DNA from: a virus
Direction: 5' to 3' (one strand)
Length of the DNA stretch: 33,600 nucleotides
IMG/VR virus record: IMGVR_UViG_3300022752_000229
Location: 1-33,600 of that record
The notes under the pieces are model-generated. The model did not search any database and was not told the origin of the DNA. It saw only the letters and a list, made by a program, of their open reading frames with translations. This document shows positions 1 to 33,600 of this stretch, in pieces. Numbering within the stretch: position 1 is the stretch's first letter; each line of letters begins with the position of its first letter. Made by a program: the position numbers and the translations under genes.

Positions 1-47
1 AGCCCGCGTAAGCGGCATCGAAATCGCCGGGGTTTTTTAACAATTTA

Positions 48-61
48 GCCGGGATAGTTGG
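48..61 (+). promoter_or_regulatory. Promoter-like element ahead of the terminase operon
   Basis: The segment GCCGGGATAGTTGG contains a -10-like GATAGT at 53-58 and closely matches the promoter-like element at 19700-19714 (GCCGGTATAGTTGCC). No good -35 is seen at the usual distance; a T-run lies at 33-38. It sits about 68 bases before the first gene, so it may drive the packaging and head operon. The rest of positions 1-125 shows no gene. The assignment rests on motif similarity only. Confidence 0.35.
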
Positions 62-125
62 CCACTTAGAGCGGCACGCAACGTGCAGTTTCGTGAGGTT
101 CCTAACAATCGACCCGAGGTGATTC

Positions 126-593
126 GTGGCAAAAGCTGGACGCAGGCCAAAGCCGACAGCACTTCGGATTCTTGAAGGCACCGTCAAAGGGCCGCCGAAG
201 CGGGAGCCATCGGCACCTGTCGGAGTGCCGCCGATGCCCGAGCGTCTCGCCGTTGACGAGATCGCCGTGGCGAAGTGGCACGAGCTCGCCGGCATCTTGT
301 CGCGGATGGGCGTGCTGACCACTGGCGACGGCGAGGCGCTGGCCACCCTGTGCGAAGTTCACTCGGCTGAGCAGTCGTGCCTACTGCAGCTGCGGGCCGG
401 CGGTGCGGTGATGCACACCGACCTGGGAGGCGTCAAGCCAAACCCGGCCGGGCCGCTCTACCGCTCGCTGGTTGCCATGAAGGCTAGCCTGTTGAGTGAG
501 TTCGGGCTGACGCCTTCCTCGAGGACGAAGCTTGCCACGCAAGTCGAAGTCAAAAAAGACGAGCTCGAAGAGTTCTTCGCCGCCCACGGCTAA
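126..593 (+). CDS. Terminase small subunit, P27-like
   Basis: The 155-residue product resembles the P27 family of phage terminase small subunits, which bind the packaging start on the phage genome and hand it to the large subunit. The N-terminus is basic (AKAGRRPKPTALR), as is usual in this family, followed by a Pro-rich stretch and a helical body containing a TLCEVHSAEQ segment. The GTG start at 126 is preceded by GAGGTG at 116-121. The next gene, the large terminase, begins 62 bases before this one ends, which suggests translational coupling. Family assignment is by overall pattern and by position directly before a clear large subunit. Confidence 0.85.
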   Translation: MAKAGRRPKPTALRILEGTVKGPPKREPSAPVGVPPMPERLAVDEIAVAKWHELAGILSRMGVLTTGDGEALATLCEVHSAEQSCLLQLRAGGAVMHTDLGGVKPNPAGPLYRSLVAMKASLLSEFGLTPSSRTKLATQVEVKKDELEEFFAAHG

Positions 594-2139
594 GCATCGG
601 CCTGGCTTGGACGAAGCTAAGGTCAGGCGGGTCTATGAGTTCTTTGAGAAGGTGCTGAAGCACTCAAAGGGCCAGACGGCCGGGCAGCCGTTCCTGCTGC
701 TGCCATGGCAGAAGTACGTCCTAGGAGAAATCTTCGGCCGGTGCAAGCCTGACGGCACGCGGCAGTACCGCCAGGCGTACATCGAGATCCCAAAGAAGAA
801 CGGCAAGAGCACCCTGCTGGCCGGCATCAGCCTATACGCACTGCTAGCAGACGGTGAAGCAGGCGGGGAGTGCTACGGAGCGGCTAGCGACCGTGAACAG
901 GCAGGCATCATATACAGGGAAGCTGCGTCGATGGTCCGCTCGTCGCCGGCTCTGTCGAAGGTGCTCAAGGTGCTCGACTCGCGGAAGACGATCATCCACA
1001 AGGCAAGCAACTCGTTCTATCGAGTGCTGTCGGCGGATGCGTTCAGGGCCGAGGGCCTGAACATTTCCTGCCTGCTGTTCGACGAGTTGCACGCTCAGCG
1101 TGGTGACCGCCGACTGTGGAGCGCACTTCGGTATGGCGGTGCGGCCCGGCGTCAGCCGCTGGTGCTGTCGCTCACGACGGCCGGCGAGGCCAACAAGTCG
1201 CATCTGTGGTACGAGCAGCACGACTATGCCGAGCGGTGCATTGCCGACCCGGCGTTTGATCCATCGTTCTTCGGCTGCATCTACGCCGCCGACAGGGAAG
1301 ACGATTGGAAGTCGCCAAAGGTGTGGCACAAGGCAAACCCGTCCCTTGGCGAGACGATCAGCGAGGAGTCGTTTGCTGCCGACTGCCGCGAGGCCGAGAA
1401 CTCTGCGACGAAGTTGAACTCGTTCCTGCGGTATCGGCTCAACATCCCGACCACGTCAGACGTGCGGTGGCTGCGGCCAGACCAGATCGCCGCGTGCATG
1501 GGGCCGCTGTCGGAGTCGCTTGAGGGCCGTGATGTCTGGTGCGGGCTCGATCTAGCCAGCAACTATGACACCACATGCTTTTCGGCCGTGGCCCCAAACG
1601 ATGCCGGCGGCTACGACGTGCATGTCATGGCGTGGATACCCGAGCACAATGCCGCCGAGCGGGAGCGGAATGACCGCGTGCAATACACGGCGTGGCACCG
1701 CGACGGGTGGCTGACATACACCGAGGGACGCAGCACGGACTACAAGCGAGTAAAAGCCGACATTCTGGAGTTCGCACAGAAGCACCGCGTCCGCAAGCTG
1801 GCCATCGACAGATGGAATGCGACGCAATTGGCCACCGAGCTCTCCGACGAAGGCTTGCCTGTGACGTTGTACGGGCAGGGTTTTGCGTCGATGACAGCGC
1901 CGACGCGCCGCCTGGAGGCTCTTGTGGTCGATGGAAAGGTGCGTTTTGGATTGAATCCGCTGGTAGGTTGGCAGTTAGGAAACGCGGCTGTGCAGACCGA
2001 TCCGGCCGGGAATCTGAAGGTGAGCAAGGCCAAGAGCACGGAACGTGTGGACGCGGTGGTAGCAACCATCATGGCCGTAGGCGTTCACATGGGCGAGAGC
2101 ATGAAGCCCGCCGATATGCCTGAGATTTCATTCTGGTGA
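532..2139 (+). CDS. terL: Terminase large subunit
   Basis: This 535-residue protein is the packaging motor: an ATPase that pumps DNA into the prohead and a nuclease that cuts it. The Walker A motif PKKNGKST lies at residues 87-94 and the Walker B segment LLFDE ends at D184-E185. The C-terminal nuclease domain shows GLDLAS with D340, LAID with D426, and RVDA with D507, the usual three acidic positions of the RNase H-like fold. The TTG start at 532 has GAGGA at 521-525 and overlaps the small subunit; the first 20 residues are Lys/Ser-rich and poorly conserved in type, so the true start could be somewhat later. The length is normal for HK97-type (Terminase_1) enzymes. Confidence 0.95.
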   Translation: MPRKSKSKKTSSKSSSPPTAKHRPGLDEAKVRRVYEFFEKVLKHSKGQTAGQPFLLLPWQKYVLGEIFGRCKPDGTRQYRQAYIEIPKKNGKSTLLAGISLYALLADGEAGGECYGAASDREQAGIIYREAASMVRSSPALSKVLKVLDSRKTIIHKASNSFYRVLSADAFRAEGLNISCLLFDELHAQRGDRRLWSALRYGGAARRQPLVLSLTTAGEANKSHLWYEQHDYAERCIADPAFDPSFFGCIYAADREDDWKSPKVWHKANPSLGETISEESFAADCREAENSATKLNSFLRYRLNIPTTSDVRWLRPDQIAACMGPLSESLEGRDVWCGLDLASNYDTTCFSAVAPNDAGGYDVHVMAWIPEHNAAERERNDRVQYTAWHRDGWLTYTEGRSTDYKRVKADILEFAQKHRVRKLAIDRWNATQLATELSDEGLPVTLYGQGFASMTAPTRRLEALVVDGKVRFGLNPLVGWQLGNAAVQTDPAGNLKVSKAKSTERVDAVVATIMAVGVHMGESMKPADMPEISFW

Positions 2140-2142
2140 CGC

Positions 2143-3396
2143 ATGGAAGCGACGGCAGCACTGCCCGAAATCAAGTTCCTCGATACCCGCATGTCCCGCT
2201 GGGACGATCTTGTGGCCATGGCCGGCGAGAGCGGCGTGAGGATCACGCCCGAGACGGCGATGAAGACGGCGGCGTACTTCGCGTGCGCACGAGTGGTAGC
2301 CGAAACTGTGGCGAGCCTTCCGCTCCACCTCTACCGACGGCTTGATGACAACAACAGCGAGCGGGCCAAGGATCTGCCGCTCTACAACGTGCTTGCACGC
2401 CGGCCCAACAAGTGGCAGACCCGCTATGAGTGGGTTGAGCAGATGTGCCTGCACCTGGGGTTCTACGGCAATTCGTACCAATTCAAGGTGGCAGGCGACC
2501 GTGGCAGCGTCAGCGAACTGCATCCGCTTCACCCTGGCGGCATGAATGTCGTGCAAGAAAAGGACATGTCGCTGTCCTACGTCTACAAGGACCCAAGCAC
2601 GGGCCGGCAGCAGGCGTACCGAGACGATCAGATCATGCACGTGCGGTGGCTGTCGTTTGACGGCGTGCATGGCGAGGTGCCTGTCGAACTCGGCAAGGAC
2701 GCTATCGGCCTGGCTCGCGCCCTGGAGCAGTACGCCGCGACGTTCTATCGGAATAACGCCCAGCCCGGCATCATCCTGCACACCGACCAGGCGTTGCCCC
2801 GCGAAGTCCGCGAGCAGCTGCGGGACCAATGGGAAAGCGCCCATCGTGGCCCGGCAAAGGCTGGCCGTACGGCGATCCTCAGCAACGGGCTCAAGGCCGA
2901 CAGCGTCTCGGCGACGAACCAAGAGAGCCAACTGGCAGAGCTCTGGATGCAGTCGCTGCTGGCCATTTGCCGCGTGTGGCGGATGCCGCCGCACATGATT
3001 CAGGAGTTGGGCCGGGCGACCTGGGGCAACCTGCAGAGCGAGATGGTGAGCTTTGAGAAGTTCACCATCGCCCCGTGGCTGCGGCGTATCGAAGGCGCGA
3101 TTGAGCGTGACGTACTGCCCGAGGACGGCGACCTGTACGCCGAGTTCCTGGTGGAAGGGCTGCTGCGTGGCGACATCACGACCCGCTACCAGGCGTACGA
3201 GGTTGCCATCCGCAACAAGTGGCTCACGCCGGAAGAGGTGCGGATGAAGGAAAACCTTGGCCCGATGCCCGATGGCGTCAATTCTCCAGTCGAGGTTGAG
3301 AACACGACCGGCGACGCCGCAGAAGACGTGCCGGACGTGGCAAACGGAACGAGCGAAGACGCACCAATGAGCAGCACGGAGACAAGCAATGGCTGA
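2143..3396 (+). CDS. Portal protein, HK97 family
   Basis: The 417-residue product is the dodecameric portal ring at the head vertex through which DNA enters and leaves. Recognisable family features are the N-terminal AAYFACARVVAETVASLPLH region (about 43-62), the YRNNAQPG segment near residues 202-209, and WGNLQSE near residue 290. The gene starts 3 bases after the terminase stop and overlaps the following protease by 8 bases, the standard HK97-type order terminase, portal, protease, capsid. The last 40 residues are acidic and probably disordered. Confidence 0.93.
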   Translation: MEATAALPEIKFLDTRMSRWDDLVAMAGESGVRITPETAMKTAAYFACARVVAETVASLPLHLYRRLDDNNSERAKDLPLYNVLARRPNKWQTRYEWVEQMCLHLGFYGNSYQFKVAGDRGSVSELHPLHPGGMNVVQEKDMSLSYVYKDPSTGRQQAYRDDQIMHVRWLSFDGVHGEVPVELGKDAIGLARALEQYAATFYRNNAQPGIILHTDQALPREVREQLRDQWESAHRGPAKAGRTAILSNGLKADSVSATNQESQLAELWMQSLLAICRVWRMPPHMIQELGRATWGNLQSEMVSFEKFTIAPWLRRIEGAIERDVLPEDGDLYAEFLVEGLLRGDITTRYQAYEVAIRNKWLTPEEVRMKENLGPMPDGVNSPVEVENTTGDAAEDVPDVANGTSEDAPMSSTETSNG

Positions 3397-4093
3397 CGCA
3401 CACGAAGATGGCGTTGCTATCGCAGAACGGATTGAGCGACGCGATTGGGAGTTCGCTGAAGACGGCGGTGCCGTGGTCGAGACTCGTGCAGATGGGCGGC
3501 CCGTGCTGACAGGCTATGCCGTTCGCTACAACACGCTCAGCGTGGATCTCGGGGGATTCCGCGAGACCATCCTGCCAGGTGCCTTTGACAAGGTGTTGAG
3601 CCGCCAGCGTGGAAAGCAGGACGTGGTGGCGTTGTTCAACCACGACCCGAATCAACTGCTGGGCCGCACTTCGAGCGGGACGCTTGAGCTGTCCAGTGAT
3701 GACAAGGGGCTGCGGTACTCTGTTGTGCTGCCCAATACGGAGCTGGGCCGCACAATCGGCGAGCTCGTGGCCCGTTCTGATTTGCGCGGCTCATCCTTCG
3801 CTTTCACGGTTGACAGCAAGGGCGAGCAATGGGCACCAGGCGAAGACGGCAAGCCGCGACGCTCGATCCGCGAGGTGTCTGGCCTTTTCGATGTTTCCGT
3901 AGTGACGCACCCTGCGTACCCATCTTCGACCACGAGCGTTGCCCGTCGAAGCTTGGAGGCGTGGCTAGCATCTCAGGGGCCGGCGCAGGTTCCGGTGCTT
4001 GATGCGAAGCCAGATATGCGGCCGGCAGCGGCTGCTGGCCTGCGGCTTCGGGCCGCACGTCTCAGGAGCTTTCTGCGTGGCAAAACCGGGTGA
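3389..4093 (+). CDS. Prohead maturation protease, HK97 family
   Basis: This 234-residue serine protease (family S78 type) is expected to cut the delta domain from the capsid protein during head maturation. The family signature LTGYAVRYN lies near residues 41-49. The catalytic His is probably H85 in FNHD and the catalytic Ser is S135 in RGSSFAF; the downstream VSGLFDVSVVTHPAYPSS block is also typical. The C-terminal 45 residues are Ala/Arg-rich and probably linker. The ATG at 3389 overlaps the portal gene, and a small zinc-ribbon gene begins inside its last codons. Confidence 0.93.
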   Translation: MADAHEDGVAIAERIERRDWEFAEDGGAVVETRADGRPVLTGYAVRYNTLSVDLGGFRETILPGAFDKVLSRQRGKQDVVALFNHDPNQLLGRTSSGTLELSSDDKGLRYSVVLPNTELGRTIGELVARSDLRGSSFAFTVDSKGEQWAPGEDGKPRRSIREVSGLFDVSVVTHPAYPSSTTSVARRSLEAWLASQGPAQVPVLDAKPDMRPAAAAGLRLRAARLRSFLRGKTG

Positions 4094-4271
4094 CATCTGC
4101 CCGCAGTGTGGCAAGGGCCGCGTGCGTACCCGCTCCAGCGTGCAGGCCGGCGAGCACTCGCAGGTGCGGTACATCGAGTGCCAATGCTGCACGTTTCGGT
4201 CCAAGCAAGTCGTGCCAGCGGAGTACGTCTGCCGTCGTGCTTTTGTAGATACAAACTCCCGGCGAGGTTAG
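4077..4271 (+). CDS. Small zinc-ribbon protein
   Basis: A 64-residue product with CPQC at residues 8-11 and CQCC at 35-38, a spacing consistent with a single zinc ribbon. I chose the GTG at 4077 because AGGAG lies at 4064-4068, eight bases upstream; a longer reading frame from 3999 has no comparable signal and would lie inside the protease gene. It overlaps the protease by 17 bases and sits just ahead of the capsid gene. Its role is unknown; small zinc-finger proteins encoded in head operons may act in transcription or assembly, but nothing here decides that. Confidence 0.65.
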   Translation: MAKPGDICPQCGKGRVRTRSSVQAGEHSQVRYIECQCCTFRSKQVVPAEYVCRRAFVDTNSRRG

Positions 4272-4289
4272 TCGGCATTCGTGCCGTAG

Positions 4290-4322
4290 TGTGAACGAAG
4301 ACACGGACAGTCACCGTTCACA
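4290..4322. repeat. Inverted repeat upstream of the capsid gene
   Basis: TGTGAACG at 4290-4297 is matched by CGTTCACA at 4315-4322, a perfect 8-bp inverted repeat with a 17-base loop. It fills most of the only clear gap in the head operon (4272-4339), directly before the major capsid gene. It could be an operator, an RNA hairpin that raises capsid expression, or part of a promoter. The GTGAAC/GTTCAC half-site also occurs in the 14-bp palindrome at 18441-18454. Confidence 0.45.
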
Positions 4323-4339
4323 ACTACGGAGCGCCAAGG

Positions 4340-5644
4340 ATGGCCACCGCACTCACAAAGCTTCAGGACCGGGCCGCCGCTGTGGCCGCCATGCTCGATG
4401 ACCTGTCGAAGGTCGAGGACCGCTCCGCGGAGCAGGTCGCCGAGATGGAGAAGCTGGCCGGCGAGGCTGGGCAGCTCGAGAAGGATCTGGCCCGCGAGCA
4501 CGCTATTGCCGAGCGGATCACCGCTCTGCGTGGAAAGGTGGCTGCGACTGCCAAGCCCGTCGAGGTTGCGGCCGTTCCTGCGGCCCCGGCCCCGGCTGCC
4601 GAGCGTTCGCTGAGCGGCAAGGCCCGCCACTTCCGTTCGTCCAGCGACGCTGAGGCGTGCGGCCGATGGATTCGTGGCTACGTCCTCGGCCGTGCCGAGG
4701 ATCGTTCGTGGTACGAGAAGAACGTCGAGGCACGCGCTCTGTCGCCCAACGACAACGCCAAGGGCGGCGTGCTCATCCCCGACACCTTCGCCTCGACGGT
4801 AATCCGGCTGGTGGAGTCCTTTGGTGCGTTCCCGGCGCAGGCCAACAACCTGCAGATGACGAGCGACACGCTCTACATCCCGCGTCGGGTGAGCGGCAAC
4901 ACGGCCTACCACACCGCCGCCAACGCCGAGACCACGGTGACCGACATGGCCACCGACAACGTGATGCTGTCCAGTAAGGAGGTTCGCGTCGGCACCCGCG
5001 TCCCCAACCAGCTGATCGACGACTCGGCGATTGATCTGGCCGGGCTTGTGGCTGAAGAGTTCGCTCTGGCCATCGCGCAGCGGATCGACGAGGACGGCTT
5101 TATCGGCACGGGTGCCTCGGCTTACGGCGGCATCCGCGGAATCCAGTGGAAGTTTGAGAACGAGACACTGACGGCTGGCGTCAATGACTCGTCGCAGACG
5201 GCGGTCACTGCCCTGACGGTCGATGACTTCCTGGCGACCATCGCGAAGGCTCCCACCTACGCCACGCAGAGCCCGACGTGCGGATGGTACTGCACCCCGC
5301 AGATGCACGCTCTGGCCATGCAGTCGCTGGCCCTCGGCGGCAACGGTGCCCTGGCTAACGAGATCGTGGACGGCGTCCGTCGCCAGACGTTCCTCGGCTG
5401 GCCTGTGTTCCTCAACAACGTCATGCGGAAGAGTGCTGCGGCTGGCCAGTGCGTTGCCATCTTCGGTGACATGAAGCGGTCCAGCCACTTCGCTCTGCGG
5501 CGTCAGGTTGCGGTGCGTGCGAGCACCGACCGCTACATCGAGTTCGATCAGACCTACTTCCAGGCCACCGTGTCCTATGACGCTGTGACCTCGGACGTGG
5601 GCGACGCTTCCACCGCCGGGCCGGTCGTGGCTCTCATCCTCTGA
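4340..5644 (+). CDS. Major capsid protein, HK97 fold
   Basis: The 434-residue product is the icosahedral shell subunit. Residues 1-65 are strongly helical and charged, as expected for the coiled-coil delta or scaffolding domain, followed by an Ala/Pro/Val-rich linker (about 72-92) where the neighbouring protease probably cuts or trims. The mature domain begins before GGVLIPDTF, near residues 141-150, and contains the usual IDEDGFIGTG and YTNVMRK-like capsid segments (here FLNNVMRKS). A GGAG at 4328-4331 precedes the ATG at the normal distance. The presence of portal and S78-type protease immediately upstream makes the call secure. Confidence 0.95.
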   Translation: MATALTKLQDRAAAVAAMLDDLSKVEDRSAEQVAEMEKLAGEAGQLEKDLAREHAIAERITALRGKVAATAKPVEVAAVPAAPAPAAERSLSGKARHFRSSSDAEACGRWIRGYVLGRAEDRSWYEKNVEARALSPNDNAKGGVLIPDTFASTVIRLVESFGAFPAQANNLQMTSDTLYIPRRVSGNTAYHTAANAETTVTDMATDNVMLSSKEVRVGTRVPNQLIDDSAIDLAGLVAEEFALAIAQRIDEDGFIGTGASAYGGIRGIQWKFENETLTAGVNDSSQTAVTALTVDDFLATIAKAPTYATQSPTCGWYCTPQMHALAMQSLALGGNGALANEIVDGVRRQTFLGWPVFLNNVMRKSAAAGQCVAIFGDMKRSSHFALRRQVAVRASTDRYIEFDQTYFQATVSYDAVTSDVGDASTAGPVVALIL

Positions 5645-5666
5645 CATCAAGAACAAGGAATCAATC

Positions 5667-6119
5667 GTGAACCACTCGCAGAATCAGAAGAGCGTCGTTT
5701 CTCTGTCGGCCGCGGCTGGCGTGGCGTCGGGTGCATCGCACTCGGCCGCCATCGACTGCCTGGGCTACGACTCGGTCAGCATCGACGTGGCGTATCGCTC
5801 GATCGCTCACACCTCGGCACCGGCTGTGGTGACGCTGAAGCACAGCGACACGGATGGCAGCTACGCGACCATCTCGGGTTTCGTTAGCGGCACCGACTAC
5901 ACGCTGGCTGGCGTGAGCAACACGGCCGTGGCGAACATCACCCGGTTCGACGTTAGCACGAAGACCTTGCGTCGGTATCTGCAGGTCGAGGTGACGCCGT
6001 CCGCGTCGGCCGCCGGTGCGACCAACAATGCCGTCGTGATTTTGGCTCGGCTCGGCCGCGCCGAGATCGGTGCCGACACGGCCAGCGATGCTGGCGTCAA
6101 CGTGTGGGCGAAGGGCTGA
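5667..6119 (+). CDS. Small beta-rich head protein, possible capsid decoration
   Basis: A 150-residue product with a GTG start, 22 bases after the capsid gene. The sequence is rich in Ser, Thr, Ala and Val, with alternating beta-like segments such as VVTLKHSDTDGSYATI, and has no catalytic motif that I can see. Proteins of this size and composition directly after the major capsid gene are often head decoration or stabilisation proteins. That is inference from position; no specific family is recognised. Confidence 0.6.
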   Translation: MNHSQNQKSVVSLSAAAGVASGASHSAAIDCLGYDSVSIDVAYRSIAHTSAPAVVTLKHSDTDGSYATISGFVSGTDYTLAGVSNTAVANITRFDVSTKTLRRYLQVEVTPSASAAGATNNAVVILARLGRAEIGADTASDAGVNVWAKG

Positions 6120-6152
6120 TTGACTGACGTTCTCCAACCATAGGAGGATGCC

Positions 6153-6920
6153 GTGGGCGCGGCGTCGTCTGTGGCGGGCGTGAAGCCCGCCGTGCTCAAC
6201 ACGGGCAGCGGCCCAGTGCGTCTGCACTGTGCCATGTCTGTCCCAAGGCTGGGCTGGCAGGACCACATGTTCTGCTGGCCAAGGGGCCTGATCCCGTACG
6301 GCATCTCCCCGGTTCGCCTGGAGGGTGCATTCTGGGGGCAATGCCTGGAGCGAGTTCTGACCGACATGGTCGAGTCGGATGACGATCCGAAGGCGCCGCC
6401 TCTGTGGATCTTGACGCTGGACTATGACAGCATCTTTGAGCAGGACGCCGTGCCGCGGCTGCTGACGTATGCCGTGGCGAGTGGATATGACTTCGTCGCG
6501 GCGGTGCAGATGAAGCGGCGAAATGACGAGCCGCTGTTCACGATGTGCGGCGAGAAAGGCGAGCGGCTGGCGGAGGTTGGCCGGGATCACTTCGTCTACC
6601 ACAACGTCATCACGGCAAACACCGCGCACTTCGGATTTACGCTGCTGCGTGCCGATGCGTTGAAGAAGATGCCGCACCCGTGGTTCATCGGCAAGCCCGG
6701 CCCAAGTGGCCGCTGGGACGAATCGCGTATCGACGATGACATTGCGATGTGGCAATCGGCCCAAAAGGCAGGGCTGAAGATTGGCGTGTGTCCTCGGGTG
6801 TGCCTTGGCCATGCCGAGGTGTGGATCAAGTGGCCCAACGAAAACATGCAGGCTCTGCTGCAGCATCCCGGCGACTTCTGGGACCGCGGCGGCCGGCCAC
6901 CGGAGAACGTGTGGAAATGA
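6153..6920 (+). CDS. Glycosyltransferase-like protein, GT-A type
   Basis: This 255-residue product has features of GT-A glycosyltransferases, which transfer a sugar from a nucleotide donor. A DxD metal-binding motif lies at D90-Y-D92 in LTLDYDSIF, followed by a long middle region and a C-terminal acidic segment RIDDDIAMWQSAQKAG that resembles the usual acceptor or base region, then GVCPRVCLGHAEVWIKW. The GTG at 6153 has a strong AGGAGG at 6142-6147; an ATG at 6148 is out of frame. It is placed between head genes and the connector gene, an unusual place for such an enzyme. It may modify virion proteins or host surface sugars. Confidence 0.7.
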   Translation: MGAASSVAGVKPAVLNTGSGPVRLHCAMSVPRLGWQDHMFCWPRGLIPYGISPVRLEGAFWGQCLERVLTDMVESDDDPKAPPLWILTLDYDSIFEQDAVPRLLTYAVASGYDFVAAVQMKRRNDEPLFTMCGEKGERLAEVGRDHFVYHNVITANTAHFGFTLLRADALKKMPHPWFIGKPGPSGRWDESRIDDDIAMWQSAQKAGLKIGVCPRVCLGHAEVWIKWPNENMQALLQHPGDFWDRGGRPPENVWK

Positions 6921-7147
6921 CACAGACTGTCGAACTGATCCCCGTCCGTATGCTGCGTTCCTACATGTCGTACCGGCCGGGGCAGATCGTGCGCGTGACC
7001 GGCGGGCTGGCTCGGACGCTGGAGCTGCAGCGTTACGCCGTGCGGCACCAGGACGAGCCGCAGCTGCGGTTCGCAACTGCACCGGAGCCCGAGGCCGAGC
7101 GTGCGGAGTCGCCTGTAGCTAGGCAGCGGAGGCGGAAGCATGCGTAA
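6917..7147 (+). CDS. Small basic head-operon protein, unknown
   Basis: A 76-residue product beginning at ATG 6917, which overlaps the preceding stop as ATGA. The N-terminal half (VELIPVRMLRSYMSYRPGQIVRVTGG) looks like a small SH3-like beta fold, and the last 20 residues are charged and basic (RQRRRKHA). It ends 8 bases inside the connector gene. No family is recognised. A longer frame upstream (from 6749) is inside the glycosyltransferase gene and is not supported. Confidence 0.6.
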   Translation: MTQTVELIPVRMLRSYMSYRPGQIVRVTGGLARTLELQRYAVRHQDEPQLRFATAPEPEAERAESPVARQRRRKHA

Positions 7148-7799
7148 CTGGGAATTGCCTGCCACAGGCAGCCGCTACCGCAGTCTGGCTGTTTCGACGG
7201 CAAGCGGAACGAACGAGCGCCCGGTGAGCGTCTCCGAAGCGAAGGAGCACCTTCGCATCGTGGATTTCACGGACGATGACACCTACATCGGCGGGCTGGT
7301 CGATTCCGCGACAACGTGGTGCGAGGACTACTGCGACCGCACGTTCGCGGACAAGCAATACACCGTGGCGTTCGATGATTTTCCGAGCCTCCGCATCGAG
7401 CTCCCGCGCCCGCCGGTGCGGTTGAACGCGACGGCCACGAGCGCCACGGTGACTATCTCGTATGTGGATTCCTCCGGCACCACACAGACCCTCACGTGGT
7501 CGCAGTCTGGGACGCAGCAGTTCCGCGTAGACCGCGACCACGTTCCTGCGTTGGCCTATCCGCTGTACCTCCAGGACTGGCCCAACGTGCGGCTGGATGA
7601 CAAGGCCGTGCAGATCACCTACCTCGCCGGCTACGGCGGGGCCGCCAACGTGCCGAAGCCGGCCGTGCACGCCATCAAGATGCTTGTGGGGCACTGGTAT
7701 GCCAACCGCGAGTCTGTGCTTGTGGGCAGCATTTCCAAGGAGCTTGAGTTCGCCGTGTCGGCTCTGCTCTCGCCACTACGCTGGAAGCAGTACGCATGA
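7140..7799 (+). CDS. Head-tail connector, gp6-like
   Basis: The 219-residue product fits the gp6/phiE125 gp8-like connector family that forms the ring below the portal. The N-terminal signature is VSVSEAKEHLRI (about 29-40) followed by DDDTYIGGLVDSATTWCEDYCDRTF, a hallmark helix pair with the conserved Arg-Thr after the Cys residues. The C-terminal part YLAGYGGAANVPKPAVHAIKMLVGHWYANRE is also typical, where an invariant helix follows a Pro. The start overlaps the preceding gene by 8 bases. Confidence 0.88.
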   Translation: MRNWELPATGSRYRSLAVSTASGTNERPVSVSEAKEHLRIVDFTDDDTYIGGLVDSATTWCEDYCDRTFADKQYTVAFDDFPSLRIELPRPPVRLNATATSATVTISYVDSSGTTQTLTWSQSGTQQFRVDRDHVPALAYPLYLQDWPNVRLDDKAVQITYLAGYGGAANVPKPAVHAIKMLVGHWYANRESVLVGSISKELEFAVSALLSPLRWKQYA

Positions 7800-8203
7800 G
7801 CCTTGAAGGTCGCATTGCCATCGACGTGGCGTTTTCGGACTCGGCCGCCGGCACCGGCGTGCAGTCGCTCAAGCGGCTGGCACTGACCAGCACCGACGCC
7901 TACAGCAGCGGCAAAGTGGCCGTGCTCTCTGGTACGTGCGGTACGGCAGCGGTGGCAATCGCCGTGGCTCCCAGTGCCTACAAGGACTCCAGCGGATCGG
8001 CCGTATCGTTTGCCAGCGTGAGCCGGTTCGCGTTCGCGGCTTCGTCGGCTGCCGTGTGCAGCGAGGCGACCGGGGCCAGCGTGGCCATTTCCGGTGGCAG
8101 CCGCGTGGCGATCTGCGACTCTCGATCTGGCGGTACGGCTGGGTTCAATGTCTCTGCCTACTCGGGCACGGCTTCGTACACGCTCGTCATCTACGGAGCG
8201 TAG
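7796..8203 (+). CDS. Small Ala/Ser-rich virion protein, unknown
   Basis: A 135-residue product starting with ATGA overlap on the connector gene. It is made of short beta-like strands rich in Ala, Ser, Gly and Val and ends in SYTLVIYGA. It contains three Cys residues and no catalytic motif. Its place between connector and head-closure genes suggests a structural role, for example decoration or an Ig-like domain. The general make-up resembles the product at 13000-13380, but the similarity is weak and may reflect composition only. Confidence 0.55.
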   Translation: MSLEGRIAIDVAFSDSAAGTGVQSLKRLALTSTDAYSSGKVAVLSGTCGTAAVAIAVAPSAYKDSSGSAVSFASVSRFAFAASSAAVCSEATGASVAISGGSRVAICDSRSGGTAGFNVSAYSGTASYTLVIYGA

Positions 8204-8206
8204 GCC

Positions 8207-8527
8207 ATGCTCCGCTCTGGACTCATGGACAAGCTGGCCGAGGTGCAGACTCCTACGGAGAGCACCAACAGCATCGGCGAGCCGGAACTGACGTGGTCCG
8301 CATTCGCCCAGCGGTGGATCGCACTGCTGCCGCTGTCTGGCAATGAAGCCGTCAGTGCCATGGCCAACGAAGGCGTGGTCACGCATCGCATCCGCATGCG
8401 GTACACCAGCGGGCTCAAGCCGAAGATGCGGGTGGTGGCCGAGGGCCGCACGTTTGAAATCATGTCGGCCGTCGAGCGTGGACGCCGCGAGGAACACGAG
8501 CTCCTAGTGTCGGAGGTCGTGGACTGA
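8207..8527 (+). CDS. Head closure / head-tail joining protein
   Basis: The 106-residue product matches the SPP1 gp16-like head-tail adaptor family (Phage_H_T_join). Visible features are the N-terminal LRSGLMDKLAEVQ, the E-P-x-x-x-W segment (GEPELTWSAFAQRWIALLPLSG), the VVTHRIRMRYTSGLKPKMRVVAEGRTFEI core and the closing strand ending ELLVSEV. These small beta-barrel proteins plug the connector after packaging. The gene ends by overlapping the next start by one base. Confidence 0.85.
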   Translation: MLRSGLMDKLAEVQTPTESTNSIGEPELTWSAFAQRWIALLPLSGNEAVSAMANEGVVTHRIRMRYTSGLKPKMRVVAEGRTFEIMSAVERGRREEHELLVSEVVD

Positions 8528-9114
8528 TGCGTACCGACATGACCGTGGAAGGCGTCGAAGAGATCCTCAATGGATTTGCCATCCTGTCTAGCAGCATCCA
8601 GAAGAAGTACCTCGGGGCTGCCGTCCGCGAGGCTGCAAAAGACGAGATTCCAGAAATCAAGGCGCTGACGCCTCGGGGCCCGACCGGCAACCTCCGACGC
8701 AGTGTCGGCGTGAAGGTCGAGAAGAAGAAGCGAAACGCCACTGCCGTCGGGATCCTGGGCTACCGCTCCAAGGGTGGCGGGAACAATTCGGAAAAGGGCT
8801 TCCATGCTTGGTGGGTGCAGAACGGCACGAAGTTTCGGCAGCCAAAGAACTACGTGCTCAAGGTGCCGATGGCGAACGCCTCGGTGTATCCGTATCTGCG
8901 TGGCAAGGTGGCTCGCATCGGCGGCAACGAAGGCGGCATGATCTTCTTTGGCCAGGTCAAAGGCATGCCCAAGAGCGACAAGTTCAAGCGATGGGCCGAC
9001 GCCAACCTGCCGCAGATCAAGCAACGGCTGATCGGCAAGCTTGACGGGGCTCTCGGCAAGGCGATTTCCGAGGCCGAGCGGCAAGCCATTCGCAAGATGT
9101 ACGGCAAGAAGTAA
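8527..9114 (+). CDS. Neck protein, HK97 gp10-like
   Basis: This 195-residue product resembles HK97 gp10-type tail-completion or neck proteins. The conserved region includes LTPRGPTGNLRRSVGVKV near residues 44-61 and the HAWWVQNGTK segment, which is the usual family position for a conserved Gly-Thr. Gene order (head closure, gp10-like, DUF3168-like, tail tube) supports the call. The protein is highly basic throughout. The first and last bases are shared with neighbouring genes. Confidence 0.82.
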   Translation: MRTDMTVEGVEEILNGFAILSSSIQKKYLGAAVREAAKDEIPEIKALTPRGPTGNLRRSVGVKVEKKKRNATAVGILGYRSKGGGNNSEKGFHAWWVQNGTKFRQPKNYVLKVPMANASVYPYLRGKVARIGGNEGGMIFFGQVKGMPKSDKFKRWADANLPQIKQRLIGKLDGALGKAISEAERQAIRKMYGKK

Positions 9115-9527
9115 TGCTCACCACCACTCATATCGACGAATCGCTTGTGCAGCTGCTGACGGCTGACGCCGACATCGCCATGTATGTTGGCGGGCGAATC
9201 TATGCCGTCCAGGCTCCGCAAGGGGCCGACCTGCCGTGCATCGTTTACCAGCGTGAGAACACTGGCAGAGGGCCGTTCATGCACATGCAGGGCATGACGG
9301 GAATCACTCGTGCGACGTTCACGATCTCGGCGATCGGTGACTCTCTCGTGGGCGTGCGAAACCTCGCCCGAGCCATTCGCCTCGCCCTACAATTCAAGGT
9401 AACAGGCAGCATTCGGCTGGCCGTCGTCAAGAGCGACGACGACACGCAGGAGCCGCCAAACAACGGGGAGCAACTCCCCATCTACCGCACGGATTTGTCA
9501 GTAGAGATCACCTTTACGGAGGCTTGA
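9114..9527 (+). CDS. Tail terminator, DUF3168-like
   Basis: A 137-residue product of the DUF3168 tail-completion type, which caps the growing tail tube. Recognisable parts are the N-terminal VQLLTADADIAMYVGGRIYAVQAP, a LPCIVYQRE strand, the ATFTISAIGDSLVGVRNLARAIRLAL helix and the C-terminal PIYRTDLSVEITFTE strand. It follows the gp10-like gene with a one-base overlap and is followed within 8 bases by the tail tube gene. Confidence 0.83.
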   Translation: MLTTTHIDESLVQLLTADADIAMYVGGRIYAVQAPQGADLPCIVYQRENTGRGPFMHMQGMTGITRATFTISAIGDSLVGVRNLARAIRLALQFKVTGSIRLAVVKSDDDTQEPPNNGEQLPIYRTDLSVEITFTEA

Positions 9528-9534
9528 GAAAGCC

Positions 9535-9936
9535 ATGGCAGTTGATATTGGTCAGGGTACGTTTGTGGGGTTTGGGACGGCGCTGCACACGGCGACCGGC
9601 TACAAGATCACTGGCGTCAACCACGGTGGCATTTCTCGTGCTGTCGCTGAATCGACGCACATGCTCTCGTCCGCTAAGGAGTTCGTGGCAAGTTCCATCT
9701 ACGATCCCGGCGAGCTGTCGGTCGAGGTGCTCTTCGACCCGGCCGTGAAGCCGACGACCGACATGGCGAACGTGGCGACCAACCAGACCGTCAACGTCTA
9801 CTGGGCCAGTGGAGGCACGACCACCACGCTCTGGAGCGCCTTCGGCTATGCCACCGGCTTCGAGGCTGGTGCCCAGATGGAAGACATGATGAGCGGCACG
9901 CTCACCATCAAGCTCAGCGGCACGCTGCCGAGCTAG
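9535..9936 (+). CDS. Major tail tube protein
   Basis: The 133-residue product is short for a siphovirus tail tube subunit but has the right position, directly before the assembly chaperone pair and the tape measure gene. It begins GQGTFVGFGTALH and ends with the beta strands SGTLTIKLSGTLPS, a typical closing hairpin of tube proteins. An acidic MEDMMSG segment precedes the last strand. ATG at 9535 follows the terminator stop by 7 bases. Confidence 0.8.
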   Translation: MAVDIGQGTFVGFGTALHTATGYKITGVNHGGISRAVAESTHMLSSAKEFVASSIYDPGELSVEVLFDPAVKPTTDMANVATNQTVNVYWASGGTTTTLWSAFGYATGFEAGAQMEDMMSGTLTIKLSGTLPS

Positions 9937-9957
9937 TGCTGACAGGAGGCGCGGACT

Positions 9958-10311
9958 GTGGCTCTTACTCGCGAGCAGATTAAAGCCAAGCGTGGCGTTC
10001 GCCCCCGCGTGGCGTTAGACGTTCCAGAACTTGGCGGCACCATCTACGTCGCCAAGTTCTCAGCCAAAGACCGCGATCGCTTTGAGCAGATCGTGACCGG
10101 CGGCAAGGTTGGCGGCGTCAACCTGGACAACGTGCGGGCCCGATTCGTTGCCATGGTGGTGGTGAACGAAGACGGCACGCGGACGTTCGAGGACGCCGAC
10201 GCGGAGTGGATCGGTGAACTGGACACGGACATTGTGCAGGCCATCGTCGATGCGGGATTCAAACTAAACGGCATCGGCGGCAACGCAGTGGAGGAGGCTG
10301 CGGGAAAATAG
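9958..10311 (+). CDS. Tail assembly chaperone, short form (gpG-like)
   Basis: The 117-residue product is the frame-0 form of the tail assembly chaperone that coats the tape measure protein during tail assembly. The GTG start at 9958 has AGGAGG at 9944-9949. The N-terminus is basic and the middle contains YVAKFSAKDRDRFEQIV, typical of the family. The last two sense codons form the slippery heptamer GGGAAAA (10302-10308) immediately before a TAG stop, so a fraction of ribosomes should slip by -1 and continue into the next frame, giving a product of about 216 residues ending at 10607. Confidence 0.82.
   Translation: MALTREQIKAKRGVRPRVALDVPELGGTIYVAKFSAKDRDRFEQIVTGGKVGGVNLDNVRARFVAMVVVNEDGTRTFEDADAEWIGELDTDIVQAIVDAGFKLNGIGGNAVEEAAGK
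10302..10311 (+). promoter_or_regulatory. Programmed -1 frameshift site (G GGA AAA then TAG)
   Basis: Codons of the short chaperone read GCG GGA AAA TAG, so GGGAAAA sits in the X XXY YYZ phase required for -1 slippage. After slippage at AAA the next codon is 10308-10310 (ATA), followed by Glu, Arg, Gln and Pro and then the frame of the downstream gene at 10323, with no stop between. The lambda G/GT pair uses the closely related GGGAAAG. Confidence 0.85.
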
Positions 10312-10322
10312 AACGGCAGCCG

Positions 10323-10607
10323 GTGCTCGCGTTCCTGTACCGGCTGGCCTTGAAGCTCGGCATCTGGGACGTAGAGCGGCTGGCCGACGAGATGAGCGTC
10401 GATCAGTTGTACGGCTGGATGGGCTACTACCTGCTCGAGCCGTGGGGCGACGAGTGGCTTAGGGACGCCGTGGCGATTGCTCAGAGATACAACGCAAACC
10501 GAGGCAAGCGGCAGCCCGTCAAGAAGCCAGAGGAGTTTTTGCCGGTTCCGAAGCGGGCACAGACACCAGATCAGATCCTCGCCACGCTGAACGCGATCCC
10601 GCGGTGA
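10323..10607 (+). CDS. Tail assembly chaperone extension (gpT-like)
   Basis: The frame encodes 94 residues from a nominal GTG at 10323, but it is more probably translated only as the C-terminal part of a frameshift fusion starting at 9958. The sequence ERLADEMSVDQLYGWMGYYLLEPWGDEW is typical of the T domain of siphovirus chaperones, where a conserved WxxYYxxEPWG-type motif occurs. There is no good ribosome-binding site before 10323. The tape measure gene starts 5 bases after its stop. Confidence 0.82.
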   Translation: MLAFLYRLALKLGIWDVERLADEMSVDQLYGWMGYYLLEPWGDEWLRDAVAIAQRYNANRGKRQPVKKPEEFLPVPKRAQTPDQILATLNAIPR

Positions 10608-10611
10608 AACC

Positions 10612-12081
10612 ATGGCAAACAATTTCGGCCGCGTAAACGTCAGCATCACCGCCAGCACGGGCGGATTGACGGCTGGGCTGTCTAAGGCCGGGCGGCAGCT
10701 CAAGGGATTTCAGAAGAGCGTCGGCGGGCTGTCTGCCTTGAGCGGAACGCTTGGCGCAATGATGCCGATGCTGATGCCGGTGGTGGGCGGGTTCGCCACT
10801 CTGGCTGGAGCGGTTACCGCCCTGACTTCGGCGACCCGCTCTGCGGAAGCCCTGCACAATCTCTCGCAAGAGTTGGGCGTGGCGGCCGGCGAGTTGCAGG
10901 TCATGCAGCAGGTGGCTGCCGAGTCTGGCGTGAGCCAGCAGCTGCTCACCACGGGCCTGCGTCGTACCGCTCGAATGGTCGGCGAGTTGGCCCAAGGCAC
11001 GCCGGCTGCGGCCAAGGCGTTCGCTCAACTCGGCCTGACGATGGAAGATCTGGCTGGGCTCAGCACGACCGAGCAGTTGGCGCTGATTGCCGACCGCATT
11101 GCAGCCCTGCCGCCGCACATGCAGGCCGCAGCGGCAATCGACATCTTCGGCCGCAGCGGCCAGGGGATGCTTAACTTCCTGCGGCAAGGCGGCGACGCTT
11201 TCCGCGAGATGGACCGGCTGCTGACAGACCTGGGCGTGAAGATGAGCGGCCCGCAGGTTGCGGCCATCGAAGCCATGGGCGATGCGATTGGCCGGCTGGC
11301 ATTGCCGATGCAGGGATTTGTAATTCAGTTCCTGGCGGAACTCGCGCCGGCCATTACGGCTGCGTCCAACTTGATTGTTGATTTCTTTGCCAAGAACACT
11401 GCCGGCTGGACGATGGCAAAGACGCTTGCAGACGGGCTTGTCACCGGTATCCGCATGGTCGTTGGCGCGATGACGCTGCTGACAGGCATCTTCCAGGTGT
11501 TCATGGCCCTGGGCTCGCAGATCGGGCAGATGTTCAGCGAAGTGTTCAGCATCATCCTCGACGGCGTCACCAACGTCATGGAGGGCGTGGCCGGGCTTGC
11601 CGAGGCTGCCGGCTTCTCTGGGCTTGCAGAGTCGCTGGGGCAAGGTGCTCAAGGCACGGCACAACTGGCAGACGGTGCCAGGCAGATGGGCGAGATGTAC
11701 GGCCAGTCAGCCGCCGACACGTTCGGCCAGGCCGTTGAGAACATGGGAAGCCCGTTCGCTGCATTCGACCGTGAGTTTGCGTCCGCCCAGGCGGATGCCC
11801 AAAAGGCTGGCGCTGCAGGTGCGGGTGAGGCTGCCGGCCAAAGCATCGGTGCCGCCATCAAGGCTGCGTCTTCCGAGTTGAGCGCCCTGGTTGTCGGCTC
11901 ATCCGGCGGCGAGTCCTACCGCAACATGCTCGCTCGTGGCGGTGATCCTCGGCTTGGCGGGGCCGACGCTGCCAAGCAGACAGCCGACAACACCGAGCGG
12001 GCTGCCGACGGCATCGAAGACGTGGCCGCTGCCGTGCGTGACATTCCCGGCTTCGGCCAGGCTCAATTGGCGATGGTGTAA
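10612..12081 (+). CDS. Tape measure protein
   Basis: A 489-residue protein rich in Ala, Gly, Leu and Met with long predicted helices and a hydrophobic middle, ending in a helical tail. Residues 1-40 (ITASTGGLTAGLSKAGRQLKGFQ) match the usual start of phage tape measure proteins, and hydrophobic segments occur near residues 42-70 and 240-320. At about 1.5 angstrom per helical residue the tail would be around 70 nm, a short siphovirus tail. No peptidase or lysozyme domain is visible. Its position after the chaperone pair makes the call firm. Confidence 0.88.
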   Translation: MANNFGRVNVSITASTGGLTAGLSKAGRQLKGFQKSVGGLSALSGTLGAMMPMLMPVVGGFATLAGAVTALTSATRSAEALHNLSQELGVAAGELQVMQQVAAESGVSQQLLTTGLRRTARMVGELAQGTPAAAKAFAQLGLTMEDLAGLSTTEQLALIADRIAALPPHMQAAAAIDIFGRSGQGMLNFLRQGGDAFREMDRLLTDLGVKMSGPQVAAIEAMGDAIGRLALPMQGFVIQFLAELAPAITAASNLIVDFFAKNTAGWTMAKTLADGLVTGIRMVVGAMTLLTGIFQVFMALGSQIGQMFSEVFSIILDGVTNVMEGVAGLAEAAGFSGLAESLGQGAQGTAQLADGARQMGEMYGQSAADTFGQAVENMGSPFAAFDREFASAQADAQKAGAAGAGEAAGQSIGAAIKAASSELSALVVGSSGGESYRNMLARGGDPRLGGADAAKQTADNTERAADGIEDVAAAVRDIPGFGQAQLAMV

Positions 12082-12084
12082 CCA

Positions 12085-12990
12085 ATGGCAATTCGCACCG
12101 TCCGCCAGCTGCGTTCGTTCCGATTTCGGGAAACGAAGTCCGACAAGGGCAGCATTCAGTACGCCGGCTCCGTAGAGCTGCTCATCATCTGCGATGCGGC
12201 ACCTGATTTCGGTGCCATCAAGAACGACACCAGCACATGGCCGGAGTTCTACAATCGCAAGATTCCGCAGATCAACGACAACGAAAACGTCGGCGGCATC
12301 CAGTTCTATGTTACGGGCCGAGACTTTGAGTACTACGACGGCGAAAACGAGTTCTGCGTCAAGGCGACGATTCAATACGACAGCAAGCCGGATGCCGATA
12401 GCGACGAGCCGGGCAAGACTGACGAAGAGCGGACCTGGCTCAAGATCTCTATACAGTCTCTGCAGGAGCGGCGGCCGGCGAGCGAGTCGAATCAAGAGAA
12501 CCCGAACGACCCGATCAAGCCGCCACTGAACTCGGCCGGCGATCCCGTGGACGGCCTCGAGGAAGACACGGCCCTACTGCGGCTGACGTTCACCAACTCC
12601 AACGCGACGGCTCCAGATTTTCCGGCTCTGTTTTCTTACCTCAATACGTGCAATCAGACAGCGTTCCTCGGTGCTGCGCCGTATACGCTGCGCGTCACCG
12701 GCTACGGGGCCGACTTCGATCAGAAGAATCAGGTGTGGTCCGTGTCTGTCGAGTGGACGTACAACCCGTCAGATTGGAAGATCCGCTACTACGACGTTGG
12801 CTATCACGGGATCGTGAACGGCGAGCGTCTGGCCATCATGGACAAAAGCGGCAATCCGGTAAGCAAGCCCGTGCCGCTGAACAACGACGGTTCTGCCAAG
12901 GCTGTCGGCGAAGACCCAGACCTGCTGGCCATCAAGCCGTACGACGAAAGAGACCATACCATCATGCTCCGCACTTGCGGGCTTTTGTAG
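12085..12990 (+). CDS. Probable tail protein, unknown family
   Basis: The 301-residue product follows the tape measure gene by 3 bases, where distal tail or tail-tip proteins are normally encoded. It contains beta-rich stretches, an acidic central region (residues about 90-115) and two aromatic-rich blocks, for example SVEWTYNPSDWKIRYYDVGYHG. No domain is recognised. A role at the tail tip or baseplate is inferred from position alone. Confidence 0.6.
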   Translation: MAIRTVRQLRSFRFRETKSDKGSIQYAGSVELLIICDAAPDFGAIKNDTSTWPEFYNRKIPQINDNENVGGIQFYVTGRDFEYYDGENEFCVKATIQYDSKPDADSDEPGKTDEERTWLKISIQSLQERRPASESNQENPNDPIKPPLNSAGDPVDGLEEDTALLRLTFTNSNATAPDFPALFSYLNTCNQTAFLGAAPYTLRVTGYGADFDQKNQVWSVSVEWTYNPSDWKIRYYDVGYHGIVNGERLAIMDKSGNPVSKPVPLNNDGSAKAVGEDPDLLAIKPYDERDHTIMLRTCGLL

Positions 12991-12999
12991 GAGATAGCC

Positions 13000-13380
13000 A
13001 TGGCGAATGAAGTCACACTGTCGCTCTCGGTTGCCGTGTCCAACGGAAACCACAACGAGACCTTCACGGCGTCCGGACTGAAGTTCAACCAGGCGGCCCA
13101 GGGCGTACACGCTCAGATCGTGAACGTGAGCACGGCCGTGGCAACGCTGTCCATCGGGGCTGTCTCTGCGGCTGGCTACGCTGGGTTCCGCAACATGAGC
13201 ACCGCCACCAGCGGGACGGCCTACGTGGCCATCGGCTCCTATGACGGCACCAACATCCAAGAGTTCTGCAAGCTTGGCCGTGGGGCTGCTGCTGTCATTC
13301 CGCTCGTGCCGACGATCACGCTGGCAGCCAGGGGTTACGGCACCACCGGAAAGATCCGCTACGTCGTGTTTCAGGAGTAA
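13000..13380 (+). CDS. Small virion protein, unknown
   Basis: A 126-residue Ala/Ser/Thr/Val-rich product beginning MANEVTLSLSVAVSNGNHNETF, probably all beta. It sits between two other unrecognised proteins in the tail region and is followed at 4 bases by the next gene. AGGAGA at 12989-12994 lies just ahead of the ATG. No catalytic residues or family features are visible. A structural tail role is likely. Confidence 0.55.
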   Translation: MANEVTLSLSVAVSNGNHNETFTASGLKFNQAAQGVHAQIVNVSTAVATLSIGAVSAAGYAGFRNMSTATSGTAYVAIGSYDGTNIQEFCKLGRGAAAVIPLVPTITLAARGYGTTGKIRYVVFQE

Positions 13381-13383
13381 GCC

Positions 13384-13902
13384 GTGGCTGACACGTTCGG
13401 CTTTTCTCTCAACGACGCCAAGCGTATCGGGCGGGCCGTTCGGCTCGTTGAACGTGACGAGCCCCGGCAGGATCTGAGCGGCTCCCGTGACGCCACGATG
13501 TCTCGCGGCGTTCGTCTGCTGCTGGCCAAGCACGCAGGCACCAACGGCTGGACCAAGGGAACGACGGCCACCGTGACCGTCTACAACGGCGAGCCACTGG
13601 CTTCTGCCATCACGGTTGTAGCCCACAACCAGTTCCTCACGTTCTCGACTACGACGGCGTGTACGCAGCGGTGGGTGGCTCTCGGCCACAACGGCTGGGG
13701 CTGGTACGCGATTAGTCAGGAAAAGGCGTGCACGACTACGTGCTCGATGGACTACGCCGGCGTGGACTTCTCGGCCCTGCCTGGGTTTGACCGTACCAAG
13801 ATTCAGCTGCTCGGCCACAACAGCGGCGCGACTGCAACAGACAGCACGGACTGCGTCAGCATCCGTTGGTACGACATCACCACCTGCTCAACCGCCGCAT
13901 GA
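13384..13902 (+). CDS. Tail-region protein with Cys pairs, unknown
   Basis: The 172-residue product has a GTG start. The N-terminal 40 residues are charged and helical (NDAKRIGRAVRLVERDEPRQDL), followed by a beta-rich region with several Cys residues (TTACTQRW, KACTTTCSMD, STDCVSIRW, ITTCSTAA). The Cys placement could allow disulfides in an extracellular virion protein. It overlaps the next gene by ATGA. The family is not recognised. Confidence 0.55.
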   Translation: MADTFGFSLNDAKRIGRAVRLVERDEPRQDLSGSRDATMSRGVRLLLAKHAGTNGWTKGTTATVTVYNGEPLASAITVVAHNQFLTFSTTTACTQRWVALGHNGWGWYAISQEKACTTTCSMDYAGVDFSALPGFDRTKIQLLGHNSGATATDSTDCVSIRWYDITTCSTAA

Positions 13903-14543
13903 CGCTCATTACGTTTCAAGACGGCAAGCCCGTCCTGCGTGACGGGAAGGTTGGCACGGAGCAGGGGTGCTGTTGCGGCGGACAGTGTCCGTGCGTGTGT
14001 ATTTGCCCGGCTTTCCAATTGACTGAAGTTATGCGGGGACCATCACCTTTCGGCCCCATTCCTGCTGACGACCCAGACGCAGCAAATCAAGCCGCCGCGC
14101 TTCTTGAAACAATAATGAATGCTCAACAAAAAGTTTTGCAAGGACCAACCGGCAATTTCACAATTTCTCAGAGAAACTGCGAGGGAGGTGGGCCGCGAGT
14201 GCAGTTAGTTGACGATGAAAATAGCCCATTTTGGACCGGCTATCCAACGTATTGGGTTTTCTTTCCAGAGCTAGTTGCTACTTGCTGTGGAGAGATCGAA
14301 AATTTCACAGGTCAGCGGCAGTGGTTTTATGAATCAGATAGGCATCCGGTTTACGGTTTTCGATCAGCGTACGATAGTTATGAAACTTGCACGCCGAACA
14401 ATAATTACCCGGCTCCATACACTAGTGAAAATGCGTCAGATTGTTATCCATTTGTTCAAGGCCAAAAGTTTACGCACCCTGTTTCATGTCGCAGTGAGTC
14501 TCAAGGAGATTGCGTCGATGGCGGCTGCAACCCACTCCCATGA
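13899..14543 (+). CDS. Cys-rich tail-region protein with AT-rich insert
   Basis: The 214-residue product starts at ATG 13899, overlapping the previous stop. Residues 24-36 contain seven Cys (CCCGGQCPCVCIC), and further Cys pairs occur downstream. From about 14010 to 14510 the DNA is strongly AT-rich: by hand count line 14101-14160 is 35 percent GC and 14401-14460 is 38 percent, against well over 55 percent in neighbours. The middle therefore looks recently acquired from another source while both ends match the phage. Function is unknown; a receptor-binding or host-range role would fit the location and the variable origin. Confidence 0.6.
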   Translation: MTLITFQDGKPVLRDGKVGTEQGCCCGGQCPCVCICPAFQLTEVMRGPSPFGPIPADDPDAANQAAALLETIMNAQQKVLQGPTGNFTISQRNCEGGGPRVQLVDDENSPFWTGYPTYWVFFPELVATCCGEIENFTGQRQWFYESDRHPVYGFRSAYDSYETCTPNNNYPAPYTSENASDCYPFVQGQKFTHPVSCRSESQGDCVDGGCNPLP

Positions 14544-14833
14544 TCCGCTGTCACCTACGACACCTTGAAGCCCGTTGCCGTGAGCGTGGCTACACGCTGG
14601 ACGAGGTGCGTGGCTGCATCGTCAACCAGGACGGCAACACGATCACGGTGGACGAGACGCATTCTGCCTACCCGCGAGCAAAGCCCGGCCTGGGAGACAT
14701 GGTTGCTGCCGGCCTGTCTGCCGTTGGCATCACGAAAGAGCGTGTGTCGGCCGCCCTCGGCGTGAAGGACTGCGGCTGCACAAAGCGACAGCAAGCCCTC
14801 AACGCCATCGGGCGAAAACTCGGCATCGGTTGA
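14540..14833 (+). CDS. Small Cys-containing phage protein, unknown
   Basis: The 97-residue product begins at ATG 14540 in ATGA overlap with the previous gene; a longer frame from 14510 is not supported. The C-terminus CGCTKRQQALNAIGRKLGIG is a recurring ending of small phage proteins in which a CxC pair is followed by a basic helix. The N-terminal part (LEARCRERGYTLDEVRGCIV) has two further Cys. The DNA is GC-rich again, so the AT-rich insert ends before this gene. Its role is unknown. Confidence 0.6.
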   Translation: MIRCHLRHLEARCRERGYTLDEVRGCIVNQDGNTITVDETHSAYPRAKPGLGDMVAAGLSAVGITKERVSAALGVKDCGCTKRQQALNAIGRKLGIG

Positions 14834-14868
14834 CGCCCCCGCTACCGTGGCATGCAAAAGGACTGTGC

Positions 14869-15012
14869 ATGGCCGGCTGGCTCATCATCCTCACTGGCGG
14901 CATCTACGCGGTGGTGGCCGCGGATCTGTGGTGCCACGGCAAGACCGGGCTGGCCATCGCGTACCTAGGCTATGCATTCGCTAACGTCGGACTCTACATG
15001 GCTTCGAGGTGA
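14869..15012 (+). CDS. Small two-helix membrane protein, holin candidate
   Basis: A 47-residue product with two hydrophobic segments (about residues 3-20 and 27-44) joined by a short polar loop (CHGKTG). I chose ATG 14869 because AAAGGA lies at 14857-14862; a longer frame from TTG 14830 lacks such a signal. Its size, topology and place after the tail genes fit a small holin, but no endolysin is recognised next to it, so that is only a suggestion. It overlaps the next start. Confidence 0.55.
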   Translation: MAGWLIILTGGIYAVVAADLWCHGKTGLAIAYLGYAFANVGLYMASR

Positions 15013-15296
15013 CCGTGTCGAGCGACCATCACTTCACGCTGGACGGCACCGAGTGGCTATTGCGTTTCACGACGCTGAAGGGTTCCGCCTACGGGTACAC
15101 GTATTCCCAGGATGCAGCCTCGCCGCGAATCATCATCGACTCGCGGCTCCGAGGCCGGAAGCGGCTCGAGGTCCTGGTGCACGAGCTGCTGCACGCCATG
15201 AATCCGACGATCTCGGAGGAGCACGTCACACAGCAGGGAAAGGACATCGCCCGCGTGCTCTGGACGTTGAACTACCGGGAGGTGAGCGATGGGTAG
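15009..15296 (+). CDS. Small HExxH metallopeptidase-like protein
   Basis: A 95-residue product with HELLH at residues 58-62, the zinc-binding signature of many metallopeptidases, followed by AMNP. Two strands precede the motif. The protein is much shorter than usual SprT- or M-clan enzymes and the third ligand is not evident. Translation may begin at GTG 15009 or GTG 15015; GAGG at 15006-15009 favours the second slightly. It lies between a holin candidate and a metallophosphoesterase, so a role in lysis is possible but unproved. Confidence 0.6.
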   Translation: MTVSSDHHFTLDGTEWLLRFTTLKGSAYGYTYSQDAASPRIIIDSRLRGRKRLEVLVHELLHAMNPTISEEHVTQQGKDIARVLWTLNYREVSDG

Positions 15297-16188
15297 ATCC
15301 GCAGGCACGTTCCGCCGCAAGAACGCGAGCGACCCGTGGCTTGTGACAAGCCTTGACGGGAGCGTCACTCGCATCGACTTCCGCGCTCGGCTCTGGGTTC
15401 TTCTGTCGAGCGACTGGCATTGGGACAGCGTGAAGTGCGACCGTGACAAACTTGCCTCCGATTTGCAGAAGGCAAGGGAATTGAACGCCGCGGTGCTGTC
15501 CATCGGTGACCACTTTGACGCCATGGGCGGGAAGTACGATCCGCGCAGCAACGGCAAATGGGACGTGCGACCGGAGTTCCAGCGTGGCAACTACTACGAT
15601 GACATCGTGACGCAGTGCGCCGAATGGCTGGAGCCGTACCGCGAGCAGATGGCACTCATCACGCCGGGCAACCATGAGACGGCCGTACGGAAGCGGATGG
15701 AAACGTGCCTGACCACTAGGCTCGTGGAACAGCTGCGGGTGCGCGGCTCAAAGGTGCGGTCGGCTGGCTACGCCGGATGGGTGCTGTTCCGCGCGACGGC
15801 AGGCAATAGTACAGCGTTGTACCGTCTGTGGTACCACCACGGCTACGGCGGCGGCGGCCCGGTGACGCGAGGCGTGATCGACTACTCGCGATACCTTGTG
15901 GACGTAGACGCCGATTGCATTCATGCCGGGCACGTGCACCAGCGGACCATGATCGAGGCGACCCGTCAGCGGCTTTCGCCGACGGGCCTCGCCCGCGTGC
16001 GCCCGATTCATCTCGTAAGGTCAGCTGCTTACAAGCAGGAGTGCTTGACCGACGGGTGGGCGGTCGAGAAGGGGATGTCCAGCAGGCCGCTTGGCGGATG
16101 GTGGATGTTGTTGAAGTGGACGAAAGACAAGAAGGAATTGTGTGCCAGTTTTCACGACTCGCCACGCGACGACAACGACGATGCTTGA
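15289..16188 (+). CDS. Calcineurin-like metallophosphoesterase
   Basis: The 299-residue product carries the full set of metallophosphoesterase motifs: SDWHWD (D42, H44), GDHFD (D74), GNHE (N128, H129), HHG (H183-H184) and GHVH (H215, H217). Such enzymes use two metal ions to hydrolyse phosphoesters, either of nucleotides or of nucleic acids. It is longer than the second one in this window (28163-28939) and shows little similarity outside the motifs. It is in the late region, just after the tail genes, and overlaps the HELLH gene by 8 bases. The substrate is unknown. Confidence 0.88.
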   Translation: MGRSAGTFRRKNASDPWLVTSLDGSVTRIDFRARLWVLLSSDWHWDSVKCDRDKLASDLQKARELNAAVLSIGDHFDAMGGKYDPRSNGKWDVRPEFQRGNYYDDIVTQCAEWLEPYREQMALITPGNHETAVRKRMETCLTTRLVEQLRVRGSKVRSAGYAGWVLFRATAGNSTALYRLWYHHGYGGGGPVTRGVIDYSRYLVDVDADCIHAGHVHQRTMIEATRQRLSPTGLARVRPIHLVRSAAYKQECLTDGWAVEKGMSSRPLGGWWMLLKWTKDKKELCASFHDSPRDDNDDA

Positions 16189-16233
16189 CGCACGCCACAC
16201 ACTGCGGCTTTCCATTTTCCAGAAAGGGACACG

Positions 16234-16743
16234 ATGAGCACGACACTTGAAGCGGCGAACGAGACACTTCGCAATGCGGTGCGCACCAGGCTGGACGCGA
16301 CGCCAGCAGATGATCCGAAGATGGTGGGGTACAAGCCGCCGATCCTCGCCGGTTGCCAGCCCGCGATGGAGTGTGCCGCTGAGGTGCTGTCGCGGGCGTC
16401 GTGCTGCGAGGGGCAGCGGCAGCGTGGCGACGGACTGCTGAGCGAGACGTACGCGGAGTGGGAGCCTGCCTTTCAGTCCGTCTCGCCGGCAGAGCAGACG
16501 CTGCGAGACGCTATCGTCACGATCCGAGACCGGCACGGGAAGTACGGGCCACCTACGGAACACTTCAGCCGCACCGCATCGCTGGTGAACGCGGCGTTCG
16601 GCACGACGTTCACGGCGGCCGATTGGGCTCTCGTCATGGTGCTCGACAAGATCGCCCGCCAGTTGGGGACAGCGGCGACCGACGATGCCGCCATCGACAT
16701 CGCAGGGTATGCGGCTTGCCATCAGGAGTGCCGGGGTGGCTGA
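16234..16743 (+). CDS. DUF6378-like phage protein
   Basis: The C-terminal half of this 169-residue product (KYGPPTEHFSRTASLVNAAFG, then TFTAADWALVMVLDKIARQ and DDAAIDIAGYAAC) fits the DUF6378 pattern found in many phages, where a conserved KYG-x-HF segment is followed by two helices and an acidic IDIAGYAA ending. The N-terminal half has a CCEGQRQRG segment and looks separate. The function of DUF6378 is not known. AAAGGG precedes the ATG at 16234, and the gene overlaps the next by 8 bases. Confidence 0.7.
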   Translation: MSTTLEAANETLRNAVRTRLDATPADDPKMVGYKPPILAGCQPAMECAAEVLSRASCCEGQRQRGDGLLSETYAEWEPAFQSVSPAEQTLRDAIVTIRDRHGKYGPPTEHFSRTASLVNAAFGTTFTAADWALVMVLDKIARQLGTAATDDAAIDIAGYAACHQECRGG

Positions 16744-16942
16744 GCCCCTCTCCGACGCCTACCTGCAGCAGTGCGAGTTCGACGCTCGCCGGTTCCAGGG
16801 TGCGTACGTCGGCACGGCCGGCACGCTCGCTGGCCACGTTATGCGTCTGCTCGCGGAGCTGTCGCGAGTGAAGGGCAAACTGGCCGTGACGATTGCACAG
16901 CGGGATGAACTGCCGTCGCTGTCGCAGATCCGTGGAGATTGA
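16736..16942 (+). CDS. Small helical protein, unknown
   Basis: A 68-residue helical product. I chose GTG 16736 because AGGAG lies at 16724-16728, seven bases upstream; it overlaps the DUF6378-like gene by 8 bases. The sequence AGTLAGHVMRLLAELSRVKGKLAVTIAQRDELPS has coiled-coil-like spacing. It is the last gene of the rightward late operon, ending at the base where the long hairpin 16942-17012 begins. Confidence 0.5.
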   Translation: MAEPLSDAYLQQCEFDARRFQGAYVGTAGTLAGHVMRLLAELSRVKGKLAVTIAQRDELPSLSQIRGD

Positions 16943-17012
16943 GCCGGGCCAGAGCGTTGAGGCGGCGTAGGGTCATCCTTTCCCCCGCGCTGCTTCCGCT
17001 CTGTGCCCGGCT
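16942..17012. terminator. Long hairpin between convergent genes
   Basis: The left arm 16942-16956 (AGCCGGGCCAGAGCG) pairs with 16997-17012 over 15 base pairs, with one bulged T at 17004; the loop is 40 bases. It occupies the gap where rightward and leftward transcription meet, so a bidirectional terminator is the simplest reading. There is no clear U-tract on either side. Other options are a structured 3-prime end or a recombination site. Confidence 0.5.
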
Positions 17013-17020
17013 TGGATACC

Positions 17021-17368
17021 TCAATCCCCCTGGCTCCACCCAAACGAGAAGCCCTGCTTCCACTGCATCTTGAAGCCAAGACCGCCACTGTGTCCCATCT
17101 GCAACGCGGACTGCCTCGCCATCGCGTCCAGCTGGGCGCTGTCCGGCTTGATCATTCCCGTCTTTGCCATGCCGTAGCCAACGCGAAACCCGTGCTCAAA
17201 GATCGGGTCCGATTGCTGCGGCTGTTGCGTTTCTACTGCCGCCTTCTTCGCTGCCCTCTTCGCCTTTGTGCTGGAAGGATTGACCAATCCGGCCACAAAG
17301 CCAGTGCCAATGAAGAGACCAAACGCAATCAACAGGACTCTACCGCAACCGCTCTTTTTCTTCGGCAT
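17021..17368 (-). CDS. Small membrane-anchored protein, unknown
   Basis: The 115-residue product starts with KKKSGCGRVLLIAFGLFIGTGFVAG, one membrane segment after a basic N-terminus, followed by a Lys/Ala-rich linker and a soluble domain with Gly/Met/Gln-rich repeats ending FSFGWSQGD. A strong AAAGGAGG (complement of 17376-17383) precedes the ATG at 17368, which rules out the longer start at 17416. It lies 66 bases beyond the integrase gene on the same strand and may be expressed in the prophage state. The function is unknown. Confidence 0.65.
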   Translation of the reverse strand: MPKKKSGCGRVLLIAFGLFIGTGFVAGLVNPSSTKAKRAAKKAAVETQQPQQSDPIFEHGFRVGYGMAKTGMIKPDSAQLDAMARQSALQMGHSGGLGFKMQWKQGFSFGWSQGD

Positions 17369-17434
17369 ACCGTCCCTCCTTTCGGGGAGTAAAACCGTAT
17401 CCGTACGGATATGCAAAGAAAACTGAACGCACGT

Positions 17435-18349
17435 TCAAGCCGCTGGACTATCGCCGTCCTGCGGCGGTTCGTTCAGGTCGAGAGGCGGCAGGTAGTCCAG
17501 GGCAGACTGCTGCCCAGTGATTGTGGTGTCTAGGTAGTGGTCGCGCGTGGTCTTCGGGTTGGCGTGCCCCAGGTGGTCCGTGGCGTCGCCGCCACCGGCC
17601 TTGACGTAGGAACCGCTGGCCTTGCGGATGGCATGGAAGCCCCTCGGTTTGACGCCGGCCCGCTGGCACAGCAGCCTGAGCGATTGGAATAGGCTGCTGG
17701 GCCGCCGGTGCTCGATCCAAGGCCAGACCAGATCGGCATCTGCCCTGCGGTAGCGACGCAGCTGCTGGGCCAGGTCGGGGTGAATGGCCCGCTGGATCGT
17801 CTCGATGCCGCCTTTGCGTGTCTCGCCGAGGAAGGTGATGCGGCAGGCTTCGAGATCCACCTCCGACCACCGCAGCCGCAGGTGGCTGCCGATACGCTCG
17901 CCGGTGTACCAGAGCGACTGAATCAACGTCATCCACAGCCATGGGGCTGGGACGCCACCGATTGAGCCGTGTGCCGTCCTCGCGGCTCTGACGAGTGAAG
18001 ACACCTCGGCGACCGTGTAGCCACGTGGGGGCCGCGTGGGAACCCGCAGGCGTGGCAGATCAGGGAACTCGGCAGCGATCCGCTTCCGGGCGGCGAAATT
18101 CCATAGGGCACTGATGTGGGCCTTGTCCTTCGCCACGCTGGCCGGCGAGCAGACTTTGCCGCGGTGCGGTGTGACGGCTCGCCAGCGTAGGAACTTGGCG
18201 ATTACCAGATCGTCAAAGTCGGTGACTGCCGGTTCCCGCTGCAGGAAGTCTCGCAGCCGGTCGATGCTGTGCCCAAACAGCACCACGCTCCTGGCCGACA
18301 GGTTGTGGAGCGGTGCGTACCGCTCGTGCAAAAGCTCTCGAATGGTCAT
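17435..18349 (-). CDS. int: Tyrosine recombinase (phage integrase)
   Basis: This 304-residue enzyme catalyses site-specific integration of the phage genome. The catalytic set is complete: R152 (TGERIGSHLRLRW), K179 (ETRKGG), H239 and R242 (HAIR), H262 (LGHANPKTTRDHY) and the nucleophile Y272. The N-terminal 100 residues form the core-binding SAM-like domain. The start ATG at 18349 has GGGAGG upstream; a longer frame from 18421 lacks this. It is read leftward, opposite to all large genes, and is separated by a 215-base control region from an excisionase-like gene. The attachment site cannot be placed from the window. Confidence 0.93.
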   Translation of the reverse strand: MTIRELLHERYAPLHNLSARSVVLFGHSIDRLRDFLQREPAVTDFDDLVIAKFLRWRAVTPHRGKVCSPASVAKDKAHISALWNFAARKRIAAEFPDLPRLRVPTRPPRGYTVAEVSSLVRAARTAHGSIGGVPAPWLWMTLIQSLWYTGERIGSHLRLRWSEVDLEACRITFLGETRKGGIETIQRAIHPDLAQQLRRYRRADADLVWPWIEHRRPSSLFQSLRLLCQRAGVKPRGFHAIRKASGSYVKAGGGDATDHLGHANPKTTRDHYLDTTITGQQSALDYLPPLDLNEPPQDGDSPAA

Positions 18350-18380
18350 CTCACTGCCTCCCGGTTGGTGTCTAGGCAGT

Positions 18381-18386
18381 AGTATA
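18381..18386 (-). promoter_or_regulatory. -10-like hexamer for the integrase unit
   Basis: On the minus strand TATACT occurs at 18386-18381, about 32 bases before the integrase start, a near match to the sigma-70 -10 consensus. No convincing -35 lies at 16-18 bases upstream. The assignment is tentative. Confidence 0.3.
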
Positions 18387-18440
18387 CAGAAGTCCAGGGT
18401 GTACGAGTCTTGAAGCCCCATGCCCTCCGCTACTACTTTT

Positions 18441-18454
18441 GTTCACTAGTGAAC
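18441..18454. promoter_or_regulatory. 14-bp perfect palindrome, operator candidate
   Basis: GTTCACTAGTGAAC reads the same on both strands. It lies in the divergent control region between the integrase (minus) and the excisionase-like gene (plus), where a repressor would be expected to act. Its GTTCAC half-site also forms the inverted repeat before the capsid gene at 4290-4322. The bound protein is unknown. Confidence 0.45.
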
Positions 18455-18530
18455 TGTAGGACGTGTTTCTCTGCGTGATGGCGACGTGGTTCCGGTTGGC
18501 TGGTTTTGGGGGTTTGGGTGGCGCGACATT

Positions 18531-18558
18531 TTGATTTGCACGGACTCGCCGATACTAT
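18531..18558 (+). promoter_or_regulatory. Promoter for the excisionase-like gene
   Basis: TTGATT at 18531-18536 and TACTAT at 18553-18558 are separated by 16 bases. The ATG at 18565 follows the -10 by only 6 bases, so transcription would begin at or near the start codon, giving a leaderless message. The last 20 bases through the ATG match 18976-18995 at 18 positions. Confidence 0.6.
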
Positions 18559-18564
18559 TGGGGC

Positions 18565-18906
18565 ATGATCTCTATGGCTAACCCGTTCGCCGGATACCTC
18601 ACCATCCGGCAGGTGATGAAGATGATCGGGGCTCGAGCACCGAGCACCGTCAACCGGCTTGTCTACGACGAGGACAAGCCACGTCCAGCAGGCAAACGGC
18701 TGGCCGGCACGCTGATTCAGGGGCATGGTTGGATGATCCAACGGAAGAGTTTGGACGCCTTCATTGCCGAGGAGTCCACCAAGCCCCGTGGCGTCGGCTT
18801 TCCTCGCGGTCATTCCCGCGCCGCCGAGCCCGAGGCTGAAAAGCCCAAGGCGAAAAAGCCCGCCAAGCGGGCGGCAAAGTCTGCCCGAGCGGTCAAAAAG
18901 ACCTGA
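18565..18906 (+). CDS. Excisionase-like HTH protein with basic tail
   Basis: The 113-residue product begins with a winged-helix/AlpA-like DNA-binding domain (YLTIRQVMKMIGARAPSTVNRLVYDED) and ends with a Lys/Ala/Pro-rich tail (about residues 88-113) that resembles histone H1-like tails. It is the first gene to the right of the integrase in the divergent region, the usual place of an excisionase or early regulator. There is no ribosome-binding site at either ATG 18565 or ATG 18574; the promoter spacing favours leaderless translation at 18565. Confidence 0.65.
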   Translation: MISMANPFAGYLTIRQVMKMIGARAPSTVNRLVYDEDKPRPAGKRLAGTLIQGHGWMIQRKSLDAFIAEESTKPRGVGFPRGHSRAAEPEAEKPKAKKPAKRAAKSARAVKKT

Positions 18907-18957
18907 GCCGGGCTAAGAATTTTCGGAAATGTGCGTTTTCCCCGGCATTTGCCACTA

Positions 18958-18986
18958 TTGCATATGCACAGATATGCCGATATGAT
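18958..18986 (+). promoter_or_regulatory. Promoter upstream of the small gene at 19038
   Basis: TTGCAT at 18958-18963 and TATGAT at 18981-18986 are 17 bases apart, an excellent sigma-70-like arrangement. The following bases GGGGCATG at 18988-18995 match the element before 18565. Transcription would start near the ATG at 18993, leaving either a leaderless start or a 45-base leader before ATG 19038. Confidence 0.6.
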
Positions 18987-19037
18987 TGGGGCATGCGAGC
19001 GAATGAGACTCGCAGCCACGAGCCGGGAGACGAAACG

Positions 19038-19343
19038 ATGAAGACTGCCACCAAGACCGCCGCTGCCAAGTTCCTTGCCGCCGCTCGTGAGGCTGGCTGG
19101 CTGGTTCACGCAAACGTCTCGACCAACGTCGTGACAATCGTGAAGCACTTCACGCCTAACAGCCGCGAGGAGTTTGTGCAGCTCGACGGCGAGTACTACG
19201 GCATCCTGTCGATGGTGAAGGCTCGCGACGGCAGCATGTGGGGCACGGACGGCTCGGGCGTCGGCGGCTACTCGGCCATGCTGCACGGCTGCTTCACCAT
19301 GAACATCAGCGGCGTCAGCCCGGCGTTCATCGCCGCGATCTGA
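19038..19343 (+). CDS. Small early protein, unknown
   Basis: The 101-residue product begins KTATKTAAAKFLAAAREAGWLVH and is otherwise beta-rich, ending MNISGVSPAFIAAI. I chose ATG 19038 because GGGAG lies at 19025-19029 and the preceding 15 codons look like leader sequence; ATG 18993 in the same frame would be a leaderless alternative, adding 15 residues. No family is recognised. The gene is followed by a strong hairpin at 19355-19380, so it is probably a single-gene unit. Confidence 0.6.
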   Translation: MKTATKTAAAKFLAAAREAGWLVHANVSTNVVTIVKHFTPNSREEFVQLDGEYYGILSMVKARDGSMWGTDGSGVGGYSAMLHGCFTMNISGVSPAFIAAI

Positions 19344-19354
19344 CCAAGCCACCC

Positions 19355-19380
19355 GCCAGCCGGCAATCGGGCCGGCTGGC
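19355..19380 (+). terminator. Stable hairpin after the gene at 19038
   Basis: GCCAGCCGGC at 19355-19364 and GCCGGCTGGC at 19371-19380 form a perfect 10-bp stem with a 6-base loop, 11 bases after a stop codon. There is no U-tract, so it may be a weak terminator, an RNase barrier or a mixture. The small gene at 19472 lies beyond it. Confidence 0.55.
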
Positions 19381-19471
19381 AACACCAAACAAAGGTGGGG
19401 CCACCCGGCCTGCCGACAGCTGCGAAACGGGTGGCACACGCACACAGGATCTCTTGGCCAAGGAGGGCCAG

Positions 19472-19615
19472 ATGAAACGCCAATGGAACGCCGCCATGCA
19501 ATCGCTCGTCTTGATCCGCATGGGCCAGGAACTGGGCACCGACTCAAGCCTCGCCCAGACGGTGGCCCACGCCATCGACTTTGTGATCGGAACGCTCACC
19601 AGATTCTTGTCTTGA
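19472..19615 (+). CDS. Very small helical protein, unknown
   Basis: The 47-residue product starts at ATG 19472 with AAGGAGG at 19460-19466, five bases upstream, a strong signal. The sequence is helical with amphipathic spacing and no recognisable motif. The longer frame from 19238 runs through another gene and the hairpin and is not supported. It may be a small early regulator. Confidence 0.5.
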   Translation: MKRQWNAAMQSLVLIRMGQELGTDSSLAQTVAHAIDFVIGTLTRFLS

Positions 19616-19682
19616 CGAACTGACGCTACGCCAAACAGGTGTACACAATTTCCAGTCCCCTCATTTTGTCGGTTGCCCCCGC

Positions 19683-19710
19683 TTGACGCCCCACTGAACG
19701 CCGGTATAGT
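19683..19710 (+). promoter_or_regulatory. Promoter for the gene at 19738
   Basis: TTGACG at 19683-19688 and TATAGT at 19705-19710 are 16 bases apart, both close to consensus. The region GCCGGTATAGTTGCC (19700-19714) resembles the element at 48-61. Transcription would begin about 20 bases before the ATG at 19738, which has its own AAAGGAGA. Confidence 0.65.
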
Positions 19711-19737
19711 TGCCACCCAAACCCAAAGGAGATCCCG

Positions 19738-20010
19738 ATGAACGCCGATCCCCACGCCCGCGAATACCTTGCCGCCGTCGCCGCAATGCCCGAGCACACC
19801 CTATCGAGCGGCACCACCCGCTACAGCGACGGCAAGCTCGTCACCACCTACGCGGTGGGCGACCGCATCCGGTTCATTGAGAAGGGCCACACGCTGGCAG
19901 GCGTCGTGGTCGAGGTGCTGACGGACAACACGTACCACGTTCGCCGGCACGTGCCCGACCACGGCAACATGCACTACGCGGTGAGCGAAGAGCAGATCGT
20001 GCCGTTCTGA
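19738..20010 (+). CDS. Small SH3-like protein, unknown
   Basis: The 90-residue product has a helical N-terminus and a C-terminal half with an SH3/KOW-like look (GDRIRFIEKGHTLAGVVVEVLTDNTYHVRR), where a Gly turn separates short strands. AAAGGAGA precedes the ATG. It is the only gene of its unit before the recombination genes. Function is unknown; SH3-like domains in phage early proteins are often DNA- or RNA-binding. Confidence 0.6.
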   Translation: MNADPHAREYLAAVAAMPEHTLSSGTTRYSDGKLVTTYAVGDRIRFIEKGHTLAGVVVEVLTDNTYHVRRHVPDHGNMHYAVSEEQIVPF

Positions 20011-20056
20011 GCGAAGCACAGGACCGTCACCCAGCGGAGCTAGGTGGCGGAAGGAG

Positions 20057-20071
20057 CCCGGTGGAACCGGG
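20057..20071. repeat. Short perfect hairpin before the RecT-like gene
   Basis: CCCGGT and ACCGGG pair over 6 bases with a 3-base loop in the gap 20011-20165. The gap is GC-rich and otherwise holds the translation signal at 20147-20157. It could be an RNA structure in the leader of the recombination gene; the stem alone is too short to decide. Confidence 0.3.
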
Positions 20072-20165
20072 GCAGCAAGGACGCACCAACAGCCCGCCGA
20101 GCAGGACGCGGAGCGGGATTTTCATAGGACATTCGCAATTCGCGAAACACGAAAGGACGCGCGAG

Positions 20166-21011
20166 ATGAGCACGGAGATCAGCACCCAGCGGGCCAGCGG
20201 CTTGGCCCTTCAATCGTTCGATGACGCCTACCGATTCTCCAAGATGGTGTCGGCGTCGGAGTTCGCCCCGAAGGATTTTCGCGGCAAGCCCGAGTCCTGC
20301 ATGCTGGCCATCCAGCACGGCAGCGAGGTGGGCCTGTCCCCGATGCAGTCGCTCCAGAGCATCGCCGTCATCAACGGACGGCCCACGATCTGGGGTGACG
20401 CTGCCCTGGCCCTGGTGCAGAGCAGCCCGGTCTGCGAGTACGTCAGGGAGTACACCGAGGGCGACGGCGAGCAGCTCGTCGCGGTGTGCGAGGCCAAGCG
20501 GCGAGGCTACCCGGCTCCGACCGTCGTGCGATTCGGCGTCGCCGACGCCAAAAAGGCCGGGCTGTGGGGCAAGAGCGGCCCGTGGCAGCAATATCCGGGG
20601 AGAATGATGGCCCTGCGAGCACGGGGCTTTGCACTTCGCAACGCCTTCGCCGACGCTTTGCGTGGGCTCATCACGGCCGAAGAAGCCCAGGACTATCCGG
20701 CGGTGGCCCCGACGCCAGAGCCGGCCCGCGAGCCTGTTGTGGTGCGGCCGAAGTTCAACATCGCTCCGGTTCCCGCAACCGACCCGGCCGCGAACGCGCG
20801 GCAAGCCATCCAGAAGACGAACAACCTGGACGTGCTGGCGGCGCTGCGTACTCGCGTGCATCAGCGGCACGCGGAGGGCACGTTCACTGAGTCCCTTCGG
20901 GATGAGCTGATCGGCCTGATCGACACCAAGTGCGAGTGGCTGGAGTCGGAGCCCGAGGACAACGGCCAGGAGTTCGAGCACGAAGCCGCCGGCACGGAGG
21001 CTGTGTCGTGA
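20166..21011 (+). CDS. RecT-like single-strand annealing protein
   Basis: The 281-residue product fits the RecT family of phage annealing proteins, which pair complementary single strands in homologous recombination. The diagnostic block is residues 52-84, with GSEVGLSPMQSLQ, then INGRPTIWGDAALALV, close to the RecT pattern of a Gly-Leu pair and the NGRP segment. The C-terminal third is variable, as in other members, and ends acidic. The ATG at 20166 has AAAGGA at 20152-20157; the longer frame from 20061 would include the upstream hairpin region. A partner nuclease is not adjacent, but a PD-(D/E)XK protein lies at 23778. Confidence 0.85.
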   Translation: MSTEISTQRASGLALQSFDDAYRFSKMVSASEFAPKDFRGKPESCMLAIQHGSEVGLSPMQSLQSIAVINGRPTIWGDAALALVQSSPVCEYVREYTEGDGEQLVAVCEAKRRGYPAPTVVRFGVADAKKAGLWGKSGPWQQYPGRMMALRARGFALRNAFADALRGLITAEEAQDYPAVAPTPEPAREPVVVRPKFNIAPVPATDPAANARQAIQKTNNLDVLAALRTRVHQRHAEGTFTESLRDELIGLIDTKCEWLESEPEDNGQEFEHEAAGTEAVS

Positions 21012-21262
21012 GCGGCCAACTCAGCTGGCAGATCCGCAGCGGCAACTGGTCCATCGGCGTGGCATACGCCGCCGAGTTGCTCCGCGTGCGGCTGGCCTAC
21101 ATGCAGCAGCACGGCAGCCACTGCAACCAGCCGCAGCTGATCGACGAGGCATTGCAGTACGCGACGATGCTGCGCGATTGGACGCGGGCTAACCAGCCCG
21201 TGGTCACGCGACGTGTCGAGAGGGACACATTCGGAAAGCCAGGACCAATGAGCGACGGTTAG
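21008..21262 (+). CDS. Small protein after RecT, unknown
   Basis: An 84-residue product starting at GTG 21008, overlapping the RecT-like stop as GTGA, so probably coupled to it. It is helical with several Gln and His residues (AYAAELLRVRLAYMQQHGSHCNQPQ) and a short C-terminal charged tail. No family is recognised. A role linked to recombination is suggested only by the tight coupling. Confidence 0.5.
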   Translation: MSGQLSWQIRSGNWSIGVAYAAELLRVRLAYMQQHGSHCNQPQLIDEALQYATMLRDWTRANQPVVTRRVERDTFGKPGPMSDG

Positions 21263-21272
21263 CACAGATGTT

Positions 21273-21386
21273 GATACGGCGGCACGCGGTTGCCGCAGCG
21301 GCTGAGATGCTGCATCCGCCCGTATCGCCGGCCCAGTGCGGACCAACGCCGGCAGTCGCAGCCTCTACTCCCAGAGGTGATGCGAC
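21273..21386 (+). ncRNA. Structured region, possible small RNA or leader
   Basis: The gap 21263-21431 can fold well. GATACGGCGG at 21273-21282 pairs with 21316-21326 with one bulge, enclosing a small GCGG/CCGC stem. A second nested structure is GTCGCA 21355-21360 with TGCGAC 21381-21386, enclosing CCTCT 21362-21366 with AGAGG 21373-21377. The reading frame through this region has poor coding character. It may be the leader of the ParB-like operon or a small RNA; the call is structural only. Confidence 0.35.
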
Positions 21387-21431
21387 CGAGTGCCCCACGT
21401 CACGGGGCTAATACACACGAAAGGATGCGTG

Positions 21432-21488
21432 ATGAACCACTACGGCATCGAAGACACCACGCTCGCACCTCGACCGCGCCGGGCGTAA
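21432..21488 (+). CDS. Eighteen-codon possible leader peptide
   Basis: ATG 21432 opens an 18-residue frame (MNHYGIEDTTLAPRPRRA) with the same ACACGAAAGGA signal (21415-21425) used at 20147 and 21517 for larger genes. The next gene begins 48 bases after the stop. It may be a leader peptide controlling the ParB-like gene or a chance frame with a duplicated translation signal. Confidence 0.3.
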   Translation: MNHYGIEDTTLAPRPRRA

Positions 21489-21535
21489 CCCGGCAAATAC
21501 ACGGACGGTTGGTTTCACACGAAAGGATCACTGCC

Positions 21536-22573
21536 ATGAGCAGCGCAATTGACGATGACGGCTATCTGACGTTTTCTCAGAACGACAACATGATCCGCCG
21601 GCTCACCGATCTTGGTATCGAGTGGGACGAGCAGGATGTTCGGGTCTGCGACATCGACCTTTCCGACAACCGCTATCAGACGCGGTTCGACGCTGGCAGC
21701 ACGGACGAGGAGTTCGTGCTGCGGTACAAGGATGCCTACCTCAACGGCGACCTGCTCCCGATGCCGCTGATCGTGGTTGCTTTTGCCTCACGCAACCAGC
21801 GGGACACGAAGGCCAGTCCGTGCGCAGGGCGTCACCGGCTTGAGGCTGCGAGGCGTGCCGGCGCAAAGACGCTTCGATGCCTCCGGGCGTTGCCGAAGAA
21901 CCAGGGCGATGTGGATGCCCTTCGGGATCTGTCACTGTTCGACAACGCCACGAACGGCAAGTCGATCTCGGATGACGAGGCGTATGCGTACTGTGCTAGT
22001 GAGGTGATTACCAAGCATGGCGGCGTTACCGCCGGCATGCCAGACAAGAAGTTCATCGCGTCGATGTTCCGTCGCTGGGATGGGCACGGCGTTCGCAGGG
22101 AGCGACTGGTCCTGCACATCAAGTCGCTGATGGCAAAGCAGCACTGCAACGCCATCGGGCTTCAGACGCCGGCCAAACTTGTCGAATCGTTCGGGGAGTT
22201 GTGGGCGTGGAATCACGACCCTGGGTTCGACGATCTGGCGAAGCAGTTCTGCCGATTCTTCGACGACGCTGACGTGCGGAAGGTGCTGCACGAGTCGAAG
22301 CGGAAGCGGCTGTCTGCTGCTGCCACCCTGGCCGAGCTTGTCAGTGCATCGCGTGGCTACCGCAACGGTCGCCGCGAGGCGATGGACCCGGCTGCTGTGA
22401 TTCGCTTTCGCTGCGACGACATCCGCAAGCAACTGTCCAAGCTGGAGTCAGACATGGGGCTGGACTTCGCCAAGCTGGACGAAGTGCAGCAGCAGATCGA
22501 ATCGCTGTGGACGGCATCTGAGGAGACTGTTTCGAAGCTTCGGGCGAAGTTGGGAGGGCTTGTTCATGCCTAG
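21536..22573 (+). CDS. ParB-like domain protein
   Basis: A 345-residue product whose residues 35-120 contain ParB/Srx-type features: DIDLSDNRYQTR, a variable loop, PLIVVAFASR and the core AGRHRLEAARRAGA (97-110), the last being the ParB nuclease-fold box II type motif. The C-terminal 200 residues are helical and unlike canonical ParB; they end in a coiled-coil segment near 305-340. The ATG at 21536 is preceded by ACACGAAAGGA at 21517-21527. It may work in transcription, DNA modification or segregation; the family fold is clear but the exact job is not. Confidence 0.75.
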   Translation: MSSAIDDDGYLTFSQNDNMIRRLTDLGIEWDEQDVRVCDIDLSDNRYQTRFDAGSTDEEFVLRYKDAYLNGDLLPMPLIVVAFASRNQRDTKASPCAGRHRLEAARRAGAKTLRCLRALPKNQGDVDALRDLSLFDNATNGKSISDDEAYAYCASEVITKHGGVTAGMPDKKFIASMFRRWDGHGVRRERLVLHIKSLMAKQHCNAIGLQTPAKLVESFGELWAWNHDPGFDDLAKQFCRFFDDADVRKVLHESKRKRLSAAATLAELVSASRGYRNGRREAMDPAAVIRFRCDDIRKQLSKLESDMGLDFAKLDEVQQQIESLWTASEETVSKLRAKLGGLVHA

Positions 22574-23234
22574 TCGCACAATCACGCACGACACTGGCGG
22601 CACGCAAGCCGGCACTGCCATGTGCCTGGAGTCGATTCGCAAGGCTATCAGTGTTCGAGGGCTTTGCACCGAGTCCGAGGCGAGGGGCATGACGATGAGC
22701 CTGTACCCGCCACAGGTTCTCGTCAGGATCGGGGCACAGAAACTTAAGAACCGAAAGCGTGGCACGTCGTGCCGGTTCGCTGCGGAGGTTGATGCCTACA
22801 TGGCCGGCGGTGCCGTGTCGCCGGATGCCGTTGAGTGGTTTCGTATCGTCGGCGGAAGGCGGCTGCTGACGCGGTTGAAACAGTCCGTAAAGAACGGGAT
22901 GGGCGATGACATTGCGTACGACCCGATCACGAAGGCATTCGTTTCCGCGTTCGCCAACTGCGGCGTGGATACGCCACGGCAAATGCCTGCCGAGGCGAGG
23001 GCGTCGCTGACGCCCGAGGTGATGAACGCCCAGCAGCGGAAGGTCTTTGACTACATCCGCGACCAGGGCGAGCACGGGGCAACGGACGAGGAGTGCCAGA
23101 GGGGGCTGGAGATGAACCCGTCGTCGCAGAGGCCGCGACGTGGCGAGCTTGCCGACGCTGGTCTCATTGTGGTGGCTGGCAAGCGGATGACCAGCGCGAA
23201 CAAGCGGGCGACAGTGTGGAGGGCGGCGACGTGA
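22566..23234 (+). CDS. Protein with C-terminal winged helix, unknown
   Basis: The 222-residue product overlaps the ParB-like gene by 8 bases and has GGGAGG at 22552-22557 before ATG 22566. The N-terminal part is unrecognised. Residues about 148-222 look like a winged helix (NAQQRKVFDYIRDQGEHGATDEE, then a recognition helix and RGELADAGLIVVAGKR), a DNA-binding layout. It is probably an early regulator or replication accessory protein, by position. Confidence 0.6.
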   Translation: MPSRTITHDTGGTQAGTAMCLESIRKAISVRGLCTESEARGMTMSLYPPQVLVRIGAQKLKNRKRGTSCRFAAEVDAYMAGGAVSPDAVEWFRIVGGRRLLTRLKQSVKNGMGDDIAYDPITKAFVSAFANCGVDTPRQMPAEARASLTPEVMNAQQRKVFDYIRDQGEHGATDEECQRGLEMNPSSQRPRRGELADAGLIVVAGKRMTSANKRATVWRAAT

Positions 23235-23827
23235 AGAAGACCAAGGCCGAATACTGGGCACCAAAGATTCACGCCGAGTGGCGGAAGAGCGTAGAGGGCA
23301 TCCTTGGCGTTGGCCGGCAACTGATTGCGGCGAAGGAAGCCTGCAAGCACGGTGAGTTTCTGCGGCTGTTCAAAGGGCACCACAACGCGGTGAGCGAGCC
23401 GGTGCCGTTCTGCGAGCGGAGTGCTCGCATGTTGATGGATGTTTCATCAAATCCGGTTCTGTCAAACCGGAACCATGGTTCCGATTTGCCGGCCTCCTGG
23501 CGGACGCTCTACGAACTCACCAAGCTCGATGACGAGACGCTGATCGCCGGCATCAAGGCTGGCGAGATCACGCCTGAGACGACCAGGGCGCAGGCGGCAG
23601 CCTTGCACGCCGACCCAGTAGAGAAGCCTGAGAAGCCACCTCACGAAGAGATGGCATCGGCGGTGAAGAACGCGGTCACAAAGTTCGTCGGGCAACTGAC
23701 AACGCACGAGCAGTATGTGTACGTGCGGCGACGGATTGAGCAACTTCTTGAGTTTCTCGCAGAAATGGAGTCCGAGAATGCAGTCGGAAGGTCAGGGAAG
23801 ACGACCGCCCGCACCCGTGCCGGTTGA
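23231..23827 (+). CDS. Phage early protein with DUF3102-like region
   Basis: The 198-residue product begins at GTG 23231 (GTGA overlap with the previous stop). The segment RKSVEGILGVGRQLIAAKEAC, followed by PFCERSARMLM and SWRTLYELTKL, resembles a phage protein group with DUF3102-like character that often sits beside ParB-like genes. The DNA between residues 74 and 86 contains a tight run of palindromes (23453-23482). Function is unknown. A longer frame upstream from 23093 lies in another gene. Confidence 0.6.
   Translation: MKKTKAEYWAPKIHAEWRKSVEGILGVGRQLIAAKEACKHGEFLRLFKGHHNAVSEPVPFCERSARMLMDVSSNPVLSNRNHGSDLPASWRTLYELTKLDDETLIAGIKAGEITPETTRAQAAALHADPVEKPEKPPHEEMASAVKNAVTKFVGQLTTHEQYVYVRRRIEQLLEFLAEMESENAVGRSGKTTARTRAG
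23453..23482. repeat. Nested palindromes with a GAAC-N4-GTTC core
   Basis: GGAACCATGGTTCC at 23469-23482 is a perfect 14-bp palindrome whose core GAAC-CATG-GTTC (23470-23481) has the layout of the Gram-positive type SOS box. Directly before it CCGGTT 23453-23458 pairs with AACCGG 23465-23470. All lie inside a coding sequence. A LexA-type DNA-binding domain is encoded 2.7 kb downstream, but binding is unproved. Confidence 0.35.
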
Positions 23828-24359
23828 GATCACGCGAGGCGACGTGCTTGCGTGTTTCGATTTTGCGATCCGGTGCGCTCGACTTCGGCAATACGCAAAC
23901 AGCGGAGGCTGGCGTGGCGGGCTTGCTCCGGCAATGACGCTCTACGCGGGCGTGGCAGTTGATAGCACTGTCGCCGGCATCGTTATCGGCAAGGTTGCTG
24001 AGGTGGCTATGTGCAGGCTTGCTGGCGTGCCCGTTGATTTGGCGTTGCGAGAGCGTGGCGATGGCGGCCGCGACTTGCTTCTGCCTTGCGGGGTAACGCA
24101 GGTGAAAGCCTCGCGGAAGTCATACGAGACGAAGCTAGTCCGCGAGCCTTTCGAGGCGGCCGAATGGTTCGTTTTTGCCACATGGGGTGGGACAACCAGC
24201 ACGGTCGCGATCGACGGATACGCGAGTCGTGCCGCGATGTCTCGCATGGAGGTTGTGTCTTCTGTTCGTGGCGGATGGATGAACCGCGAAGTGCCTGTGT
24301 CTGAGCTGCTGCCCATACGTTCGCTGCTGAAAATCAGGCCAATAGGTGAGGTGCTGTGA
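23778..24359 (+). CDS. PD-(D/E)XK nuclease-like protein
   Basis: The 193-residue product has the spacing of the PD-(D/E)XK nuclease fold: E75 in GKVAEVAMCRL, D99 in GDGGRDLLL and Q108-x-K110 in VTQVKAS, followed by a helix-rich tail. This fold is used by restriction enzymes and by phage exonucleases. ATG 23778 has GGAG at 23767-23770 and overlaps the previous gene by 50 bases. The next gene is a DNA adenine methylase overlapping by one base, so a restriction-like pair is possible; a partner nuclease for RecT is the other option. Confidence 0.65.
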   Translation: MQSEGQGRRPPAPVPVEITRGDVLACFDFAIRCARLRQYANSGGWRGGLAPAMTLYAGVAVDSTVAGIVIGKVAEVAMCRLAGVPVDLALRERGDGGRDLLLPCGVTQVKASRKSYETKLVREPFEAAEWFVFATWGGTTSTVAIDGYASRAAMSRMEVVSSVRGGWMNREVPVSELLPIRSLLKIRPIGEVL

Positions 24360-25261
24360 TGCCGTCAATCATTCGATACCCAGGATCTAAGGCAAAGCTT
24401 GTCCAGAGCATCCGCGGCGCAATGCCGGGATGGATGGTCGGCAACCTATGGGAGCCTCCAGTTGGTGCCATGTACATCGAGCCGTTCTTTGGTTCCGGTG
24501 CCGTTGGGCTAGAACTGCTTGATCACGTTGGCGACTCGATCTCCGTGTGGATCAACGATGCCGACTACGGCATGTATGCCATGTGGAAGTCGATCCAAGA
24601 GCACACCGCAAAGCTCGTGCGGTTTGTCCGCGACTTCGAGCCGACAACCAAATCCTTCTACGAACTAAAGAGCAGCGACGGCACGCCCAGCGGAGACCTT
24701 CCGTTTGACGGGTTCTGCAAGATTGCCCTGCATCGCATGAGCGTCAGCGGGTTCGGGCGCATGGCAGGCGGACCGATCGGCGGGCGAGACCAGGCAGGCG
24801 ACTACACGGTTGGATGCCGGTGGAATCCCGCTTCGGTTGAGCAGGCGATCTACAACGCACGAGCAACGCTTCGGAAGTTTCATTCCGTCCGGATCACCAA
24901 CCTTCACTTCCGCGACGTTTTGGCGCACGCAACGCCAACTTCGCTCATCTACCTCGACCCTCCCTACTACGTGAAAGGTGGGCAGCTTTACGCCCACAAC
25001 ATGAGCCCCGACGAGCACGCCGAAATGGCGACGCTGTTGCGTGAGACTTCGGCAGATTGGCGGCTGTCATACGACGACTGCCAAGAGATCCGAGACCTCT
25101 ATTCATGGGCGGAATTCAAGGAACTGGAAATCCGCTACACGAACGCAGTCACGGACAAGAAGCGGCCCAAGAACCGCGAGCTTCTCATCAGCCCTACGCC
25201 AGGCGAGGTCGATGGCGACTACGCCGGCATGGGTTGGATCGGAAAGGATGGGCAACCGTAA
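24359..25261 (+). CDS. DNA adenine methylase, D12 class
   Basis: The 300-residue product is a Dam-type (D12 class) N6-adenine methyltransferase. Motif I is EPFFGSGAVG at residues 41-50 with the preceding IRYPGSKAKL, and the catalytic motif IV is DPPYY at 200-204. The methyl donor is S-adenosylmethionine. Its start overlaps the stop of the nuclease-like gene, and its own stop overlaps the start of the replication gene, so all three are coupled. It may protect phage DNA from host restriction or mark replication; the target site is unknown. Confidence 0.92.
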   Translation: MPSIIRYPGSKAKLVQSIRGAMPGWMVGNLWEPPVGAMYIEPFFGSGAVGLELLDHVGDSISVWINDADYGMYAMWKSIQEHTAKLVRFVRDFEPTTKSFYELKSSDGTPSGDLPFDGFCKIALHRMSVSGFGRMAGGPIGGRDQAGDYTVGCRWNPASVEQAIYNARATLRKFHSVRITNLHFRDVLAHATPTSLIYLDPPYYVKGGQLYAHNMSPDEHAEMATLLRETSADWRLSYDDCQEIRDLYSWAEFKELEIRYTNAVTDKKRPKNRELLISPTPGEVDGDYAGMGWIGKDGQP

Positions 25262-26172
25262 TGGCCGGTGATTGGGTCAAAATGCGTTCCGCTCTTCTGG
25301 CGAACCCGAAGGTGCACGCCATCGCCAAGGCGATCGGCCGCGATCCTCGGGCCGGGGCTGCCCTCACGACCGGGTTCTCGGGCTGCCCGGACCAGGTGCT
25401 GTCACGTAACGCGTTACGTCACGTCACCGTAACGGCGTTACTGTGCGTGTGGAGCAGCGCAAACGAGCACTCCGTAGACGGTCTGCTGTCGTGCTGCGAC
25501 CTCGAGGACCTGGACGAAATCTCCGGTGTGCCGGGTTTTGGCGACGCCATGCACTCTGTGGGATGGGCCATCCCTGACGAGGCCGGCAAGTGCGTTTCGC
25601 TGCCTAATTTCAGCGAACACAACACCCCAGCGAAGGATCGGACGGGTGCCGAAAGACAGCGCCGATACAGGGAAAACCGTAACGGTGCCGTAACGCCGTT
25701 ACGTAACGCCGTTACGGTAACGCAGAGAAGAGAAGAGAAGAGAAGAGAAGAAGATATACCGGCTGCGCCGGTAGCTACGAGCGAGCCGCCGAAGCGGCGG
25801 ACACGCTCGCAGCCCGCAGGCGGCATCGGGTGGTCTGCTGACGCAGGCTGGGAGGGGATCACGGACGCCGACCGTCAGGAATGGCGTTTGGCGTACCCAG
25901 CGTGCGATCTAACGGGCGAACTGGCCAAGGCCCACTCCTGGCTCAGGGCAAACCCTGCCAAGGCACACAAGAGCAACTGGCGGCGTTTCCTCGTCTCGTG
26001 GCTGACCCGCTCGCAGGATCGTGGCGGCACGAACCGCGAGCCTGGCCGTCGGCCAGACGAGAAGCCGCCCCCGAAGGCATGGAAGGACGAGTACCGCCCG
26101 GCCGCCTACCGCCGGCCACAAGAAGTCGCCGCGCTTGCATCGACGTTGAAACTCAAGGAGGAGGACACATGA
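25261..26172 (+). CDS. Phage replication protein (initiator-like)
   Basis: The 303-residue product begins AGDWVKMRSALLANPKVHAIAKAIGRD, the start of a group of phage replication proteins with an N-terminal helix-turn-helix domain. The middle is low-complexity and basic (RREEKRREED), encoded by five AGAAG repeats, and the C-terminus has a WRLAYPACDLTGELAKAHSWLRANP helix block. The start overlaps the methylase stop. Two clusters of GTAACG/CGTTAC lie inside the gene (25404-25441 and 25677-25722), the layout seen when a phage initiator gene contains its own origin. No helicase loader or primase motif is recognised. Confidence 0.7.
   Translation: MAGDWVKMRSALLANPKVHAIAKAIGRDPRAGAALTTGFSGCPDQVLSRNALRHVTVTALLCVWSSANEHSVDGLLSCCDLEDLDEISGVPGFGDAMHSVGWAIPDEAGKCVSLPNFSEHNTPAKDRTGAERQRRYRENRNGAVTPLRNAVTVTQRREEKRREEDIPAAPVATSEPPKRRTRSQPAGGIGWSADAGWEGITDADRQEWRLAYPACDLTGELAKAHSWLRANPAKAHKSNWRRFLVSWLTRSQDRGGTNREPGRRPDEKPPPKAWKDEYRPAAYRRPQEVAALASTLKLKEEDT
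25404..25441. other. First iteron-like palindrome cluster (origin candidate)
   Basis: ACGTAACGCGTTACGT at 25404-25419 is a perfect 16-bp palindrome, and GTAACG-G-CGTTAC at 25429-25441 is an inverted pair. Together they give four copies of the hexamer. It lies in the first quarter of the replication gene. Confidence 0.6.
25677..25750. other. Second iteron cluster and purine tract (origin candidate)
   Basis: CCGTAACGG at 25677-25685 is followed by two adjacent identical copies of GTAACGCCGTTAC (25690-25702 and 25703-25715) and GTAACG at 25717-25722. A tract of five AGAAG repeats (25726-25750) and AAGATATACC follow, the only easily melted stretch nearby. The arrangement of palindromic repeats beside a simple tract resembles phage replication origins. 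Confidence 0.65.
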
Positions 26173-26390
26173 CCACCACGCAGCCGCCACCCGCAACCGA
26201 CCGCCAGCGAGAGATCCTCGCGTTCGTCCGCGAACGCACCGCGCTCTGCGGCCCGACAGTCCGAGAGATCATGGAGCACTTCGGGTTCCGTTCTCCCAAC
26301 GGTGCGATGTGCCACATCCGCGCCCTGGAGAAGAAGGGGCTGTTGCGTCGCCGTGCCCGTCAGACTCGTGGAATCGAGGTGGTGTCGTGA
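26169..26390 (+). CDS. Stand-alone LexA-type DNA-binding domain
   Basis: The 73-residue product matches only the N-terminal DNA-binding domain of LexA: TDRQREILAFVRERT, then GPTVREIMEHFGFRSPNGAMCHIRALEKKGLLRR. The usual C-terminal S24 peptidase domain is absent, so it cannot self-cleave in the SOS response. AAGGAGG lies at 26155-26161 and the start overlaps the previous stop. It may compete with or mimic the host LexA at operators. The shape of the domain is clear; its role is inference. Confidence 0.8.
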   Translation: MTTTQPPPATDRQREILAFVRERTALCGPTVREIMEHFGFRSPNGAMCHIRALEKKGLLRRRARQTRGIEVVS

Positions 26391-26623
26391 GGCCACGCCG
26401 CCAGGTCTCGCCGCGGGCGATTGCGGACGCATGCCTGCGCCGCGCGTGGGATGACGACGTTGACGACCGCAGCCGGCGTTTGCTCGAGCGGGCGTCGCTT
26501 GTGATCGAGCAGCTGATGGAGCGTGTGACGAGCAACGCCAAGTGTTTGGAGATTGTCGAGGCCGAGTTGGCGTCGCGTAGCTTCCCGCTGCTGGACGACG
26601 AAGACCCGGGGATGGGGCTATGA
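26387..26623 (+). CDS. Small helical acidic-ended protein, unknown
   Basis: A 78-residue product starting at GTG 26387 in overlap with the LexA-type gene. It is rich in Arg at the N-terminus and in Asp/Glu at the end, with one long helix (RRLLERASLVIEQLMERV). No family is recognised. It overlaps the next start by ATGA. Confidence 0.5.
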   Translation: MRPRRQVSPRAIADACLRRAWDDDVDDRSRRLLERASLVIEQLMERVTSNAKCLEIVEAELASRSFPLLDDEDPGMGL

Positions 26624-26865
26624 CCGCAGAACAGTTTGTGCTGATTGCGATTGGCCACCTGACGCTGGCTGGCACGTTCGTGCTGGGCGTTCTGGTTGGT
26701 GTGTCTATGACGAAAGGAAGCGTTGAACATGGGCGCAGTGAAGGACAGGAAGCGTGGTGGCGTCACATTGAGCGTCGCAGATTTGAAGAGTGCTCTCGCC
26801 GCTGTCAGCCCGGCGGTGCCAAGCCGGGCACCGAAGCCTGTGCTGACGAACGTGCGTCTGGGTGA
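26620..26865 (+). CDS. Small membrane protein overlapping the clamp gene
   Basis: The frame encodes 81 residues with one hydrophobic segment (about residues 5-30, VLIAIGHLTLAGTFVLGVLVGV) and a charged tail. It starts by ATGA overlap, but its last 137 bases lie inside the sliding clamp gene in another frame. The part before 26729 looks genuine; the tail may be an overlapping reading frame or a non-selected extension. Function is unknown. Confidence 0.4.
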   Translation: MTAEQFVLIAIGHLTLAGTFVLGVLVGVSMTKGSVEHGRSEGQEAWWRHIERRRFEECSRRCQPGGAKPGTEACADERASG

Positions 26866-27832
26866 CGGGCTCGTAACCGGAACGGACCTCGAGGTGCGGA
26901 TCGACGCCGCCATCGACTACCACGGCGATGCCATGCTGCTGCCGCACGGACGGCTCATGGCGATCCTCAACGCTTCCGGCGGTGACGAGGTGACGCTGGA
27001 GACGAAGGGCCCGTCGTGCGTCGTGCGGTGCGGGTCTGGCACGTGGACGCTGCCTGTCGAGGATGCCGCCGAGTTCCCGACGTGGGAGCCGAAGGACGCG
27101 AAGCCGATCACGCGGCTGCCGGCCGACCAGTTCGCTCGCGCGGTTCGTGGCGTGGCGTTTGCGGCTGACCAGGAGTCAAGCCGGTTCGCCCTCGGGGCGG
27201 TTCTGGTTGACGTGAAGGACGGCGTCGTGAACTTCGTGGCCACGGACGGCCGCCGGCTGTGTGCGTGCGAGATGGAGCACGACCTGGCGGTGGATGACAG
27301 CACGACGCTTGTGCCCAGCCGCGCGATGCAGATCCTGTCCAAGCTGGCGTCGGCTGCCGGAGACGATGCGGTGCAGCTCGAGGCCAACGCGAACGAGCTG
27401 CTGGCCGAGATCGGCGGCACGACCGTCACGGCTCGGCTTACCGATGGCCGGTTCCCGCGGTGGCGTGACGTGATCCCGTCGGATGGCGGCGAGCCGACTA
27501 CGGTGCTGGCCACGGAGTTGCTGTCGGCGACCAGGGCGGCGGCGATCGTGACGAGCGAGCAGTCAAAGGGCGTGCAGTACACGCTCACTGCCGAGGGCAT
27601 CCATTTGCACGGGCAGTCGGCCGAGGCCGGCGAATCGAGCGTGACGTGCGACATCGTGGAGGCCGGGAAGGCGTGCACGGTGAAGCTGGACCCGGTGTTC
27701 GTTCGGGAGTGGCTGTCGGGTCTGCCTGCCGACGGCGAGCCGACGATCAGCATTCAGGCGACCGACGCGCAGTCGGCGGTGGTGCTCCGCACCGACACGT
27801 TTACCGGCGTAATAATGCCGCTGGCGGAGTGA
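26729..27832 (+). CDS. dnaN: DNA polymerase sliding clamp, beta type
   Basis: The 367-residue product is a bacterial-type beta clamp, the ring that holds the replicative polymerase on DNA. The length is normal for the three-domain family. Recognisable parts are TNVRLGDGLVTGTDLEVRI, FALGAVLVDVKDGVVNFVATDGRRL and the C-terminal VVLRTDTFTGVIMPLAE, the last resembling the usual ending in Met-Pro-Leu/Met-x-x. I chose ATG 26729 (AAGGAA at 26714-26719) over TTG 26723. A phage that encodes a clamp without its own visible polymerase may recruit the host replisome. Confidence 0.88.
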   Translation: MGAVKDRKRGGVTLSVADLKSALAAVSPAVPSRAPKPVLTNVRLGDGLVTGTDLEVRIDAAIDYHGDAMLLPHGRLMAILNASGGDEVTLETKGPSCVVRCGSGTWTLPVEDAAEFPTWEPKDAKPITRLPADQFARAVRGVAFAADQESSRFALGAVLVDVKDGVVNFVATDGRRLCACEMEHDLAVDDSTTLVPSRAMQILSKLASAAGDDAVQLEANANELLAEIGGTTVTARLTDGRFPRWRDVIPSDGGEPTTVLATELLSATRAAAIVTSEQSKGVQYTLTAEGIHLHGQSAEAGESSVTCDIVEAGKACTVKLDPVFVREWLSGLPADGEPTISIQATDAQSAVVLRTDTFTGVIMPLAE

Positions 27833-27834
27833 CC

Positions 27835-28143
27835 ATGGAGAACCAGCGAGCGCTGATCCTGACGCAGATGTGGATGGCTGGCGAGAGCGTCGAAGCGATT
27901 AGCACCCGCTTCGACATCTCGGTCAGCACCTTGCGGAAATGGGTACAGAAGTACAAGCTGCCGACCAGGCGTTACTCGGCGTGCGAGCCTGCGTACGATC
28001 CATCGCCGGAAGAGATTGAGCTGATGAAGGCAGAGCTGAAGGCGAGACACATCGCGGAGCGGATGGCCGAAGACGTGTCGAACACGCAGAGCAAGGTGTC
28101 GAAGTGGCGGGCCGGGATCTGTAAGCCTCGAGGTGCGGCGTGA
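27835..28143 (+). CDS. HTH protein, GcrA/resolvase-like helix-turn-helix
   Basis: The 102-residue product starts with a helix-turn-helix (LTQMWMAGESVEAISTRFDISVSTLRKWVQKYKLP), like the short domains of GcrA-type regulators and of some recombinases. A linker with SPEEIELMKAELK follows. The same plan, HTH then a SPE-x-I segment, is seen in the product at 32291-32581, so the two are probably related. It begins 3 bases after the clamp gene. Confidence 0.65.
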   Translation: MENQRALILTQMWMAGESVEAISTRFDISVSTLRKWVQKYKLPTRRYSACEPAYDPSPEEIELMKAELKARHIAERMAEDVSNTQSKVSKWRAGICKPRGAA

Positions 28144-28162
28144 TACTTCACGGTGGTATCGC

Positions 28163-28939
28163 ATGATCTACTTCACTTCCGACCTACATCTCGGCCACGC
28201 GAACATAATCCGCCACTGTGGGCGGCCGTTCGACAACGTGACCGAGATGGACGCGACGATCCTGGCGGCGATCAATGCTGTGGTGCAGCCGGCCGACACG
28301 CTGTGGATTCTGGGGGACTTCGCGTACAGGGGCCGCAGCCCGCATTACTACCGCGACCAGATCGCCTGTCGAGATGTCCGGTTGCTGCTGGGCAACCATG
28401 ACAAGCGATCGCGGTGCGAAGGTGCGGGATTTGCGAGCGTCAACGAGGTGGCCGAGATCACTGTCGGCACGCAGCGAATCTGGATGAGCCACTACCCGCA
28501 CCGCTCCTGGCCCGCGTCGCACCGCGGTTCCTGGAATCTCTACGGCCACGTTCACGGCCGGCTGCGAGCGGATGACGCGCAGCTGCAGGCAAACGCCCTG
28601 GACGTTGGCGTGGACGATGACAGTGCCGCCGGCCCCGCTCCATGGCATCCATGGTCGATGGACGATCTAGCCCGCGTTCTGCCGCGAGTGCGGCCGGCGA
28701 CAGCCGAACAACACCGTGCCACGTTGCCTCCGGCGTGGATGGGGCGGCCCTACTGGGTCGATCCGCCGGGCGGCTGGCGATACGGATTCCCGCGACTGTT
28801 CGACCCGGCGAGGGACGGCAACGTCACGGAGTGGCTGATCCGACACGGCTACCCCGAGACGCTGGCTCGTCAGGGGCTGATTTGCACGATGACCAGCCAT
28901 GATCCAGACATGGAGGCTGACGATGCGACCGGATACTGA
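28163..28939 (+). CDS. Metallophosphoesterase with extra C-terminal domain
   Basis: The 258-residue product begins MIYFTSDLHLGHANI, the standard start for this family. Motifs are D7 and H9 (SDLHLGH), D52 (GDFAY), N78 and H79 (GNHDK), H110 (SHYPHRSW) and H129/H131 (GHVHG). Residues from about 185 onward form an extra part (RPYWVDPPGGWRYGFPRLFDPARDG, then WLIRHGYPETLARQGL) not found in simple members. GTG 28133 in the same frame is an alternative start adding 10 residues. Substrate unknown; it differs from the phosphoesterase at 15289 outside the motifs. Confidence 0.85.
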   Translation: MIYFTSDLHLGHANIIRHCGRPFDNVTEMDATILAAINAVVQPADTLWILGDFAYRGRSPHYYRDQIACRDVRLLLGNHDKRSRCEGAGFASVNEVAEITVGTQRIWMSHYPHRSWPASHRGSWNLYGHVHGRLRADDAQLQANALDVGVDDDSAAGPAPWHPWSMDDLARVLPRVRPATAEQHRATLPPAWMGRPYWVDPPGGWRYGFPRLFDPARDGNVTEWLIRHGYPETLARQGLICTMTSHDPDMEADDATGY

Positions 28940-29489
28940 CACATGCCGCGATCCAGAACTGCTGGCTGCGGAGGTGCGGAGATTGCGGGCGGTGATCGAC
29001 AGTGGCTCACTGACCGACGCGGAGCGACAGGCGATTTGGTGCGCTGCCGAATCGTATGGCGAGAACGACGACGACGCGGAGTGCGCGGCAATCGCTAATA
29101 CGCTGCGGGGGCTGCTGGATAAGCCGTCTCCTGCATCCGCTGGTTCTGTGGGGAGCGAACTATACGGCGGCGGCTTCAACAAGTGGCTTGCCAGCATCGG
29201 CAAGACGCGAGAGACGGCAACAGACGCAGATGACATCCAATGGTTAAAACTTGATAGGCACCGCCTAAACAACCTCTGGCGATGGATTCCGGTGTCGGAG
29301 CGGCTGCCGGATGAGGGTGGTGTGTTCCCCTACGTTCTAGCCAAGATCGGCGGAATGCACTATCCGGCAATAGCAAGGCGCAGCGAGTCAAGTTCAGGTT
29401 GGGTCGAACTGGGTGACCTGAGGATGTTTGCGGCATGGGAGATCACTCATTGGATGCCGCTCCCGGCTACACCAGAGGCCAGCAAGTAG
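28923..29489 (+). CDS. DUF551 protein, apparent two-part fusion
   Basis: The 188-residue product has an N-terminal helical part (about residues 1-67) with LTDAERQAIWCAAESYGEN and ECAAIANTLRGLLDK, and a C-terminal DUF551 domain with WIPVSERLPDEGG and the ending THWMPLP (about 115-184). Between them residues 68-75 (PSPASAGS) are encoded by the right arm of an attC-like repeat (29124-29147). This suggests that two small genes were joined at a repeat site. ATG 28923 has GGAGG at 28912-28916. The function of DUF551 is not known to me. Confidence 0.7.
   Translation: MRPDTDTCRDPELLAAEVRRLRAVIDSGSLTDAERQAIWCAAESYGENDDDAECAAIANTLRGLLDKPSPASAGSVGSELYGGGFNKWLASIGKTRETATDADDIQWLKLDRHRLNNLWRWIPVSERLPDEGGVFPYVLAKIGGMHYPAIARRSESSSGWVELGDLRMFAAWEITHWMPLPATPEASK
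29124..29147 (+). repeat. Orphan right arm of attC-like site (S0)
   Basis: These 24 bases are identical to the right arm of the site at 30839-30924 and end GGTTCT. They lie inside the coding region of the DUF551 gene. No convincing left arm was found close by; a weak match starts at 28954, just after the stop of the previous gene. The DUF551 part behind it may be an absorbed cassette. Confidence 0.55.
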
Positions 29490-29493
29490 GCAC

Positions 29494-29579
29494 AGAACAC
29501 GGAACATCAACAGCCGCGAACGAAGGAGGCGGCAAGCATGAACGATACGAATGAGCGGTCTGTTGCATCGCCTGGTTCT
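29494..29579 (+). repeat. attC-like site S1
   Basis: The left arm 29494-29517 starts AGAAC and the right arm 29555-29579 ends GTTCT. The inner blocks CAACAG/CTGTTG and CCGC/GCGG pair, and T29559 and C29566 in the right arm are unpaired. It starts 4 bases after the stop of the DUF551 gene and contains the ribosome-binding site and ATG of the next gene in its loop. Confidence 0.6.
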
Positions 29580-29807
29580 ACTGGTCGCTGCCTACTGGTG
29601 CTGCGAGCACTTCTTGCCATTGGCTGCACTTCGCCAAGCGTCAACAGCCCGACTAGCCCAACTCCTTATTCGCAATATCCGAAACTCTCGGCCCATTGCC
29701 GCACATGCAAACAGTGCGCAAGCCCAATGAGCGAAAGCGGCGAGGAGCAAAGCCTGTGCGATGAAGGGTTTCGATTGCTGCAGGATGATCTACGACCGGG
29801 CAAATAA
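29538..29807 (+). CDS. Small Cys-containing protein in cassette 1, unknown
   Basis: The 89-residue product has AAGGAGG at 29523-29529 before ATG 29538. The residues SVASPGS are encoded by the right arm of site S1. A hydrophobic stretch (LLVLRALLAIGC) is followed by a Ser/Pro-rich linker and a small Cys cluster (CRTCKQC). The ending CDEGFRLLQDDLRPG is a plausible domain end. No family is recognised, and part of the N-terminus may be non-functional if the repeat was inserted into the gene. Confidence 0.45.
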   Translation: MNDTNERSVASPGSTGRCLLVLRALLAIGCTSPSVNSPTSPTPYSQYPKLSAHCRTCKQCASPMSESGEEQSLCDEGFRLLQDDLRPGK

Positions 29808-29892
29808 GACGCCGCACCGGCCGAACGTCAGCGCTTCATGTTCTGGCTAGCGAATAGCGGTAGGCCGGTGCGGCGCGATCTAAACTCACAGT

Positions 29893-29944
29893 AGAACACG
29901 CAGGATAAGCGGCGGCTCCGCCGTCCGCTTCATCCGCTGGTTCT
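29893..29944 (+). repeat. attC-like site S2 (compact hairpin)
   Basis: The left arm 29893-29916 and right arm 29920-29944 meet across a 3-base loop. Pairs are AGAAC/GTTCT, GGAT/ATCC, AAGCGG/CCGCTT and CGGC/GCCG, with T29924 and C29931 unpaired. It lies in the 248-base gap 29808-30055, which has no other gene. Confidence 0.7.
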
Positions 29945-29960
29945 GTTTCAGGCCACATTC

Positions 29961-30006
29961 GTTGACGCTGATTGACGCTGGTTGAATCTTTGGCGAACGA
30001 TTGACG
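29961..30006 (+). repeat. Short direct repeats with TTGACG
   Basis: GTTGACGCTG at 29961-29970, ATTGACGCTG at 29971-29980 and a further TTGACG at 30001-30006 are tandem or near-tandem. TTGACG resembles a -35 hexamer, but no -10 of quality follows at the right distance. They lie between site S2 and the HTH gene and may be regulator binding sites. Confidence 0.35.
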
Positions 30007-30055
30007 GGCCGCTACGTTGCGACAGGATTCACGCAACACCAAAGGAGACAATGCG

Positions 30056-30400
30056 ATGGAACGACTGATGACCAGGAAGCAGGCGGCCGAGTACCTTGGG
30101 TTTGCACCGCAGACCCTCGCCCGCTACGCATGGCTTCGCAAGGGGCCGCAAACGACTAAGCTCGGGAGGTCTGTGAGGTACAAGCTGGAAGACCTCGAGG
30201 CGTGGATCGCCGAGCAGGGTCGAGAGCGCCCCGTGCAACACCGCAAGCCGGAGCGGTTTCCGATTTGCAGTGGCGTCGTCATTGACGGCGAGCGGTACTA
30301 CAGGGCCGAAGACGTTTTGGAGGCAGCCCGCCAGATCGGGATGGACATTCCGATCATGTCGTTTCGTCACGACGGACTGCTCGCTACGGCCGAGGGTTAG
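30056..30400 (+). CDS. Excisionase/MerR-like HTH protein in cassette 2
   Basis: The 114-residue product starts with the compact winged-helix HTH of excisionase or AlpA-like regulators (MTRKQAAEYLGFAPQTLARYAWLRKGPQTTKLGRSVRYKLEDLEAWI). The C-terminal half, with YYRAEDVLEAARQIG, is a separate small part. AAAGGAG at 30041-30047 precedes ATG 30056. Its stop is 4 bases before the left arm of site S3, as for cassette genes. It is a second candidate for the phage excisionase. Confidence 0.75.
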   Translation: MERLMTRKQAAEYLGFAPQTLARYAWLRKGPQTTKLGRSVRYKLEDLEAWIAEQGRERPVQHRKPERFPICSGVVIDGERYYRAEDVLEAARQIGMDIPIMSFRHDGLLATAEG

Positions 30401-30404
30401 AAAC

Positions 30405-30489
30405 AGAACGACAAGGATAAGCGGCATCGCCGCGAGGATTCACAATCACACAGGAGGTAGAGGCGATGTCCGCTTCATCCGCTGGTTCT
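30405..30489 (+). repeat. attC-like site S3
   Basis: The left arm 30405-30430 and right arm 30463-30489 pair through AGAAC/GTTCT, GGAT/ATCC, AAGCGG/CCGCTT and CATCGC/GCGATG, with T30469 and C30476 unpaired. The loop holds AGGAGG for the next gene and the right arm contains its ATG. Confidence 0.7.
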
Positions 30490-30837
30490 GCTGACCGCAG
30501 CGACCTAATCGAGTTCGGCTTTGGGCGATTTGAGCCACGCTTGGAGGTGCATCGCTTTGAGGGGCTGATGTATTTCGGGCAGGTGACAGTACCGGCCGAC
30601 GATCACGTTTCATGGCTGCTGGAACGCGAGATCGCGAGATCCGGCCTTCACGCATACTGGGTCAAGTTGATGCACGAGAACATCGAGGCTATGCCAGAGG
30701 ACTCGCAGATATCGGGACCGTATGGCATGTCGTGGACCAGGTGCCCGGAGGCAATAGGCGAACTGGCCCTTGACATGCTCGTGACCGTTGTTCGCGAGGC
30801 TATGGGGAGAATCATTCCGACAGTGACGCTCACATAG
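30466..30837 (+). CDS. Cassette 3 protein, unknown
   Basis: The 123-residue product starts at ATG 30466, and its residues 2-8 (SASSAGS) are encoded by the right arm of site S3. AGGAGG lies in the loop upstream. The body is mixed alpha/beta with VPADDHVSWLLEREI and CPEAIGELALDMLV. No family is recognised. The stop TAG at 30835-30837 is one base before the left arm of site S4. Confidence 0.55.
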   Translation: MSASSAGSADRSDLIEFGFGRFEPRLEVHRFEGLMYFGQVTVPADDHVSWLLEREIARSGLHAYWVKLMHENIEAMPEDSQISGPYGMSWTRCPEAIGELALDMLVTVVREAMGRIIPTVTLT

Positions 30838-30838
30838 C

Positions 30839-30924
30839 AGAACACGCAGGATCAGGAGCGGCGAACTATGAGCGACGACAACACGCAGGAGGGTGCCGAG
30901 CCGTCTCCTGCATCCGCTGGTTCT
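30839..30924 (+). repeat. attC-like site S4
   Basis: The left arm 30839-30862 and right arm 30901-30924 pair through AGAAC/GTTCT, GGAT/ATCC, CAGGAG/CTCCTG and CGG/CCG, with T30904 and C30911 unpaired. The middle block differs from S2 and S3 on both arms in a compensating way. The right arm is identical to S0. Confidence 0.7.
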
Positions 30925-30969
30925 GATTTTCGGGTGTTATCAAAACGATGCTGGTCGGCGTATAGATAG
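30868..30969 (+). CDS. Short frame across site S4, doubtful gene
   Basis: ATG 30868 opens 33 codons that read through the right arm (PSPASAGS) and stop 15 bases before the next gene. AGGAG is about 10 bases upstream. It resembles the beginning of the other cassette genes but carries no domain behind it, so it may be a degraded start or a leader frame. Confidence 0.3.
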   Translation: MSDDNTQEGAEPSPASAGSDFRVLSKRCWSAYR

Positions 30970-30984
30970 GTGGAGGTACTCAGC

Positions 30985-31221
30985 ATGAACAAAGATCAAA
31001 TCGACTACGACGACCTTATTCGCATCCGCGCTATCATTTCCTGCCTTACTTCAGACCTGTCGGAGATTCTCAGCGACGGCTTGCCGAAGCCACCCAAGAG
31101 GGGCCGCAGTAAACAGGATTGGATCGACGCAATGAGTGCGTATGAGGAATGGTATGAGGTGCGAGGGAACAGCCTCAAGGCGGCGGAAGAGTTCCTGAAG
31201 CAAACCGAAGGCTGGGTGTAG
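30985..31221 (+). CDS. Cassette 4 protein, unknown
   Basis: The 78-residue product starts at ATG 30985 with GGAGG at 30972-30976. It is mostly helical and acidic (IDYDDLIRIRAIISCLTSDLSEIL), with a basic middle (PKPPKRGRSKQDW) and a second helix (YEEWYEVRGNSLKAAEEFL). No family is recognised. The stop at 31221 is followed 8 bases later by AGAAC, the left part of site S5. Confidence 0.55.
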   Translation: MNKDQIDYDDLIRIRAIISCLTSDLSEILSDGLPKPPKRGRSKQDWIDAMSAYEEWYEVRGNSLKAAEEFLKQTEGWV

Positions 31222-31229
31222 GGATCATC

Positions 31230-31264
31230 AGAACCAGAATTAGGCGGCGAACTGGCAGCCTAAT
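31230..31264 (+). repeat. Partial attC-like site S5 (array end)
   Basis: AGAACCAG starts at 31230, 8 bases after a stop, as in S1-S4. ATTAGGC at 31239-31245 pairs with GCCTAAT at 31258-31264, but no GTTCT right end follows. It may be a decayed terminal site. No further copies were seen downstream. Confidence 0.4.
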
Positions 31265-31280
31265 CCGGGTGAGACCTACG

Positions 31281-31315
31281 TTTCGCGGCCAAACGGCGCG
31301 CACCGGCCCGCGAAA
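31281..31315 (+). terminator. Hairpin after the cassette region
   Basis: TTTCGCGGCC at 31281-31290 pairs with 31305-31315 over 10 base pairs with one bulge and a 14-base loop. It precedes the RusA promoter-like region by about 20 bases. A terminator separating the cassettes from the RusA gene is possible; there is no U-tract. Confidence 0.35.
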
Positions 31316-31345
31316 GGCGGCGAAGGCGGAGACTGCTTGACACGC

Positions 31346-31364
31346 TCGCGATAGTGCGGGCATG
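31346..31364 (+). promoter_or_regulatory. Leaderless promoter-like element of the RusA gene
   Basis: GATAGT at 31350-31355 ends 6 bases before the ATG at 31362, the same spacing as at 18565 and 18993, and the bases GGGCATG are shared. There is no ribosome-binding site. TTGACA at 31337-31342 is only 7 bases before the -10-like hexamer, so it cannot act as its normal -35. Confidence 0.45.
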
Positions 31365-31760
31365 ACAATCACGTTCTCTGTCCCAGGCGATCCCGTGCCG
31401 CAGCCGCGGCCGCGCGTTTCAACGCGGGGCGGGTTCGCTCGGGCGTATGTGCCAGCTCAGCATCCGGTGCATGCGTACCGCACCGCGATTGCAGAGGCGG
31501 CCGACGAGGCAGGTCTGGTCGCCCAAGACGAGCCAATCAGCGTCGTGATCGACGCGGTGTTCGTGCGGCCGAAGTCGCACTTACTGAAGCGCGGCGTCAA
31601 GCCAGACGCACCGAAGCTCCCCAGGCCCGATGTAGACAACATCGCCAAGGCCGTCCTAGACGCACTGCAGGACGTAATCGGCGATGACACGTGCGTGGCA
31701 CGCCTGGTGGTCGAGAAGAGCTACGGACAGGAGGCACGGACTACCGTGCGGATCGGATGA
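31362..31760 (+). CDS. rusA: RusA-type Holliday junction resolvase
   Basis: The 132-residue product is a RusA-family endonuclease that cuts four-way junctions in phage recombination and replication. The N-terminal signature is VPGDPVPQPRPRV and the catalytic acidic block is RPDVDNIAKAVLDAL (D90, D92, K96, D100) followed by GDD (D108-D109). Length is normal. The start lacks a Shine-Dalgarno sequence, in keeping with the leaderless promoter noted just upstream. It overlaps the next gene by ATGA. Confidence 0.92.
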   Translation: MTITFSVPGDPVPQPRPRVSTRGGFARAYVPAQHPVHAYRTAIAEAADEAGLVAQDEPISVVIDAVFVRPKSHLLKRGVKPDAPKLPRPDVDNIAKAVLDALQDVIGDDTCVARLVVEKSYGQEARTTVRIG

Positions 31761-32287
31761 TGAAGCCAGTTCATCGCAACATGTTCCCGCTGTTCCTGCA
31801 GTCGCTCGGCCACACTGGAACGGCCGTCGAGGTTGGCGTCGCCGAAGGAAACTACTCTCGGACGTTCCTTGATCTGTGGCCCGGCCCGTACGTCATGGTG
31901 GACCGCTGGTGCCATATCGAAGGCTACGACGATGTGATGAACGGGCCAGACGCTGAGCATGAGCTCAGGTTTCAGCAAGCCCTCGGTGTTGCCAATCAGC
32001 ACGCAAGCCGATGCCGCATCTGCCGCATGGACTCTGTGACGGCTGCTGCCACGTTCGCGGATCGCTCCCTCGATTTCGTATACATCGACGGCGACCACAG
32101 CTATGCCGGATGCAGGCGTGACATCCTGGCGTGGGCGCCGAAGGTGAAGGTCGGCGGCGTGCTGGCTGGGCACGACTACTACAACATTCCGCCCTTCGAG
32201 GTCCGCCGAGCCGTTGCGGAAACGTGCGGCGGCCCTTGCGGGATCACGCACGAAGCATGCCCGTCATGGTGGGTCATGGTTGGGTGA
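31757..32287 (+). CDS. SAM-dependent methyltransferase, class I
   Basis: The 176-residue product has the class I methyltransferase layout: motif I VEVGVAEG at residues 24-31, then DGDHSY at 111-116 and GGVLAGHDYY at 133-142, as in Methyltransf_24-type enzymes. Such phage proteins often act on sugars or small molecules, and two glycosyltransferases follow it. The exact start is ATG 31757 or 31760. The C-terminus is Cys- and Pro-rich (CGGPCGITHEACPSWW). The substrate is unknown. Confidence 0.8.
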   Translation: MMKPVHRNMFPLFLQSLGHTGTAVEVGVAEGNYSRTFLDLWPGPYVMVDRWCHIEGYDDVMNGPDAEHELRFQQALGVANQHASRCRICRMDSVTAAATFADRSLDFVYIDGDHSYAGCRRDILAWAPKVKVGGVLAGHDYYNIPPFEVRRAVAETCGGPCGITHEACPSWWVMVG

Positions 32288-32290
32288 ATC

Positions 32291-32581
32291 ATGGACAAGA
32301 GAACCCGCCAGCGGTTTGAGCGGATGTGGAAAGACGGCGTCGGGCTTGCCGACATCGCCGCCACGCTCGGCTATTCGTTCTCGACGCTTGCCAAGCTGCG
32401 GATGATCTACGGACTCGCAAAGCGATACGGAGCAGATGACGACGAGGCGCCGCCATCGCCGGAAGTTATTCGGCTGCGGTGCATGGCCCAGCAGACAAAC
32501 TGGACGCCGACAGAGCGACGCATGCGGTGGCAAGGGATGCCGCACACCATCTACCACGACACGCAGGGCTATGGCGACTAA
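32291..32581 (+). CDS. Small HTH protein, related to 27835 product
   Basis: The 96-residue product starts with an HTH-like region (RFERMWKDGVGLADIAATLGYSFSTLAKLRMIYGL) followed by SPEVIRLRCMAQQ. This matches the plan of the product at 27835-28143. It may be a DNA-binding regulator. It overlaps the following glycosyltransferase gene by 11 bases. Confidence 0.6.
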   Translation: MDKRTRQRFERMWKDGVGLADIAATLGYSFSTLAKLRMIYGLAKRYGADDDEAPPSPEVIRLRCMAQQTNWTPTERRMRWQGMPHTIYHDTQGYGD

Positions 32582-33341
32582 TCGATCCAAGAACACCTGC
32601 GTCGTGATGACTCTCTGCAGCCGGCCTGGCTACACGAAGACGGTGCTCGACGCCTTGGCCCGCTGCGATGACGTGGACCGCTTCCCGATTGGCCTGCTGT
32701 GCGAGCCCGTCAGCGACGAAGTTATCAGCATCGCTGCTCAGTTCACGAAGTTGCCGCACGTGAAGGCGTTCGTAATGGTCGGATCGCGGCGTGTCGGCTG
32801 CAACGTCAACACGTATTCGGCCCTGGCGTCCGGGTTCGACCACCACGATCGCGTGATCGCCCTCGAGGATGACACCGTCCCCGGCAGGGACTTTCTGCGA
32901 TTTGCCGACTGGGGGCTGACGCAATACGAAAAGGACACAACTGTCTTTTCGGTGTGCGGGTATCAGCGGACGCCAGTTCCCGAAGGTGGCTACCGTAACG
33001 CCGTCTTTCGTGAGCCTTGGTTCACGCCGTGGGGATGGGCAACGTGGCGAGATCGGTGGCACAGCATCCGCGAGCACTGGCCTGCAGATGATCGCCAGGT
33101 CTCGTGGGACACGGTGATCGACAAGATGACGCGCGGCCATAGGTGTGAAGTTCGGCCGATGCTGGCTCGCATTCAGAACATCGGCGCGGAAGGTGGTGCG
33201 CACGTGCCCGGCGCGGCGTGGCACGCTGCGCACCACCTGAACCGCCATTGGGTCGAGAGCGTGCCCGGCCCCCGCGTGGATGAATGGCACGAGGTTTCAG
33301 CATCCCAGACAAAGGCACTGCGGGCTGACGCCCCCTGCTAA
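32571..33341 (+). CDS. Glycosyltransferase, GNT-I-like fold
   Basis: The 256-residue product has an EDD metal-binding motif at residues 99-101 in VIALEDDTVPGRDFL and the block PWGWATWRDRW at 153-163, a combination typical of GNT-I-like or GT2-type bacterial glycosyltransferases. The N-terminal VVMTLCSRPGYTKTVLDALARC fits the nucleotide-binding strand and helix. I chose ATG 32571, although upstream codons are open. Together with the methyltransferase and the next gene it forms a small surface-sugar or modification cluster. Confidence 0.8.
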   Translation: MATNRSKNTCVVMTLCSRPGYTKTVLDALARCDDVDRFPIGLLCEPVSDEVISIAAQFTKLPHVKAFVMVGSRRVGCNVNTYSALASGFDHHDRVIALEDDTVPGRDFLRFADWGLTQYEKDTTVFSVCGYQRTPVPEGGYRNAVFREPWFTPWGWATWRDRWHSIREHWPADDRQVSWDTVIDKMTRGHRCEVRPMLARIQNIGAEGGAHVPGAAWHAAHHLNRHWVESVPGPRVDEWHEVSASQTKALRADAPC

Positions 33342-33343
33342 CC

Positions 33344-33600
33344 ATGCGACTGCTCACCTACTACACGCCGAGCCACGCCGAGATGTGCCGTCGCTTCGTG
33401 CTTTCGCGAGCGTGGGCATTCTCCGAAGTGCGTGCCCTCGAGTATCCGCAGACGTGCCCTTCCGCAGCGTTCAAGCAGCCCGGCTGGAATCGGTGCATGG
33501 ACGACAAGCTGGACGCGCTGTTGCGTCTGCCGCTGGACGGGGAGCCGACGCTCTACGTGGATGCCGATGTGATTCTGTTTCCTGGTGCGTGCCAGTGGGC
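33344..33600 (+). CDS. Glycosyltransferase-like gene, cut by window end
   Basis: ATG 33344 opens 85 codons that continue past the window edge. The visible part has a nucleotide-sugar transferase look: an N-terminal LLTYYTPSHAEMCRRFVLSR and a DxD motif in YVDADVILF (D73, D75). It begins 3 bases after the preceding glycosyltransferase stop. The family is tentative because the C-terminal part is missing. Confidence 0.65.
   Translation, partial: MRLLTYYTPSHAEMCRRFVLSRAWAFSEVRALEYPQTCPSAAFKQPGWNRCMDDKLDALLRLPLDGEPTLYVDADVILFPGACQW

Follow-up and report, generated by a model that had tools for sequence, protein, structure and literature searches.

Integrons are usually viewed as bacterial gene-capture devices, and phage-borne clusters of attC sites as occasional stowaways. 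In class 1 and class 2 integron cassettes the attC lies behind the gene on one strand, and its R box fits GTTRRRY. This arrangement was seen in aadA1 on plasmid R721, used as a canonical control, where gene and attC share one strand with the attC behind the gene and where direct comparison placed the bulges in the arm next to the gene's end. The integrase IntI recombines the folded bottom strand of attC, with replication resolving the junction, and attC models for planctomycetes already exist (PMC8352920). In varied phages, 17 attC clusters without intI (CALINs) have been described, and IntI1 recombined five of the six sites tested from them (PMC9892861).

Here an array of this kind was analyzed in the window, a stretch of 33,600 nucleotides that makes up an entire 33.6-kb viral record. 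The window encodes a terminase, a portal, a major capsid protein and a tape-measure protein, together with a dnaN-type sliding clamp, a DNA methyltransferase, a RecT-family protein (20061–21011) and RusA. The array is flanked by a phosphoesterase gene, which lies downstream of dnaN, and by rusA; all of these are on the plus strand. A tyrosine recombinase of the phage-integrase type (17435–18421, minus strand) suggests a temperate phage; neither a tRNA gene nor an attachment site was found within the window. The terminase shared at best about 44% identity with relatives from cultured phages, a comparison indicating no host, and planctomycete prophage terminases reached 50% identity, the prophages in question carrying no array. 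At the DNA level the array matched nothing in cultured phages or plasmids, and an Rfam scan of the window gave no match to any curated RNA family. Based on the site type, the cassettes shared by related phages and the 50% identity of the planctomycete prophage terminases, the tailed phage that carries the array most likely has a planctomycete host.

The first-pass annotation, made from the sequence of the window, had proposed an integron-like cassette array bounded by four sites, S1–S4, each beginning with AGAAC and ending with GTTCT. The ends of the sites were confirmed, as were the unpaired spacer, the stem and the two extra bases of the right arm (a C and a T, with six bases between them), and the six-base blocks listed in Table 1 each face their exact complement. 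The overall organization is that of attC sites, with R boxes, an unpaired spacer, an L stem, a variable tip and bulged bases in one arm; with four good sites, one worn site and no IntI, the array also corresponds to a CALIN as defined by at least two attC sites and no nearby intI. When S2 was compared as its reverse complement with class 1/2 sites such as the aadA1 attC, the spacing was the same (AAC, 8 nt, bulge, 6 bp, bulge), but the outer bulge on the recombining strand is a G in class 1/2 attC sites and a C in the phage sites, and a covariance model built from phage sites only (R1, 35 family members) did not match the aadA1 attC. S1–S4 scored 60–84 bits in R1, values that are not independent since all four sites are among its 35 training members. 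The window contains four exact copies of the 15-base core of the right arm, whereas 0.12 copies would be expected with up to two mismatches allowed. Folding of the bottom strand had been suggested as a check; as DNA, on either strand, S2 (z about −5.0) and S3 (z about −3.5) folded clearly better than shuffles, S4 was borderline and S1 was not unusual (z 0.01), so that single-site energies are weaker evidence than covariation across the family.

The array extends further than first described, with the worn site S0 on its left and a closing box on its right, the latter being the last left box, which closes cassette 4. S0 is located inside the DUF551 ORF, and its right arm is identical to that of S4 over 27 bases. 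This ORF (28899–29489, 196 aa) reads through S0 and leaves the leader motif PSPASAGS in the middle of the protein, indicating that a DUF551-type cassette gene has been fused in frame to an upstream coding sequence. In cassette 4, the ORF starting in S4 (30868–30969) stops just ahead of the start of the next gene, and this leader may be an upstream ORF rather than an N-terminal leader.

Table 1. Sites, cassettes and array end identified in the window, with positions on the window.
Feature	Position	Strand	Description
S0, worn attC-like site	29062–29147	+	Right arm intact, left arm degraded; R1 model E 0.0012
S1, attC-type site, 86 nt, block CAACAG	29494–29579	+	Holds start codon of ORF 29538–29807
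S2, attC-type site, 52 nt, block AAGCGG	29893–29944	+	Without start codon
S3, attC-type site, 85 nt, block AAGCGG	30405–30489	+	Holds start codon of ORF 30466–30837
S4, attC-type site, 86 nt, block CAGGAG	30839–30924	+	Holds ATG 30868 of 33-codon leader ORF
Cassette 0: S0 right half and DUF551 part of ORF 28899–29489	29066–29497	+	Ends complementary over 8 bases (S0 right end with S1 left end); DUF551 match
Cassette 1: S1 body and ORF 29538–29807 (89 aa, no family match), start in S1	29498–29896	+	End complementarity 9
Cassette 2: S2 body and HTH_17 gene (about 30056–30400), own start codon	29897–30408	+	End complementarity 10; Pfam HTH_17
Cassette 3: S3 body and ORF 30466–30837 (123 aa, no family match), start in S3	30409–30842	+	End complementarity 8
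Cassette 4: S4 body and ORF about 30985–31221 (no family match)	30843–31233	+	End complementarity 8, with box 31230
Array end: last left box AGAAC (31230–31234), then hairpin CAGAATTAGGCGG...CAGCCTAAT	31230–31275	+	Without right box

The analysis was extended to other viral sequences, in which a structural search detected 424 sites in 148 loci (386 sites in one count) and none in reversed sequence; some of these viral records are long or short fragments. A two-arm pattern, which proved specific, had retrieved 37 viral stretches and a wider pattern 113. Common site lengths were 86, 85, 52 and 45 nt, and the most site-rich locus had 15 sites. In an alignment of 34 distinct sites, 93.4% of cells were paired and 85 cells showed a double change, as compared with 25 in shuffles, and 12 of the 19 base pairs changed on both sides, the shuffled and slid controls all being far lower. 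The bulged C was present in 290 and the bulged T in 284 of 299 unique sites. As proposed from the window, the outer box departs from GTTRRRY; only GTT is conserved, with 237 of the 299 unique sites ending in GTTCT and with GTTAT, GTTCG and GTTAG as further variants. The array-bearing phages are diverse, a recognizable related terminase (38–79% identity) being found in 24 of 41 tested records, and the place of the array is recurrent: about 30 loci have dnaN on its upstream side, and rusA or structural genes follow it. Two other scans were set aside: a 15-base pattern gave mostly chance matches in viral contigs, and a short-form scan of 85,000 species gave 20 matches, none of them a convincing site, its gap range falling below the 86-nt form and its fixed letters being too strict, so that it missed host relatives found later by the model. 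In one pair of loci (L058 and L136), a single gene (98.5% identity) is associated with a 45-nt and an 84-nt site having the same stems, as if the tip had been lost or gained.

In 202 gene segments, the two segment ends (the right end of one site and the left end of the site that follows) were complementary in 94, 97, 94, 85 and 73% of cases at positions 4–8, while the two arms within one site showed complementarity at the same positions at the level of shuffles. In the five cassettes of the window, end complementarity ran over 8–10 bases versus 5–6 within a site. This is expected if a gene segment is excised as a circle, its joined ends forming one attC, and a plain repeat would have no reason to show it; the sites standing in the array are then hybrids of neighboring cassettes, in host arrays as in phages. 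The exchange of cassettes was examined in 21 pairs of gene segments that shared at least 90% identity but had changed neighbors; neither the pairs nor the contigs are all independent. The upstream stem had been retained in 16 of these pairs and the downstream one in 4, the random rate being 0.21; an earlier test on 14 pairs gave no clear result, which was obtained with a better site list. The moving unit therefore usually comprises an attC and the gene behind it. Stems can also change by other means without the gene, as indicated by the HTH gene of the window, which is 96% identical in phage contig L220 and is bounded there by different sites on both sides; in hosts, this gene gave only distant domain matches and the cassette itself was not found. 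A fixed gene order among related phages, which would have spoken against cassettes, was not seen, since cassettes do exchange between them.

The phage arrays differ from canonical ones in the orientation of their genes. The strand of the model match was that of the gene in all 175 clear phage cassettes, the opposite of the canonical arrangement, whereas in host arrays the gene was on the opposite strand in 59 of 71 cases and on the same strand in 12. These counts were based on a codon score trained on window genes, which left many AT-rich host cassettes unclear, and were preferred to counts based on the longest ORF, which are noisy in G+C-rich DNA; in record L283, the ORF list has every array gene on the other strand. 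Read in this way, the attCs are inverted relative to the phage genes and stand in front of the gene, often carrying its start codon. An in-frame start codon, from which the reading frame continues into the next gene for about 35 codons or more, was present in 182 of 223 unique long sites (173 in one frame), and none of the 111 short sites contained an ATG. The leaders encoded by long sites end in motifs such as PSPASAGS, and the stop codon of a gene is usually at the next left box or immediately ahead of it. Being inverted with respect to attI and attC, the genes lie on the strand of the phage operon, running from the dnaN side to the rusA side, and not on the strand of an integron promoter.

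At 62 loci, a left box comes after the last gene and leads into a sequence belonging to one of a few recurring types, the commonest in phages being CAGTGTTTCTGCGGANCC..ATAAC. A motif for this sequence was placed right of the array on the same strand in 50 cases, left of it in two and on the opposite strand in three. A similar sequence occupies the same place beside the host IntI in five genomes (G274, G244, G852, G1011 and G1083), with alignment scores for G274 and G244 at or just above the best shuffles. The common phage array end is likely to be homologous to attI. Both this attI-like end and the inverted attCs in front of genes had been missed in the first-pass annotation. The end of the window array is a hairpin variant and not the common attI-like form, with similar hairpin ends in L203, L211 and L231. 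This second type, a short hairpin (e.g. ATTAGGC...GCCTAAT), was observed at 31235–31275 of the window, in these three loci and in L141 and L144, and the array ends of L132 and L228 look intermediate between the two types.

Running R1 on whole genomes showed matches in 48 of 392 Planctomycetota as compared with 4 of 299 Pseudomonadota (Fisher p 7e-9). In one planctomycete order, the phylum of which is known from record L159, a Phycisphaerales genome, 122 of 327 genomes gave a match. Many of these matches form arrays, with more than 20 sites in L283. Full-length IntI genes adjoin such arrays in several planctomycete genomes, and an IntI above the curated cut-off was present in all eight genomes of that order that were checked. 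These chromosomal integrons share with the phage arrays the site model, the stem motifs, the cassette-end rule, an attI-like sequence at the corresponding array end and some of the cassettes; their R boxes are also similar, being mostly GTTCG, GTTAT and GTTCT in the host order, so that a box not fitting GTTRRRY is a trait of the host group too. They differ in having IntI and in that the gene is nearly always opposite to the model match, while phage arrays lack IntI and have the gene on the same strand. Cassette-end complementarity, the movement of genes with their own upstream site, the kinship with attCs beside true IntI genes and the cassettes found in host arrays show the phage sites to be attC sites of the planctomycete integron type.

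The overlap between phages and hosts includes whole cassettes. Arrays of host genome G800 contain full-length matches to two phage cassette proteins (86 and 89%), and at the DNA level the match spanned attC and gene at roughly 85–90% and ended at the boxes. In G800, the phage-type cassettes adjoin canonical ones and have retained the phage orientation; as a further observation, one of its arrays (L374, reverse complement, 11267–11949) has two consecutive phage-type cassettes whose sites are short (45 and 47 nt), amid canonical cassettes with long sites. The G800 assembly is a draft in which the arrays are at the ends of contigs and IntI is on different ones, so that array and IntI are presumed to be linked. 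Viruses and hosts appear, from these shared cassettes, to trade genes via the gene-capture machinery of the host. A search for an IntI-like gene in the host had been proposed, and IntI was found beside planctomycete arrays, none of them linked to the host of the window itself. Site structure, cassette-end complementarity, exchange between phages and cassettes held in common with planctomycete arrays together support the proposal of an integron-like cassette array in a phage.

That no integron integrase is in view holds for the phages examined: none of 73 phage records, many of which are fragments, contained an intI gene above the TIGR02249 cut-off for IntI. The array, which lacks an integrase gene, is most likely recombined in trans by a host IntI and read from phage transcription. 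Each cassette consists of an attC body followed by one small gene and would be cut at AA^C of the left box, equivalent to G^TT of the R' box in the canonical reading. Pairing of the two ends in the circular cassette would give a complete attC hairpin its outer box. The sites would recombine with one another and, in many phages, with the attI-like sequence that closes the array on its right, the host IntI acting in trans on both, presumably during infection or prophage replication. The site orientation required by IntI would be kept, while the inverted genes are on the strand of phage transcription. The attC is thus at the 5' end of the gene, and in its long forms it provides the start codon together with an N-terminal leader. 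At the five positions following the left box, the bases differ widely even among near-identical cassettes, a variation not accounted for by a simple cut at AA^C.

Other explanations for the arrays were considered. The phage's own tyrosine recombinase could move the cassettes by acting on attC-like hairpins, making the host IntI unnecessary, and one such enzyme is indeed encoded in 25 of 41 array-bearing records, that of the window matching phage integrases. This is unlikely, because these genes are away from the array, score as ordinary phage integrases without reaching the IntI cut-off and are absent from 16 of the 41 records (though many are fragments), and because the cassettes common to phage and host integrons point to a host enzyme. 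Cassettes could also be shuffled by homologous recombination between similar sites, aided by RecT, the hairpins serving another purpose such as translation control. Such a process would fit the RecT-family protein of the window, right arms that are identical over up to 27 bases, the start codons within hairpins and the occasional change of stems independently of the gene. It would leave unexplained why segment ends are complementary while the arms of one site are not, why a stem travels only with its downstream gene, and why architecture is shared with IntI-bearing host arrays and an attI-like end is present; we regard it as quite improbable.

It could further be argued, given sites of a bacterial integron type and records that are in some cases long or short fragments, that the contigs are pieces of bacterial integrons or genomes misclassed as viral. 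The virion and packaging genes of the window, the related terminases in 24 of 41 records, the repeated location of arrays near dnaN, rusA and structural genes, and a gene orientation unlike that of bacterial arrays in every clear case make this very improbable. Repeats of the MITE or REP type spreading without genes had been raised from the outset as a reading that would undo the cassette proposal, and the sites could likewise be plain regulatory hairpins that mobilize nothing; each is a short, imperfect palindrome present in several copies, and ribosome-binding and start signals occur in some, as such elements might be expected to show. This reading was rejected, and is extremely improbable, since the sites bound single exchanged genes, site and gene moving together as units, obey the cassette-end rule in 202 segments and occur with their genes as whole units in host integrons.

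The first-pass annotation had suggested a divergent or undescribed cassette system, which holds only in part: the sites are attCs of the planctomycete type, and phage CALINs have already been reported (PMC9892861). In common with those CALINs, the arrays described here are attC arrays without intI in phage genomes; they differ in forming one widespread family in phages tied to Planctomycetota, with uniformly inverted genes, start codons in attC, attI-like ends and cassettes common with host integrons. What is new is the arrangement, in which genes are reversed with respect to canonical cassettes (175:0), the attC precedes the gene and most long attCs contain a start codon and a short leader. 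In the open-access literature, neither uniformly inverted cassettes nor attC-borne start codons were found described, which is weak evidence of absence. A widespread group of phages thus seems to have an integron device built into its genome plan. On balance, and on genomic comparison, we lean slightly towards a broader view in which a large group of planctomycete phages would keep an intI-less integron platform, made up of an attI-like site and an attC array, and a dedicated pool of inverted cassettes with attC as translation start, and would borrow the host IntI during infection, to the presumed benefit of the phage, so as to shuffle accessory genes, DNA methyltransferases among them, and exchange them with the host integron. 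The site family also ties many unassigned viral contigs to planctomycete hosts, and the origin of cassettes, the trade between phage and chromosomal integrons in nature and the functions of small cassette genes could be tested in this system.

The 268 cassettes with ORFs of at least 50 codons formed 103 clusters, the largest having 124 members. The longest member of this cluster and the gene of cassette 0 in the window are both of the DUF551 type. Few Pfam matches were obtained for 95 representatives, these being to DNA methylases, HNH, HTH_17, DUF551 and others, and the top matches in a defence library were mostly methyltransferases; an anti-restriction role for some cassette genes is a reasonable guess. 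The longest member of the 124-member family shows leader-like motifs and a C-terminal region ending in HWMPLPAPPSDGK, as in DUF551 proteins.
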